Assembly (NCBI GenBank): GCA_015999875.1
Contig: JAECRG010000001.1
Span: 297,330 to 361,329, forward strand
DNA from: Candidatus Saccharimonadota bacterium
Lineage (GTDB): Bacteria; Patescibacteriota; Saccharimonadia; Saccharimonadales; Saccharimonadaceae
Reading direction: 5' to 3'
Length of the DNA: 64,000 nucleotides
A model generated the notes under the pieces. That model searched no databases. It was not told where the DNA came from and saw only the letters and a program-made list of their open reading frames with translations. Every line of letters begins with the position of its first letter. Position 1 is the first letter of the stretch. The position numbers and the translations under genes were made by a program. Shown here piece by piece: positions 1 through 64,000 of the stretch.

Positions 1-105
1 TTTGGGTGGATTGGCGACCTACTTTATATGGATAAGACTTTTGATGAAGCGATGGCAAAACGTGGCTTCACGAACACCAATATTCGTAACGAACAAGGGC
101 GATAA
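1..105 (+). CDS. C-terminal fragment of an uncharacterised protein, truncated by window edge
   Basis: Open frame from base 1 (FGWIGDLLYMDKTFDEAMAKRGFTNTNIRNEQGR) to TAA at 103-105, followed directly by a terminator hairpin. Confidence 0.4.
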   Translation, partial: FGWIGDLLYMDKTFDEAMAKRGFTNTNIRNEQGR

Positions 106-121
106 TCCCAACAATTGTCTG

Positions 122-160
122 CCAACAAAATGACCCCTGTTAGCGGGGTCTTATTGTTGG
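122..160. terminator. Rho-independent-type terminator hairpin
   Basis: ccaacaaaatgacccc-tgttagc-ggggtcttattgttgg; GACCCC/GGGGTC core flanked by ccaacaa/ttgttgg. Confidence 0.75.
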
Positions 161-259
161 GCTAAATCCAGACAAAAGGTTTTTACCTATCCACGATTAT
201 TTAGGTAGGTAGTGCGTTTACGGATTTTTCTAAATTAACGCCTTTGATAGGTAGGGGGG

Positions 260-1171
260 CTACTCTGTGCCTCGATAATATGTCATTAGATCTTCAAGAT
301 CGGAACGAGATTTTGCGTATGCGAATTGCTCTGAGTGTTGGGCACGCACTAGATTATATTCATCAACTTCCGCATCGCCCACTGCCTTTCTTTTAAATTT
401 CTTGCCGACAGTAGGGTCTGTGAGCTCAATCAGAACGTCAGGGGTTAATGCTAGAAACTGTGGTCTTTGCATAATGTGATTATTGAACATATCATCACTT
501 GTTAATTCGATTACCGGCGTATCGGACGTAATAAACTGCTTCGAGCCTTTCGCTATGTAGAACCTCCAATTCTTACCCTTGAACCAAAGCATATACTCCT
601 CGGTCTTCTGGATTGTATTTAGGTGATGCTGATTGCCAAATTCTAGCTTATAATCACCATCTAGGTACATATTTCGCATCTTATCTATTCTCTCCGTTGA
701 AGCTTCGACACCCTTCTCATCAAAAGCTTGTTTGATATCATCTATGAAGTGCGGTTCAGCGGCTACGGTCTGCCCGAACCATTTCATAGCCTTTTCCATC
801 ATTCCGTTCACACTACTTCTCATTTGTGGACTTCTGACCCACAGGCAAGCGAAAAACCAGGCAAGTTGATCAAGCTGTCTCGGATTTATTTGCTTGTAGT
901 TTAAAATATCATCGATTATGCCATCAATGCCACTAGCAAAGTAGTCCTCGATTTCTTTAAAATAGGCTTCAAACTCCTGACTAATGTCATCAGCGACACC
1001 CGTTTCTTCGGCATAGTAAAAATCTTGCCAGCAGACACTCGTGTATGAGCGAGATTTCATCATCCTCCCTTGAGGTAAATCTAAAACCTGGATCATATTC
1101 TTGTCGTCAGAAAACCGCTTAAAGTAGAAACTTGGTGCGAAGTGCTGTCGTTTGGTTATTTGCTTACTCAA
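260..1171 (-). CDS. DUF4238 domain-containing protein
   Basis: KQITKRQHFAPSFYFKRFS matches the DUF4238 N-terminal pattern (KRQHYVPxFYLxxF). The track ORF begins at 1294, but a TTG start at 1171 with GAGG upstream gives the natural N-terminus and removes overlap with the RT gene. Confidence 0.75.
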   Translation of the reverse strand: MSKQITKRQHFAPSFYFKRFSDDKNMIQVLDLPQGRMMKSRSYTSVCWQDFYYAEETGVADDISQEFEAYFKEIEDYFASGIDGIIDDILNYKQINPRQLDQLAWFFACLWVRSPQMRSSVNGMMEKAMKWFGQTVAAEPHFIDDIKQAFDEKGVEASTERIDKMRNMYLDGDYKLEFGNQHHLNTIQKTEEYMLWFKGKNWRFYIAKGSKQFITSDTPVIELTSDDMFNNHIMQRPQFLALTPDVLIELTDPTVGKKFKRKAVGDAEVDEYNLVRAQHSEQFAYAKSRSDLEDLMTYYRGTE

Positions 1172-1194
1172 TGTTATGACCTCGTTATAAATTC

Positions 1195-2769
1195 TCAAGC
1201 TTGACGCACAAAGCTCACGGCAACTTGCAGCTGTTGTTCTAAGTCTTTTAGGAGAGCATTTCGTACCTCTGGAATGAGTGAAACGAGTGAGCAAACAAGG
1301 GCGTTCCTCTCCTGTGATGAGGTGGCTTGAGGTAGGGCGTCCTTAATCTTTATCAGGTCTGTATGTTTACCATTCTTTCCCAGAATGCTTTTCGCTAACG
1401 CCCTGTAGTAAGCGGGTTTGTTATGATCAAAGGCGATTGTTCGAGCAAAATCAATAAATACACTGTCTAGACAGCCCTGTTCTAGCAGCCACTCGCAGAC
1501 TAAAAAGTTTTGATAATCGTAGACTGAACTACCCGAAGCCAAGTAACTAGTTAGTCTATCGAAGAAAGTATCAGCATTAGTGACTTTCCCTAAATAACCC
1601 AGAATGAACGACGTTTCTTCTGGGTGATTATCTAAATTGTCTAAGCAGAAGTATGCAGCAAAGTCGTCACCTGCTGCACTTAATCTGTTCAAGAGGTAGT
1701 GGAATAGAGATTTGTCGAACGCATTGTCACTACCCTTAAGATAATACTCTGTAAATTCGTGTTTAATATGGGACAGTTGAATTGAGTTAGGTATTCCAGT
1801 ATTGACAGCTATTCGTGCTGCATACGGATCATCGCCGATGATAATATCGTCTAATTCATCCACGAGGCGATCTTGCAAAGCGGCAATAACCGCCGCTTGT
1901 CCTTCGATTTCCCTAATGGCATCTACGGTTTTTAGGATTTTAGATTTTGAAGACTGAAGATTTAAGCCACGCTTACGTAAGATACTCGACAGCGTCATTA
2001 GTGCGAGCTTTGCTTCATTACTTGACTTGCAGAAAATCCTAATATCATCAACATAGCGTGTCATTTTGTACCCGCTATCTCGCATCTCAATATCCACTTG
2101 GCTTAGGTATAATTTCGCTAGCATATGCGAAGCACTCACGCCCTGGGGAATACCCTTGCTCTCAATTTGACCCCAAGATTTTAACGCTTTACGCAGTTGA
2201 TCTGTGATCGGCTTCGCAACACCAATTCTGCCTAGATCGAGGAATAGTGTTTTGATATCGAGATTTTCATAGCAACCTGTAATGTCGGTCATCACTACGA
2301 AGCCGTACCCATCCGCAATAGTGTCGATACTATTGATACCCCATCTTTTCCAGCAACTGTATGACTGCCTGAACCAGTAATCCTGGTCGTCGTCACTATA
2401 CAGCTCGTAGCCAAAGTCAACTACCCCTTGGGTAGACTGTATTTCACTGCGTATTTCAGGAAGTGCTTCCTCGATAAGTATATTGTATGCGAGCTGGTCT
2501 TCTAAGGTGATTATCGAGCCTGGTCGAACCGCACCTTTCCCCTTTGGTACTTCTGCGATTGAGCTAGGCGAGAACCTATAGCTTCCGTCTGCGATCTCTT
2601 TGCGAATTCTTTCGGTAGTTGCTTCCGCATCATTGTTTAATAGGGTCAACTCAAAGGGGAACCTAACAAAGTTCATTTTATTTACATCCGACCTAACTAT
2701 GCGTAAAGGTCTGAGTGCATTACCTGTATCCGTATCCATATTAGATACTATTATAGCCTGGCGGTACAC
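1195..2769 (-). CDS. Reverse transcriptase (RNA-directed DNA polymerase) with C-terminal alpha-helical extension; candidate defence-associated RT
   Basis: RT palm motifs: VVMTDITGCYENLD (motif A), GIPQGVSASHMLAKLYL (motif B), RYVDDIRIFC (motif C YVDD). About 230 aa of C-terminal helical sequence with no recognised endonuclease or maturase domain. Confidence 0.88.
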   Translation of the reverse strand: MYRQAIIVSNMDTDTGNALRPLRIVRSDVNKMNFVRFPFELTLLNNDAEATTERIRKEIADGSYRFSPSSIAEVPKGKGAVRPGSIITLEDQLAYNILIEEALPEIRSEIQSTQGVVDFGYELYSDDDQDYWFRQSYSCWKRWGINSIDTIADGYGFVVMTDITGCYENLDIKTLFLDLGRIGVAKPITDQLRKALKSWGQIESKGIPQGVSASHMLAKLYLSQVDIEMRDSGYKMTRYVDDIRIFCKSSNEAKLALMTLSSILRKRGLNLQSSKSKILKTVDAIREIEGQAAVIAALQDRLVDELDDIIIGDDPYAARIAVNTGIPNSIQLSHIKHEFTEYYLKGSDNAFDKSLFHYLLNRLSAAGDDFAAYFCLDNLDNHPEETSFILGYLGKVTNADTFFDRLTSYLASGSSVYDYQNFLVCEWLLEQGCLDSVFIDFARTIAFDHNKPAYYRALAKSILGKNGKHTDLIKIKDALPQATSSQERNALVCSLVSLIPEVRNALLKDLEQQLQVAVSFVRQA

Positions 2770-2876
2770 CCTGTGACTATACCGATGTTGAATGTAAGTC
2801 TACGGCAGTACATAACTACTCTTATATTGGTGATACTGCACGGCCAAAATATCCTTCCACCTATCTATTTCCGACC

Positions 2877-4451
2877 TCAGTAAATCGAACCATTCGTCAT
2901 CTTCAGGGTGTAAAAAGTTTTGAGCGTCCTGCACCAAATTTGAGTTTTTGACCCGTCAGGGTCTTTTTCTTTTTGTTTAAGTACTTTATCAAAGGGGTAA
3001 TTGACGGTATACGACAGCTTTTTATCGTTCAATTGCAGGTTAGAAACCATGAAACCAATGAGTTTTGAGCGTTGATGCTCGTCGGCAAGTTCAAACAGTT
3101 CTTTTGCCCGACCCAACAGATCAAGAAGGTATGACGCCGTTACTAAAAAGTCCTTGTTGCCCTTAGTTAGAACATTAAGCCTATCGTCCAGCTCCTCCTG
3201 GCGCCCTGTAAGCTTCTTGACTATACGCTCGTGCTGTTCTGGTGTTATCTTTTCATCAACAAGCTTTTCGAACCAATTCTCAAGCTTCACGGTAATCTCG
3301 TCATACTCTTTCCGTATTGAATTAATAGATTGCACATGGAACATTTGCTGGTCATCATGATTTCTCTTCAGTTCATTAAGAACTTTTTCTACAAGATTTT
3401 TAGGAACAGTCATCCGATGGAATAGCTCACCGATTGAGCCAAGCACTAGAGACTCAGCTGTATTCGGGTTGTCGCATAGCGGGTTGGCGCACTTTAGATA
3501 GACCCAGCGCTTTGATTTAAACGAGCTTATCGTGCGTCCACAGCGACCGCATCTTACTATATCGTTAAAGTTGAAATCTAAGCTATTCCACTTAGTGCTT
3601 GTGACGCCCCTAGTTTCTTTAACTCGCTGACAGCGATTATATAGTGCACGGTCAATAAGCGCTGGATAATTATGTTTATACTCCACGCCATCATGCTCCA
3701 TGATTCCGTAATAGAATTTATTCTGTAACATTTTCTCAACGGTTGCCTTGGTAAGCTTTGCCTTGCCTGTTTTTCTACTTACATACCCAGCTTTTGTGAT
3801 TTCTTTTGCAATCACTGCGTACGGCATACCTTGTGCTCGAAGTTCAAAAACCTTAACGACATAGTGAGCGCGTTCTTCATCAACTATAACACCCTTGAGA
3901 GGCCGAGAGAGCGCCTCTGTGGGCATAACGATGTTTCTATAGCCGATTGGTGCTTGGTGCGTCCAGACACCCTCCGAGCGAAGCTGGTCAAAACGACGTT
4001 TTACATTGTCTCTTATCGAGCTTGAATAATAGGCAGCTAATGAGATACCAATATCCAATCTAAACCTATCGGCGGCTGGTGAGTTTTTATTTATATATAA
4101 ATTGTCACTAGGAAAGTGCATCTCTAGCTTGCCACTTTCGTACAGGCGTGTCAGGGTTGCCTTTTCAGTCGATGACGAGTCTCTGCTGAAGCGGTCAATT
4201 TTATCAAACACAACAATACTAGGTTCGGTGGCGTTTTCTAGCGGTGTAATGACAAGCTCATTGAAAGTCTTACGGTTCTGCTTAAATGCTGTTTCATCGA
4301 ACTCGATATACTTGAAGTCAATATCTTGTTTCCAGTTATTCTTGGCCGCATATTCATATAGTCGTTTCTGCTGAGCAGGAAGTGCTTTGCGTTGTTCTAC
4401 ATCGGATACGCGTGCTACTAGTAGGGTGGTTGGTTTATTTAGGGTTTTCAT
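2877..4451 (-). CDS. Large serine recombinase / resolvase-family site-specific recombinase
   Basis: N-terminal LLVARVSDVEQRKALPAQQKRL and VVFDKIDRFSRDSS (serine recombinase catalytic domain), recombinase domain, zinc-ribbon CGRCGRTISS...YLKCANPLCDN, coiled-coil region. Confidence 0.92.
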   Translation of the reverse strand: MKTLNKPTTLLVARVSDVEQRKALPAQQKRLYEYAAKNNWKQDIDFKYIEFDETAFKQNRKTFNELVITPLENATEPSIVVFDKIDRFSRDSSSTEKATLTRLYESGKLEMHFPSDNLYINKNSPAADRFRLDIGISLAAYYSSSIRDNVKRRFDQLRSEGVWTHQAPIGYRNIVMPTEALSRPLKGVIVDEERAHYVVKVFELRAQGMPYAVIAKEITKAGYVSRKTGKAKLTKATVEKMLQNKFYYGIMEHDGVEYKHNYPALIDRALYNRCQRVKETRGVTSTKWNSLDFNFNDIVRCGRCGRTISSFKSKRWVYLKCANPLCDNPNTAESLVLGSIGELFHRMTVPKNLVEKVLNELKRNHDDQQMFHVQSINSIRKEYDEITVKLENWFEKLVDEKITPEQHERIVKKLTGRQEELDDRLNVLTKGNKDFLVTASYLLDLLGRAKELFELADEHQRSKLIGFMVSNLQLNDKKLSYTVNYPFDKVLKQKEKDPDGSKTQIWCRTLKTFYTLKMTNGSIY

Positions 4452-4580
4452 AATTATTATCCTTTACAAATCTATTATAGTATTTTATAGCCTATTTTTC
4501 ACCTCTGTTATCTAAATCAATCTGAACAAGAATATCGAGTAATCCTGCCAGGTGCTTTAGACTTAAGAGCTGAATCTTAC

Positions 4581-5114
4581 TTACGGAGTTGGCCATGTTG
4601 AAGTTCCGTATTTTTTCGCTAAGATAGCTGAAAGAGTGCCTTTGGTATCTTTACTATTTAGTCTTTTAGGTTCGTATTGTTTACTGGTTGTATATGAAGC
4701 GGGTCGATACTTCACTTTTACTTTTGATACACTCCTCCTGCGAGGTAAGTCTTTGCAAACTTTCTGATGCTCATACAGCTGCCTAGCGCAAAGCTTCATG
4801 TTGTACGTATTTGAACTGCCAAGCTTCCGGTGTCGCTTGATAAAACCTTTTTCTTCGAGCGACTTCAGACGTTTCTGGATGGTCGAGTAACCCTTAGATG
4901 GATACCTCGCTAGAGTTACGATAGAGGGATAAACTTTTCCGTCGTGCTCAAACCAGAATGTTAGTAGCTGTAAAAGAGTTGTTAACTCCCCGTCTTTTAA
5001 TCCCAGATGACCCTGACAGGAGAGGAGTAGGTTTGGTACTTGTGTAAAACCGTACTGCTCAATTTCGGGTGACCATTTTCCTGAAAAGCCATATTTATTA
5101 CTTTCGGTTTTCAT
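4581..5114 (-). CDS. Helix-turn-helix protein, possibly replication initiator-like
   Basis: YGFTQVPNLLLS...GLKDGELTTLLQLLTFW...YPSIVTLARYPSKGYSTIQKRLKSLEEKGFIKR winged-helix (HTH_36-like) pattern common in plasmid/phage Rep-type proteins. Start chosen at MKTESNKYG. Confidence 0.6.
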   Translation of the reverse strand: MKTESNKYGFSGKWSPEIEQYGFTQVPNLLLSCQGHLGLKDGELTTLLQLLTFWFEHDGKVYPSIVTLARYPSKGYSTIQKRLKSLEEKGFIKRHRKLGSSNTYNMKLCARQLYEHQKVCKDLPRRRSVSKVKVKYRPASYTTSKQYEPKRLNSKDTKGTLSAILAKKYGTSTWPTP

Positions 5115-5228
5115 TACATCTTCTCCGTGACTGCACATCCCTAGCGAGAAGCAACTATTTGCTAGTGATGTGCGTTATCGTGCTTCCTGTCTTTACTATA
5201 AATTGACGCACGACATACGGGAGATGAC

Positions 5229-5251
5229 AAAAAAAGGAACAAATTTGTCCC
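5229..5251 (-). terminator. Terminator of the 5257-5999 gene
   Basis: On minus strand GGGACAAATTTGTTCC followed by TTTTTTT. Confidence 0.6.
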
Positions 5252-5256
5252 TTGAT

Positions 5257-5999
5257 TTAGTTCTTAAAACGAGTGATGATTTTCTTAATTTTATCTTTTG
5301 TTGCGAGAGGGTCATTTTTGTATGCTTCGGGCATATATTTCTTCGAGATTTCTGCGATACTCAGCCCCTTTTGTCGGTCTGTGTATATACGATTTTTAAG
5401 TGTATCTCGTGAAGGTGCTAGTCGATTGACCTGGTTAAGAAAAGGCTTCAAGGCTTTCCATGCTGCAACGTAATCTTCTTGCTTGAGACCTCTTTCCATT
5501 TTTATAACAAGGTCGTCATGTTCAATATCTTCAACATAAATCAAAGGGTCACGCTCGATATCCGTATACACGGGCTTTTCTCCCAGTGCAATATAAGCAG
5601 CTACATAGTCAAACCAACCAATTGGCAAGTTCTCCTCCTCGATAATTTCCGCTACTTCCTTAGCAATTTTTTCAAAACAAGCATGATATTCATCGCTATC
5701 TTCAGTTCTATTTTGACCGATAACTTGTTGAATGAGCCACTCATTAACAGCTCCTGGTGTTTGCTGGTACTCGTTAAAATCATAAAAATCAGTGACACCT
5801 AAGCTCTCTCGTGCGTCATGTATTAGCATCTGAAAAGTAGCATCATTGAGAATGTGCTTTTCGTCAAAGCGTAAGTTTTTTGGCGATTATTCGTTTGGAG
5901 ATAGAAATGAATTCGGCGATTTAATAGCGAAACCTGCTTTTCAAGCGGCATACCGTTAAGCATGTCAGGTGTAAGTTTATCTTTTCGCTTAATACTCAT
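5257..5999 (-). pseudogene. Composite hypothetical gene split by a frameshift (ORFs 5823-5999 and 5257-5829)
   Basis: Leaderless-type TATACT upstream of ATG at 5999. Reading through the A6 run (T6 on + at 5876-5881) with one extra A joins ...HFYLQTNNRQK to NLRFDEKHILNDATFQMLIHDARESLGV... Confidence 0.5.
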
Positions 6000-6119
6000 T
6001 CTATATCCAGTATAGACGGTTGCATATTTTTTAGTTTCAAAAATTACAATTATCTCTGATGTCGCACTGTTATTGAAAGAAATCGGATATACTAGTTCCA
6101 AGCACATTCGTGCCTAAGC

Positions 6120-6260
6120 CTAGAGCCGCTCTCACGAGAAGGTATGGCTGTTAAATCTATCAGGAAGTAAAAGCTCGTCGTCAGAGCACTATTTCCTGAT
6201 AGTCATGCCCGAAAGGGTGTGGGTGGCCTCAAAACCACCACTGGCGGCGAGCTTTTTAGT
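6120..6260 (+). ncRNA. Candidate structured, pseudoknotted non-coding RNA upstream of the DUF4352 gene
   Basis: 10-bp stem 6157-6166/6193-6202, 16-bp helix 6169-6184/6241-6256 (two U-G pairs) crossing it, 7-bp GAAA-tetraloop hairpin 6204-6221, 5-bp hairpin 6222-6239; no ORF in the interval. Confidence 0.5.
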
Positions 6261-6308
6261 TTGCGCCAAAAACTATATTAAATGTAAGGGTCTACAGGAG
6301 GATTCTTC

Positions 6309-6869
6309 ATGAACGGAAACAACAATAAAAAACCATGGTATAAACGCTTTTGGGTTTGGGTACTTATCATTATTGTAATTGGTGGCATTGGTAGTGCGGC
6401 GGGTGGAAATAAGGGCGATACACCAACAAGCACCACGAACGGAACTACAGTATCAGAGACTAAGACACCAGAAGATAAGACGGAATTTGCCGTGGGTGAA
6501 ACTGCGAGCTTTGACGACAAGTCTATTACGATTACCGACGTACAACGTAACTACGACACAGGTAACCAATTCGCTCAGCCTGAATCAGGTAAGGAGTTTG
6601 TGCTCGTTACTGTTGAAATGGCTAATAATAGCAAGAACTCAATGGACTACAATACCTTTGAGTTTAAGTTACAGGACTCAAACGGTGTTCAGCTGAATGA
6701 ATCGTTTACCGCTTTGTCAGAAGGTAAGCTCAATAGCGGCTCACTGGCTCCTAGTGGTAAAGTAACGGGCAAGCTAGCCTATGAAGTGCCTAAAGATGAT
6801 GCAGGGCTTAAGTTGCTCTATCAGAGCTTTAGCTTCTTTAGTAACAAGGCTGTTACATTTAGTCTTTAA
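6309..6869 (+). CDS. DUF4352 domain-containing membrane-anchored protein
   Basis: N-terminal TM (WYKRFWVWVLIIIVIGGIGSAAG) followed by FAVGETASFDDKSITITDV...GKEFVLVTVEMANNSK DUF4352 pattern. Confidence 0.85.
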   Translation: MNGNNNKKPWYKRFWVWVLIIIVIGGIGSAAGGNKGDTPTSTTNGTTVSETKTPEDKTEFAVGETASFDDKSITITDVQRNYDTGNQFAQPESGKEFVLVTVEMANNSKNSMDYNTFEFKLQDSNGVQLNESFTALSEGKLNSGSLAPSGKVTGKLAYEVPKDDAGLKLLYQSFSFFSNKAVTFSL

Positions 6870-6889
6870 TGAACTAACTCCCAACTCTA

Positions 6890-6917
6890 TAGAACCCCTT
6901 AAATGAGAGGGGTTCTA
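6890..6917. terminator. Bidirectional terminator between convergent genes
   Basis: tagaacccct-taaatgag-aggggttcta. Confidence 0.8.
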
Positions 6918-7760
6918 TTTACGCCTGAGAGACTGTTCAATTGCTTGAATTTGCTTCTGAGCCAATTTGTCTCGATGTTTTTTAGTGTCAGTCTCGATTT
7001 TCTGGTCAAGAATGAGCTCGATTGAAAGCTTTAGCGCAGGAAAAATTGCCAAGCACTCCTCTTCTGATAAGTTGTGTACTCCATCGCTGAGAATTGAGTA
7101 GATTTTCTTCATACCAACAAGTTGCGATGGAAGATGCTGGCTCAGCGTCATTACCTTCTCATCCATTCTCGACTTCAAGAAATCGGCATCACTTATCTCT
7201 AACCCCTTCTTCGCTGATTGGTAAGTCTCATCAATAAGTTTCTCAAAAATCCTCCTGAGGTATACGAATGAACCAGCACCAACCCCATGTGCTGCAAGAC
7301 CTATTGCTTTCTTGAACTCTTGCATGTCGGCTCTGTCCATCTGTTTTGCATACTTCTTGCCAATTTCACCGAATGAAAGGTCGGCTAGAGACGGCCATTG
7401 TCCGACTTTCCATAATACATCATCGTTTGAAGCAATGAAGAAATAGAGAATATCATCCGGCTTTCTGACACAGGTAAGTTTCACTTTGCAAAAGCCATCA
7501 AACCCTAAGCTATAATGAGTATCTACACTCCAAGATTTAATCTCATATGTTGTGTCTATATGGTTTTTTGCAGAATATGCATCCACTCTACCGCTGAAGT
7601 ATTCTCCGACCGTATCGTCGTCACCCCGCCAGTCAAGGTTGTTAAGTGAAATTACATCGTATAGCGGCGTATCAAACAGTATAGTATGCAAAGATACAGG
7701 GCTATTCTCTTGATTCTCTGATTCAGATTCCGTATTAGGCATAAGATTATTATCCCACAT
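6915..7760 (-). CDS. Hypothetical protein with C-terminal helical DUF4145/HEPN-like region
   Basis: ORF 281 aa; ...KKIYSILSDGVHNLSEEECLAIFPALKLSIELILDQK resembles a DUF4145-type C-terminus; family assignment tentative. Confidence 0.5.
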   Translation of the reverse strand: MWDNNLMPNTESESENQENSPVSLHTILFDTPLYDVISLNNLDWRGDDDTVGEYFSGRVDAYSAKNHIDTTYEIKSWSVDTHYSLGFDGFCKVKLTCVRKPDDILYFFIASNDDVLWKVGQWPSLADLSFGEIGKKYAKQMDRADMQEFKKAIGLAAHGVGAGSFVYLRRIFEKLIDETYQSAKKGLEISDADFLKSRMDEKVMTLSQHLPSQLVGMKKIYSILSDGVHNLSEEECLAIFPALKLSIELILDQKIETDTKKHRDKLAQKQIQAIEQSLRRK

Positions 7761-7950
7761 CTTATCCTAAGAAGTGTAAATACATCAAGACTAATCGGCT
7801 TGCTAAATTTACAAGTTCAATTTCTCTATAGTAAAAGATATATTGAAATGGACTCAATGCAGATTTATATAGCTACGATATGATACCGACGTATAATTTC
7901 TATGTTACGCCATTATTTCAATCTGTGGTACAACCGTATATAATATAAGT

Positions 7951-9162
7951 ATGAGGGTAATGAGCCAAACTACTGACGACAAAACGGTTGCAGACTTTTT
8001 CGCTGGTATCGGGCTAGTTACTAAAGGCTTGAATCTTGCTGGATGGGAGACGGTATATGCTCTTGACTACGACAAATCAAAACAGAGTCAATACGAGGAT
8101 AATTTTGGCAAAGGACACTATCAACTGAAAGACGTTACTGAAGAAAAAGGCTCTAATGTGCCGAACGTAAAACTTGCACATGCTTCTTTCCCATGCACTG
8201 ACCTGTCCCTCGCAGGGGCTAGAAAAGGCATCAATCAAGGAGAATCAAAAGCCTTTTGGGAGTTTGCTCGAATACTGAAAGAAATGAAACAAGCGTATGG
8301 CGAGGCGAATCCCAATTTCGTTCTGCTTGAGAATGTTGAAGGCTTACTGACTTCTAATAATGGTCTAGACTTGCGAGCATTACTTGAAGAGTTAAATGGA
8401 TTAGGCTATAGAGTCGATTTATTAAGAGTGAATGCAAATCACTTTGTCCCTCAAAGTCGAGTGCGAATATTCATTATAGGCGTACATGAGTCGTTAGTTG
8501 AAGTATGTGATGATCGTAATCTTATCCAGCTTCACAAAATGAGAAGTACGAATGCTCGTCCAAAGAAAATTCAGGAATACATCTCAAAACATTCGGACAT
8601 CAACTGGTATTTTCACGATTTGCCGAACCTACCTACGAGCACCATTAGATTGCAAGATATTATCGACTTGAATGAAGAATGGTGGCCGGAAGAGCGAACT
8701 GAATATCTCTATAATCAACTCCATGCTCGTCAGCGTAGCCTGCTTGATGACCAAGTTAAATCACAAAATTACAAATACTACGCTGGGTTTAGGCGTATGC
8801 GAGTCCGTGATGACAAACGACAATCCACTGTTGAACTGCGTAATGACGACATTGCTGGCTGTTTAAGAACTCCTAAAGGTGGAAGCGCAAGACAGATTGT
8901 CGTGCGAGCGGGCAAGGGTCGCTTAGACGCAAGGCTATTCAATGGTAGAGAGGCGGCACGACTTATGGGTGCTGATGATTTTGTCATTGACTCTTCGCTC
9001 TCGCTCAATAAGGCTTTGTTTGGCTTTGGGGACGCTGTCTGCGTGCCCGTGCTAGGCTGGCTGGGTGAACATTACTTCAACACACTAGCAGAACAGCCCG
9101 AAGCGGTTATTGAAACAGTTGAAACTTCCGGTAGGCTAGCCCTGAACGAGCTTGCCGCCTGA
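7951..9162 (+). CDS. DNA (cytosine-5-)-methyltransferase (Dcm-like, type II modification enzyme)
   Basis: VADFFAGIGLVTKGLNLAGW (motif I), ASFPCTDLSLAGARKGI (motif IV PC), FVLLENVEGLL (motif VI ENV), ..RQIV.. target recognition and C-terminal motifs. Leaderless TATAAT-6nt-ATG. Confidence 0.93.
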   Translation: MRVMSQTTDDKTVADFFAGIGLVTKGLNLAGWETVYALDYDKSKQSQYEDNFGKGHYQLKDVTEEKGSNVPNVKLAHASFPCTDLSLAGARKGINQGESKAFWEFARILKEMKQAYGEANPNFVLLENVEGLLTSNNGLDLRALLEELNGLGYRVDLLRVNANHFVPQSRVRIFIIGVHESLVEVCDDRNLIQLHKMRSTNARPKKIQEYISKHSDINWYFHDLPNLPTSTIRLQDIIDLNEEWWPEERTEYLYNQLHARQRSLLDDQVKSQNYKYYAGFRRMRVRDDKRQSTVELRNDDIAGCLRTPKGGSARQIVVRAGKGRLDARLFNGREAARLMGADDFVIDSSLSLNKALFGFGDAVCVPVLGWLGEHYFNTLAEQPEAVIETVETSGRLALNELAA

Positions 9163-9684
9163 AGTCCTAAAGACTGCAATACCGTTAGTCTTAACAAAAC
9201 CGAAAGCAATGCTCTTCCTGTAGCGCTGTTTACGATTGGGGCCTTCGTAATTAGCGATTAAGCCGGGAGCCCAAGATTCAAAGATTGGCTTTAATACACC
9301 ACCTTCTACGAGTCTTACCTCAATATTCTTATAATCTCGACTATAAGTAATGAATACGTGGTTTACGACCATATCATCTTTGAGTTTTGTCTTGCCGCCG
9401 TTTAAGTGATATTGGTATTCAAAGCTACCTTTTTCGACAGCCGACTTTACTTCAAAATGGTTCAAGTCAGAGCCATAACCTTCTTTTCCTAGGTCGCCAG
9501 TAAGGATTGAAGCGAATACCTCCCAGTTGACCGGGGCGATACTGCCAGCAGTACTAAAGCCGTGCCCGCTTAAGAGTTTCTGATGTTCGGCGTTATAGAC
9601 ATATTTGCTATAGAAGTCGTAAGCCTCTTCAATATTCAAGTCATCAATGATTTTTTGTAATTTATCCGTAATAGAAGCAGCCAT
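9136..9684 (-). CDS. Putative type II restriction endonuclease partner (PD-(D/E)XK-like)
   Basis: Convergent with and overlapping the methyltransferase 3' end by 27 nt; GYGSDLNHFEVKSA fits D-x(n)-E-x-K. Confidence 0.6.
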   Translation of the reverse strand: MAASITDKLQKIIDDLNIEEAYDFYSKYVYNAEHQKLLSGHGFSTAGSIAPVNWEVFASILTGDLGKEGYGSDLNHFEVKSAVEKGSFEYQYHLNGGKTKLKDDMVVNHVFITYSRDYKNIEVRLVEGGVLKPIFESWAPGLIANYEGPNRKQRYRKSIAFGFVKTNGIAVFRTSGGKLVQG

Positions 9685-9729
9685 AGCCCTATTATGGCTT
9701 TATCTCTTCTGTTTGCCAAGACTTAAGAG

Positions 9730-11451
9730 CTACTGTTCTTGGACTGGAATACCAGCACCTACTGCCTTGAGGTAGTTTACGAAGTCCGCTGACTTGACAG
9801 CTCTATCCACTGTAACGCCAGGATTATCAGTCAAGAATGTAGCCAGATGCCGCTGAAGCTCTGCTGCCAGTTCAGGTAGAAGTGCTTGTAAATCGGGTGC
9901 AGATGTAAATAGCTCGCTTAATTGGGTTGGGTGGTGGACTATGTCACCAGTAAGTCTAACTCCTACGATCATTGACAAATGGAATCTCATATTGACCATA
10001 AAGCTCTTTTCGACGTCAAGTGTCTTGATGTGTTGATCAACCCCTCTTTGCAATCTAGCCACCCATAAGTAGGCTTCCATTGGTATGATACTAGAGAAGA
10101 TACGCTTGTAGTCATCGTCCTTCCTGACTAATGTTGATGGGCGAGCACGAGCTTGGTCTGGCTCACTAAATCCAATCGCTAGGATAGACTGGGCCAAGTA
10201 TGCAACGGAATATATCTCGTCGGCGGGCTTATTGAGATTTTTGTAGAAGTTGTTTCGCCTTTCATAGAAAGCGTCATTACTTAAGAAGTATTGCTCAATG
10301 TCACGCTGCATTTCATCAGCAGCTCTAATGGCTGTCGGCGGTAGATTTGTTTGACTGTTGGTAGCGACAATCACGGAATTTCTTATGTCCTCGTCTTGGG
10401 TCACAATTACCTTGATTAACACTAGCCTGTCGTCAGTAGTGCCAGCAGGAGCACTCGCAAAGTGGTCATGTATAGAAAAGGAAGTTTGAAGACCATTAAC
10501 AATCTGAGGGTCTTTAATGACAAATTTTCCGGCTGTAATCGTGACTTCGTTCGCTAGGATAGTGATTCCATTGTTTAGCCACCAAAAGTCAGGAGAATCC
10601 GGGTTTGACGTTGAAGATAATGTGTCACGGATGGCTTTATTAACTAGAGTATTGCCAGCGAAATCACGCACGTTTGACTCAAAGACATATTTCTTGATTT
10701 TACCGTTATCATCTGATATGAATGATGCATATTCATGTATAGGAACTAGACCGGCGTAGCTATTCTGGCCGCTTTTTGACATCTGGGTAGAGAATGACAG
10801 TTCAAGGGTAGTAGTTGGTTCTCTTCTCGCCGACATCAAAAGCTCTCTTGCTCCCTGGAAAACAACCTCTGCTTCACTCTCCGCTCCGACCACGTCACTC
10901 ACCAATGATTTAATTGTAGGTACTCGATTGAGGACTCGGGTATCAATGTTTGCTGTCGAAGCCTTGGTTGAGTAAATGAGATGAATCGTAATCTTTGGAA
11001 ATTTACGACTCGTTTGCTTCAGCAAATCTCTAAATATTTCGACTCTCTGTATCAGTTCTGGCGCATATATAGTAGGTTCGAGCGGTTCGCTAAGGTTCAA
11101 TACGACAGGTAGGCTAACCGTCCACTTATCAAATGCCGTTTCAGTAAAACTACTAGTTCGCTTGCCTTGCAGGATATATAAATCCAGTGAGTAGCGTGAG
11201 GGTAATCTGCTCTTCTCGAAGTCCTCATCAACGAGGATTTCGTCAGCAAATGTATAAAAGCCATCAATACCTCCATCACCTGAGCCGTCTGTAAGACCTG
11301 CTGTTAGTTCATCGATTGATAAATCGTAGTCCTTTAGCACCTGTTCTGTAGCAAAAAGGTCAAAAACTTGCGCATCGTTTAGCCCTGAAGGTGCGGTGAC
11401 TTTAATTTCATCTAATACTCCATCTAGTAAGACTGGGTCATTGTTGGGCAT
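9730..11451 (-). CDS. AIPR (abortive infection phage resistance) family protein with N-terminal nuclease-like motif
   Basis: VFESNVRDFAGNTLVNKAIRDTLS...DFWWLNNGITILANEV...IVNGLQTSFSIHDH is the AIPR signature; N-terminal GSGDGGIDGFY...LYILQGKR resembles a D...QxK nuclease core. Confidence 0.87.
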   Translation of the reverse strand: MPNNDPVLLDGVLDEIKVTAPSGLNDAQVFDLFATEQVLKDYDLSIDELTAGLTDGSGDGGIDGFYTFADEILVDEDFEKSRLPSRYSLDLYILQGKRTSSFTETAFDKWTVSLPVVLNLSEPLEPTIYAPELIQRVEIFRDLLKQTSRKFPKITIHLIYSTKASTANIDTRVLNRVPTIKSLVSDVVGAESEAEVVFQGARELLMSARREPTTTLELSFSTQMSKSGQNSYAGLVPIHEYASFISDDNGKIKKYVFESNVRDFAGNTLVNKAIRDTLSSTSNPDSPDFWWLNNGITILANEVTITAGKFVIKDPQIVNGLQTSFSIHDHFASAPAGTTDDRLVLIKVIVTQDEDIRNSVIVATNSQTNLPPTAIRAADEMQRDIEQYFLSNDAFYERRNNFYKNLNKPADEIYSVAYLAQSILAIGFSEPDQARARPSTLVRKDDDYKRIFSSIIPMEAYLWVARLQRGVDQHIKTLDVEKSFMVNMRFHLSMIVGVRLTGDIVHHPTQLSELFTSAPDLQALLPELAAELQRHLATFLTDNPGVTVDRAVKSADFVNYLKAVGAGIPVQEQ

Positions 11452-11622
11452 TTTATCGCTCTCCTATCTCCTTTAATCATACAAAATTTATATCCTCATG
11501 CCTATAGATGGCGAGACTTAGACGTTTCAAGTGAGTAAATTATTGGATAAGTTGGATTTCCAATTCAGTAGCTACGCCATACCTTACATTAATCGATAAG
11601 AAGAGGTTGTTGGTAGTTACTG

Positions 11623-12168
11623 CTATTCTTCCATAAACTTCTTATACTCATCAGCGAGCATATAAGATTTGGTATCTCGAACTCTATCTACAAATAAAAG
11701 TCCGTTAAGATGGTCGGTTTCGTGCTGTGCGACATGTGCTACGAATCCTTCAAGAATTTCGTCATGCTCTTTTGCAATCTCGTCAAGCCATTGCAATCGA
11801 ATGCTTTTGAATCGAGGTACTTTAGCATAAAGGGTATTGTCGCTTTCACCTGAGCTTATGCAGCCTTCCCACACTTCTTCCGCATCGCCAAAGGTCTCTG
11901 TAACAACGGGATTTATTAGTACAGTATTGAAAGGTTCAAGATTAGGTCGGGTCGGTGTTGGTTTGATACCTACAACACTTAAGGCAATCCTTGCGCCAAC
12001 TTGCGGAGCTGCTATGCCTACGCCGTACTTCTTTTCACGAAGCGTGTAGTACATATTTGCTATAAGGGTTTGGATTTCATCAGATAGTATTTCTTCTGCA
12101 TTGATTCTGCGCATTTCTTCACGAAGAATAGGGTTTCCAAATCGTGTAGCATTTAGTAATTCCGGCAT
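11623..12168 (-). CDS. def: Peptide deformylase
   Basis: GVGIAAPQVGA, EGCIS, QHETDHLNGLLFVDR motifs. Confidence 0.92.
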   Translation of the reverse strand: MPELLNATRFGNPILREEMRRINAEEILSDEIQTLIANMYYTLREKKYGVGIAAPQVGARIALSVVGIKPTPTRPNLEPFNTVLINPVVTETFGDAEEVWEGCISSGESDNTLYAKVPRFKSIRLQWLDEIAKEHDEILEGFVAHVAQHETDHLNGLLFVDRVRDTKSYMLADEYKKFMEE

Positions 12169-12239
12169 AGCCTTAGTATAACAAACATTAAATGCGCAAA
12201 TGGAAGTACATGTCAGACGTAGTCTTTCATTAGACTATT

Positions 12240-12341
12240 GAGTTTTATAGTATCAATCCTACCTGTATCTAAAGTTAGAAATAGGTCTAAATACCAGCGA
12301 GCACCGACTTCTGGGGGGTGGAGTGTGGGTATAACTCTAAC
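12240..12341 (-). repeat. Cassette-boundary repeat copy 1
   Basis: Shares the core TCGCTGGTATTTAGACCTATTTCTAACT (minus strand) and aligned flanks with 13408-13509 and 14140-14217; first 43 nt align without indels. Confidence 0.85.
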
Positions 12342-12343
12342 AA

Positions 12344-12874
12344 CTAGCCCAGGTTGTCGTGTATTCGGTATCCGTAATAACTAAGGTTTCCAGTAACTTC
12401 ATTTAACGGTGCTGGAAAATTCGTCGGAGAAAAAGATTCCCTTTCTGTCTCAGATGCAGCATCCACTTCGAGAACTCGGAGTGCACTATTTGAAAATTCG
12501 TCGTACTTCAAAGAAAAAGGAATTGAATCTTGAAGGTACGTGAATTCGAATCGAGTTTTTTCAATGCGCTGTACTGAGTTTTCGAGCAACTCTTTGTATG
12601 TATCTTCACTAATCTTTTCTTTAACAGACGTTCGGGTACCGTTCACAGTTATTTTTTTAATCAATAGTATTTGAATACTCTTATCAACATATTGTTTGTA
12701 AGCGAGTTTCTCTTCGCTATTTTCGTCTACCGTGAGCCAGTCGGTAATGAGCAGAAAAGAGGTTGCGTTGTAGTCTTTGAGTAGCGACTCGTCAAGGGTA
12801 TTTAGGGTAAATTTCCTAGCGTTATCATCAAGAATCTCTTTCTTTTCTGGTGAAGATGTAGGTATCTCTGACAT
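12344..12874 (-). CDS. Hypothetical protein
   Basis: Intact 176-aa ORF between repeat copies 1 and 2, divergent from the HIT gene. Confidence 0.6.
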   Translation of the reverse strand: MSEIPTSSPEKKEILDDNARKFTLNTLDESLLKDYNATSFLLITDWLTVDENSEEKLAYKQYVDKSIQILLIKKITVNGTRTSVKEKISEDTYKELLENSVQRIEKTRFEFTYLQDSIPFSLKYDEFSNSALRVLEVDAASETERESFSPTNFPAPLNEVTGNLSYYGYRIHDNLG

Positions 12875-12901
12875 AACCTCAATATAACATATAATAGGTA
12901 T

Positions 12902-13384
12902 ATGCTATCCCATCAACCCAAAGATTACCTATGCCCATTCTGCGATTGGCTGTCTGGCAATGAGACCGAATACAAGCAAAATAGCGACATTGTTTTTCAG
13001 AATGATAAAGTCACCGCCTTTATTTCACCAAAGTGGTGGGTTAATAATCCAGGGCATGTCATTGTTATTCCCAATCATCATATAGAGAATCTCTATAGCA
13101 TTACAGATAAAGAGCTATCTGAAGTTTACAGGACCGTAAAGCAAGTTGCTGTTGCGATACGAAATTCATACGAGAACTGCACAGGGACTTCAACAAGGCA
13201 GCATAATGAGCCGTCAGGCAATCAAGATGTATGGCATTTTCATACCCATGTTTTTCCAAGATATGAAAACGACAAACTTTACCAGAATCACGAAGAGAAG
13301 AGATTTGTAGAACCCAGCGAGCGAAAAGTGTATGCAGACATATTAAGAGCTTATTTCAAAAAAGAATTTAGAGAGGGTGTTTAG
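12902..13384 (+). CDS. HIT family protein
   Basis: C..C zinc-like N-terminus, GHVIVIPNHHIENL, WHFHTHVFPRY (HxHxH). TATAAT-6nt-ATG promoter. Confidence 0.88.
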   Translation: MLSHQPKDYLCPFCDWLSGNETEYKQNSDIVFQNDKVTAFISPKWWVNNPGHVIVIPNHHIENLYSITDKELSEVYRTVKQVAVAIRNSYENCTGTSTRQHNEPSGNQDVWHFHTHVFPRYENDKLYQNHEEKRFVEPSERKVYADILRAYFKKEFREGV

Positions 13385-13407
13385 GCGAATTGCTTATTAA
13401 TGTCTCG

Positions 13408-13509
13408 AAGCTTTAAGTTATCAATTCTGCTCATATCCAGAGTTAGAAATAGGTCTAAAAGCCAGCGAGCGCCGACTTCTGGGGGTGGATTGTGGGAATA
13501 TTTCTAACT
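13408..13509 (-). repeat. Cassette-boundary repeat copy 2
   Basis: Aligned with copies 1 and 3; internal 11-bp perfect inverted ends agttagaaata (13441-13451)/tatttctaact (13499-13509). Confidence 0.85.
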
Positions 13510-14077
13510 ATTTATCAAAAACCCGAATACTTGGCCATTTTTCTTTCCAGGCTTTCTTTTCAATGCGACCATGAAAGACACCGATAAGTTCTGATGTCTG
13601 AAATCGAGGAATCGGTCGTGCAATTAATCCAAATAAATCATCAGTACCATGACAAAAAAGGTATTCCAGTTTGCCGCTGGTAAGCCTTACACCTACGCAT
13701 GTTGCCGTTTCAACCCAATTACTAATACCCTCAGCCGTTGATTTATATGGCTCAAAGCCGTTCACGTAGTGCATTCTTGCTTGATTTCGCACTTCCCACT
13801 CAGCAAAGGGATAATTAGTCTTCATGTACTCATCGTACTGCCAGTCTGTTTCAGGCTTAGTATCCTGATCGTTAAAATACACAAGGTCGACATCGCGAGT
13901 CGGAGTTGAGTCTTTATTTGAGATACTGTTCCATATTTTATTCCTCAAGAACCCCGCCCCAATCCACCAATCGTTTAATTCAAACGACTCGGCTGCTCGA
14001 AGCGTATCCATCATCCATATGTCGGATTCAATAATTTCTGTAATGTCTGCTTCTTTCGTAATCTTCATTACTTCCAT
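13508..14077 (-). CDS. Nucleotidyltransferase family protein (DUF925 type)
   Basis: WWIGAGFLRNKIWNSI...TRDVDLVYFN...WEVRNQARMH motifs. Confidence 0.85.
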   Translation of the reverse strand: MEVMKITKEADITEIIESDIWMMDTLRAAESFELNDWWIGAGFLRNKIWNSISNKDSTPTRDVDLVYFNDQDTKPETDWQYDEYMKTNYPFAEWEVRNQARMHYVNGFEPYKSTAEGISNWVETATCVGVRLTSGKLEYLFCHGTDDLFGLIARPIPRFQTSELIGVFHGRIEKKAWKEKWPSIRVFDK

Positions 14078-14139
14078 TATCCCCTATTTGTATCCAATAC
14101 CAAGTCCTGACTTAAATCAAAATTGTCAGTCAAACGCCT

Positions 14140-14217
14140 GAGTTTATATGTATCAATCTTTTCTAGTTCCAAAGTTTGAAATAGGTCTAAATACCAGCGA
14201 GGCGACGTCGCTATTTC
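14140..14217 (-). repeat. Cassette-boundary repeat copy 3 (shorter)
   Basis: ataggtctaaataccagcga core identical to copy 1; diverges after ccagcga. Confidence 0.8.
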
Positions 14218-14633
14218 GCGGAAGCCTTATCCATCGGCAACACCTGCTTGCCAAGTGCAATAAATAAGAACACTATAGCGATAGATAGGATAATATGCCC
14301 CAACCCAGCGATACCATTGATCATCGGCAGACTCGGCTCACCAGCAACATCACGCAGTCCAATCACTAGCATCATTGCAACAGTAAGGAGTAGTCCGGCA
14401 TTATAATGCCAGAAAAATAGATTGAACCATTTCGTCTTTGATAACGTAAATAACCTCTCAAGCACCAGTACGATTAGCATAACAAGCATGCCCAGCGCGA
14501 ATAGATGCGTATGCATGACTACCAGTTGAGTCGAGCCAGTAAAATCGTTCAACTTAGTATAGTCTCTATAAAATAATCCTGCTGCGAGGCCCAGTATCCC
14601 GTAGGCCAGAGCCGCATAGTATAGTTTCTTCAT
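14211..14633 (-). CDS. DUF2871-like membrane protein
   Basis: Four TM segments; MKKLYYAALAYGILGLAAGLFYRDY...VMHTHLFALGMLVMLIVLVLE. Confidence 0.75.
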   Translation of the reverse strand: MKKLYYAALAYGILGLAAGLFYRDYTKLNDFTGSTQLVVMHTHLFALGMLVMLIVLVLERLFTLSKTKWFNLFFWHYNAGLLLTVAMMLVIGLRDVAGEPSLPMINGIAGLGHIILSIAIVFLFIALGKQVLPMDKASAK

Positions 14634-14730
14634 TGTTTTTTCCTGCTTATGGTTATAGATTTATCATATCATGTATGTATGTATAACAAATTATATTTAT
14701 TATACACATGCTAAGGAGTATAATTAACTT

Positions 14731-14991
14731 ATGAAGCAACTTCCAAAAAATCATATCGAGCTCGCTGGACAGGTAACCATAGGGCCCCGCGGCCAAGTTG
14801 TTATACCCTCGGAGGTTCGCCATAAACTAAACCTAAAGCCAGGAGATCATATGCTAGCGCTGTATATTGCAGATAGCGAATCGGTAGCATTTGTGCATAG
14901 GTCAAAGCTACAAGACCTAATCAACCAGAGCAGTGGAGAACTGACGCACACGCTAAGCGAGAAAATCAAACCCTCCGGCAAAAACACCTAG
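14731..14991 (+). CDS. AbrB/MazE/SpoVT family DNA-binding protein
   Basis: GQVTIGPRGQVVIPSEVRHKLNLKPGDHM swapped-hairpin AbrB motif; TATAAT-6nt-ATG. Confidence 0.88.
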   Translation: MKQLPKNHIELAGQVTIGPRGQVVIPSEVRHKLNLKPGDHMLALYIADSESVAFVHRSKLQDLINQSSGELTHTLSEKIKPSGKNT

Positions 14992-15074
14992 ACCCTTGTG
15001 TGTCGCCATGAACACGGGGATCATAAAAGTAGCTTTATACTCAACATGTCTGCTTCTTTTTACGACGCTCGCTT

Positions 15075-15827
15075 CTAGGCTACTTTCCTATACTCCCTTA
15101 CTGCAAAAAAGTAAGCGAGTACAGCAAGAGCAGCACACCACCCCAATGCCGCCCACAGCTCATTTCCGACAGGAGCCGAGTTGAGGAGTGAACGTATTGC
15201 GTCAACGATAGCAGTCACGGGTTGATTCTCTGCAAATACTCTCACGGGTGTTGGCATAGAATCTGTCGGAACAAACGCCGAGCTAATAAACGGCAGAAAT
15301 ATAAGAGGATACGCAAATGCACTCGCGCCATCTATTGTCTTTGCTTTTAGACCAGGTATGACCGCAAGCCACGAGAGAGCTGCTGTAAACAGAAAGAGTA
15401 TCCCTGCCACAGCGAGCCACTCGTATATATTTGCGCTAGAGCGAAATCCCATAAGTAACGCCACGGCTATAATCACCACTATCGATATAGCGTTGGATAC
15501 AATTGATGTCAACACGTGCCCCCAAAGTACAGCCGAGCGGCTAATCGGCATCGTACTAAAGCGAGCGATTATGCCTTTTTGCATATCAGTAAATATACGA
15601 AAAGCCGTATATGAAGTGCCTGATGCTATGGCGATGAGAAGGATACCAGGCAACAGATAGTTAACGTAGCTATCAGACCCTGTCTGAATCGCCCCACCCA
15701 GCACGTAGACAAACAAAAGCATCATCGCAATCGGTGTAATAGCTACTGTAATAATCGTATCCGGACTGCGAAGAATATGCTTCATTGTCCGTCCAAGTAA
15801 AATCGAAGTGTCTCGTAGTACTTTCAT
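15075..15827 (-). CDS. ABC-2 type transporter permease (DrrB-like)
   Basis: Six TM ABC-2 permease pattern; overlaps ATPase gene by 4 nt. Confidence 0.88.
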   Translation of the reverse strand: MKVLRDTSILLGRTMKHILRSPDTIITVAITPIAMMLLFVYVLGGAIQTGSDSYVNYLLPGILLIAIASGTSYTAFRIFTDMQKGIIARFSTMPISRSAVLWGHVLTSIVSNAISIVVIIAVALLMGFRSSANIYEWLAVAGILFLFTAALSWLAVIPGLKAKTIDGASAFAYPLIFLPFISSAFVPTDSMPTPVRVFAENQPVTAIVDAIRSLLNSAPVGNELWAALGWCAALAVLAYFFAVREYRKVA

Positions 15828-16588
15828 TGCCCTATCTCCTTTTTACCCGTTATTGCGAGGAATATTTCTTCGAGTGTTGGCTGTTTTTCAATGTATTCTT
15901 TTTTGGCGGGCGGAATAAGTTTCTTCAACTCATCAAGTGTCCCACGGGCAATAATCTTACCCTCGTGAAGAATAGCAATTTTGCCTGCAAGCTGCTCTGC
16001 CTCATCGAGATACTGTGTCGTCAGAAGAATGGTCGTACCGCCCATTGCGAGCTCCCTCACCACCCTCCAGACTTCAATGCGAGCCTCTGGATCAAGTCCG
16101 GTCGTAGGCTCATCCAAAAAGATCACAGACGGAGCGCCAATAAGACTCATTGCGATATCGAGTCTTCGCGTCATGCCACCGGAATAAGTCGCAGCTCGTC
16201 GATTGCCAGCTTCAGTGAGACCAAATTGCTTCAATAAATTGTCAGCTGTTTCTGCAGGGTTTGATACGCCCCTTAATTTTGCAATCAGCATCAAGTTTTC
16301 TTTGCCCGTGAGTATCTCATCAACGGCAGCGAATTGACCAGTCAAGCTAATATGTTTGCGTACTTCCTGGGGATGAATAGCTATGTCAAAACCGCCAATA
16401 GTCACTTCCCCGCTGTCAGATTTCAAAAGTGTCGACAAGATACGTATTGCTGTTGTTTTACCGGCGCCGTTTGAACCAAGCAGGGCAAATATTTCACCTG
16501 GCTGTATCTCGAAATCAATTCCTCTTAGAACCTTATTATTTTTATAAGATTTCTGAAGATTCTTTACTCGGACAATAGCACCCGTCAT
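15824..16588 (-). CDS. ABC transporter ATP-binding protein (DrrA-like)
   Basis: Walker A GSNGAGKTT, signature YSGGMTRRLD, Walker [13 protein letters not shown]. Confidence 0.95.
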   Translation of the reverse strand: MTGAIVRVKNLQKSYKNNKVLRGIDFEIQPGEIFALLGSNGAGKTTAIRILSTLLKSDSGEVTIGGFDIAIHPQEVRKHISLTGQFAAVDEILTGKENLMLIAKLRGVSNPAETADNLLKQFGLTEAGNRRAATYSGGMTRRLDIAMSLIGAPSVIFLDEPTTGLDPEARIEVWRVVRELAMGGTTILLTTQYLDEAEQLAGKIAILHEGKIIARGTLDELKKLIPPAKKEYIEKQPTLEEIFLAITGKKEIGQ

Positions 16589-16589
16589 C

Positions 16590-16934
16590 TTATTTGTCTT
16601 CTTTTGTCTTGTTTACAAAACCTTTGTTTAACTTTTCACGCTGCTGATCTTTGTAAGAACTTTCGCCGCGAACAAGATCATCTGCAAAAGCCGCTACATC
16701 CGGCCCTGTGATATCAACTATGCTTTTGTGATCCGCTGCAGCTTCTTCCAGTAAGTCTACAAGCGCCACGAGTGGATCGATTGTGAGTATTCCAGATGTA
16801 TTCCACAGATAGTGCTTAATCTGCTTGTAGGCATCTTTGTACTCAGCCGGCAGTGCTTTGGCACGTTTTTCTGTTTCTCGGTATTTCTTTTTTTCACTTA
16901 GGTCACCTACGATAGTGTCGATAATCTTATTCAT
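16590..16934 (-). CDS. DUF1048 family protein
   Basis: Small helical protein in PadR-DUF1048-ABC operon. Confidence 0.7.
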   Translation of the reverse strand: MNKIIDTIVGDLSEKKKYRETEKRAKALPAEYKDAYKQIKHYLWNTSGILTIDPLVALVDLLEEAAADHKSIVDITGPDVAAFADDLVRGESSYKDQQREKLNKGFVNKTKEDK

Positions 16935-17255
16935 TTACTTGCTCCTTAGCTCATTAATCTTTGATGATACAAAATCCCATTTTTGCCAAAATATTCCAAG
17001 CTCCTGCATACCTGCTGCGGTCAAACTATAGAATTTGCGCGGAGGACCCACCTCTGATGGCTTCTTTTCAATACTAACTAATTCGTTTTTTTCGAGTCGC
17101 ACCAGTATCGTGTACACCGTGCCTTCGGCAATGTCAGTAAAGCCCTGTTTATGTAGCTGCTGGGTAATCTCATATCCATAGGTTGCTTCACGGCTGATGA
17201 TTTCAAGCACACAACCTTCAAGCACACCCTTCAGCATTTCTGTTATATTATCCAA
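16935..17255 (-). CDS. PadR family transcriptional regulator
   Basis: GCVLEIISREATYGYEITQQLHKQGF...EGTVYTILVRLEKNELV. Confidence 0.93.
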   Translation of the reverse strand: MDNITEMLKGVLEGCVLEIISREATYGYEITQQLHKQGFTDIAEGTVYTILVRLEKNELVSIEKKPSEVGPPRKFYSLTAAGMQELGIFWQKWDFVSSKINELRSK

Positions 17256-17531
17256 CCAATCTTCCTTTACTACTTAGTATTACTTATTACTACTACATAG
17301 TAGCACTTAGTAGTACAACGTAGCAAGTCTTTTGCAATCGATAAGCGACACAATCGCAGCCCAGAGATACAGACGCCCTATAGGGTGCAGCCTCAAGTCA
17401 TTATGATAAATCCGACAATTCTACATAACCAAACTAGTCAGATTGCGTAGCATTATCGCCTGTCCAAAAGTGGCAACATCCTCCAGCACCTTACATTTCT
17501 TTTTTGATACGGTGCACTTTATACTAGTGTC

Positions 17532-17870
17532 ATGTTACATCTCGCACCCCACCCCGACCTAAAAACAATACAAGAATATGTATATGAACTTAAAAAAGAA
17601 CGTGGATTCCTCAATAACTCCCTACAACAAGAATGTCTGTTGCTCGGCGAGGAAGTTGGCGAATTATTTAAAGCCGTGCGAAAACAGCAGGATATGAAAT
17701 TGGACACTAAATCTACGGTCGGAAGTGTGGACGAAGAACTTGCAGATATACTTATTTATCTTTGCTCAATTGCCAACCATCTAGAGATAGACCTCGAGCA
17801 AGCCTTACGCAGCAAAGAAGAAGCCAACAAACAGCGCACATGGACAGTAGGTTCGCAGCCGACCTCGTAA
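17532..17870 (+). CDS. MazG-like nucleotide pyrophosphohydrolase
   Basis: LGEEVGELFKAVRK...DEELADILIYLCSIANHL (EExxE...ExxD). Confidence 0.85.
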   Translation: MLHLAPHPDLKTIQEYVYELKKERGFLNNSLQQECLLLGEEVGELFKAVRKQQDMKLDTKSTVGSVDEELADILIYLCSIANHLEIDLEQALRSKEEANKQRTWTVGSQPTS

Positions 17871-18015
17871 TCACTACAAGTTAGGAGTCTAGTGAAAAGA
17901 ATTCGAGTACTTAGATAGTAGGATCTTGCTATATCCGTTCAAGTACATGAAATGGATCTAGATAGCTCGCGTCAGTAAGGCCGTTTTCTTTGTGAGAAGA
18001 TTTATAGCGCACTCC

Positions 18016-18474
18016 TTACTTGTTTGCATTAAACTCTACCGTCCATTCAATACCATACCTATCTCTAAACATACCGAAATATGTACCCCAAGGGCTAGTA
18101 TTCATAGGCATTTCGATAGCGCCTCCTACGGTAAGACCCGTAAATATACCGTCAGCCTCTACACGACTTTCAGCCTGGACAGATATCTTAGACCTGTTTT
18201 CGTTTTCGTTTACCGGACCTAGCACTCCGGGGACATCATTCGCAATCAAGATATTATTGCCTATAGGCAGGGTTATCCGCATGATCTTATTTACGTCTTC
18301 CTCAGACACAGGGAATTCAGAACTATCTAAATCTCCAAAACGAACAATAGTCTCAAACTCTCCGCCAAACACTGATTTATAAAAATTAAAAGCCTCTTCG
18401 GCATTTCCGTTGAAGTTGATATATGGATTAATCGCTGTCATGAAATTATGCTCCTTAGGGATACTACGTTTCAC
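18016..18474 (-). CDS. VOC family protein (PhnB-like)
   Basis: NPYINFNGNAEEAFNFYKSVFGGEF...WGTYFGMFRDRYGIEWTVEF. Confidence 0.9.
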   Translation of the reverse strand: MKRSIPKEHNFMTAINPYINFNGNAEEAFNFYKSVFGGEFETIVRFGDLDSSEFPVSEEDVNKIMRITLPIGNNILIANDVPGVLGPVNENENRSKISVQAESRVEADGIFTGLTVGGAIEMPMNTSPWGTYFGMFRDRYGIEWTVEFNANK

Positions 18475-18585
18475 TTCTATTTTAGCAAACCCATACCTAC
18501 AAAAGCTTAAGTTAATGTGTTACGCTTTTGAGTAAAAAATCAAATCTATTTATATGTCGCGCCGCTTGCTATATTGAACATAGAG

Positions 18586-19227
18586 ATGAAACCTATTAAA
18601 CCCACTATTCCCCCGTCGCTCTCGATACTCGACAATGCTTCGCTCTTGCTTAGCAACGAGGATTCCATAACTAGAGTGCAAATCAACAGCGAGGTACTCT
18701 CCAGCGACGATCTTGATGGCAAAAGTATCACGGAATCCGTCATCAAATCCACCGACCTATCTGGAGTTGATGTATCGAGATTTGATATTAGTGATTGCGT
18801 ACTAAAAGACTGTTCATTTACAGTCACAAGACTCCCTGAGTCATCATGGCACAGGGTCTCAATAGACGGAGGTCGTTGCAGTGGACTACAACTCAACAAC
18901 AGCACGTTGAAAAATGTTATTTTTACCAATTCGAAGTTAGAGTTTGTAAATTTCCGATTTTCTAAGATTGAAAAAGTTGCCTTTGAAAATTGTGCGCTTG
19001 ATGATGTTGATTTCCTCGAGGCTCAGCTAAAAGATGTCAGGTTTTCAAACTGCACAATCAATAATATTACTTTCGCTCAAGCAAGGATGAAAAATGTGGA
19101 TCTCTCCGAGTCTACCGTCGAAGGAATCAAAGGAGTCAATAGCCTAAAAGGAGCGACCATCAGCCACGAGCAACTTATTCAGCTTTCTCCATATTTTGCT
19201 ACTGAAGCAGGCATAAGAGTTAAATAG
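18586..19227 (+). CDS. Pentapeptide repeat protein
   Basis: Repeating A/C/S(D/N)LXX-like pentads (DLSGVDVSRFDISDCVLKDCSF...LEFVNFRFSKIEKVAFENCALDDVDF). Confidence 0.87.
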   Translation: MKPIKPTIPPSLSILDNASLLLSNEDSITRVQINSEVLSSDDLDGKSITESVIKSTDLSGVDVSRFDISDCVLKDCSFTVTRLPESSWHRVSIDGGRCSGLQLNNSTLKNVIFTNSKLEFVNFRFSKIEKVAFENCALDDVDFLEAQLKDVRFSNCTINNITFAQARMKNVDLSESTVEGIKGVNSLKGATISHEQLIQLSPYFATEAGIRVK

Positions 19228-19332
19228 CTCACTTATAAATATTTTATATTATTTTACAATTCAATACATATTTATTGTATCTCAATAAATATCCTGCTAC
19301 TATAATACGATATCACTTAAATAGGTAGTGTC

Positions 19333-19815
19333 ATGAAACGAACTTCAACTATTTTTCTCAGAACAGCAATTGTATTTATGGGGTTGGGCGTATTGGCACT
19401 TTGCACATTGTTACTGCCCGTACTATGGGGTGATGTCGCGGCTAATTTTCCTGAGTACTCTTATGCCGCGTACGCAGTGTTTAGTGCGATGTTCGTAGCT
19501 GCAGCGCCGTTTTTCGTAGGCCTCTATAGCGCGTGGAGACTACTTGCCCTCATCGACAAAGGTATGCCTTTTACTAAGGAGTCAGCAAAAACTGTAAAAA
19601 CCATCATGTATGCCGCAGCATCGATTAGCGTAATCTATATCGTAAGCATGCCCTTCTTCTATATCTGGGGGGACACCAGGGACGCACCAGGACTAATCGT
19701 GATAGGACTCGTACTTGTAGGTGCGCCCATGGTCATAGCCGTCTTCGCCTCTCTACTACATCGCCTTATCAGCGAAGCTAGCGACCTAAAGTCAGAAAAC
19801 GAACTGACGGTATAG
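19333..19815 (+). CDS. DUF2975 membrane protein
   Basis: Four TM protein paired with a short XRE regulator one base downstream. Confidence 0.82.
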   Translation: MKRTSTIFLRTAIVFMGLGVLALCTLLLPVLWGDVAANFPEYSYAAYAVFSAMFVAAAPFFVGLYSAWRLLALIDKGMPFTKESAKTVKTIMYAAASISVIYIVSMPFFYIWGDTRDAPGLIVIGLVLVGAPMVIAVFASLLHRLISEASDLKSENELTV

Positions 19816-19816
19816 T

Positions 19817-20023
19817 ATGGCGATCGTAATTAATATCGATGTGATGCTAGCTAAGCGCAAGATGAGTGTAACTGAGCTAGCCGACAAAGTAGGTATCACC
19901 ATGGCAAATATCTCCATTTTGAAAAACGGCAAAGCAAAGGCTATTCGCGTGTCCACCCTTAACTCAATATGCGCAGCTCTAGATTGCCAGCCCGGTGATG
20001 TGCTCGAGTACACAAAAGACTAA
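19817..20023 (+). CDS. Cro/C1-type (XRE) transcriptional regulator, YozG-like
   Basis: MAIVINIDVMLAKRKMSVTELADKVGITMANISILKNGKAKAIRVSTLNSICAALDCQPGDVLEY. Confidence 0.93.
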   Translation: MAIVINIDVMLAKRKMSVTELADKVGITMANISILKNGKAKAIRVSTLNSICAALDCQPGDVLEYTKD

Positions 20024-20138
20024 GTAGCGCGCAGCAAAACCCCCGCACAAGCCTCTCGCTAGCTAATCTATCAAGATATTTTTGCTAACCATATGAAAGA
20101 GTTGTCGCACCAGCGAGTCTTTTTGGTATACTTCGTAT

Positions 20139-20759
20139 ATGAAGCAAAATAAAAAGTTCTTGATAGGTTACAAATTATTCTTCAGCTTGCTTGGTTTTGG
20201 CGCGATCATCACAGAGATCGCAACTACAGTAGAGCGCGGCAACTTTAGCCCGACCAACTTTTTTAGTTATTTTACAATCGAAACCAATATACTCGTAACC
20301 CTCACCTTGCTACTTAGCGCCATTGCCATCGCTGCAGGCAAAAATAGTAAACTCGACACCCTTCGAAGCGCAGTTACTGTCTATATACTCATAGTCGGCA
20401 TTGGTTTTTCGGTGTTACTGGCTGGTATTGAGGGTATCGTATTAACCGCGGTGCCGTGGGACAACACTGTACTTCATTACATACTACCTATTGCCGTGCT
20501 AGTTGATTTCTTGATTGATCGGCCAAAACGCAAACTGTCGTTCAAAAAAAGTCTTGTATGGCTCCTCTTTCCGGTTACCTACTTGATATACAGCCTGTTG
20601 CGTGGAGGCTTAATTGGCTGGTATCCATATCCTTTTCTCAACCCAGATATCGAAGGCTATGGAGCAGTGGCCATTACGGTGGCAGGTCTGCTTGCGTTGT
20701 CTCTAGTGTTGATATGGATCGTCACCAGATTAACAGTCTCCGGCGGAAAAAAGTCATAA
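20139..20759 (+). CDS. Pr6Pr family membrane protein
   Basis: Six TM; FFSYFTIETNILV...HYILPIAVLVDFLI...WYPYPFLNP. Confidence 0.82.
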   Translation: MKQNKKFLIGYKLFFSLLGFGAIITEIATTVERGNFSPTNFFSYFTIETNILVTLTLLLSAIAIAAGKNSKLDTLRSAVTVYILIVGIGFSVLLAGIEGIVLTAVPWDNTVLHYILPIAVLVDFLIDRPKRKLSFKKSLVWLLFPVTYLIYSLLRGGLIGWYPYPFLNPDIEGYGAVAITVAGLLALSLVLIWIVTRLTVSGGKKS

Positions 20760-20777
20760 TTTTGTTATCATAAAGTA

Positions 20778-21176
20778 ATGAATATTCTTTTTGTATGCCA
20801 GGCGAACGTTGGTCGAAGCCAAGCTGCGATGGAGCTGTACCGCCAGCAAGGTGGCGAAGCAGACTCTGCAGGTACCAAAGTAGACGCGCCTGGCACAACA
20901 CTTGCCGAGCGATCCGGAGCTATAAATATCCTGGGAATCATGAAAGAAGACTACGGGATCGATATGATTCATAATGTTCGCACACAGATTTCTCAAGGTA
21001 ATGCGAAAGATTACGACAAGATTATCGTCATGGCCGAGCGTGAGACCGTACCTCAATGGCTTTTCGACGATGCGCGTGCGGAGTTCTGGGATGTTGATGA
21101 CCCGAAAGGCAAAGATGTTGCCACCACTAGACGAGTCGTACAAGAAGTTCAGCAAAAAGTCGCTTCACTGTTCTAG
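20778..21176 (+). CDS. Low-molecular-weight protein-tyrosine-phosphatase / ArsC-like family protein
   Basis: MNILFVCQANVGRSQAAMELYR (VCxxNxxRSQ P-loop). Confidence 0.85.
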   Translation: MNILFVCQANVGRSQAAMELYRQQGGEADSAGTKVDAPGTTLAERSGAINILGIMKEDYGIDMIHNVRTQISQGNAKDYDKIIVMAERETVPQWLFDDARAEFWDVDDPKGKDVATTRRVVQEVQQKVASLF

Positions 21177-21214
21177 CTATGCGCAGACTCACACTAGACT
21201 GATATACTATAACT

Positions 21215-21367
21215 ATGCCCAATACCCTATTCGATAAAATTATGCGCGGTGAGATCGAGAGTCGCATCGTCTGGGAAGATAAAAAACACATCGCTTTTCT
21301 CACACCTTTTCCAAAAACAAACCTAAGTACTATGTATTTACACTTAAAAGATTATGAAAAACGATAA
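21215..21367 (+). pseudogene. Truncated HIT-family protein (N-terminal fragment)
   Basis: MPNTLFDKIMRGEIESRIVWEDKKHIAFLTPFPKTN matches a HIT N-terminus, but the HxHxH region is absent; TATACT-6nt-ATG promoter retained. Confidence 0.65.
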
Positions 21368-21668
21368 ATTCAGTCATGCACGTGGTGGATGGTCACGAGT
21401 TCTTGATGTATCTTGCGAAGGATGCGGGGTTCGTCTGTGCTACTACCAGAAAGACGGACCCGGTCCACTCAAGCGAATGTATGTCGATAGAATGATTAAC
21501 CTTACGCCACGAGACGATCAACTCATATGCTCGGAATGTAAAAGAATACTTGGCATCCAAATTACCTACAAAAAAGAGAATCGGCCCGCATATAGATTAT
21601 TTCAAGATTCAATCAAAAAGAAGATCACATCCCAGTCAATCATCAGACAAAATCAATCATTAAGATGA
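21354..21668 (+). CDS. Hypothetical protein with CxxC zinc-binding pairs
   Basis: CEGCGVRLC ... CSECKRILG. Confidence 0.6.
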   Translation: MKNDKFSHARGGWSRVLDVSCEGCGVRLCYYQKDGPGPLKRMYVDRMINLTPRDDQLICSECKRILGIQITYKKENRPAYRLFQDSIKKKITSQSIIRQNQSLR

Positions 21669-21840
21669 AGACACGTGGCTATTTCCAAATCAAAAAAATC
21701 TCAAGTACTAAAACTTACCGAAACCGGCAGGTAGTTTTCGACGCACTATACTTTGCCAGCAAATAAACCAGAGACATTATCTAGCTGCGTGCTTGAAATA
21801 TTTAACATAGGTGCGATGATCACCCTGCTATAGTAAGTGT

Positions 21841-22668
21841 ATGCAAGGTAAGATAGTTATCATTACAGGCGCGAGCGACGGTATCGGTAAGGCTGCTGCG
21901 CGAGAGCTAAAATCGCAGGGCGCAGAAGTGGTGATTATAGGTCGCTCTCCAGAAAAAACCATAGCCCTAGCGCAAGAGCTGGACGCGATGTATTACATTG
22001 CAGACTTCTCAGATCTAAACAAAGTAAGGGAGCTGGCAGAAAAGCTACTTGCCACGTATCCCCGTATCGACGTGCTCGCAAATAACGCTGGCGGAATCTT
22101 TGGCAAGCGAGAGCTAACTACTGATGGCTTCGAAAAAACCATGCAAGTGAATCATCTGTCACACTTCTTACTTACCAGCCTACTACTAAACACCCTCATA
22201 GCCAGCAAGGCGACTATCATCAATACATCAAGCATTGCGAACGGGCTATTCGCGAAACTCGACATACACGACATCAATATGGAGAGAAGATATTCATCAA
22301 ACATGGCTTACGGCAACGCAAAGCTTGAAAATATTTTGTTTACAAAAGAACTACAGAGAAGATATGGGGCACAAGGCATTTCGGTAGCTGCATTTCATCC
22401 CGGAAACGTAGCGACAAGTTTTGCGAGCGACTCAAACAGCATTTTACGATTTATGTACCAAACTCCTCTCAAGCGCATGATCGGCCTCACAAGCCCTGAG
22501 GTTGGCGCTGAGACATTGGTATGGTTGGCCAGCACAACGCCGAACATAGACTGGCAGCCAGGACAGTATTATTACAAGAAAAAGATCGAAAAGACGAACG
22601 CAATGGCTGATGATGAGAATGTAGCCAAATCACTATGGCGACAGAGCGAGGCAATGACAAAATCATAA
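21841..22668 (+). CDS. SDR family NAD(P)-dependent oxidoreductase
   Basis: IITGASDGIGKAAA (TGxxxGIG), NNAGG, SNMAYGNAKLENI (YxxxK). Confidence 0.92.
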   Translation: MQGKIVIITGASDGIGKAAARELKSQGAEVVIIGRSPEKTIALAQELDAMYYIADFSDLNKVRELAEKLLATYPRIDVLANNAGGIFGKRELTTDGFEKTMQVNHLSHFLLTSLLLNTLIASKATIINTSSIANGLFAKLDIHDINMERRYSSNMAYGNAKLENILFTKELQRRYGAQGISVAAFHPGNVATSFASDSNSILRFMYQTPLKRMIGLTSPEVGAETLVWLASTTPNIDWQPGQYYYKKKIEKTNAMADDENVAKSLWRQSEAMTKS

Positions 22669-22804
22669 GCGCAATAACCAAAAAGATGATATCAAGTAAA
22701 GATGGAATATAAAAATGAGATTAACCCAGCTCCTGGTGCAAAATTGGATATTGAAAAGCTCAACATCTAACGATATTGAGCATCAACAGAAAATATAACT
22801 ATGC

Positions 22805-22885
22805 TTATTTTTTTAGCTTAGCTTTTAGCTTCTTCTTGAGCATACGCTTTCGCGCTGCGCCGTGCCAGTTCTTGTGTTTTGCCAT
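22805..22885 (-). CDS. Tiny basic protein (26 aa), possible ribosomal-associated / AURKAIP1-COX24-like
   Basis: MAKHKNWHGAARKRMLKKKLKAKLKK; -10-like TACACT 6 nt upstream of ATG; below ORF-track length cutoff. Confidence 0.5.
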   Translation of the reverse strand: MAKHKNWHGAARKRMLKKKLKAKLKK

Positions 22886-23013
22886 CGTACTAGTGTACCA
22901 CAAAGTGTCCGTAAGAGCATTGCATTTTACACAAAATGTAAGATAGCTACTTTATGGTTACGGTGTGCGATTCTGCTTCGACTACATCACATAGTTGCCC
23001 TATACTGGTACTA

Positions 23014-23658
23014 GTGAACACCAAACTTAGACGCAAGATACTGCAAATAACTAAAAAATCTATACGTGACAAGCGCATCATAACAGCATCATTGCTATGC
23101 TTACTTTGTGTCAGTGCGATAGGATATGCTATATACATGGACAATAAACGTCTCAGCGTAGACCCTACTAGTTACACGTCACTGCTTCAGCTGATTGCTC
23201 GAGCGGAGAGCAACGACAACTATAACGCATATTTCGGCAGCCCAAACAACTCTACGATTAAGTTTACCGAGATGACGATTAGTGACGTACTCGCATGGCA
23301 AGCGGACTTCGTCCAACAAGGTAACGCAAGTAGCGCCGTGGGTAGATATCAGATCATAGACACTACACTTTCGGAACTAGTACAACAATTAGGTATTGAT
23401 ACAAAGCACAAATTTGATCAAGACATGCAAGATCGACTTGCAATTGCGTTACTAGAGAGACGGGGTGCAGAAGAGTATATCAACAAAGAACTTAAACGTG
23501 AGGAATTTGCTACAAACCTCGCCATGGAGTGGGCAGCACTGCCAAAGGTTACGGGCGCAAACCCTACCGCGAGCTACTATGACGGAGATGGTCTCAATCA
23601 AGCCCGCGTTGGGATACCTGACATACTGCGCGCAATAGACCCTATCCGCGCAAAATAA
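23014..23658 (+). CDS. Membrane-anchored lysozyme/muramidase-like (phage lambda endolysin R-like) protein
   Basis: LLQLIARAESNDNYNAYFG...SSAVGRYQIIDTTLSELVQQLGI..FDQDMQDRLAIALLERRGA; GTG start at 23014 with TATACT 7 nt upstream. Confidence 0.75.
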   Translation: MNTKLRRKILQITKKSIRDKRIITASLLCLLCVSAIGYAIYMDNKRLSVDPTSYTSLLQLIARAESNDNYNAYFGSPNNSTIKFTEMTISDVLAWQADFVQQGNASSAVGRYQIIDTTLSELVQQLGIDTKHKFDQDMQDRLAIALLERRGAEEYINKELKREEFATNLAMEWAALPKVTGANPTASYYDGDGLNQARVGIPDILRAIDPIRAK

Positions 23659-23703
23659 ACTACGCGCTCAGCCTAGAACTCTGATGTTTGCTATGATAAG
23701 TAC

Positions 23704-25935
23704 ATGCAAGAATACATCGAGGTTCAAGGAGCACGCGAAAACAATTTAAAAAATGTCAGCGTAAGAATTCCAAAACGTCAGATTACAATTTTTACAGGAG
23801 TGTCAGGCTCCGGTAAATCTTCGATCGTTTTCGATACTGTCGCCGCCGAAGCGCAGCGACTTCTTAACGAAACCTTCACCGCATTTGTAAGAAACTTCCT
23901 GCCAAAAGTATCTCAGCCAGACGCCGACGCCATCCGCAATCTCAATATGGCTGTAATCGTTGACCAAAAACGTCTTGGTGGCGGCTCAAGCTCGACTGTC
24001 GGTACCGCGACAGACATCGCACCAATTTTGCGAACATTATTTGCAAAGGGCGGACAACCCAACCTCGGCCATGGCTATATGTTTAGCTTCAATAACCGCG
24101 AAGGCATGTGTCCTACCTGTGATGGGCTAGGCCAAATTATCACACTTAATCTCGACAAAGCACTCGACTTCTCAAAATCTCTTAACGAAGGTGCTGTACT
24201 TCTTCCGGATGGAAAAGTGAATAGCTGGGGCTGGAAAGTTATCACAAAATCCGGACTATTCGACAACGATAAGAAAATAGCAGATTACTCCGAAGCAGAA
24301 ATGCACGATCTACTCCATGGCGAACCACTCAAAGTCGATGTCGGTGGCGGACTTAATATCAAGTTTGTTGGTCTAGTAGACGAATTCAGTCGTAAATATA
24401 TCAAGCGGGACCTCAAGACTCTTTCTGAACGTACTCAGAAAACAATCTTACCTTACATCACCGAAGGTAATTGTGAGTCGTGTCATGGCTCGCGCCTCAG
24501 TCAGCGAGCACTTGCCAGCAAAATTCACGGCCACAATATTGCAAAGTTTTCCGAAATGCAGATCGACGAGCTGCTCACGGCAATCAACGAAATCCAAGAA
24601 CCTTCTCTCAAACCAGTAATAGATGCGCTCAAGGAGCGGCTAACACACCTCATAGACATCGGCCTTGACTACTTAAGCCTAGATCGCGTAACAGACACGC
24701 TATCTGGCGGTGAGTCGCAACGCGTCAAGCTCGTAAAATACCTTAACGGCACACTAAATGACGTCATGTATATATTTGACGAGCCGAGCGTAGGACTACA
24801 CCCGCGCGACGTACATCGACTCAACGACCTACTCAAACAACTCCGCGACAACGGAAATACCGTGATCGTCGTCGAGCATGATCCAGATGTAATCAGAGTA
24901 GCGGATTACATTATCGACGTTGGTCCATACGCCGGCTCAAACGGTGGCATGATCGTGTTCGAAGGCTCATATCAAGACCTACTAAAAGCCAACACGCTAA
25001 CCGGGGAATATCTAAGCCAAAAACTTACGATCAAATCTGAACCGCGAAAAGCAAAAGGTGTCATACCAATCAAACATGCCGTCGTCAACAACTTGCAAGA
25101 TGTAAGTGTCGATATTCAATCGGGTATTTTAAATGTAGTTACCGGAGTAGCTGGCTCCGGTAAAAGCTCATTGATTAATCAGACGTTTGTAGATGAGCAT
25201 CCAGACGCAATCGTAATTGACCAGTCAGCGGTGGGCGTAAACAGCCGCTCCAACCCAGCGACATACACAGGCATCATGGATGTGGTACGCAAAGAGTTTG
25301 CCAGAGCAAACAGCGTCGATGCGTCTTTATTTAGCTTCAATTCAAAAGGTGGCTGCGAAAATTGCCAGGGCACCGGCTATGTCACTACAGATCTGGCGTT
25401 TCTAGACGAACAAAAGCAGGTCTGTGAAATATGCGAAGGTAAGCGTTTTAAAGAAGAAGTCTTGCAGTATACTTTACACGATAGAAGCATCACGGACGTC
25501 TTAGCTATGACAATTGCCGAAGCATTGGAATTCTTTGAAAATAAAGACATTAGTAAAAAACTCCAAGCAATGAACGATGTTGGGCTGAGCTACCTGTCCC
25601 TCGGCCAACCACTCAGTACCCTCAGCGGCGGTGAGTGTCAGCGCATAAAACTAGCCGGGGAACTGCATAAAAAAGGTAGTATCTACGTAATGGACGAGCC
25701 GACTACCGGTTTACACACTTCCGATATTCAGCATCTCCTTACTATCATCAATCGACTCGTCGATAGCGGTAATACAGTCGTGGTGATCGAGCATAACGTC
25801 GATGTAATACGTCAAGCAGACTGGATCATCGATATGGGACCCGAAGGTGGCAAGCGCGGCGGTCGCGTATTATTCGAGGGCGTACCCGCAGATTTGAAGA
25901 GTGCAAAAGAGTCACTAACCGCACAGTACATTTAA
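23704..25935 (+). CDS. UvrA-like excinuclease subunit A paralogue (UvrA2/DrrC type)
   Basis: Two ABC modules: GVSGSGKSS / LSGGESQRVKL / YIFDEPSVGLHPRD and GVAGSGKSS / LSGGECQRIKL / [19 protein letters not shown] zinc fingers; 743 aa, shorter than canonical UvrA. Confidence 0.93.
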   Translation: MQEYIEVQGARENNLKNVSVRIPKRQITIFTGVSGSGKSSIVFDTVAAEAQRLLNETFTAFVRNFLPKVSQPDADAIRNLNMAVIVDQKRLGGGSSSTVGTATDIAPILRTLFAKGGQPNLGHGYMFSFNNREGMCPTCDGLGQIITLNLDKALDFSKSLNEGAVLLPDGKVNSWGWKVITKSGLFDNDKKIADYSEAEMHDLLHGEPLKVDVGGGLNIKFVGLVDEFSRKYIKRDLKTLSERTQKTILPYITEGNCESCHGSRLSQRALASKIHGHNIAKFSEMQIDELLTAINEIQEPSLKPVIDALKERLTHLIDIGLDYLSLDRVTDTLSGGESQRVKLVKYLNGTLNDVMYIFDEPSVGLHPRDVHRLNDLLKQLRDNGNTVIVVEHDPDVIRVADYIIDVGPYAGSNGGMIVFEGSYQDLLKANTLTGEYLSQKLTIKSEPRKAKGVIPIKHAVVNNLQDVSVDIQSGILNVVTGVAGSGKSSLINQTFVDEHPDAIVIDQSAVGVNSRSNPATYTGIMDVVRKEFARANSVDASLFSFNSKGGCENCQGTGYVTTDLAFLDEQKQVCEICEGKRFKEEVLQYTLHDRSITDVLAMTIAEALEFFENKDISKKLQAMNDVGLSYLSLGQPLSTLSGGECQRIKLAGELHKKGSIYVMDEPTTGLHTSDIQHLLTIINRLVDSGNTVVVIEHNVDVIRQADWIIDMGPEGGKRGGRVLFEGVPADLKSAKESLTAQYI

Positions 25936-25937
25936 CC

Positions 25938-26516
25938 ATGGCTACATTGTTTGAAATTCCGATAATGACCTGCAAAGATGCGGCCACTTGGGAAACATGG
26001 GTTAGCCAGAACTACACCGATCAAAAAGGCGTATGGTTAAAAGTCGCTAAAAAGAATTCGGGTTTTGAATCCGTAAGCGTCCTAGAGGCTCTAGATGTAT
26101 GCCTTTGCTATGGATGGATTGATGGACAGCGCCGCGCATACGATAGCGAGTATTACCTACAAAAGTACACGCCGCGCCGCAAAAAGAGCCTGTGGTCTCA
26201 AGTAAACATCGGTAAGATAAAGAGGCTCACCGATGCTGGACGCATGAAAAAGCCTGGCATCGCAGCTGTCGAGGAAGCCAAGGCTGATGGACGCTGGGCG
26301 ATGGCCTACGCATCGCAGCGAGAAGCAACCGAGCCCGAAGATCTACTGCTGGCCCTCGAAGCAAGCACAAAAGCCAATGATTTCTATGCCACACTCACTC
26401 GTGCAGAAAAATACTCTGTCTTATGGAAATTAATGACCGCAAAAACGCCCCAGACACGAGCCACTCGATTACAAAAGATGATCGAGTGGCTCGAACGCGA
26501 ACAAGTGATACAATAG
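25938..26516 (+). CDS. YdeI/OmpD-associated family protein
   Basis: WLKVAKKNSG...VLEALDVCLCYGWIDGQRRAYD..YLQKYTPRRKKSLWSQVN. Confidence 0.9.
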   Translation: MATLFEIPIMTCKDAATWETWVSQNYTDQKGVWLKVAKKNSGFESVSVLEALDVCLCYGWIDGQRRAYDSEYYLQKYTPRRKKSLWSQVNIGKIKRLTDAGRMKKPGIAAVEEAKADGRWAMAYASQREATEPEDLLLALEASTKANDFYATLTRAEKYSVLWKLMTAKTPQTRATRLQKMIEWLEREQVIQ

Positions 26517-26524
26517 AGCCAACC

Positions 26525-27274
26525 ATGCCGCAAGTCACCTCCAAAAACCTACGCATACGATTCTTCGACTACAATTCGCCGGACCTAGATAAGTTCGGTA
26601 TTGTGCTTGCGCTCACGTTCGCGTTGCTTGTTATACTCCTACTTGTTGACTTGAGTGTTGATGCGATCGACCCCAGACTCTCATCCGTGGGTGTCGCTGT
26701 AGCCACTGCATCTGTACTCGCGTATTCTCTACGCGCATCCGGGGTAAGTCGACGTTACAGTGTCTTTATTGGTCTATTGCTGCTTATCGGTCTCGGTGCA
26801 ACTATTTTCACAGCCCTAATAAACATACTAGTGCCCCAAGTATCTGATCATATCCATCCCCAAAACCTTCAGCCGCTGTGGGTCATTGTGGCGGCTGTCA
26901 CACCTGTCGCAACCATATACCGTTTTCTTCAACACACGCAGGTCACGACCCGTACGCTAGCGGCTGCTATCTCCGCCTACTTACAAATCGCAATCGCGTT
27001 CACATTTACATTCCTACTCATAGACGATTATACCGGAGGGAGTTTCTTCGCTCAAACACAACCCTCTACCGACTATATGTACTTCAGTATTGTCACGATT
27101 TCCACCGTAGGCTACGGAGATCTTACGGCAGCGCACAGTGTTGGGCATGCATTTTCTGCGCTCGAAGCATTAATCGGACAAATTTACCTAGTCATCATCG
27201 TAGCCATGCTGGTAAGTATTTATACGACAACAAGAAAACCAATCGCAACCCACGCTAAAACGCCAAAAAGCTAA
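26525..27274 (+). CDS. Potassium channel family protein
   Basis: Selectivity filter TISTVGYGDLTA between TM helices; ATG at 26525 preferred over track start 26423. Confidence 0.9.
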   Translation: MPQVTSKNLRIRFFDYNSPDLDKFGIVLALTFALLVILLLVDLSVDAIDPRLSSVGVAVATASVLAYSLRASGVSRRYSVFIGLLLLIGLGATIFTALINILVPQVSDHIHPQNLQPLWVIVAAVTPVATIYRFLQHTQVTTRTLAAAISAYLQIAIAFTFTFLLIDDYTGGSFFAQTQPSTDYMYFSIVTISTVGYGDLTAAHSVGHAFSALEALIGQIYLVIIVAMLVSIYTTTRKPIATHAKTPKS

Positions 27275-28149
27275 AGCAACAAGATAACCACGCCTGCGAA
27301 GCATATAGTCGCAGCAAGAAGTTTACGAACCACACCGTGTCGCTCTGCAGATATGAACAGCAGCGCTAGCAATGTTGTCACGATAATACCCGTCTGGCGT
27401 AGTGGGGATATAATGGCAAGCGAACCTTCTTTGTAGGCATACAGCATCGTCAAACTACCTATCGCATAAAACCCTGCGAGAATGAGCAACTTCAAGAGCA
27501 ACGCTCGATCACGAAGGACAGCAGGAACCGCAACAATTGTCTTTGGTCGCACCAGAAACACTACTATCACTGGCAGCAAGAAGCTCACTGCCGCCCATGA
27601 AAGCGTATCTGTATGTCTACCCACGTATGCCCATGCAGTGATCGCTACACCAAAAAGCATTCCCGTAGCCATACCATATAGTACGCCTTGCTCTTTTAAA
27701 AATTGAGCTGGGCGCTTAACAAGCACTAACACTCCTCCGAATATCAGTATCGACCCTGCAATTTGCCACCATGTCAGGTGCTCGCGAAAAAATAGTATAC
27801 CAAACAACATCATCCAAATAGCATGGGTCGCAAAATAAACCGAGAACGTCGAAGCCTCAACTTTCTGTAGAGTTTTCGCATACACGATATGGCCGAGGCC
27901 ATACGCAACAGTCGAGATTAACACAAACACCCATACATCCATAATATTTGGCAAATTAAATCCAGCGATCAATGCAACAATCATCAGCAGGACACCTACC
28001 AACGCTTGAAATACCGCAGCATACGCATACGGATTGAGCTTGTTACCGTGCAAAAGAATGCGCTGGAGTATGATAGAAACTGACAGGCCAAATACACTAA
28101 TCGCAGTGAGGATTTGCCAGCTCATAGCGACCGCTATACCGCCGACCAT
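27271..28149 (-). CDS. EamA/DMT family transporter
   Basis: Ten TM; VYFATHAIWMMLFGILFFREHLTWWQIAGSILIFGGVLVL. Confidence 0.9.
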   Translation of the reverse strand: MVGGIAVAMSWQILTAISVFGLSVSIILQRILLHGNKLNPYAYAAVFQALVGVLLMIVALIAGFNLPNIMDVWVFVLISTVAYGLGHIVYAKTLQKVEASTFSVYFATHAIWMMLFGILFFREHLTWWQIAGSILIFGGVLVLVKRPAQFLKEQGVLYGMATGMLFGVAITAWAYVGRHTDTLSWAAVSFLLPVIVVFLVRPKTIVAVPAVLRDRALLLKLLILAGFYAIGSLTMLYAYKEGSLAIISPLRQTGIIVTTLLALLFISAERHGVVRKLLAATICFAGVVILLL

Positions 28150-29294
28150 CCGCCATCAGATGGAAGAATAGCGCCGTTGATGTTGACGCTATCGTCGCTC
28201 AGCAAAAATGTAATCGATGCCGCCAGTACGTCTGCCGTAGTAGGGGCCGGCATGACAGCTGATGCCACGCCAAAGCGATCGAGAAATAGCGGTGAGTCGA
28301 ATTTAGCTTCAATGTTTGTCGCTACACCGCCTGGTGCGACGGCATTCACGCGTATGCCGGTACCCGTGTAGGCAAAAGCGGAGCTTTTAGTTAGACCTAT
28401 CACTGCATGTTTAGATGCAGTGTACGCAGCGCCCGCAGCCGAACCGCGCAGACCAGCTTCTGACGTAATGTTAACGATTGATCCCGATTGCTGTGAAAGC
28501 ATCTTCGGCACGACTGCTCGCATAAGCTTCATGGTGCCCACGACATTAACATTCATGACACGACTCCAAACTTCGTCGCTCACCTCATGGACCGGCGTCA
28601 TATTGTCCATAATACCGGCGATATTTGCAAGTGCATCAACTTTCTCGCCAGCTGTTTGGATGATTTGAGCGACATTTTCATCACTTGCTATATCCCCCGC
28701 CACAACTTCGATATTCAGCTCAGGCAGAGATGATTTAAACTCTTCTAAGCGCTCAAGAGAAATGTCGACAGCAATCACTCGACCACCCTCGCGTGCGATT
28801 CGTGATGCAGTTGCACGGCCGATACCCGAACCCGCACCCGTAACAATAACTGTTTTACCCGAAAAACGATCTTCGGTAATCTTCTCAACCCACTCTGCAG
28901 CTTCTGCGACAGGTCGTGCTACTTCAACACTGCCCTTCGCCCCCACATCATCAAGATGCTCTCCGTCTCGTACGCTCGACGCCGCTGGATCTAGAGAAGC
29001 ACCCCCGGAAGAGGCCGGTCTGTCCGAATTTGCTTTTTGCACCATGTCAGCAATCATATCATCAGTCATCTTGCCACCACTCATGCCAGCTACACGTTTA
29101 AGCGGCCAACCCTTGACTGGCGTAAGTACCTTTTCGTTCTGGCCCGCTTCCGCCAACATATCACGAAAAATCTGCCCACCCACAGGATGGTCAAGCCATT
29201 CACGAATTGTCGAATCAGCACTCAAGGGTGCTTGAGTATCTGTGTCTTGTGGCTCGTTTGATGTTTGCGATTCGTCTCGATGGAAAAAGCCCAT
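28134..29294 (-). CDS. SDR family oxidoreductase with N-terminal extension
   Basis: VIVTGAGSGIGRATA, NIAGIMD, AAYTASKHAVIGLT. Confidence 0.92.
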   Translation of the reverse strand: MGFFHRDESQTSNEPQDTDTQAPLSADSTIREWLDHPVGGQIFRDMLAEAGQNEKVLTPVKGWPLKRVAGMSGGKMTDDMIADMVQKANSDRPASSGGASLDPAASSVRDGEHLDDVGAKGSVEVARPVAEAAEWVEKITEDRFSGKTVIVTGAGSGIGRATASRIAREGGRVIAVDISLERLEEFKSSLPELNIEVVAGDIASDENVAQIIQTAGEKVDALANIAGIMDNMTPVHEVSDEVWSRVMNVNVVGTMKLMRAVVPKMLSQQSGSIVNITSEAGLRGSAAGAAYTASKHAVIGLTKSSAFAYTGTGIRVNAVAPGGVATNIEAKFDSPLFLDRFGVASAVMPAPTTADVLAASITFLLSDDSVNINGAILPSDGGWSAV

Positions 29295-29384
29295 TGTTAA
29301 GCTCCTTTTTGTGTTGCTTGTTTATGCTTTTAGTATACACCTTACATATGCTTGAATATAGTGGCGCGGTATTGAAATGTCTCT

Positions 29385-30401
29385 TCAGGATCGAGCAGTC
29401 ATGATCAGCTCTGTAAGTAGCCTCTTATAAGACAATCCAGATTCAGTCCAGAGCCTTGGATACATACTGCTATCTGTAAAGCCAGGTAGTGTATTGATTT
29501 CATTAAAATACACGGCGCCTTCAGGTGTGAAGAAAAAGTCGACGCGAGATAAACCCGTACAGCCAAACTCACCGTAAAGTAGCGCTGCTTGGCGTCTAAC
29601 CTCGGATGAGGTGAGCTCCTCAAGTATCGCAGGTATTTCTATCCGCGACGTGCTAGCTACGTCATATTTATCTTCATAGCTGTAAAAATCCGCCCCTGGC
29701 ACTACTTCGCCCACCTGACTTACGCGGTGCATTGGCGGATTACCGAGCACCGCGACTTCAAGTTCACGCACGTCGAGCGATTTTTCAATCAATACAGTCG
29801 TATCTACAGCAAGCGCAGATTCTAGTGCATGGGTGAATTCCTCAAAATTATGCACTTTGTTTGCGCCAACCGAGCTACCTGCGCGAGATGGTTTTACGAA
29901 CATCGTATCACCAAGTTTCTGGCACAGCATCTCGTAGTCGGGCATATTTTCTCCTTGGCGATAGATCTCATACGGGACCACTGGCACACCGACCTCCGCG
30001 GCAATACGCTTAGCAGTGACTTTGTCCATTCCGAGCGCGCTGGATGTCATGTCGCACCCCACGAGAGAAATATGTAACAACTGAGCTAGGGCTTGCACGC
30101 TACCGTCTTCACCATTCTTGCCATGTAGGACAGGGAATAGCACATCCGGCCGAAGCTCGCGATCGCCAATCTTTAACTTGCTTTCTCCCAACACGGGGAA
30201 TACTCCCTGAAGTTTTGTTGGATTCTCATAGTCATCAAATTTTTCACACATAACCCAGCGGCCTTGCCGATCAATATAAAGCAGACTAGTATCAAACTTC
30301 TCTCCATCAATCGCTTCGTATATATTTTTTGCCGACAGTATAGACACGTCATGCTCGGTCGATTCTCCGCCAAATATCAGCACTACATTGAGTTTCGTCA
30401 T
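29385..30401 (-). CDS. ddl: D-alanine--D-alanine ligase
   Basis: LIFGGESTEHDVSI, FPVLHGKNGEDG, VKPSRAGSSVG, SRVDFFFTPEGAVYFNEINTLPGFTDSSMYP; start MTKLN at 30401. Confidence 0.95.
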   Translation of the reverse strand: MTKLNVVLIFGGESTEHDVSILSAKNIYEAIDGEKFDTSLLYIDRQGRWVMCEKFDDYENPTKLQGVFPVLGESKLKIGDRELRPDVLFPVLHGKNGEDGSVQALAQLLHISLVGCDMTSSALGMDKVTAKRIAAEVGVPVVPYEIYRQGENMPDYEMLCQKLGDTMFVKPSRAGSSVGANKVHNFEEFTHALESALAVDTTVLIEKSLDVRELEVAVLGNPPMHRVSQVGEVVPGADFYSYEDKYDVASTSRIEIPAILEELTSSEVRRQAALLYGEFGCTGLSRVDFFFTPEGAVYFNEINTLPGFTDSSMYPRLWTESGLSYKRLLTELIMTARS

Positions 30402-30411
30402 AATATCTACA

Positions 30412-31536
30412 CTACGCTGTTTCACGAAAATACTCCACAATCTTTTTCATGCCTATTTCAATGGCAGTATACTCTCGTCCAAAACAGAGCCGTAGGTACC
30501 CGGCTCCCGCCGCTCCAAAAGCGCTGCCGGGCACAACGACAACCCCTCGCTTTAGTAGGTCGTCTGCCACTTTTTTGTCCGATCTTCCATGCAAATTAAC
30601 AAAAAAGAAATATCCCGCAGAAGGCAGCTGGTATGATATCACGCTACTCAGCGTTCCTAAGTACCCTGACATCATTTTTCGTTTATGTCGCAACACAGCA
30701 AGATTGGTTTTAACTATTTCATGCTGCTTCTCAAGTGCCGCAACACCGGCATATTGCGATACTACAGATGTACAGTTGACTAACGTGTCGTGCACTTTTA
30801 GCAACGCATCGACCCGGCTACTGTCGGCTTGGATATATCCCACGCGCCAGCCTGTCATATTAAAGTCTTTTGAAAAACTCGTCACGCGAAGTATGTCTTT
30901 TTTATATTGCCGCGACTCAGCAAGAGAATAGTACTTCGTATCATATAGCATGTGTCGATAGACCTCATCTACTATGACAAGAGCACCCGCCTTCTGCGCT
31001 ATTTCAGCAATCGCCTCAAGTGTCTGCCTACTGTAACACGTCCCTGTTGGATTATTTGGGTTACTCAACAGTACCGCAGCAGTGCTCTCGTCTGTCAACG
31101 ACTCAAGTTGCCCCAAGTCTATATCCCACTCGCTTGACGGCACACAGGCAAGCTCAGATACAACACCCCCCGAAAGTGACACCGCGTTAAAATACGCGCT
31201 ATACGTCGGAGTTGGGATTATAACCTTTTTACGTAAATTTGTGACAGCAAAGTGCAACGCAACATTAATTGCTTCGATTGCTCCACTCGTAACAATTGTT
31301 TCATCTTCTGTATATGTCATACCTTCATTTGCCGTAGCTTGTGCTATTGTACTGCGAAGTAACACTATGCCTTGCGGATCTGAATATTGATCAACATTCT
31401 CTTGTCGCATTGCCGCCACTACACTATCATGAATGCACTTGTCCGCACCGCCTGCTGGGATACCCTGCCCAAGCGATATAATACTTGGGTCTTTTCTTGC
31501 TATACGCTCCATGTGTTTTATCATATCTATTTGCAT
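30412..31536 (-). CDS. Pyridoxal-phosphate aminotransferase class I/II
   Basis: SNPNNPTGTCYS, VDEVYRHMLYD, TSFSKDFNMTGWRVGY. Confidence 0.94.
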   Translation of the reverse strand: MQIDMIKHMERIARKDPSIISLGQGIPAGGADKCIHDSVVAAMRQENVDQYSDPQGIVLLRSTIAQATANEGMTYTEDETIVTSGAIEAINVALHFAVTNLRKKVIIPTPTYSAYFNAVSLSGGVVSELACVPSSEWDIDLGQLESLTDESTAAVLLSNPNNPTGTCYSRQTLEAIAEIAQKAGALVIVDEVYRHMLYDTKYYSLAESRQYKKDILRVTSFSKDFNMTGWRVGYIQADSSRVDALLKVHDTLVNCTSVVSQYAGVAALEKQHEIVKTNLAVLRHKRKMMSGYLGTLSSVISYQLPSAGYFFFVNLHGRSDKKVADDLLKRGVVVVPGSAFGAAGAGYLRLCFGREYTAIEIGMKKIVEYFRETA

Positions 31537-31638
31537 GCTATAAGTATGATCTTATCCAGAGATAGTGACAAATAATCAACATTTATCGATACACTACCAT
31601 CTGTTACTATAGATAGAGGTATAAGAATTATAATTTTA

Positions 31639-32406
31639 TTGGAATTTATGCAACAGATACTCCAATCTATACTGCTCGAACTTAACTGCAGCTCAAAAGA
31701 GATCAAACTATACACCGCATGCTTTGAGCTTGGGTCATCGAATATTACCACCCTTGCAAAAAAAGCAAAACTTCAGCGCTCAACTACCTATCTTATAGCG
31801 CAGCAACTTGTCGACAAACGATTACTATACTCAAACGGACAAACCTACAACACGAGGTACCTTGCCGCCCCACCCGATGCACTCGCTCGCTTGCTTGAAA
31901 GCAGGAAACGAGCCGTCGGCAAGGCTATACTAAAATTACAAGATCATACCGACAAACTCCTACTCGCATATGGATCATCCGATGTACTACCGCGTGTCAC
32001 TGCCCTTCAAGGCAGATCAGGTCTGGTTACGGCACTCGAGAAAATACTCTCGGCGCGCACAGAGATTCTACTCTGGACAAATCAGCGTTCAGAACGTAGC
32101 ATATTCAAACAAATCGATCATGACTATTTTGTACAAAGTCGTATCGAAAGACAGCTACCGATCCGCGTGTTAAGCGTCGATAATCCAGAAGGCCTACTGT
32201 TACTCGAGTCAGACGCTAACTCGTACCGTAAGTCGCGGATGCTCCCCCTGGAGACACAATTTTCCGCAGAGACATATATTTTTGATAATACCGTAATCAC
32301 AATAGATTTTACCGCAGAAGTTATTGTCATCATCATCGAAAATCCGTCGGTATATCACACTCATCAAGCAATCTTCGAAACAACCTGGAAATCATTAGAT
32401 AAATAA
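31639..32406 (+). CDS. TrmB-family / HTH transcriptional regulator
   Basis: SSNITTLAKKAKLQRSTTYLIAQQLVDKRLL HTH plus C-terminal PLD-like sensor (LSARTEILLWTNQ). Confidence 0.78.
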   Translation: MEFMQQILQSILLELNCSSKEIKLYTACFELGSSNITTLAKKAKLQRSTTYLIAQQLVDKRLLYSNGQTYNTRYLAAPPDALARLLESRKRAVGKAILKLQDHTDKLLLAYGSSDVLPRVTALQGRSGLVTALEKILSARTEILLWTNQRSERSIFKQIDHDYFVQSRIERQLPIRVLSVDNPEGLLLLESDANSYRKSRMLPLETQFSAETYIFDNTVITIDFTAEVIVIIIENPSVYHTHQAIFETTWKSLDK

Positions 32407-32423
32407 TCAGTTATACTAGTACC

Positions 32424-33596
32424 ATGGAGCGTGTACCACTGGCGGAGCGAATGCGACCGCAAACATTAGACGAAGTCATAGGACAACCACATCTACTTGG
32501 TGCCGGCGAGATACTCCGGCGTATCGTTAAGAACAAAGAGCCTGTGAGTCTGATTTTATGGGGACCACCCGGGAGCGGAAAGACAACACTTGCGCGCATC
32601 ATCGCACGAGAAGTCGAAGCAGAGTTCATTGAACTCTCGGCTGTGACAAGTGGCAAGAAAGATGTCGAAAAAGTTGTGGAACACGCCAAACAAAACTGGA
32701 ACTTGCAGCTTCGTACCATCCTCTTCGTAGATGAAATCCATCGATTCAACAAAGCGCAGCAAGACGCATTTTTGCCGCATGTCGAATCCGGCTTGATTAC
32801 CTTGATTGGCGCAACTACGGAAAACCCTAGTTTCGAAGTTATCACGCCACTACTGAGTCGTACTCGCGTACTTGTGCTTGAGCCGCTCGGCAAAGAAGAT
32901 GTCGTAATGATACTACATCACGCACTCAAAGCTGAAAAAAAGACCAAGCTAGTAACCCCTGCAGCAATAGACTATTTAGCTGAGCTATCTGGTGGTGACG
33001 CGAGAGTTGCTCTCGGAAACCTCGAGGTAGCGCTGGGATTTGGCGAGAAAAAAGTTACGCCAGATATTGTAAAGGCGGCTGCGCAGAAGCGAATTCCAGG
33101 CTACGACAAAAAGGGTGAAATGCATTATAACGTCATATCAGCATTCATCAAAAGCATGCGCGGTAGCGACGTCGAGGCAACCCTCTACTATCTTTCCCGC
33201 ATGATCGATGCAGGTGAAGACGCCAAGTTCATCGCTCGACGCATGGTAATATTTGCAAGCGAAGATATCGGGCTCGCAGGCAACGGCGCGCTAGGGCTTG
33301 CGCTAAGTGCGTTTCAGGCAGTAGAACGTGTCGGCATGCCAGAGAGTAACTATATTCTCTACCATGTCGCCACTGCACTCGCACGAAGTAATAAATCACG
33401 CGAAACTACCGAACTAATGCAACGCGCGAAAGATCTATCTAAACGCTACCCTGATTCACCCGTACCCCTACATCTGCGAAATGCTCCAACGAAACTCATG
33501 AAAGATCTTGGCTACACAAAAGGCTACGAATGGAAAGCTGACTTCAAACACAAAAAAGGATTTTTGCCAGACGACGTCGCAAAAGATACTACTTAG
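32424..33596 (+). CDS. rarA: Replication-associated recombination protein A (AAA ATPase)
   Basis: PLAERMRPQTLDEVIGQPHLLG, LWGPPGSGKTTLAR, FVDEIHRFNKAQQDAFLPHVE, IGATTENPSFEV. Confidence 0.96.
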   Translation: MERVPLAERMRPQTLDEVIGQPHLLGAGEILRRIVKNKEPVSLILWGPPGSGKTTLARIIAREVEAEFIELSAVTSGKKDVEKVVEHAKQNWNLQLRTILFVDEIHRFNKAQQDAFLPHVESGLITLIGATTENPSFEVITPLLSRTRVLVLEPLGKEDVVMILHHALKAEKKTKLVTPAAIDYLAELSGGDARVALGNLEVALGFGEKKVTPDIVKAAAQKRIPGYDKKGEMHYNVISAFIKSMRGSDVEATLYYLSRMIDAGEDAKFIARRMVIFASEDIGLAGNGALGLALSAFQAVERVGMPESNYILYHVATALARSNKSRETTELMQRAKDLSKRYPDSPVPLHLRNAPTKLMKDLGYTKGYEWKADFKHKKGFLPDDVAKDTT

Positions 33597-35326
33597 ATTT
33601 TCTTAATTACAATCGCTTCATCCGAATCAAGGGTCACACCCGCGCGCAGATCAACGCGACGATTCGCCTGTTCCACATTCGCACTCGACAAAATAACTCC
33701 GCCTATGACGAAATGGCTGTCTAGCACTTTCACGCTTGCCTGCTTATTTCGAGTAAAGTTCACGAGCACTACCAGTTTATCTCCGGTTTCATCATCTTCT
33801 CGCCCATAGGCTAACACCTGGTCGCTATCGGTACGCAGGGGCACGTACCCGCCAGTCATAGCAGCTGGCAACTCATGACAGAGTCGAATTGCGGCCTTGT
33901 ATAAGCTTAACGAAGACTTCTCGTGTTGCTTTTGACGCATAACAGATTTATATGCATCGGCCGAATTTGTCGGTAGCCACAAATCACCCGGATCCGCTCG
34001 CGAGAAACCTACATTTGGCTGTGTCTCATCCCAAGGCATAGGCGTACGCTCTGGATCACGAAGCCCATTTGGATCTTGCAGACGCCATGGTGGCACATCA
34101 GCGTCATCAAGCCCAAGCTCTTCTCCGTTGTAGATAAATCTCATACCCGGCAGGAAAAGATTCAGCACTGCAGCCACACGCGCTCCATTATCACCCAAAC
34201 GAGCGACCAATCGTGATTTGTCATGATTACCATTGACCTGATTGGCAACTGCATCGCGTAGCAATCGTTCGTAATAGTAATCCATCTGGATTTTACGACT
34301 GTTAGCGTCCCATGAAGCTAGTAATCCACCGAAATTAAAGGTACTAGCCACCTCCGGAGCAATTGCATCAATATCACGCAGGTCAGATTCGCCCATGTAG
34401 GCTTCGAGAATCATTCGTAAGTCTCGCTCCTCGTAAGCCTCATCCTTAAGCACCTGGCACATCTCCCACACGTATTCGTGCAGAGTCTGAGGATAATTGC
34501 AGCTCTGGTGTTTAAGTAGCTGGTCATAGGGATTCTCATACCATGCTTCGTTGTACGCCGTGTTGACTTCTTCGTCAAGCAACTCCATATTTTTGCCTAT
34601 ATGATTGACCGCATCGACACGAAATCCGTCGACACCACGATCAAGCCAAAAACGCATCGCATCTTTCATTGCTTCGCGCACATACGGGTTGCTCCAATTG
34701 AGGTCAGGCTGTTCGACAGCAAAACTATGCATATAGAATTCTTCGCGCACATCATCCCATTTCCATGCAGATATAGGAGGCGTCCACTCATCGTCACGCA
34801 ACCAACTCATCTCACCATGCTCACGTGCCTTACGGTGAGGTATCGAGAATACACTCGCCCAGTTGTTCGGTGGATGATTGTTTCCGTACTCATCTTTGTG
34901 ACCAGGATGCCAAATATACCAGTCGTCGTAGCCATCTTCACGTCTGCGTGACTTTTCGAACCATTCATGTTTGTCGGATGAATGATTTGGTATAAAGTCG
35001 ACCATCAAACGGATGTGTCGCTCATGAGCAGACTTTACCAGAGAGTCAAAATCTTCGAGCGTGCCGAGTGCAGGATGCACATTGCGAAAATCAGAAATAT
35101 CATATCCACCATCTACCATTGGAGATGGGTAAAATGGCGAAAGCCAAATTGCATTTGCACCCAATGACTCGATATACGGCAGCCGTTCCTCGATTCCTTT
35201 TATACTCCCGTGGCCAAGCTGCGGATCACGTGCCGAGTCTTCAGAAAATGTCCATGGATAAATCTGGTAGACAACAGCATTTTTCCATGTTGAATTACTG
35301 CGAGCTGCATGCATACTCATCGTCAT
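33593..35326 (-). CDS. GH13 alpha-glucosidase / alpha-amylase family protein
   Basis: YQIYPWTFSEDS, LMVDFIPNHSS, DGFRVDAVNHI, EAYMGE, NGNHDKSR. Confidence 0.94.
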   Translation of the reverse strand: MTMSMHAARSNSTWKNAVVYQIYPWTFSEDSARDPQLGHGSIKGIEERLPYIESLGANAIWLSPFYPSPMVDGGYDISDFRNVHPALGTLEDFDSLVKSAHERHIRLMVDFIPNHSSDKHEWFEKSRRREDGYDDWYIWHPGHKDEYGNNHPPNNWASVFSIPHRKAREHGEMSWLRDDEWTPPISAWKWDDVREEFYMHSFAVEQPDLNWSNPYVREAMKDAMRFWLDRGVDGFRVDAVNHIGKNMELLDEEVNTAYNEAWYENPYDQLLKHQSCNYPQTLHEYVWEMCQVLKDEAYEERDLRMILEAYMGESDLRDIDAIAPEVASTFNFGGLLASWDANSRKIQMDYYYERLLRDAVANQVNGNHDKSRLVARLGDNGARVAAVLNLFLPGMRFIYNGEELGLDDADVPPWRLQDPNGLRDPERTPMPWDETQPNVGFSRADPGDLWLPTNSADAYKSVMRQKQHEKSSLSLYKAAIRLCHELPAAMTGGYVPLRTDSDQVLAYGREDDETGDKLVVLVNFTRNKQASVKVLDSHFVIGGVILSSANVEQANRRVDLRAGVTLDSDEAIVIKKI

Positions 35327-36903
35327 TTTAGGTCCTCATCTTTTAGTGCTGCGTACACGCCGTTTGTCCAGCCAAAACCGTCTTGCAGCGGATACTCACC
35401 TCCGCCACCTTCACGCGTCTTGTTTACAACATCATATTTTTCTATCATTTTGTGTTTTGTTGAAAAAACCATTTCGGTAGAGCGTAGCCATCGCCGTTTA
35501 ATCTCTTCTGCCAGATGATGATAGCCATATTCACGCAAGCCTTGTATCGCCACCCATTGCAACGGTGCCCAGCCATTTGGATAATCCCATTGTTGACCGT
35601 TGTCAGTAAGTGTAGTCACCAGCCCACCGTCCATCAAGAATTCCTTTTCAAGGCGCTCGGCTACCGCTTTCGCCTGTTGGCTCGTAGCAAGCTTGGCGTA
35701 GAGCGGAAACACTCCAGCCAATGTAATGCGACCTGTAGACTTACCTTCACGAAAGTCATAGTCACAGAAAAACTGCTCTTTTTCATCCCAGCAATATTTC
35801 AAAAGTGTCTGCGCACGTTTCTCCGCAAACGCCTGGAACTTACGCTTCAAAAGAGGCTGGCGTAGCAGTTGATACGTCTCGGCAATCGTCATTTCGAGTT
35901 GGTATAGTAGACAGTTCAAATCAACAGGAACAATGTCTGTCGTGTGAATAGACTCTATATCCTTGCTGTTGCGAAACCAGCGAGAACTGAAGTCCCAGCC
36001 ACTTTCAGCACCTGCGCGAAGATCGAGGAATAACTTGTCCTTATTGGCACTCTCTGAGCGCTCAGCTGTCTCTAAATCCTCACGCAACGACTCTGGGCGG
36101 GGAGTTGCCTTGTCATCGTAGTAGCGATTCAGTATCACACCGTTTGGCATCTGTACTACACGAGCATAGGCGCGGTGGTCAACATGTTCATTTACCGAGC
36201 GTCGACCCTTCATCCAAAAACGATACTCGGCAAGTAGTGCGGGTAAAAATTCAAGATATGTGCGAGTTTTTCCACGGTGCTTGCTAAGCAACTTAACCAT
36301 TTGTGCAAAAAACGGTGGCTGTGAGCGACTCAGAAAGTACGTACGATTTGCAGTAGGTATAAATCCAAATTTGCGTATCATGTACTGATAATTCTTCATC
36401 ATACCGTGGATTGTCTCCCACTTTTTGTCAGCAGCAAGGCCGAGCATGATGAAATAGCTATCCCAATAAAACTGCTCGCTAAACCGACCGCCTGGCACTA
36501 CGTACTCGTGTGGCAAGGCAATCAATGACCCCCGATCAACACGATTACGACGCTCAAGATCACCCCATAGGCCTCGCACATGCTCACGTGGTGCTACATT
36601 AGGTGAAAATATATATTCGGGCTGGCGCTCTGGCATAAACTCATAAAAATGCCGACTCACGAAATCACGTAAATCAAAGTTAGGATCTTTTTGCGCAAGC
36701 TTGTATTCTTTGATAATTTGCCGGGCGCGCTTGCGGGGTATCAAGTCGACAAACGTCTTGCCGTCTTCGTAAACCTGCTTGGCCTGCACTTCGCGGAAAA
36801 ACTCCCCTAAAGCTTCGTCTGGACTTTTTGAGGGGACAAGCAACTGCCCTGTCGTTTTGACCAGGGCAGTCTTGAGCTTGTGCGGGACAGATTTGGCAGG
36901 CAT
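35323..36903 (-). CDS. Trehalase (GH37)
   Basis: Signatures PGGRFSEQFYWDSYF and QWDYPNGWAPLQW. Confidence 0.94.
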   Translation of the reverse strand: MPAKSVPHKLKTALVKTTGQLLVPSKSPDEALGEFFREVQAKQVYEDGKTFVDLIPRKRARQIIKEYKLAQKDPNFDLRDFVSRHFYEFMPERQPEYIFSPNVAPREHVRGLWGDLERRNRVDRGSLIALPHEYVVPGGRFSEQFYWDSYFIMLGLAADKKWETIHGMMKNYQYMIRKFGFIPTANRTYFLSRSQPPFFAQMVKLLSKHRGKTRTYLEFLPALLAEYRFWMKGRRSVNEHVDHRAYARVVQMPNGVILNRYYDDKATPRPESLREDLETAERSESANKDKLFLDLRAGAESGWDFSSRWFRNSKDIESIHTTDIVPVDLNCLLYQLEMTIAETYQLLRQPLLKRKFQAFAEKRAQTLLKYCWDEKEQFFCDYDFREGKSTGRITLAGVFPLYAKLATSQQAKAVAERLEKEFLMDGGLVTTLTDNGQQWDYPNGWAPLQWVAIQGLREYGYHHLAEEIKRRWLRSTEMVFSTKHKMIEKYDVVNKTREGGGGEYPLQDGFGWTNGVYAALKDEDLK

Positions 36904-36943
36904 ATAGCTGTATTATACCTCTTATGCCTATCACACTCAATCT

Positions 36944-37813
36944 CTAATGTGCATGATCATGGCGATCGTTACTGTGCGGCTCGTCCTTATTGTCATGGTG
37001 CGTCTCGCCTGATGTGTCGAGGTACTGCTCATTTGCACCATGGTCATGTCCACCAATATATTCGTGAGCAAGGGTAGTTGTCAGTCCTACAAAGATCACG
37101 CCCACGAGCAATACTACAGCTTGCAAATTTGCCGCGCGTCGCTTAGGCTCAGCATGGATTGCCGGTATGATATCGCTAGCGGCAATATAGATGAAGAAAC
37201 CAGCTGTAATCGCAAGTAGTAGCGGCTCAGATATCGGCAACTGCCCTCCAAGTCCGTATACCATGACCGCCGCAAAGACTGTTGCAAGCGCGCTCATGAA
37301 ATTCACCAACAGCACTTTGCGACGACGCATACCTTTTGAAAGCAAAAGTCCAAAATCACCTATTTCCTGAGGAATCTCGTGAGCTGCAATCGCAATCGTA
37401 GTAACGATTCCCGTAGCAGGACTCACCAGGAAAGACGCGCCTATAGCCAAACCATCGATAAAGTTATGTAGCGTATCTCCTATCACAATCAGCGATGAAT
37501 TGCGTCGTTGTGCGGGATTTGAGTGGTCATGTTCATGGTGGTGATGAAACCACGAAAGCGTTCTTTCGAGCAGGAAAAACACCAAGAATGACACTAGTAC
37601 AGCAAGCGATATCAGATGTGCATCATTTCCCTCTATCGCCTCTGGCAGTAGATCGATAAATGCCGCTGCAAGCAACGCACCGGCAGCAAACGGCACTGCG
37701 ATACGCTGCAACTTTTGAGTGCCCCATTTACCATAGAGTAAATAGACACCCCCAACAAGAGATATTACACTGCCGAACAATGCTGCAGCTATCAATAGAA
37801 ACCAATCATTCAT
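36944..37813 (-). CDS. ZIP family metal transporter
   Basis: GDTLHNFIDGLAIGASF...AIAAHEIPQEIGDFGLLL; His-rich loop and C-terminus. Confidence 0.94.
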   Translation of the reverse strand: MNDWFLLIAAALFGSVISLVGGVYLLYGKWGTQKLQRIAVPFAAGALLAAAFIDLLPEAIEGNDAHLISLAVLVSFLVFFLLERTLSWFHHHHEHDHSNPAQRRNSSLIVIGDTLHNFIDGLAIGASFLVSPATGIVTTIAIAAHEIPQEIGDFGLLLSKGMRRRKVLLVNFMSALATVFAAVMVYGLGGQLPISEPLLLAITAGFFIYIAASDIIPAIHAEPKRRAANLQAVVLLVGVIFVGLTTTLAHEYIGGHDHGANEQYLDTSGETHHDNKDEPHSNDRHDHAH

Positions 37814-37863
37814 AGTATTTAAGTGTAGCGCGTCTATCTAAATATGCAAATATGTCGCAAATA

Positions 37864-38325
37864 CTACTTTTCTGCATCAAGATTCATGTCGTCATAGATG
37901 TCATAGGTGCGATCTACCGTCCATTTGTAAATTTGTCGCTCTGTCAAATGCAGACTTCCATAAAACGTTTTTGGATCAATAAACGCAACCTCATGCGCGT
38001 CCGCACCGACGCCATACACAGGCACTCCACTATCAAACCGTAACGAATATACCACCCACATATAATACGCATGCAACGACTCAAGATATCGAGAATCGAC
38101 ACCTTCAATCGTAGCCTCGAAAGGACTGTCGATACATGCCTCTTCGTAGATCTCTCGAGTCAATGCCCCTAGAGGCGTTTCGCCGTGATCCATTCCGCCA
38201 CCTACAAGATTCCATATTTCAGGATTCTCACGCGCCACTAGCACCTCTCCTCGCTCGTTACGTATAATCGCTTTTATAGATACACGATAGTACGTATTTG
38301 GATACTTACTTTTACCTGTTTTCAT
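37864..38325 (-). CDS. NUDIX hydrolase
   Basis: GGGMDHGETPLGALTREIYEEACI Nudix box. Confidence 0.9.
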   Translation of the reverse strand: MKTGKSKYPNTYYRVSIKAIIRNERGEVLVARENPEIWNLVGGGMDHGETPLGALTREIYEEACIDSPFEATIEGVDSRYLESLHAYYMWVVYSLRFDSGVPVYGVGADAHEVAFIDPKTFYGSLHLTERQIYKWTVDRTYDIYDDMNLDAEK

Positions 38326-38347
38326 ACACCATCTTTCTCAAAAAGAG

Positions 38348-38374
38348 ACTCCTCGCTCTTTTTGAGCGAGGAGT
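38348..38374. terminator. Terminator hairpin
   Basis: actcctcgctc-ttttt-gagcgaggagt. Confidence 0.75.
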
Positions 38375-38422
38375 GGCATGTCTATACTTTATATTATAGC
38401 AAGTATATTACTATCTTGCAAT

Positions 38423-40243
38423 CTACTTCTTAGCACGCTTGCGCTGGTTTGGATCAAGATGTCGCTTACGGAGACGTAGTGACTTAGGGGTCACTTCGAG
38501 CAATTCATCGTCTTCGATGAAGTCGATACTCTGCTCTAGGCTAAGATCAGTAAAAGGCGTCAACTGAATTGTACCGTCACTTGACGACGTACGCATGTTG
38601 GTAAGTTGCTTACCACGACACACATTCACATCGAGGTCACCCTGACGATTATATACACCAACGATCATACCCTGATACACAGTTGTGCCCGGGCCAACAT
38701 AGAGTTCACCACGCGCACTTGCCAGGTCAAGCGCGTAGGCTGTAGTTGAACCAGCCTCAGTAGCAACAAGCGCACCACTACGAGTCTGTTGCAAGCGTGG
38801 ACCCACGGGCTGATACCCATGAGGAAGACTGTTGATAATAACCGTGCCCTTTGTCGCTGTAAGTAAAATATTTCGCAGGCCGATCATCGCACGTGTTGGC
38901 AATATATAAGTAGTACGAGTCGTACCGCTACTTGTCTGTTCTTGCTTCGCGAGCGCAGCGCGACGCGTACCAAGCTCCTGGCTCACAGCGCCGAGGAATT
39001 CTGGCGCCACTTCGATCAAAAGCTCTTCGACAGGCTCCATAGTCTCACCATCCTGCTCAATCGTCACAACCTGTGGACGACCGACCTCAAACTCAAAGCC
39101 TTCACGGCGAAGTGTTTCGATAAGCACGGAAAGATGGAGCTCACCACGACCAGAAACCGTGAAGCCGATACCATCGTCTTCGACACGTAACGATACATTT
39201 GTCTCGAGCTCTTTGTTCAAGCGATCACCAATCTGGCGTGATGTATTAAACTCAGCTTCCTTGCCTTTGAGTGGGCTCGTGTTTGGGCCTAGGTACATAC
39301 TCAAAGTCGGAGCCTCTACGTCAATCACAGGAAGCGCTTCCGGCTGCTCTTTGTCGGCGATAGTGTCACCAATATGCGCATCAGCTATACCGGTGAGCGC
39401 GATAATATCGCCAGCACCCGCTTGGTCAATTTCTTCTCGGAGCAAACCGCGGTAGCCAAAAATCTTGTCGACACGACCAGCAATTTGTACATCGCCGCGC
39501 TTGAGCAGCAAGATAGGTAGGCCTTTTTTAACACTACCACGGGTGACGCGTCCAATTGCGTACTTACCGAGAAATGAGTCGTATTGCAAACTAGTAACAA
39601 GAAGTTGGAAGGGTCCAGTTCCGTCGACCGCAGGCGCAGGAATATCGTTAACGATTGCGTCAAAGATAGGGGAAAGGTCGGCATGTTCAGATGGATTATC
39701 CGGCATTTCTTTCCACGCCTTGCCTTCGCGACCAATTGCATAATACACAGGGTAATGTAGCTGATCGTCACTCACGGCTAGCTCTAGAAATAGATCGGAG
39801 ATCTCGTCAATCACTTCATCGATTCGACGTGATGGCTTGTCGATTTTATTGATCACAACAACAGGCTTAAGGCCAAGCTCAAGAGCCTTGGAGAGTACGA
39901 ACTTTGTCTGTGGCATAGGACCTTCCTGGGCATCTACAATCAGCAGTACGCCGTCGGCCATATTCAAAGTACGCTCCACCTCGCCAGAGAAGTCTGCGTG
40001 TCCCGGTGTATCGATGATATTGATCTTGTAGTCATCGTGGTAGATCGAAGTCTGTTTGGCAGTGATGGTGATGCCGCGTTCGTGCTCTTGGTCACCGCTA
40101 TCCATAATAAGATCTTGGCTCATTTCCGCTTGGTTATCACGGAATGTTTTTGACTGCTTGAGCAGGCCATCAACCATTGTCGTCTTACCGTGGTCGACGT
40201 GAGCTATAATCGCAATATTGCGAATGTGTTGTGCGTCTTTCAT
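38423..40243 (-). CDS. typA: Translational GTPase BipA/TypA
   Basis: NIAIIAHVDHGKTTMVDGLL, DTPGHADFSGEVER, NKID; full-length 606 aa. Confidence 0.97.
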   Translation of the reverse strand: MKDAQHIRNIAIIAHVDHGKTTMVDGLLKQSKTFRDNQAEMSQDLIMDSGDQEHERGITITAKQTSIYHDDYKINIIDTPGHADFSGEVERTLNMADGVLLIVDAQEGPMPQTKFVLSKALELGLKPVVVINKIDKPSRRIDEVIDEISDLFLELAVSDDQLHYPVYYAIGREGKAWKEMPDNPSEHADLSPIFDAIVNDIPAPAVDGTGPFQLLVTSLQYDSFLGKYAIGRVTRGSVKKGLPILLLKRGDVQIAGRVDKIFGYRGLLREEIDQAGAGDIIALTGIADAHIGDTIADKEQPEALPVIDVEAPTLSMYLGPNTSPLKGKEAEFNTSRQIGDRLNKELETNVSLRVEDDGIGFTVSGRGELHLSVLIETLRREGFEFEVGRPQVVTIEQDGETMEPVEELLIEVAPEFLGAVSQELGTRRAALAKQEQTSSGTTRTTYILPTRAMIGLRNILLTATKGTVIINSLPHGYQPVGPRLQQTRSGALVATEAGSTTAYALDLASARGELYVGPGTTVYQGMIVGVYNRQGDLDVNVCRGKQLTNMRTSSSDGTIQLTPFTDLSLEQSIDFIEDDELLEVTPKSLRLRKRHLDPNQRKRAKK

Positions 40244-40532
40244 GAAATAATGCCCCGTGTTTATGACAGAGGCTACCTTTGTTGTTTATTTTAACAGATT
40301 AAAGCAGCTTGCGCAATTGACGAGCCATTTATAGCGATAAATTACATCTCCACACTTATTAATAGACACCCGAATCTTCGTCGAGAGTATAGCGCTACTC
40401 GATATATCGCACCCTGCTCCGGCTTGAAGACACCCTACTATAAATTCAGCTAGACGCGCCATAGTGTTTACGTTTATAATATACACACGTACACGTCTAC
40501 TTGGCGATATTATGGGAAGGTAAACAACAAAC

Positions 40533-42143
40533 ATGAAACACACGCGAACAATATACGTTGCTCTTATGGGCATCATCTCTACACTACTTTGTATTTGCGT
40601 GCAAAGCACGACATACGCACTTGTACAAGGGGAGCTTCACACCACAGCGCAAATACAAGAGTATAGCGGTACCATATCTACAGGCCTACACGAATCTGTT
40701 CCTGTATTCGCACCGATGCAGGATTCCAATGGAAATTTACGCACTATCGCAATTGAACGGCCCGCGGATCAAGATGAGGCATACCTTCTTACCATCTCAC
40801 CTAAAGGTGAATTAATCAAAAAAACTCATTTACCAAGCACGCCCGTCATGTACACCGTGACGATCGATCAAGAAGACAACATATATGTTGTCCTTGAGGG
40901 CGAAAACAACACCGCTCATTTGTATCGCTACGATGTCAATCACAACCAAACGCTAGACATACCCGGGGATGGTTATATTTCTGTCGCCGTTGACACAACC
41001 GGTACTATTTATGCGAGTGCTGTCATAAATAATGGTGAATTTGTCATTAAAACATTCAATCGGCAAGGAGCCCTCACCCACACATCCTCGCCACTACAAG
41101 AGAATGGACAACCACTTGCCGCAATTTCTCTGGCAGCTGATCGCCACGACAAACTATATGCTGCCTTGGCCTCCGAGGGAGACCTGGCCATACTTGCTGA
41201 AATCAATAACAACGGAAGTATCTTGCGGAAACTCGACGACAACAAGCCCTTTCATCTAGGGTATGGCATATCTACAGACAGGGACGACAATCTCTACGCC
41301 GCATCCCTACAGCAAAATGGCCCAGACGAATGTATGGGTTACGACACGTCGATTCGTAAATACAATAGCGCCGGACAATATGTCGGCAACCTGGACACAT
41401 CCCCTGCAAACTCCGGCGGTTTTGTATGCTCCCTCTACGGTGTGGGCTCAACCCCCTCGGCGATGAATGTCAGCGTAGGCGCAAGCGGTGACATCTTTCT
41501 TGCATCTATCGAAACCGACACGTCCAATAATACAGCGCATAAATCTCGTATTGTAAAATACAGCTACCCAAAGACCATGGCAACCTTCAAACAAAATAGC
41601 CACACCACAAAAACCAGACTTAATACTAGCAATAGTGCCCAGATCACAGCAGCAAGCACCAGCACACCATCAGAGATAGGCGCTCCGGCAGACTCGACAC
41701 GCGAGTACCCACTCGGGCTCGTGAGGTTTGTCGCCAAAACAGACAGCACGGCACCTGTCGATATAACCTTACTATTCGAAACAGCTCTTACGCCTGGCGA
41801 CGTATCAGCTCGTAAATACAACAGTATAACCAAACAATACAGCGACGTACCAGAAGCCATCATCACACAGGCCCAGCTTGACGGTAAACCAGCACTTCAA
41901 GTTAGCTACCAGGTGGCCGATGGTGGCGCGCTCGATGAAGACGGCGTAGTAAATGGAGAAATCATTGATCCTATCGGCCTCGCAGTCAACACGTCAAACC
42001 AAGCAGCTCCCGTACTCCTCGCGCCTAACACAGGATATGAATACATCTCGCGCAACCCAACTGTCGCAATAGCTATAACCAGCAGCATACTTGTGTCCGT
42101 TGCGCTACTCATCACTAGCTACAAGCGAACGCGTAGAGCATAG
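40533..42143 (+). CDS. Surface beta-propeller-like protein with choice-of-anchor-U-like region and APNTG sorting motif
   Basis: Signal peptide; NHL-like repeats (DxxDNLYAA); DGGALDEDGVVNGEIIDPIGLAV; LAPNTG then TM and RTRRA tail. Confidence 0.8.
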   Translation: MKHTRTIYVALMGIISTLLCICVQSTTYALVQGELHTTAQIQEYSGTISTGLHESVPVFAPMQDSNGNLRTIAIERPADQDEAYLLTISPKGELIKKTHLPSTPVMYTVTIDQEDNIYVVLEGENNTAHLYRYDVNHNQTLDIPGDGYISVAVDTTGTIYASAVINNGEFVIKTFNRQGALTHTSSPLQENGQPLAAISLAADRHDKLYAALASEGDLAILAEINNNGSILRKLDDNKPFHLGYGISTDRDDNLYAASLQQNGPDECMGYDTSIRKYNSAGQYVGNLDTSPANSGGFVCSLYGVGSTPSAMNVSVGASGDIFLASIETDTSNNTAHKSRIVKYSYPKTMATFKQNSHTTKTRLNTSNSAQITAASTSTPSEIGAPADSTREYPLGLVRFVAKTDSTAPVDITLLFETALTPGDVSARKYNSITKQYSDVPEAIITQAQLDGKPALQVSYQVADGGALDEDGVVNGEIIDPIGLAVNTSNQAAPVLLAPNTGYEYISRNPTVAIAITSSILVSVALLITSYKRTRRA

Positions 42144-42258
42144 CCATACTAGACTAGGCCCCGCCTTTCTTAGTGTTGCCCTCCACTAAACGCAGTAACA
42201 TTAAGCACATACTCCCTGCCCACCACTCACTGCGCCACTCACCCTTTATGAAATCCTT

Positions 42259-42304
42259 CCACCATAGAAAATACCAGTCATATGACTGGTATTTTCTATG
42301 GTGG
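42259..42304. repeat. 46-bp perfect palindrome overlapping the tRNA-Val 3' end
   Basis: ccaccatagaaaataccagtcat|atgactggtattttctatggtgg, 23-nt arms, no spacer. Confidence 0.95.
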
Positions 42305-42375
42305 GCGCTGAGGGGCTCGAACCCCCGACCCCTTCGGTGTAAACGAAGTGCTCTAGCCAACTGAGCTAAGCGCCC
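42299..42375 (-). tRNA. tRNA-Val (anticodon TAC), CCA encoded
   Basis: GGGCGCTTAGCTCAGTTGGCTAGAGCACTTCGTTTACACCGAAGGGGTCGGGGGTTCGAGCCCCTCAGCGCCCACCA cloverleaf. Confidence 0.96.
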
Positions 42376-42524
42376 ATAACGATGCTATTATAGCCTACCT
42401 AATAAAACTACGCAACCCCTTGTTCCCTCCGTCGTCACCTTGTTGATTATCACGCTAGTGAATAGGCACACGGAAATTAAAGTAGCCACAAAGCGTTTAT
42501 GGTATAATTACTTGAAAGACTACT

Positions 42525-44210
42525 TTGGTAGCAAAAGAAACACGGAGAGGTGAAGTGAAAATAAAAAATATATCGTATACCTTAATAGCATTCATTATGG
42601 CAACAGCCTTAAATCTGGCGGTATTTAACCCGGCTATAGCAGCAACAGACGGCGGCTTAAGCAGTAGTGGCAAATTACAGGTTTACAACACTAGCATCCG
42701 AGATGGCCTCGATGACTATGTTACGCTCTACGGGCCCACTGTTACTGCAGACGGCTACGCATATTCATATGGAGCAAAACAAGACAATAGTCTTAACATT
42801 CTTAAATTTAGCCCTGATAAAAAACTCGTTAAAGAGTTCCAATTGCAAGATGGATACAGCCTTAGCCTGCCGACTATAGCAGTCGATCGACATGGCAATA
42901 CATATTATGCGGTAGAAAAAGAGCTTGCAAATAATGATCGTGCCTCTGCTATTCTTAAATATAACTCCAACGATCAGTTCGTCACAGTACTAGATAACTT
43001 CAATACTATCGGCGAACAGACTATACGAGGAGCATATGCTGTTGCTATTGATAGTCATGACAACCTATATGTCACCGCAGGAGCAAGCGGGGGTGATTCA
43101 AATATCGTATTATTGAAGCTAGACTCAGCAGGCAATTTGCTTAATAAAGTTGATTTCCTACAAGGAGCGGAGGCACACGGATACACTCAACCCCTCGTCG
43201 TCGCCCTTAACAACAAAGACCAAGTCTACGTTGCAGCCATGCAGCCAGCGGGCAACGAGACCGTAAAGATATTTCGCGTAGATGATTCTGGCAACATCAT
43301 CACCACTGTTGGAGGTGATGATCCTATAAAGCTAGGTTATGGCATGAATATTGATAGCAATAATAATTTGTATTTTATAAGTATTGATACAACAGGCAAC
43401 ACGCCTCCGATTCCCGGTTGCCCGATGCCCTATGAAGTCCGTAAGTACGATAGTAGCGGTACATTCATTGGCGCTATCGACACTTCGCCTGAAGCCTCCG
43501 AAGGTCCCGTATGTACGCTTTATGGAGGCGGCGCGTCTCCTGCATTCTCCACTGCACCAGGAGTTGGTACAGATGGAGATATCTACATAGGTACCGGTAA
43601 TTATACAGATGGGTCGCTAGGCAATGCGCGTATCGCAGTATATTCTATGGCAAAGAATATCGCCACCTTCCCACCCACTGGCACTCAATCAAATACACAA
43701 GTAAGGCTTTCCCTACCCGAAGGTGCAGATCTTCAATATGCAGAAGTAAAATCGCAAAGCGAACTGACTACGCCAACACATGTAGGTTTTAGTTATCCGC
43801 TAGGCCTAGTGAGTTTCAAGGTAAAAGTAAAAAACACTGACCCCTTGAGTACTGAACTATTATTTGTGACTGACCTAAAACCAAACGAAGTCACCTCGAT
43901 GAAATATATCAATGGCACATACTCACCAATCGCTAACGCGACAATCGAACAGTCAACGCTAGAAGGCAAACCCGCACTTAAACTTACCTACCAGCTAAGT
44001 GACGGCGGTGCACTTGATGAGGACGGCATAGTCAACGGGGAGATAGTAGACCCTGTCGGACTAGCAGTAAAAACTACCGAGACAAACGTACTCGCTCCTA
44101 ACACCGGCTCCAAGAGAGTTGATAACGGACTACCCCTATTTGGCATAATCGCAACGGTATTGCTAGCTGGCGTAGCGTTAATTAAAAAGCATAAAACGTC
44201 AATAAAATAA
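42525..44210 (+). CDS. Surface beta-propeller-like protein, paralogue of 40533-42143, APNTG anchor
   Basis: Same architecture: DGGALDEDGIVNGEIVDPVGLAV, VLAPNTGSKRVDN, TM, KKHKTSIK tail. Confidence 0.8.
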   Translation: MVAKETRRGEVKIKNISYTLIAFIMATALNLAVFNPAIAATDGGLSSSGKLQVYNTSIRDGLDDYVTLYGPTVTADGYAYSYGAKQDNSLNILKFSPDKKLVKEFQLQDGYSLSLPTIAVDRHGNTYYAVEKELANNDRASAILKYNSNDQFVTVLDNFNTIGEQTIRGAYAVAIDSHDNLYVTAGASGGDSNIVLLKLDSAGNLLNKVDFLQGAEAHGYTQPLVVALNNKDQVYVAAMQPAGNETVKIFRVDDSGNIITTVGGDDPIKLGYGMNIDSNNNLYFISIDTTGNTPPIPGCPMPYEVRKYDSSGTFIGAIDTSPEASEGPVCTLYGGGASPAFSTAPGVGTDGDIYIGTGNYTDGSLGNARIAVYSMAKNIATFPPTGTQSNTQVRLSLPEGADLQYAEVKSQSELTTPTHVGFSYPLGLVSFKVKVKNTDPLSTELLFVTDLKPNEVTSMKYINGTYSPIANATIEQSTLEGKPALKLTYQLSDGGALDEDGIVNGEIVDPVGLAVKTTETNVLAPNTGSKRVDNGLPLFGIIATVLLAGVALIKKHKTSIK

Positions 44211-44224
44211 CTCTATCGATAATA

Positions 44225-44256
44225 AATAAAGACCCTTGTACTCAAGGGTCTTTATT
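44225..44256. terminator. Bidirectional terminator
   Basis: aataaagacccttg-tact-caagggtctttatt. Confidence 0.9.
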
Positions 44257-44267
44257 AATATTCTAAA

Positions 44268-44355
44268 TGGTGCGGTGAAGAGGACTTGAACCTCCACGAG
44301 CGCAATGCTCACTAGCCCCTCAAGCTAGCGCGTCTACCAATTCCGCCACCACCGC
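44268..44355 (-). tRNA. tRNA-Leu (anticodon GAG), CCA encoded
   Basis: GCGGTGGTGGCGGAATTGGTAGACGCGCTAGCTTGAGGGGCTAGTGAGCATTGCGCTCGTGGAGGTTCAAGTCCTCTTCACCGCACCA; long variable arm. Confidence 0.95.
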
Positions 44356-44498
44356 AAAGTGGATTTTGACAGTTTTATGTCGTATCAGGACATGCATATA
44401 GCTTTGCGTGTCGCGCACTCATGTGGAGTACAGTCATAGCCATAGCGTGCGTACATGGCGTCAGACGCTATCATGTAACTCAGATGATTATACAGATT

Positions 44499-46301
44499 CT
44501 ATGGTGTTTTGTAAACAGGACCCTGACTAGTTGTCCAGTAGCGCACATCATTAAAGCGATCGTTTGCAGTAACAAAGCTCGAACCTTCGTCGTATGCAGT
44601 AGAGCCATTAGTATGCACATAGGTTAGTTGTGACTGGTACAGTCCAATTGCAGGCACGTCTTTGAGCCATTGCCGTACGAACGTTTGGTATTTTGCATCT
44701 CGCAGGTCATCTTCAAGCCTAAGACGTGCACTCGAGAGCGCATCGTCGCTCAGCCCATTACGATAGTTGGCAAAGTTCAATCCCCTCTCAACAGCCTGAG
44801 ACGAGTGCCAGAACGCAAACACATCCGGATCGGCACCGAGATACAGTTCATGTACCAACACATCGAAATCACGTGGCTGCAAAACACTGCTAGCAATGTT
44901 TTGCGCAGGGTCGTTAGTGTCTACAATACGAATCTCTACCTTAGCGCCCAGCTCGCGCCACTGCTTAGATAGATTTGCCACTACGCTTTCATAGTCCGCG
45001 TCTTTGATAGCAACTACGCGAAGTACAAGTGGGGTACCGTCTTTTTCGCGTATACCTTTTGCATTCTTCTTCCACCCAGCATCATCGAGCATTGAAGCAG
45101 CTTTGGTCTTATCATAGCCTGGCTTTTTAATATCACCGAGATCTGTCTGTGAATTCAATATAGGAGTGTCTAATACTGGCATCTTGACAGGTAACGTTGC
45201 CACTGCCTGTGACACATCAGTACCCACCTGAAGTGCCTGGCGGACCTTGGTGTCACTGAGTGCAGAGAGCGACTTAGTGTTAAAAATAGCATAGACACCA
45301 GCGTGTGTTGGTGTAAGCTTCGAGTTATATTCAGCCTCACTCTCAAATTGACGATATGAGCTAAGCGAAAGGCCACTTACTGCGTTTACTGCATGGCTAC
45401 GAATTGCTCGCGTCAGCTCGTCACTTGACGCATAGGTGTGAAGCTGGAAGCGTTCAATCTTTGGAGCACCTCCATAATAATCCTTATTTTGATTCATGTG
45501 CACGACAGTGTGTGCATCACGGCCTTTTATGTCTTGCCTTAAACGGAAACTAAACGGCCCAGACCCGACAGGCTGAGAGCTAAAAGAGCCGTCACGCAGG
45601 CTGCTTGGCTCTACCTTTTCAAGCAAATGCTTCGGTAACACTGCAAACGTTAGCACATTCGGAAACGGTGCGTAAGTAGAGGGCAGCACAAACTCAACCG
45701 TCCGAGCGTCAATCTTCTTTATATCAATATTCTGCCAGCTTGCACTACCTGAAATACCAGCTGCAGGATTTTTCAGAAGGCCTACGGTAAACACCACGTC
45801 ATCTGCGGTTACGCGCTGCTTGTCGTGCCATAATGCCACTGGGCGAAGCTCCACTCTATAACGCTTTCCATTGTCCAGAACGGAGATGTTCTGTGCCAAA
45901 TCACCTTTCAGATTGCCTGTTTTGTCATAGGCAAATAGGCTTGAAAACATTAGTCGAGCAGCTGCTTGCTCACCCGGGCTTGATGCATATAGAGGATTGA
46001 GTGTGCCTATATCACCTTTTACACCTTCAGCGTATGTGCCCCCCTCCGCACCGGTGTATACCATGTATGATGACTGATATAGGAAAAATTGAACTGTCGC
46101 AATAGCAATTAGCGCGCCCATACCCAGCATCCAAAGTGCGATGTTTCGACGAACTTCACGTGCATTATGTATACGCTTCACCAAAAAACGATGGGCATGC
46201 TTCAGTGAGACCGTCTCCGCTCGCTTGGCTTTTTCAGAGAACCTACCCGGCTTTACGCTGAGGCGTTGAAACCGGTTCCATTTTTTTTCTGAATCAGCCA
46301 C
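44499..46301 (-). CDS. ABC transporter substrate-binding protein (peptide/SBP_bac_5 family)
   Basis: GDIGTLNPLYASSPGEQAAARLMFSSL...DDVVFTVGLLKNP...PVGSGPFSF; N-terminal TM anchor. Confidence 0.9.
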   Translation of the reverse strand: MADSEKKWNRFQRLSVKPGRFSEKAKRAETVSLKHAHRFLVKRIHNAREVRRNIALWMLGMGALIAIATVQFFLYQSSYMVYTGAEGGTYAEGVKGDIGTLNPLYASSPGEQAAARLMFSSLFAYDKTGNLKGDLAQNISVLDNGKRYRVELRPVALWHDKQRVTADDVVFTVGLLKNPAAGISGSASWQNIDIKKIDARTVEFVLPSTYAPFPNVLTFAVLPKHLLEKVEPSSLRDGSFSSQPVGSGPFSFRLRQDIKGRDAHTVVHMNQNKDYYGGAPKIERFQLHTYASSDELTRAIRSHAVNAVSGLSLSSYRQFESEAEYNSKLTPTHAGVYAIFNTKSLSALSDTKVRQALQVGTDVSQAVATLPVKMPVLDTPILNSQTDLGDIKKPGYDKTKAASMLDDAGWKKNAKGIREKDGTPLVLRVVAIKDADYESVVANLSKQWRELGAKVEIRIVDTNDPAQNIASSVLQPRDFDVLVHELYLGADPDVFAFWHSSQAVERGLNFANYRNGLSDDALSSARLRLEDDLRDAKYQTFVRQWLKDVPAIGLYQSQLTYVHTNGSTAYDEGSSFVTANDRFNDVRYWTTSQGPVYKTP

Positions 46302-46307
46302 AGAAGG

Positions 46308-46538
46308 TTACGCCCCGAACGATGGCAAAAGCAACGATGCAAGGATAGAGAGCACAAACAACACCGACATGATAATAGTAAACTCAAACAGATTCTTGTC
46401 GATACCGCGTCGCGAAGTGAAAAGTTCGCCAGAACTACCAAAACCTGCACCAAGCGATGCACCACGTTGCTGCAACAAAATTGCCGCAGTCATAAGGACT
46501 CCTGACCCGACCGTCACTATCTGCAAAAAAACATCCAT
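46308..46538 (-). CDS. secG: Preprotein translocase subunit SecG
   Basis: AAILLQQRGASLGAGFGSSGELFTSRRGIDKNLFEFT. Confidence 0.92.
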   Translation of the reverse strand: MDVFLQIVTVGSGVLMTAAILLQQRGASLGAGFGSSGELFTSRRGIDKNLFEFTIIMSVLFVLSILASLLLPSFGA

Positions 46539-46540
46539 TA

Positions 46541-46933
46541 CTACACTTCCTCTTTCTTCTTGATTGTCCGTAGTTCTACGGCGCTACTTACTATATAGTT
46601 TATCAGACTTAGTAGCATTCCGGCAAAAATTGAGTTCAAGAAAGTCATGTGTAATCCCGGTGTTACCTGCAGAGCCAGCCACACCATCAAACCGTTGACA
46701 ACGATAATAAATAAGCCGAGCGATAACAATATCGCAGGCAAAGACAAGATAATGACTACAGGCCGAACAATAGTATTAAGAAGAGAGAAGACTAACCCTG
46801 CGAGCAAAAATATCGCTATGCTTTCATCGGCTTGATGATCCGTTATGCCAGTACCAAGTAGGCGGACGGCTACCCAAAGACCGAATGAATTAAGGAGCCA
46901 CCGTATGACAAATATCGCGAACTGACGTCTCAT
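46541..46933 (-). CDS. Phage holin family IV-like membrane protein
   Basis: Four TM; FAIFVIRWLLNSFGLWVAVRLLGTGI...LVFSLLNTIVRPVVIILSLP. Confidence 0.85.
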   Translation of the reverse strand: MRRQFAIFVIRWLLNSFGLWVAVRLLGTGITDHQADESIAIFLLAGLVFSLLNTIVRPVVIILSLPAILLSLGLFIIVVNGLMVWLALQVTPGLHMTFLNSIFAGMLLSLINYIVSSAVELRTIKKKEEV

Positions 46934-46948
46934 TATCTTTAGAGTATA

Positions 46949-48166
46949 TCACAAATCAGTTGGCAGTTTTTGGCTGAGATTGCGATGGCCTTTTGCGGTG
47001 ATCAAGATATCATCTTCGATACGCACGCCGATACCCTCTTCGGGAATATAAATACCCGGCTCTACAGTAAGTACCATGTTTGGTTCGAAATATTTTGGTC
47101 GGCCGAGCGAGTCATGCACATCAATTCCGAGGCCATGACTAATCGCATGGGGGAAATACTGCCTATAGCGCTCGTCACCTAGTGAGCTTAAAAGACCCAC
47201 CTCAATCAATGCCTGTTTCATACGCGCATCTACTTTATCGCCATATTCAGCAACAGAGAGATCGGGTGCCAGCATAGCGACGATGTCTAAATGCGCCGCC
47301 TGGACAGCCGCATGGACTTCTCGCTGTCGTTTTGTAGGTTCATAGTAGGAATACGTACGAGTGATGTCGGCCGCATAATGCTCTACTTGCGCACCAACGT
47401 CGAGAAGTACTAACGTTCGTTTTTTGAGCGGCGCATTGTTTTCAATATAATGTAGCGTGCAGGCATTGCTGCCCCCGGCCACAATAGGATCATAGGCATG
47501 CCCTCTTCCGCCAGTCTCTCGAAATGCCTTGTTGAGCTCTGCTTCGATTTCATATTCATATTTATATGCCTGGAATGATGCGCGAATACTCAACAGCGCT
47601 TTGGAAGTAATTGCTATAGCCGACTCAATTGCCTTAATCTCAACGGGCTGTTTGACAGATCGTAGGTTCGCAAGCTTTGGTCGCAGATCCTGTACACCAA
47701 CAAAAATACGAGCTAGTTTTTCATGCATCTCTCGCTGAGCAGGATTTAAAATAAAGTCGAAATCCTCGGCACGCTCGGGCTGACCAATGAAATATGCGAG
47801 ACGATGCTGACGTGCGGTTTGTAGCAGTAATTCATCTGCCTTTGATCGGGTAATTATTTCGTCGATACCGCTAATAGCTGTAGCTTCGTCTATGCTTAAA
47901 CTACCGTCGAAAAGTGCATGTACAGGGTCTACGTCTGGAGTGACAAGCCAGCTTTTACCTCGTGCACCGTCCATAATGAGCCACCAGCCAGGTCGCTCTA
48001 TACCCGTCAGATACCAAAAATTTCCTTCTTGCTCGAATCTAGAGGCTGCATCGTTACTTGACTGCATTGCACTATAGGCCGATGCGACCAGTACTCCACC
48101 TTCGAGTATCTCCATGGTTTTGTCGCGGTTTTCAGCAAAGAATTCAGCATTCATCAGTCGTTTCAT
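46949..48166 (-). CDS. Xaa-Pro aminopeptidase (M24B)
   Basis: AMP_N domain plus VLLDVGAQVEHYAADITRTY, HAISHGLGIDVHD, VLTVEPGIYIPEEGIGVRIEDD. Confidence 0.94.
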   Translation of the reverse strand: MKRLMNAEFFAENRDKTMEILEGGVLVASAYSAMQSSNDAASRFEQEGNFWYLTGIERPGWWLIMDGARGKSWLVTPDVDPVHALFDGSLSIDEATAISGIDEIITRSKADELLLQTARQHRLAYFIGQPERAEDFDFILNPAQREMHEKLARIFVGVQDLRPKLANLRSVKQPVEIKAIESAIAITSKALLSIRASFQAYKYEYEIEAELNKAFRETGGRGHAYDPIVAGGSNACTLHYIENNAPLKKRTLVLLDVGAQVEHYAADITRTYSYYEPTKRQREVHAAVQAAHLDIVAMLAPDLSVAEYGDKVDARMKQALIEVGLLSSLGDERYRQYFPHAISHGLGIDVHDSLGRPKYFEPNMVLTVEPGIYIPEEGIGVRIEDDILITAKGHRNLSQKLPTDL

Positions 48167-48178
48167 ACTACTAGCCTA

Positions 48179-49723
48179 TCACAAATACTTTTTGATACTG
48201 GCAGCTTTTTGCGTACCGATCACTCTTGCGATATCTGCCTCCCCTACCAGTTTAAGTCCTCTCACGCTACCAAATGTCTTGATAAGTTTTTTACGTGTCG
48301 CAGGACCGATGCCCGGGATGTCTTCGAGCGTACTCTCAGTTTGTTTTTGACGTTTGAGCACCGTATGGTAACTCACGGCAAAACGATGCGACTCGTCACG
48401 GATGCGCTGAAACAACTTGACGACATCAGTATGAGGATACACTTGTGTACCAGCACGAAGATTACGTGAATGTGACGAGGCATTACGCTGGCCAGGGTGC
48501 AAATTCACGATATAAAATTCGCCACTTCGCTCAACATAAATACCTTCTTGCGGTGATGAGATGAGGGATTGCAAGTAGCTAGTGGCAATATTCGATTTCT
48601 CTCTATGCACTATCACTTCTTCTTCTCGCTTTGCGATACTTATGACCGGGCAAGTTACTCCACGCTCACCCAGTGCGCGAATCGCCGACTCAAGCTGCCC
48701 TTTGCCACCATCAACCAATACTAAGTTCGGTACACCCCAGCTTTGAATATTTTTTGGGCTAAATCGGCGAAGTAGCGTTTCGTACATATTGTAGTAATCA
48801 TCGTTTTGCTGAAGCTTTGTCTTAAACTTACGATATTCAGCACGATTACTTACACCATTCGTAAATACAACCATACTCGCCACAACGTTTGTACCCCCCA
48901 TATGGCTAATGTCATATCCTTCAATTCTTGCAGGCAGCACGGGCAACCCAAACAGCAAACGAATATCTCCAAGTGCTTTATCTTTGCTTATGTCGAGAAA
49001 TTCTCGATCACCAAACATGACACGACGCTGGAGCTCACGCATGTGCCCAAGTTTATTACGAAGCACTGCGGCTCTCTCAAACTCATGAAGCCCTGCCGCG
49101 GTCTTCATTTCTTGTTCTATCTCATTTGCGAGTAGTTTACGATTGCCCTTTATGTAGCTGATCAACTTACGAAGATTTGCCTTATATGCTTCGCTACCTT
49201 CATCTCGTTTTGGACTCAAACCTAAGTCTTCGTCGAGTCGAGACTGGCCAGGTTTTGGCTCACGGATGTAATATGGAAATACTTTACGTAAATATCGTAA
49301 AGCTTTCTTGAGTGCATAGCTGTTATAGAAAGGGCCATAGTACTCAGCGCTGTCGTCGGCAGGGTTACGCGTAAATGACACGGTTGGCCACTCACTTCTG
49401 AGATCGACACGCACAAACATCTGCGACTTATCGTCACGGAGTAAAATATTGTACCGTGGCATATACCGCTTAACCATCTCACTTTCAAGAAACAACGCGT
49501 CGATTTCACTTTCCGTCTCCACCCAGTCAGTGTCAAATATCTCCGCAACAAGCGCCTGCGTCTTGATGTCTTTGTCTCGTGGATCTTGAAAATACTGCCG
49601 CACTCGGTTACGCAGCACCGCCGCTTTGCCAACATAAATAATCTCTCCGGTCGTATCTTTATGAAAATACACACCCGGGTTTCGAGGCAATGTCTTTAGC
49701 TTTTCTTCTAGTTTCGCGTTCAC
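48179..49723 (-). CDS. uvrC: Excinuclease ABC subunit C
   Basis: GIY-YIG N-terminus (NPGVYFHKDTTGEIIYVGKA), EGYDISHMGGTNVVASMVVF, C-terminal HhH. Confidence 0.95.
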   Translation of the reverse strand: MNAKLEEKLKTLPRNPGVYFHKDTTGEIIYVGKAAVLRNRVRQYFQDPRDKDIKTQALVAEIFDTDWVETESEIDALFLESEMVKRYMPRYNILLRDDKSQMFVRVDLRSEWPTVSFTRNPADDSAEYYGPFYNSYALKKALRYLRKVFPYYIREPKPGQSRLDEDLGLSPKRDEGSEAYKANLRKLISYIKGNRKLLANEIEQEMKTAAGLHEFERAAVLRNKLGHMRELQRRVMFGDREFLDISKDKALGDIRLLFGLPVLPARIEGYDISHMGGTNVVASMVVFTNGVSNRAEYRKFKTKLQQNDDYYNMYETLLRRFSPKNIQSWGVPNLVLVDGGKGQLESAIRALGERGVTCPVISIAKREEEVIVHREKSNIATSYLQSLISSPQEGIYVERSGEFYIVNLHPGQRNASSHSRNLRAGTQVYPHTDVVKLFQRIRDESHRFAVSYHTVLKRQKQTESTLEDIPGIGPATRKKLIKTFGSVRGLKLVGEADIARVIGTQKAASIKKYL

Positions 49724-49741
49724 TACTCCTAGTATACCGTA

Positions 49742-50650
49742 CTACTGTTTGCCGTTGATATCGTGCCCGCCAAATTTGTTTCTTTGCGCAGCCAACAGTT
49801 TTGTCGCGAAGTTCACTTCACCCTCCTGTGATGCCAAGCGCACATCAAATGATGCCTGAATTGCCGGTAGTGGAATACCGAGCTCGTTTGCAGTTTCGAG
49901 AGTCCAGCGTGCCTCTCCAGATTCCGCCACCACACCATCGATGCCTTCAAGCTCTGGCGATTCACTGAGTGCTTCAGCGCTCAGCTCGTTTAGCCATGAA
50001 GTGACCACACTACTGTGCTGCCAGACTTCACCGGCGCGAGCAAGGTCAATGTCGCGAATCGGCCCCTCTCTCAGCATACGATAGCCCTCTGCGAGACTCT
50101 GCATCATACCGTATTCGATTGCGTTATGCACCATCTTCACATAGTGACCAGCGCCGCTAGGGCCAAAGTGACTATGAGCACCGCTTGGAGCAGCCAAAGT
50201 ATCAAGTAGTGGAGATACGTATTCATAGATTGAACGGTTACCACCGACCATCATACAGAAGCCACGCTTCATACCATGCACACCGCCGCTTGTGCCGATA
50301 TCGAGCAAATTGCAACCTTTTGCGCTCACACGCTCGCTTCGTGCGCTATCACCACGATAATCACTGTTGCCTCCGTCAATAATATTGCTACCTTCAGGAG
50401 CAAGTGCGGTCCACTCGTCAATCGCAGTATCAATCACACTTGCTGGTATCATAATCCATACCAAGATTGGTTCACCCGCAAATGCTGCAACTGCCTCTTC
50501 TTTGGTGTATGCAGCAATTGCACCTTTCGCTACCATCTCATCTATTGGTTCAGGGCTACGATTGTGTGCTACGACCTCGTGTCCGCCTTCAAGTAGCTTT
50601 TCAGCAATTTGTCCGCCCATGCGCCCAAGTCCATCAATAATAATCTTCAT
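49742..50650 (-). CDS. gnd: 6-phosphogluconate dehydrogenase (decarboxylating)
   Basis: IDGLGRMGGQIAEKLLEGGHEV, GNSDYRGD, GTSGGVHGMKRGFCMMVGG, GPSGAGHYVKMVHNAIEYGMMQ. Confidence 0.93.
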   Translation of the reverse strand: MKIIIDGLGRMGGQIAEKLLEGGHEVVAHNRSPEPIDEMVAKGAIAAYTKEEAVAAFAGEPILVWIMIPASVIDTAIDEWTALAPEGSNIIDGGNSDYRGDSARSERVSAKGCNLLDIGTSGGVHGMKRGFCMMVGGNRSIYEYVSPLLDTLAAPSGAHSHFGPSGAGHYVKMVHNAIEYGMMQSLAEGYRMLREGPIRDIDLARAGEVWQHSSVVTSWLNELSAEALSESPELEGIDGVVAESGEARWTLETANELGIPLPAIQASFDVRLASQEGEVNFATKLLAAQRNKFGGHDINGKQ

Positions 50651-50679
50651 AGTAAAATCCCCCTTGTGTTTGTTAGGTG

Positions 50680-51339
50680 TCAGTCAGCAAAATCACTGAA
50701 AAGCGTAACTTTTGGTACGGTTTTCAGCGCCTGTGCAGGCTGATCGTATATATCGATTTCTTCATGCAACAGCTGACTCAGCGTAAGATGCTTATCGTCG
50801 CCGTGCGCGTACGCCACAGCTTCATCAAGTTGCGCAATAGCCTTTGGCGTCATAGTGACTCGGGCAAAATCTTCACCCTCAAACTGCGCAGCATTCTCAT
50901 CACTTGATGCGGCAATCGTACGGGGCTTAATACCCGCCGTGTGTCCGTCAGCACCAATACCGAATAGTCCAATTTTGTAGTCGTATGTTGCAAATAATTG
51001 AGATAGTTTATTGGCGAAGTCTTGAGCCGTAGTCTCGATGTCTTCACCTCGCAATACTCGGTAAGCATTGATTGTTGCAAGATTAAAACCAAGCTGCTCA
51101 AGCTGCATCCAATTCTCATCTGGGTGGTTTGGTCGGCCATAGCGCTCATCCGTAAGCGTAATGCATAATTTTGATGTATCAACGTCTTCGAGTTCAGCCA
51201 GTACTTTGGTGGCGACCTTCATCGCTGAGCCGCCAGGCACCAACCACAACACAGCCTTATCCGCATGTAAATTGGCAATAAGAGTAGAAGTCAAGTATTC
51301 GACAATTTTCTGATCATCTTGTTCAGTCACTAACTTCAT
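50680..51339 (-). CDS. pgl: 6-phosphogluconolactonase
   Basis: VPGGSAMKVATKVLAEL, TLTDERYG, FGIGADGHTAGIKP; start MKLVTEQDD at 51339. Confidence 0.9.
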   Translation of the reverse strand: MKLVTEQDDQKIVEYLTSTLIANLHADKAVLWLVPGGSAMKVATKVLAELEDVDTSKLCITLTDERYGRPNHPDENWMQLEQLGFNLATINAYRVLRGEDIETTAQDFANKLSQLFATYDYKIGLFGIGADGHTAGIKPRTIAASSDENAAQFEGEDFARVTMTPKAIAQLDEAVAYAHGDDKHLTLSQLLHEEIDIYDQPAQALKTVPKVTLFSDFAD

Positions 51340-51387
51340 AGATATCCTGGCACTAGTATACAAGGTTGCTATGCACCATGCAAACAA

Positions 51388-52050
51388 CTAGTTTTTGATT
51401 TCAACACCAGACATAATCACGTCACCTGTTATATACAGTACCGGAGCGTTTTTGCCACCTTCACGTTCTGACTTATCTTCTACGCCACCGAGAATTGCAG
51501 ACGTTTGGTTGCGCACAGTAATTTCCCTAGGCACAACCAACTCAATTCCGCCACAAAGTGCAAACACCTCTACTGTCGCCTCTTTCTTGATAGTTGCCTT
51601 GCGTAGATCAAGCTTCGCTCCACCCATGACTGCGGTCAGTTTACTACCCTTAAAGTCATCGGAAGTGTTTTTTTGATCGCTACCACCGAGGATCGCAGTC
51701 ACGTCATCGCGGTCGGACTTACTTGCACTAGTACGAGTAGCCCGTTTGAATACGATAGATAGACCTACAGTGATAATGACAAGTGGCCAAAAAATCTGCC
51801 AAGGATTAACATCAACAATATCGAGCTCGCGCAACTGAAAAAGAATACCGACGCCTACAAGCAGTAGCGACCAGAAGTAGTTTTTTGCGTCGTTGAGCCA
51901 CACCAACACACCCGCAAATATTACAGCAACCGGCCACCAGCTCCCCATAAAACTACCGAAATCGATGACATTGAATGCGTCGAGCAAAAAACCCGTGCCG
52001 ACTGCAATAATTGCTATACCTGTGATGATACGTGTAAATTGTGCTTTCAT
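51388..52050 (-). CDS. LiaF-like / DUF5668 membrane protein
   Basis: TM-rich N-terminus, C-terminal SKLTAVMGGAKLDLRKATIKKEATVEVFALCGGIELVVPREITV. Confidence 0.85.
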   Translation of the reverse strand: MKAQFTRIITGIAIIAVGTGFLLDAFNVIDFGSFMGSWWPVAVIFAGVLVWLNDAKNYFWSLLLVGVGILFQLRELDIVDVNPWQIFWPLVIITVGLSIVFKRATRTSASKSDRDDVTAILGGSDQKNTSDDFKGSKLTAVMGGAKLDLRKATIKKEATVEVFALCGGIELVVPREITVRNQTSAILGGVEDKSEREGGKNAPVLYITGDVIMSGVEIKN

Positions 52051-52114
52051 ACGTTTATCATACACGTTTAAGCGACGAAAGAGAATCCATAGTTTAAGGT
52101 ATACTAGTTAGTAA

Positions 52115-52837
52115 ATGAAACGCCTTCCTACAAAATCACAGAACTTCTTGCGCAAGCCTAGTCTAGTCAAAACACTTGCAGGTCACAGTAATCTTAAAAA
52201 AACTGACACAGTTTATGATATTGGTGCTGGTAGCGGCATTATCTCGTCCGTGCTTGCGGAGCGTTGTAGTCGAGTCATCGCGGTCGAACACGACGCACGC
52301 ATGATCACAACACTACGCGACAACGTAGCGAAGTTCGATAACGTAGAAGTTGTGGTTGGGGACGCACTTACGTTCGCCCTACCAGATAATGAGTACAAAG
52401 TATTTGCCAATATACCTTTTCACCTCAGCTCGCCTATCGTTCGTCGTCTCACAGAAACGACCAATCCACCAAGCGCCATCTATCTGATAGTTCAGAAACA
52501 ATTCGCACAAAAACTTTTGATCGGCGACTATTCGTTCACGGGTCTACTTGGGGCATTTATCGCGCCCCTGTTCGAGGTACGCATTCGCTACAAGTTAGAT
52601 CGTACTGACTTCTGGCCGCACCCGGCTGTAGATACCGTGTTCATAGAGCTGCTTCGTCGAAAATCACCGCTCCTACCATCCACAGACATGCCCCGCTACC
52701 GGGCATTTGTAGAGCAGTGCTTCTCGCGCCAGAAATACTTCGCCACACTAGGAGTTGGCGATGTGAAGCCATCGGAAATGACTGCCGAGCAATGGCTCAA
52801 ATTATTTAAGGCTAAAGGACTAAAACAGTCCAAGTAG
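52115..52837 (+). CDS. rRNA adenine N6-dimethyltransferase, Erm-like
   Basis: SQNFL, VYDIGAGSGIISSVLAE, VFANIPFHLSSPIVRRL, DFWPHPAVDTVFI. Confidence 0.88.
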   Translation: MKRLPTKSQNFLRKPSLVKTLAGHSNLKKTDTVYDIGAGSGIISSVLAERCSRVIAVEHDARMITTLRDNVAKFDNVEVVVGDALTFALPDNEYKVFANIPFHLSSPIVRRLTETTNPPSAIYLIVQKQFAQKLLIGDYSFTGLLGAFIAPLFEVRIRYKLDRTDFWPHPAVDTVFIELLRRKSPLLPSTDMPRYRAFVEQCFSRQKYFATLGVGDVKPSEMTAEQWLKLFKAKGLKQSK

Positions 52838-53356
52838 TCTCTTGACCGTAGTGCTACTACGCATCGTGATACGTCTGTATATAGGTGTCCCGATTATTTT
52901 CGGCACGACACTCTTGTTATAGTCCGCCATGGGCAGTGTCCAAAAAACTACCTGTCCATACGAATCAAGCTTATCTACCGTAGACGTCTTTTTCTGCAAT
53001 TCAGTCAGCACTTCTTTCGCTGTGGTTGGCGCAATCACAAACAGCGCATCATTGCGCATACCCTGTGTGCCATCCGCCCACCAGCCAGGTGCATGATCTA
53101 GTGCATCTTCGAAATCATCCTTAGAAATCACGGTAGCCACTACAATGAAGCCAAATCTATCCTCGATAGCCACCTCACACTTATGGATCAATGCCGCTAT
53201 GTCGGTCTCGTCGCAAGCGAAAAATAGGTTACCGCTATTAATATAAGTAGATACATTGCTAAATCCTAGCCGCTCAAAACAATCTCGTAGCTCGCTCATG
53301 GCAACTTTGTTATTGCCCCCTACATTAATACCCCGGAGCAATGCAACATACTTCAT
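52820..53356 (-). CDS. DUF1697 family protein
   Basis: MKYVALLRGINVGGNNKVAMSELRDCFERLGFSNVSTYINSGNLFF. Confidence 0.94.
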   Translation of the reverse strand: MKYVALLRGINVGGNNKVAMSELRDCFERLGFSNVSTYINSGNLFFACDETDIAALIHKCEVAIEDRFGFIVVATVISKDDFEDALDHAPGWWADGTQGMRNDALFVIAPTTAKEVLTELQKKTSTVDKLDSYGQVVFWTLPMADYNKSVVPKIIGTPIYRRITMRSSTTVKRLLGLF

Positions 53357-53357
53357 A

Positions 53358-53819
53358 TTAGAAGTCCGCAATAACAAGCTTTTTCATTTGCATCATTTTT
53401 GCGTAGGCACCTGGCCGCTTCATTAGTTCACCCATGTTTTCGGGCACGATTTGCCAGCTCAAACCAAATTTGTCTTTACACCAGCCGCATTGCTCATTCT
53501 CGGGATGTGCAGATAATTTTGCCCAATACTTATCAATTTCTGCTTGGTCTTTGCATGATATAGAAAACGATACCGCTTCGCTAAACGTAAATTCCGGTCC
53601 AGCGTTTATGCCAACAAAATTCATACCGAGCATCTCAAACTCTACCGCAAGTGGCTTCCCAGCTAGGTCTAGTTGAAAATCTGCCAAGCCCTCTTCTACA
53701 CTATTTGGATAGTATTCCACTGATGTAATCTTACTTTCAGGCAGCACTGAGACATAATAGTCTGCAGCTTCTTTGGCGCTTCCATCGAACCATAAGTTCG
53801 GAATAATCTTTTGAACCAT
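53358..53819 (-). CDS. VOC family protein (PhnB/3-demethylubiquinone methyltransferase-like)
   Basis: IIPNLWFDGSAKEAADYYVSVLPESKI...CGWCKDKFGLSWQIVP. Confidence 0.95.
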   Translation of the reverse strand: MVQKIIPNLWFDGSAKEAADYYVSVLPESKITSVEYYPNSVEEGLADFQLDLAGKPLAVEFEMLGMNFVGINAGPEFTFSEAVSFSISCKDQAEIDKYWAKLSAHPENEQCGWCKDKFGLSWQIVPENMGELMKRPGAYAKMMQMKKLVIADF

Positions 53820-54263
53820 TTAATCCTCCTTGAGCTTTATGCCCGCTTCTTTTAGCAGCCTAATCGCCTTTGGCCCTACTCCATGTAATGCCAAAAGTTC
53901 TCGTTCGGTAAACTGTGTAAGTTGAGATGGTTTTGTAACACCGATCACTGTAAGTGCGCTTGTTGCAGGATCACCAATGTATAGCAAGGTGTCTTTGCCA
54001 TCGAGTTTCAGCTTATTGCTAGGATCGCTATGTGTTTTGCCGCTATTAACATGAGAATCAGAAATTTTGGCACCGTTTTTGATTACGTGCACTAGAGCCA
54101 TTGCGTGCCCCCTACCTAGATCATAGTCACTAGCAAGCCACTGTATAATTTCACCTGATTTCGTTGCTTTTCCGAAGCCTTTTTTCTCTGCTTCATCAAT
54201 AAACTGCTGCGGAGTCTTACCAGTTTTAGCTTCGATATTATCTAAATATGCTTGAAAAGACAT
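53820..54263 (-). CDS. DUF4287 domain-containing protein
   Basis: MSFQAYLDNIEAKTGKTPQQFIDEAEKKG..SGEIIQWLASDYDLGRGHAMALVHVIKNG. Confidence 0.92.
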   Translation of the reverse strand: MSFQAYLDNIEAKTGKTPQQFIDEAEKKGFGKATKSGEIIQWLASDYDLGRGHAMALVHVIKNGAKISDSHVNSGKTHSDPSNKLKLDGKDTLLYIGDPATSALTVIGVTKPSQLTQFTERELLALHGVGPKAIRLLKEAGIKLKED

Positions 54264-54264
54264 G

Positions 54265-54615
54265 CTAACCTCTTACTTGATTTTTTCTAAACTGCACCAT
54301 TCGCTTGATGAGATCGACAGGCAGCGGCTGGTCGAGCGGGAATTGCACCGATCCCTTGCCCTGCTTGTACTTCGCGAGGTCGTCTGCGAACTCTTCGTGA
54401 CCCTGAGGAGTCGCATAAAACCCTATATGATGTGCATAGCCACCGAAATATACTAGTGGTTTCTTATGAGTCTTGTACCCAACTAACCCGTACATAATTC
54501 CTTCGTCTGCGTCAGGTACTTCTGCACGTACAATTTCGCGGAGTGTAAGCAGCCGTGCTTTTACTTCCCCGTCAAACTGATTAATATATTCATCTACGTT
54601 CGATACCATGCTCAT
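54265..54615 (-). CDS. DUF1801 family protein (iron-chaperone-like)
   Basis: VDEYINQFDGEVKARLLTLREIVRAEVPDADEGIMYGLVGYK. Confidence 0.93.
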   Translation of the reverse strand: MSMVSNVDEYINQFDGEVKARLLTLREIVRAEVPDADEGIMYGLVGYKTHKKPLVYFGGYAHHIGFYATPQGHEEFADDLAKYKQGKGSVQFPLDQPLPVDLIKRMVQFRKNQVRG

Positions 54616-54630
54616 GCTCCTATTATATAC

Positions 54631-55029
54631 CTAGCCTAGTAGTTGCACCGCGAGATATGCGCCAGCTGCAGTCAGTGCCGTGATCAGCGCACCCCATAGC
54701 AAATCGATCACAACGATCTTACGAGAATACCCCTTCATAGTGGCGAGATTCGTGAGGTCGTAAGTCGCATATGCCACAAAACCAAATAGTGCGCCCATGC
54801 CAGCAGCATATATTAAAGATTCTTTCTCGAGGGCAGGCGAAACCACGAACACAACTGTGCCAACAACGTATATCACATAAAATATCAGAGCCGGAACCAT
54901 ATTTGGCTTTTTGAGTAATAATTCACCCATTTCACTATAGTAGATTTTCTTGCCAACGTAGCCGAGCCATACATAATCAAGTGCGCCCATAATGATTGCT
55001 GCTGAGATAAATGCGATTGTGAGTTCCAT
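54631..55029 (-). CDS. DUF2177 family membrane protein
   Basis: ALDYVWLGYVGKKIYYSEMGELLLKKPN...GFVAYATYDLTNLATMKGYSRKIVVIDLLWG. Confidence 0.94.
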   Translation of the reverse strand: MELTIAFISAAIIMGALDYVWLGYVGKKIYYSEMGELLLKKPNMVPALIFYVIYVVGTVVFVVSPALEKESLIYAAGMGALFGFVAYATYDLTNLATMKGYSRKIVVIDLLWGALITALTAAGAYLAVQLLG

Positions 55030-55125
55030 ATGGCTATTATATCAGTAGACGCTCTCCCACCTTACTGCAAACCGTCAGGGTTATGGATTTTTATAGCTGA
55101 GCTTCTTGCTCTGCCAGCGCGCCAA

Positions 55126-56040
55126 CTAGACAGCAATAGCTCTCTTTGCTTCATGCTTATCCCTGCACTCTATAGTGTGGAAAAGCAGTGCGGGGTCTTG
55201 TTTGCAATTGAGACAAATTAGCACAAGGTCATTGCACTCAGCGTGAGCACAGTTTTCAAAGTTATTCGTCGGCCCACTACAGTGCGAACACACACCTATA
55301 GTCTTCGGATGATCGCTAAAATCGACTGTCATGCGATCATCGAACACACGCAGGGATCCCTCCCATAGTCCGTCATCTCCGTAGGCTTCACCGTACTTTA
55401 CTATTCCACCATCAATCTGGTATACGTCTTTGAAGCCCCGCTTTTTCATCATTGCACTTATCACTTCGCAGCGAATTCCGCCGGTACAGTACGTGACAAT
55501 CTTTTTGTCTTTGATACCGTCGTACTTATCACTTTCAAGCTCAGCGATAAAGTCTCGAGATGTGTTTGTATTCGGCACTATCGCATTTTTGAATTTACCG
55601 ATCTTTGCTTCATGCTCGTTGCGCCCATCGAAAAAGATTACATCGTCACCATATTGCTCAACCAGTTCGTGCACTTGGCTTGGCTTGAGATGCTGACCAC
55701 CGCCGACTATACCGTTTTCATCGACACTCACTTCATCATCACTGTTTTTGAACCCTACGAGCTCTCTACGGTTTTTGACGCTCATTCGAGGAAAATCTTC
55801 GCGTGTGCCATCCGACCATTTGAATACGATGTCCTTAAAGCCTGGGAACTTTTTTGTTTCTTTTATGTACTTCTTAAGATCATCCATCTCACCACCGACA
55901 GTACCGTTAAGCCCGTGCTGACTCACTAGTATGCGTCCATGAAGATTCAGGCTGTCTGTCAATGTTTTTTGCCATAGTTTCACAACTTCCGGATCGGCAA
56001 TCGGAGTGAATTTATAATAGAGAAGTATCTTTTGCATCAA
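55126..56040 (-). CDS. trhO: Rhodanese-domain tRNA uridine(34) hydroxylase (TrhO/UPF0176)
   Basis: [64 protein letters not shown]. Confidence 0.93.
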
Positions 56041-56060
56041 AAGATATTATACCATATCCA

Positions 56061-57356
56061 TTACGACTTTGCGTAGTAGGCTGAAAGTTTCTTATAGGGC
56101 TTCGACATGAAAGCAACCGCCACAATAACAAGCATTACTAAGCTTGCGAGCACGAAGACAAGGGCAATACCACGCGCCTCGCCCTCGCCCAACAACCACT
56201 TAAACGCAGCCTGCCCCTCGGGTGTTCGCATGTATGGAATAATCATAAATTCAGCGATAGGGCCAATCATAAATGCGCTTATAGGTGTCGAGGCAGATTC
56301 GATAGCCTGCGCTAGGCCAAACACGCGACCCTGGCGCTTGAGTGGGACGACGCGTTGTATAATTGTTTGTTCAGCCGCTTCTGCTATTGGCATGATAACC
56401 ATAAATAGCCATATGCCAATCACATAAAGTAGCCACCATTCACGGATAGCAAACGTCATACCCAGGAGTGCTATACCGATGTTCACAAGCAGCATTGTGC
56501 GTACTGGATTTTTTCCAAGACCAAATTTGGCAACGATAAGACCCCCGAGAATGAACCCCGTGCTAGTGATACCGAGGACGACGCCCCACCACTCGACAGA
56601 GAAAAGAGTTAGACCATACGGATCCATTAGCGCCATAAACACACCACCCACTAGGTTGTTGAAGGTCGTGAAGATAATTAGCCAAAATAACCCAGGAACA
56701 GATCGGATGGCCGCCATGCTTCCCTTAATATCTATTTTCTTACCGTCAAGCTCTGGATCGTGTACGATACGCTTCTCGGGAATCTGTACAAAGAGCAAGT
56801 GAACTAAGGCGGCACCCATGCACACGATTGCGATAGCCAGCGTCCAGCCCATACCAAGTAGGCCGATCGAGAGGCCACTAAACACACTTGTCACCATGAA
56901 GCCAACACCCTGCACTGTGCCGACGAGACCATTGGCCTTATCCCTACCTTCTTTTGGCACCAAAATAGTGACAGTTGTCGATAGTGCGATGTTGCGCATG
57001 TTCTCAATCACGCCACCGATCAATATCGTGCCGCCAAATGCCCAGAACAGCCATGACTGCCAGTCAACCAGCGCATCTTTTGGTGATAGCAGGTAGATCA
57101 GTCCTGCAAGCAAAAACATCGCGAATGTAAAGATACTCGAAAACATCATCACATCTTTTTTTCGATTATGATCGACGATGGTGCCAAATATGATACTGAA
57201 GATCGAGACAAACAGCATATACGCACCCCCGATAATCGCCGTTGCGAGTACCGAACGTGTCTCCAAATACACCCAAAACGTTAGAGCAAACCACAAATAA
57301 CTCGTCGTCACATTGGCGATGAGCGTGTTGAAGAGTACTTGATAGAACGGTTTCAC
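56061..57356 (-). CDS. MFS transporter
   Basis: Twelve TM; FGTIVDHNRKKDVMM, KRQGRVFGLAQAIESAS. Confidence 0.9.
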   Translation of the reverse strand: MKPFYQVLFNTLIANVTTSYLWFALTFWVYLETRSVLATAIIGGAYMLFVSIFSIIFGTIVDHNRKKDVMMFSSIFTFAMFLLAGLIYLLSPKDALVDWQSWLFWAFGGTILIGGVIENMRNIALSTTVTILVPKEGRDKANGLVGTVQGVGFMVTSVFSGLSIGLLGMGWTLAIAIVCMGAALVHLLFVQIPEKRIVHDPELDGKKIDIKGSMAAIRSVPGLFWLIIFTTFNNLVGGVFMALMDPYGLTLFSVEWWGVVLGITSTGFILGGLIVAKFGLGKNPVRTMLLVNIGIALLGMTFAIREWWLLYVIGIWLFMVIMPIAEAAEQTIIQRVVPLKRQGRVFGLAQAIESASTPISAFMIGPIAEFMIIPYMRTPEGQAAFKWLLGEGEARGIALVFVLASLVMLVIVAVAFMSKPYKKLSAYYAKS

Positions 57357-57364
57357 TATGCCAA

Positions 57365-57895
57365 TTATAGCGTATCTTGAGAAACTTTTTTTAAACTCTT
57401 GTACTCAAGACTTACGAGCACAAAGATAACAATGTCAAAAATAGTAAACAGCCACATGCCAATTGCTGTTACATCTTGTGCAAGTACATAAAATTGATAC
57501 AGCAAGAATGCACCAAGCGCAGCTAGTACATAAGGATACGCATGCACAATATTTCTCAGCAGACAATACACCAATACAAGTTTGAGAACGCCATGCCCTA
57601 TCAGAAATAGCGTCAGAAATGCAAGTCCACTACGCGCCAAGTCGTCGTCCAACCTCGCGATGTAATCAGCGACGAAATGGTGCAAACTATCGTGATGATG
57701 GCTCATGGATGCCCCAGTGGCAGACAGAATACCGTGTAAAATACCTGGTGTGAACAAAAGTGCAAGTCCTACAAATAACTCGACAAGTCCGTCAAAGCCT
57801 TTGACCGCAAGCCCTGCTTTATATGTAAATTGAAACCATTTATTACTATCAAGATTTTTTACACTCATATAACCAGTATACTCTTGCCGACTCAA
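57365..57895 (-). CDS. DUF2127 family membrane protein
   Basis: YKAGLAVKGFDGLVELFVGLALLF...FLTLFLIGHGVLKLVLVYCLL. Confidence 0.88.
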   Translation of the reverse strand: MSRQEYTGYMSVKNLDSNKWFQFTYKAGLAVKGFDGLVELFVGLALLFTPGILHGILSATGASMSHHHDSLHHFVADYIARLDDDLARSGLAFLTLFLIGHGVLKLVLVYCLLRNIVHAYPYVLAALGAFLLYQFYVLAQDVTAIGMWLFTIFDIVIFVLVSLEYKSLKKVSQDTL

Positions 57896-57959
57896 ATGTA
57901 CTGTGTCATAATAGAAAAACTATGATCCGCGCTCGGATCCTCTACTCGTCAACGTCCGG

Positions 57960-59768
57960 ATGAGCCGAACCGCTAGCGATACAAATTTATATTATTCACC
58001 AAACACAGATAGGAGTGCTGTGAATTTAAACGTTCAGACAATCAAACAATATTGGCGACAATCCAGAAAATACAAAGCATCTTTTATCGTTATGCTCATT
58101 TGTATTCCACTTGGTGTTGTTTCAATCGATATGGCATTACCGTATTTTCTTAGCCATGCAGTCGGAGGTCTTGCGGACAAAAATCAAGATATTGTCACGC
58201 AATCGATTATTGCTGCGGGTGCTGTTGGAGTCGCTGGAGTAATCTTCAACTTCATAGGCTTTCAGGCACTTACACATCATACCGCCCACCTCATAGCTAG
58301 GCTACGTGAGACTGTTTTCCAGCAGCTTCTTCACAAAGATAATTCTTTCTTCACAAATCAGAAGGTTGGCGCAATGACTGGTCGCTACATAGATTACGTA
58401 CGCAGCGCCATGACAATTAATGACCTGTTTGTCATACGTACCGTCGGCTTCCTTCTTTCGCTTTCGGCAGGCATCACAGTACTATGGCTACAATCGTGGC
58501 TTCTTGCATGTATTGTGCTCATATTTATTGTCTTATTAATGTTTCAGATACGCTGGAGTGCAAAATACCGAGCACCGTGGCGCCATGAACGCAAAGAGCT
58601 TGTTAGCGAAATACACGGCGAGGTCGCAGACTCGCTGACAAATAATCTCATCGTACGTACATTTGGCGGTGAAGACAGAGAAATGAAGTCCCTACTCAAA
58701 ATGACTCATCGATTCGAAAAGATCTTCAAAAAGGATATAGGGTTTGCATTAGGAGAAGGATCCGTACGAGTAGCATTTATGGTCGTCATTCAAGTCAGTA
58801 CGATCTTGGTTGCCACAAAAATGGTGCAGGACGGCAGTCTGTCTATCGCTACCGCAGTCTTTACGATCGCCTACTTGCAACGTCTTGGCTCTCAAATATT
58901 TACACTCGGCGAGATGATTAATGGATACGACCAAGCATTCCTCGACGCACAGCCCATGACTGAAATGTTGCTATACGAAAATGCAGTAAAGGACAAATCT
59001 AACGCCACAGCGCTCAGGGACGTATCCCCAACAATTGAGCTAGAGCATATGAGTTATCGCTACGATGACGGCAAGGAAAATGTACTGACGGATATCAACC
59101 TGCACATACCTTCAGGCCAGAAAGTTGGGCTAGTGGGTCACAGCGGTGCGGGCAAAAGTACTATCTCACAACTTCTACTTAGGTTCGCCGACGTAACAAG
59201 TGGAAGCATTAAGCTTTCTGGACACGACCTACGCGACATCACCCAAGATAGCTTACGTGAAAATATAGCGTATGTACCACAAGAGCCGATGCTCTTCCAC
59301 CGCAGCCTACGTGACAACATCGCCTATGGCAAACCAAATGCAAGCGATGCAGAGATCCTCAAAGCAGCTAAACAGGCAAACGCCCTAGACTTCATCAATA
59401 CTCTCCCTGAAGGACTTGATACGACAGTCGGCGAACGCGGCGTCAAGCTCAGCGGAGGCCAACGCCAACGCATCGCTATTGCGCGCGCGATTCTCAAAGA
59501 TGCGCCAATTCTCGTACTCGACGAAGCCACAAGTGCGCTCGACAGTGAAAGCGAAAAACTCATTCAAGATTCACTAGAGATGCTCATGAAAAACCGCACC
59601 AGTATCGTAATCGCACACCGTTTGAGTACCATAGCTAAACTTGATCGCATCATAGTGCTCGAAAAAGGTGCAATCATCGAAGACGGTACACACGCAGAGC
59701 TGCTCAGGCAAAAAGGGACTTATGCTAAGCTCTGGAATCACCAAAGCGGCGGTTTCATAGAAGAGTAG
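57960..59768 (+). CDS. ABC transporter ATP-binding protein/permease (exporter)
   Basis: Six TM plus GHSGAGKSTIS, LSGGQRQRIAIARAIL, ILVLDEATSALD. Confidence 0.96.
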   Translation: MSRTASDTNLYYSPNTDRSAVNLNVQTIKQYWRQSRKYKASFIVMLICIPLGVVSIDMALPYFLSHAVGGLADKNQDIVTQSIIAAGAVGVAGVIFNFIGFQALTHHTAHLIARLRETVFQQLLHKDNSFFTNQKVGAMTGRYIDYVRSAMTINDLFVIRTVGFLLSLSAGITVLWLQSWLLACIVLIFIVLLMFQIRWSAKYRAPWRHERKELVSEIHGEVADSLTNNLIVRTFGGEDREMKSLLKMTHRFEKIFKKDIGFALGEGSVRVAFMVVIQVSTILVATKMVQDGSLSIATAVFTIAYLQRLGSQIFTLGEMINGYDQAFLDAQPMTEMLLYENAVKDKSNATALRDVSPTIELEHMSYRYDDGKENVLTDINLHIPSGQKVGLVGHSGAGKSTISQLLLRFADVTSGSIKLSGHDLRDITQDSLRENIAYVPQEPMLFHRSLRDNIAYGKPNASDAEILKAAKQANALDFINTLPEGLDTTVGERGVKLSGGQRQRIAIARAILKDAPILVLDEATSALDSESEKLIQDSLEMLMKNRTSIVIAHRLSTIAKLDRIIVLEKGAIIEDGTHAELLRQKGTYAKLWNHQSGGFIEE

Positions 59769-59818
59769 TAAAGTAAGCTTTACTAGAAACGGCTTATGGG
59801 CTGTCGTACTATGTACAC

Positions 59819-60745
59819 ATGAGCAAAGTAGATAGCAAAAGACGAGTTGACGAGCAGCTAACATTGGGCAACAAAATATACGATGCAATTGACCAAAAGG
59901 TTGATGATGGTGAAGCACGACACCATCATATATTACGTGATTGCGTGGGAACACTCGCAGTTAGCCTTGAGTTGTCGCATGGCTACCGCTTCGCAGGTGA
60001 CGCGGCCCACCATCGCTTACTTCAACACCTGACACAGGGTGACCTTACCACTAATGACGCGGTGTATGCGCCTTATAGTGAGTACACACACTACGTAGAG
60101 GAACTACAAGATATGAGTGCTTTCTTTCCTCCTGCTCCGTCTCCCCAGCTGGCTACAGTAATTGGAAGATATGCAAAAGTGCAGCGTGCAACTCGCGATC
60201 TTAGCGGGCAGCCAGAAACTAATTCACGCCATGTTGTTCACGTGAGTGCTATGTCTGTGCCATATGCTTTAGAGGAATATCCCGACCTTGATCCCTCGCT
60301 CGTTTCTAGTTACGGTTTTGTACACGACATACTTGAAGCATATACGGGTGACACAGCAACACTCAATATATCTAAAAAGGACTACGCAAAAAAGCAACTG
60401 GATGAGGCTAAAGCACTTAAAGAATTTACCCGTGCATTTGCACAGCAGTATCCCAAGCTCGTCGCACTCGTTGAGCGCTACGAGGAACTGGGGGACGACG
60501 AGTCGATGTTTCTCAAGTCGCACGAAAAAGGTGATCCTGGTTACACACATTTTAGCGATGGCGGTGCTGTAGTCAAAGAACTTGGGGTTACTTCTCCTGC
60601 AATTTTCTGGCAAAAACACCGCGAAACCTACGAACGCATGTCACACTATGCTATTAATTTTCCACAAGTTCTCGAAGACCGCGACACGCGCGCTGCGATG
60701 ATCGAGAAAGTTATTTGGCCTACTGCTAAAAATAGTTCATTATAG
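59819..60745 (+). CDS. HD-domain hydrolase-like protein
   Basis: SRHVVHVSAM...SYGFVHDILEAYTGD (H...HD...D) YfbR-like arrangement. Confidence 0.65.
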   Translation: MSKVDSKRRVDEQLTLGNKIYDAIDQKVDDGEARHHHILRDCVGTLAVSLELSHGYRFAGDAAHHRLLQHLTQGDLTTNDAVYAPYSEYTHYVEELQDMSAFFPPAPSPQLATVIGRYAKVQRATRDLSGQPETNSRHVVHVSAMSVPYALEEYPDLDPSLVSSYGFVHDILEAYTGDTATLNISKKDYAKKQLDEAKALKEFTRAFAQQYPKLVALVERYEELGDDESMFLKSHEKGDPGYTHFSDGGAVVKELGVTSPAIFWQKHRETYERMSHYAINFPQVLEDRDTRAAMIEKVIWPTAKNSSL

Positions 60746-60746
60746 T

Positions 60747-60790
60747 CTACTATTAAAATAGCGTCCCGAAGGACGCTATTTTAATAGTAG
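60747..60790. terminator. Bidirectional terminator with 20-bp perfect stem
   Basis: ctactattaaaatagcgtcc-cgaa-ggacgctattttaatagtag. Confidence 0.95.
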
Positions 60791-60799
60791 TGAAAAGTC

Positions 60800-61510
60800 T
60801 TACGCCGACTTTTCTTCTGCCGCTTCACTGCCCTGTTCTGCATCTACAGATTCCGCAGACGCATCTTCAGCATCACCGCCAGCTGCATCATTTGCCGCTT
60901 GGAGTGCGCTTGGTTCGTAGACACTTGCAATCACAAGCTCTGTCACACTATGCTGCTCGACGTCTTCGTCGGCATTTGGATCCGCCACATGATCAACAAT
61001 TTCTACATTTGCTGGCATAGTAAGGTCAGCCACCGTGATACGATCATTCGGATTTGCAAGCTCCAAGATAGAAACTTCCAGCGATTCCGGAAGATCCATC
61101 GGCAGCGCCTTAACCTCGATCTTTTCAAGTGCCTGCAATACTACAAGTCCTGCTCTTTCAGCTTCGCTCTCACCTGTGCCTACCAAGTGAATTGGCACCT
61201 CTGCCACCACAGGTTCGTTTGCCTTAACGGCGTGGAACGATACATGATTAATCGTATGCTTCACGACATTGAATTCAACATCTTTGATCATCGCAATACG
61301 CTTTTTAGTACCGATCGTGATATGCACTGGGGTATGATTACCAGCTTGCTTATATATCTTTTCAAGAAGGTTATGATTCGCCTGTACACTCACAGGTTTC
61401 ATTCCTGGTCCGTAGACTACCGCTGGTACGATAGATTCCTGACGCAGCTGCGCAACCTTCTTACCATGTACTGTTCGCTCCTCGAGCGTAAGTTCTATTT
61501 TACTTCCCAT
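60800..61510 (-). CDS. rplY: 50S ribosomal protein bL25 (CTC type)
   Basis: RTVHGKKVAQLRQESIVPAVVYGPGMKPVSVQ...VNHVSFHAVKANEPVVAEVPIHLVG. Confidence 0.93.
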   Translation of the reverse strand: MGSKIELTLEERTVHGKKVAQLRQESIVPAVVYGPGMKPVSVQANHNLLEKIYKQAGNHTPVHITIGTKKRIAMIKDVEFNVVKHTINHVSFHAVKANEPVVAEVPIHLVGTGESEAERAGLVVLQALEKIEVKALPMDLPESLEVSILELANPNDRITVADLTMPANVEIVDHVADPNADEDVEQHSVTELVIASVYEPSALQAANDAAGGDAEDASAESVDAEQGSEAAEEKSA

Positions 61511-61609
61511 ACCTCTCCTTTCGTTTGGATACTATTTCGGAAATAACCGTAAACCTATTGTACCATTTTTCGCACACTACCCCAAAAATCGTGCTAAACT
61601 AAAGTGCAT

Positions 61610-62347
61610 ATGACACGACGACATATCCTCTTTCTGCTCATCATTGCAGCCGTTATCGGCCTCGGTGCGTACGGCTATCTCTCTATCGAACACTATGGAT
61701 TACAAAATCTAATTTCTCTCATCAGTATCTATGGCGTAGCGGGTATTATATTTGCAGAGTCCGGACTACTAGTTGGCTTTTTCCTTCCTGGAGATAGTTT
61801 ACTTTTTTCTGTCGGATTCTTGATTCATCAAGGTATCATCCACTTCGATATCCATTTGGCTGTGATAATTCTGTTTATAGCTGCTGCATTGGGTGATAGC
61901 GTAGGATATGCATTCGGTCGACGCGTCGGACGACGGCTGTTTCATCGCAAAGATTCAGTGCTGTTTCATCATGAAAATCTCGAACGCGCCGAAGCTTTTT
62001 ACGAAAAACACGGGGGCAAAGCAATCATCATCGCGCGTTTCATGCCAGTGATCCGCACATTTGCTCCTATCGTAGCGGGGATAGGTCATATGAACTACAA
62101 ACGTTTCCTGATGTTCAATCTCATAGGTGCGCTTCTCTGGGCAGTCGGAATCACCTATCTAGGGTACTTCGCAGGTACATGGATTGAACGCTATGGGATC
62201 AATATCGAGTATGTCATCATCGGCATCATCCTCATCTCCGTCATTCCTCCATTTGCACATGTGCTCAAAGAGAAAAAGCAACGTGACGCCATCTATAATG
62301 GCATCAAACAACAAATTCAAGCCTTCTTCACAACCGATAAAAAATAA
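61610..62347 (+). CDS. DedA family membrane protein
   Basis: FAESGLLVGFFLPGDSLLFSVGF...ARFMPVIRTFAPIVAGIGHMNYKRFL. Confidence 0.95.
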   Translation: MTRRHILFLLIIAAVIGLGAYGYLSIEHYGLQNLISLISIYGVAGIIFAESGLLVGFFLPGDSLLFSVGFLIHQGIIHFDIHLAVIILFIAAALGDSVGYAFGRRVGRRLFHRKDSVLFHHENLERAEAFYEKHGGKAIIIARFMPVIRTFAPIVAGIGHMNYKRFLMFNLIGALLWAVGITYLGYFAGTWIERYGINIEYVIIGIILISVIPPFAHVLKEKKQRDAIYNGIKQQIQAFFTTDKK

Positions 62348-62378
62348 TTCTTATCGCAATACTGCATTTGTCGTGAGA

Positions 62379-64000
62379 TTAAAGCAATGACTTGAGATAC
62401 TTGCCAGTAAAAGATGCGCTGACTTTTGTCAGATCTTCCGGCGTACCCGTAGCCACTACAGTACCGCCACCTGCTCCACCTTCAGGGCCCATGTCAATTA
62501 AATAGTCGGCCGTCTTAATCACGTCGAGATTATGCTCGATGATAACCATGCTATTACCGCCTTCTACGAGCTTCTGAAGTATACCGAGTAGACGTTTTAC
62601 ATCTGCACTATGAAGTCCGGTCGTCGGTTCGTCAAGAATATACAGTGTCTTGCCTGTACTGCGGCGGCTCAGTTCGGTTGCAAGCTTGATACGTTGCGCT
62701 TCGCCACCACTAAAAGTCGTAGCTGGCTGGCCGAGACGAATATATCCAAGTCCAACATCCACCAATGTTTCTAATTTTCGTTGCACGGCGGGTACGTTTG
62801 CAAAAAACTCTGCTGCCGTCTCTACAGTCATATCGAGCACATCGCTAATGGTTTTATCTTTGAACTTTATCTCGAGTGCTTCTTGGTTGTAGCGCTTGCC
62901 CTTGCAGACGTCACAAGTTACATACACATCTGGCAAAAAATGCATCTCGATCTTAATCATGCCATCACCCTGACAGTTTTCACAACGACCACCTTTGACG
63001 TTGAAGCTAAAGCGACCTGCTTTGTAACCACGCACATTTGCTTCAGGGGTACTCGCAAACAGTTCACGAATCGGTGTGAAGATACCTGTGTATGTAGCGG
63101 GGTTTGAGCGCGGTGTACGACCGATAGCTGATTGGTCGATGATAATAACTTTGTCGAGCTGCCCGATACCCTCGATATCATCATGTGCACCCGGCACTGT
63201 CTGTGCTCGATGTAGCCGTGCCGATAACTCTTTCGCGAGGATATCATTTACAAGTGTTGACTTGCCACTACCACTGACTCCGCTCACCACCGTCATGATT
63301 CCCAACGGGAATTCAACGTCAACACCCTTTAGGTTGTTTTCCCTAGCGCCACGGATGACAAGTTTGCGATCTTTTTCTATTTTACGACGCTTCTTGGGTA
63401 CATCAATCTTCTCTGCACCGCTCAAATACCTACCAGTGATACTATCTGGATTTTTGGCTACTTCTGCAGGTGTACCTGCAGCCACTACGTTGCCACCCTT
63501 TACGCCTGCACCCGGCCCGATATCAAGCAGATAGTCAGCCTCACGAATCGTATCTTCATCATGCTCTACCACCAGTACCGTGTTCCCTAAATCTCGCAGA
63601 CGCTTAAGTGTCGCGATTAATCGATCGTTATCGCGCTGATGCAGACCAATCGACGGCTCATCGAGTACATAGAGCACTCCTTGCAAGCCCGAACCAATCT
63701 GTGTTGCCAACCGGATGCGCTGCGCTTCACCACCGCTCAGTGTATTTGCGGCACGACCAAGCTCAAGGTAATTCAATCCGACGTTGCTCATAAATGTCAG
63801 ACGAGAAGTGATTTCCTTCATAATCTGTCGGGCGATAAACTGCTCCGTCTCTGTCAGTTCGAAATGATTTTGCAGCAGATCGAGCGCTTCATCAATACCG
63901 AGACCACAGATGTCCATGATATTGTAGCCATGCACTGTTACCGCAAGCACGACAGGCTTGAGGCGTGCGCCTTTACACGCATGGCACTTACGTTCACGCA
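62379..64000 (-). CDS. uvrA: Excinuclease ABC subunit A, C-terminal part (truncated at window edge)
   Basis: [82 protein letters not shown]; frame open to 64000 ([24 protein letters not shown]). Confidence 0.97.

Follow-up and report, generated by a model that had tools for sequence, protein, structure and literature searches.

The orphan RNA LOOT of Patescibacteria: a covarying pseudoknot with competing pairings in the position of a gene leader

The pseudoknotted RNA encoded upstream of a DUF4352 gene in a Saccharibacteria genome is a copy of LOOT (Rfam RF03000). On balance, we read it as forming the 5′ leader of the mRNA of this gene and as a bistable, switch-like regulator of the cargo of an integrative element, with attenuation as the likeliest output in the window, that is, the whole stretch of 64,000 nucleotides analysed here. 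The RNA itself is already catalogued; what is new concerns the structure and context of an orphan family. Its structure is extended past the Rfam boundary, and its likely role moves from that of an sRNA to that of a gene leader.

Identity and structure of the RNA

Membership in the LOOT family requires a covariance-model score above the gathering threshold across the whole model. The segment 6117-6239 (+) matches the full-length model (1-121/121) with 56.2 bits in cmscan, the gathering score being 46.4, and every Rfam helix is present in the window copy. The original prediction had regarded the RNA as unassigned and had itself named a confident Rfam match as the outcome that takes away its novelty. 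Since the scan of 6050-6320 returned LOOT and the gathering score of RF03000 is reached, the RNA is no longer novel. The same scan gave no other family at E<=1, including tmRNA, RNase P and 6S, and no tmRNA was detected by ARAGORN. Among the functions offered at that time, nothing was found in favour of a ribozyme, and a cis-regulator is the one best supported, by the gene-leader position. The further description as a structured, pseudoknotted and non-coding RNA in a mobile-element region, 5′ of a DUF4352 gene in Saccharibacteria, is borne out.

LOOT is said to have been described originally in the computational survey of Weinberg et al. 2017. Rfam obtained the family from the Zasha Weinberg Database (PMC7779021), two covarying pairs were added to it in Rfam 15 (PMC11701678), and it is listed with six helices and 28 cross-covariations in a structure-prediction paper (PMC7657543). 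The literature accessible to us, which does not cover the original survey description, reports no function for it.

By direct reading, all predicted helices were recovered correctly to the base (Table 1). The stem 6157-6166 x 6193-6202 can be extended to 13 positions (6157-6169 x 6190-6202), and the helix crossing it (6169-6184 x 6241-6256) comprises 16 contiguous pairs, two of them U-G. The GAAA hairpin (6204-6221), the hairpin 6222-6226/6235-6239 and the upstream hairpin with its arms AGCC (6117-6120) and GGCT (6146-6149) are present as well. The crossing helix is the longest duplex within 6117-6260, and not one of 1000 dinucleotide shuffles reached a length of 16 (mean 8.3, maximum 15). The Rfam model of 121 nt has P4 as its last helix; the pseudoknot 3′ strand, the U-run and the segments C and D treated below lie beyond it. 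By inspection, hairpins similar to P0 were seen ahead of many LOOT copies.

Table 1. Features of the LOOT locus in the window
Feature	Position	Strand	Basis or remark
Candidate -10 box TATACT	6088..6093	+	sequence; transcription would start near 6100
P0 hairpin GCAC-AUUC-GUGC, presumed 5′ end of the transcript	6102..6113	+	direct reading
LOOT RNA, Rfam RF03000	6117..6239	+	cmscan 56.2 bits
P1, AGCC 6117-6120 / GGCU 6146-6149, with inner hairpin	6117..6149	+	tetraloop-receptor-like strands CCUAGAG 6119-6125 and UAUGG 6143-6147
P2, 6157-6169 x 6190-6202; loop carries pseudoknot 5′ strand and apical hairpin	6157..6202	+	
Apical hairpin GCUC/GAGC	6173-6176/6184-6187	+	mutually exclusive with crossing helix; missed by the original prediction
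Pseudoknot 5′ strand AAAAGCUCGUCGUCAG	6169..6184	+	partner 6241-6256
P3 hairpin, GAAA tetraloop 6211-6214	6204..6221	+	
P4 hairpin, final helix of the Rfam model	6222..6239	+	Rfam scan
Pseudoknot 3′ strand CUGGCGGCGAGCUUUU, beyond the Rfam model	6241..6256	+	duplex -26.7 kcal/mol
U5 run, candidate intrinsic terminator; abuts the G+C-rich portion of the pseudoknot helix	6253..6257	+	direct reading; missed by the original prediction
Arm C′ UUUGCGCCA, alternative partner of 6242-6251	6260..6268	+	-10.5 kcal/mol
CUACAGGAGG, Shine-Dalgarno region; may form D with P2 3′ strand	6292..6301	+	-8.8 kcal/mol
DUF4352 membrane-anchored protein, 186 aa, gene 3′ of LOOT	6309..6869	+	Pfam PF11611 E=3.6e-26; ORF
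Large serine recombinase	2877..4451	-	PF00239, PF07508; E=2e-161 with recombinase HMM built here

For the comparison of homologues, the P2 loop and the segment behind P4 were extracted from 127 oriented LOOT loci of 94 Patescibacteria genomes. The pseudoknot duplex reached a mean of -25.3 kcal/mol with the strand of its own locus and -15.6 kcal/mol with partners from other genomes, the lowest of 2000 permutations being -16.9 (126 loci). Columns 3-9 of the crossing helix are canonical in 95-100% of 94 distinct rows, with several pair types each, as against 43-81% after shuffling; in this column test the registers were chosen per locus, so canonical pairing is overstated, a bias of which the permutation test is free. 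The original prediction had made itself dependent on covariation of the crossing helices in homologues, and this covariation is found. The pseudoknot is therefore real, strongly conserved and covarying, and it is left out of the public LOOT model.

A further contact is suggested by two motifs. The loop of P3 is GAAA in 123/127 loci, and strands similar to CCUAA and YAUGG are present in P1 in nearly all of the 127. The 11-nt receptor of the GAAA tetraloop consists of CCUAAG/UAUGG. Owing to this resemblance, docking of the P3 loop to P1 in a tertiary contact is likely.

Competing pairings and control of the downstream gene

Both strands of the pseudoknot and the 3′ strand of P2 have alternative partners. 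The apical hairpin offers another closure for the pseudoknot 5′ strand, and its pairing is stronger within a locus than after permutation (-6.5 vs -4.0 kcal/mol, sd 0.17). Across the family, two more pairings have this advantage: one joins the pseudoknot 3′ strand to an arm located downstream (C; -13.8 vs -10.9 kcal/mol, sd 0.21), the other joins the P2 3′ strand to sequence ahead of the start codon (D; -8.8 vs -6.5, sd 0.17). C and D each beat all 2000 permutations, and two control pairings had no such advantage. At the level of complementarity, these tests support mutually exclusive pairings like those between aptamer and expression platform of a riboswitch. A nearly exact repeat of the P2 5′ arm before the start codon (identity score of at least 9) occurs in 23/126 loci compared with 1.0% of mismatched pairs. 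Where strong D was tested, it mostly ends 0-5 nt 5′ of the AUG, and the two nested folds are often within about 5 kcal/mol of each other. D is strong in other loci and weak in the window, where it overlaps the Shine-Dalgarno sequence but the fold containing it is less stable than the P2 fold by 12.8 kcal/mol; the relevant choice there is therefore the one between pseudoknot and C. Arm C in the window showed no locus specificity (rank 0.56).

A G+C-rich helix followed by at least five U, as is typical of a terminator, is seen in the window in the form of the pseudoknot helix. T-runs of at least five are found in 61% of the loci in the order of the window and in 44% of those in the rest of the phylum; many loci have U3-U4 only (UUUGUGU), which is poor for termination. 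As a separate observation, an ACAAYT box is located up to 35 nt 5′ of P1 in 68/127 loci (3.6 expected), by eye mostly in those with a 3′ end of the UUUGUGU type, and its ACAA could pair with UUGU.

We infer co-transcription with the gene, switching in response to a signal, and a direction of control in which the pseudoknot brings about termination at the U-run. The leader would fold into P1, P2, P3 and P4, with the segment behind P4 captured by the apical loop of P2 as a pseudoknot of 12-16 bp ending at the U-run. In the alternative fold the apical hairpin would close and arm C would take up the pseudoknot 3′ strand; some loci would additionally allow strong pairing between the P2 3′ strand and the segment D just 5′ of the start codon. 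Because the pseudoknot fold competes with these alternatives, the output of the gene would depend on the fold formed. In the window, the U5 run and the free ribosome-binding site favour transcription attenuation, where the pseudoknot at the U-run would stop the polymerase and the alternative would allow read-through. Predictions of this model are a co-transcript, a pseudoknot-dependent switch and effects of compensatory changes introduced into strands C and D.

Several points speak against this model. In the window D is weak, and C lacks locus specificity; the short U-runs of many loci are a further objection. Arm C′ leaves the polymerase after the U-run and cannot easily prevent a termination in progress, so control after transcription fits better. 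Furthermore, a pseudoknot terminator combined with a translation block by D would make both folds OFF in loci having both. As arm C comes too late and other loci have a D able to mask the start codon, the main rival is a translational switch, in which the pseudoknot fold would be ON with the start codon free. In its OFF state the ribosome-binding region would be taken up by the P2 3′ strand, and C by the pseudoknot 3′ strand; the U-run would be just a part of the helix. The covariation of D with P2, the position of strong D next to the AUG, an alternative fold that nests both C and D, and the U-runs that prolong the pseudoknot helix in many loci are all consistent with this. However, strong D is confined to about one fifth of the loci, and the window has a weak D. 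T-runs of at least five are common, their frequency dropping only slightly in loci that have D (9/22 vs 57/103). We consider a purely translational switch unlikely; attenuation and translational control could coexist as different outputs of one LOOT core.

Genomic position and mobile-element context

An ORF on the same strand follows LOOT in 126/127 loci, as is expected for a conserved structured leader of the riboswitch type. Its start lies at a median of 60 nt past the Rfam end (quartiles 53-74), so that a second promoter would hardly fit in between. ORFs of at least 45 aa are present on the same-strand side in 121/126 cases and on the divergent side in 65/126. A TATAAT box matching in 6/6 positions occurs within 75 nt upstream in 41% of the 127 loci vs 8.5% of shuffles. 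This arrangement points to a gene leader and not to a free-standing small RNA. The Rfam type of LOOT, sRNA, would imply a trans-acting molecule with its own pseudoknotted terminator, for which the promoter box and the U-run could be claimed; given a gene so close on the same strand, scant space for another promoter and a segment D that fits the start of the adjacent gene better than the starts at other loci, we regard this as improbable.

The genes downstream of LOOT are unrelated. They belong to 58 Pfam families, each found in at most 4/121 proteins. One common downstream function was therefore rejected, and the link to a single metabolite that would be expected for a riboswitch is not seen. 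Defence cargo was also considered and rejected as a shared theme, with only few methyltransferases and SNase-type proteins among these genes. A hydrophobic segment within the first 60 residues is encoded by 63% of them compared with 23% of other ORFs.

Over 6100-6264, the window LOOT is 85% identical to a copy in another genome (G037) that sits ahead of an unrelated gene. In a genome of the same genus (G002), DNA similarity to the window's first 9 kb is confined to LOOT and stops at the U-run. Directly upstream of the DUF4352 paralogue in the window genome (G000:C2:114503-115054, L255; 76% identical) and of the orthologues in five other genomes, LOOT is absent. Judged by these sequences, LOOT behaves as a module exchanged between unrelated genes. 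Such exchange, together with the stable folds, would also suit a constitutive module, made up of a promoter and a stable 5′ leader, that shields cargo mRNAs and does not switch. As this fails to account for C and D covarying with the core, we give it little credence and keep to a switching leader.

LOOT was detected in 65/393 genomes of the order of the window (17%) and in 83/380 genomes sampled across the phylum (22%); with this spread and with such diverse genes, no shared pathway points to a ligand. Named records with LOOT belong to Saccharibacteria, Parcubacteria, Doudnabacteria and Woesebacteria, and the label Chloroflexi of one further record (L156) is probably wrong. Some genomes carry up to seven copies. 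Repeated copies within a genome (L049 and L050 in G002, L063-L065 in G049, L102 in G341) are found before paralogous or unrelated genes, those in G049 and G341 ahead of long MARLPQPGGD-type proteins. At L183 (G518:C3), two LOOT copies in the same direction within 500 nt precede two related short ORFs (MPKYKIDIWFDQ.. and MPKFKIDFWFDQ..), a possible tandem duplication.

A large serine recombinase was found in the examined flanks of 71/127 LOOT loci and in none of the other 56, and the nearest one is divergent and upstream of LOOT in 56/70 cases counted. Control DNA from LOOT-bearing genomes (20 stretches, 400 kb) contained none; across the order of the window, PF07508 occurs at about one or two sites in a genome. 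These counts tie LOOT to recombinase-bearing integrative elements of Patescibacteria, very small bacteria of the candidate phyla radiation whose gene regulation is barely known. A role at the DNA level beside the recombinase, for example as an attachment or folded single-strand site, would agree with the close, mostly divergent recombinase and the end of homology at the U-run, but is hardly credible in view of the wobble pairs retained in the pseudoknot, a promoter and start codon positioned for an RNA, the relation of C and D to the gene start, and the 56/127 loci without a recombinase in the examined flanks.

In the window, the recombinase has as neighbours a DRT UG21-like reverse transcriptase, a C5 methyltransferase and an AbiU-like protein. 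The reverse transcriptase (1195-2769, -) is closest to the PADLOC model DRT UG21 (E=6e-129) and adjoins a DUF4238 protein. The segment 7951-11451, which encodes the C5 methyltransferase, a small protein without assignment and an AbiU/AIPR-like protein, is a probable defence island. A second Rfam RNA, MDR-NUDIX (RF02918), is located at 57919-57979 (+; 69.6 bits). A viral origin of LOOT was considered and rejected: a pattern of the pseudoknot strands matched 18 viral contigs, and the 16 of these scanned with Rfam were all without LOOT. A second such pattern had no match in viral contigs, and LOOT had none in phage and plasmid records. In the same-genus genomes searched for an empty element site, nothing was syntenic at the DNA level, and att sites were therefore not found.

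A second pseudoknot leader and known systems

The leaders of the DUF4352 orthologues (L256, L257, L258, L259, L260) differ from LOOT and follow the same logic: the loop of a long stem pairs over 9-13 nt with a segment abutting the stem, followed by a U-run, the ribosome-binding site and ATG. They had no Rfam match even at E<=0.5. When 3.0 Mb were scanned for this topology, 107 matches were obtained, compared with 7 in shuffled sequence. Of the 107, 40 were outside LOOT coordinates, although a few of these still represent LOOT, either read from the other strand or recorded under a different locus. Serine recombinase genes follow nine of the 40; in these nine, P1 comes immediately after TATAAT, GGGGCGGUCUG-like strands pair with CAGACCGUCCC-like ones, and the start codon is 17-36 nt further on. 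At these nine loci Rfam returned no match at gathering score. The second leader was found in 12/83 recombinase upstream regions, where none was expected, and rigid DNA patterns retrieved only the known copies. Loci of this kind 5′ of serine recombinases are L051, L054, L061, L072, L080, L106, L107, L188, L208, L267, L277, L289 and L292; there P1 abuts the -10 box, GGGCGGUCUG-like strands face CAGACCGUCC-like ones, and U4-5 and the start codon come shortly after.

This second leader on recombinase genes and DUF4352 orthologues is a lead from sequence patterns and not a finished family. The occurrence of pseudoknot leaders beyond Rfam suggests that these mobile elements use them generally. Tentatively, LOOT and the second leader might even be members of a broader class of pseudoknot attenuators that would regulate both recombinase and cargo of Patescibacteria integrative elements, in which a long-range pseudoknot replaces the terminator hairpin and the strands are re-tuned for each downstream gene.

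With respect to the Rfam family, the window copy is full-length and above gathering, whereas its context fits a 5′ leader and the Rfam type is sRNA. LOOT shares with the GAAA tetraloop and 11-nt receptor of group I/II introns and RNase P the P3 loop and the CCUAA and YAUGG strands in P1; the sixth receptor position, however, is mostly A or C instead of G. As in translational riboswitches with a sequestered ribosome-binding site, the P2 3′ strand is able to pair up to the start codon, but only a subset of loci has D. With attenuators and riboswitches that use terminator and antiterminator, LOOT has in common the 5′ leader, exclusive pairings, a G+C-rich helix with U-run and a gene start 30-60 nt on. 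It differs from them in having no known ligand or shared pathway, and in the helix preceding the U-run, which is a long-range pseudoknot instead of a hairpin.
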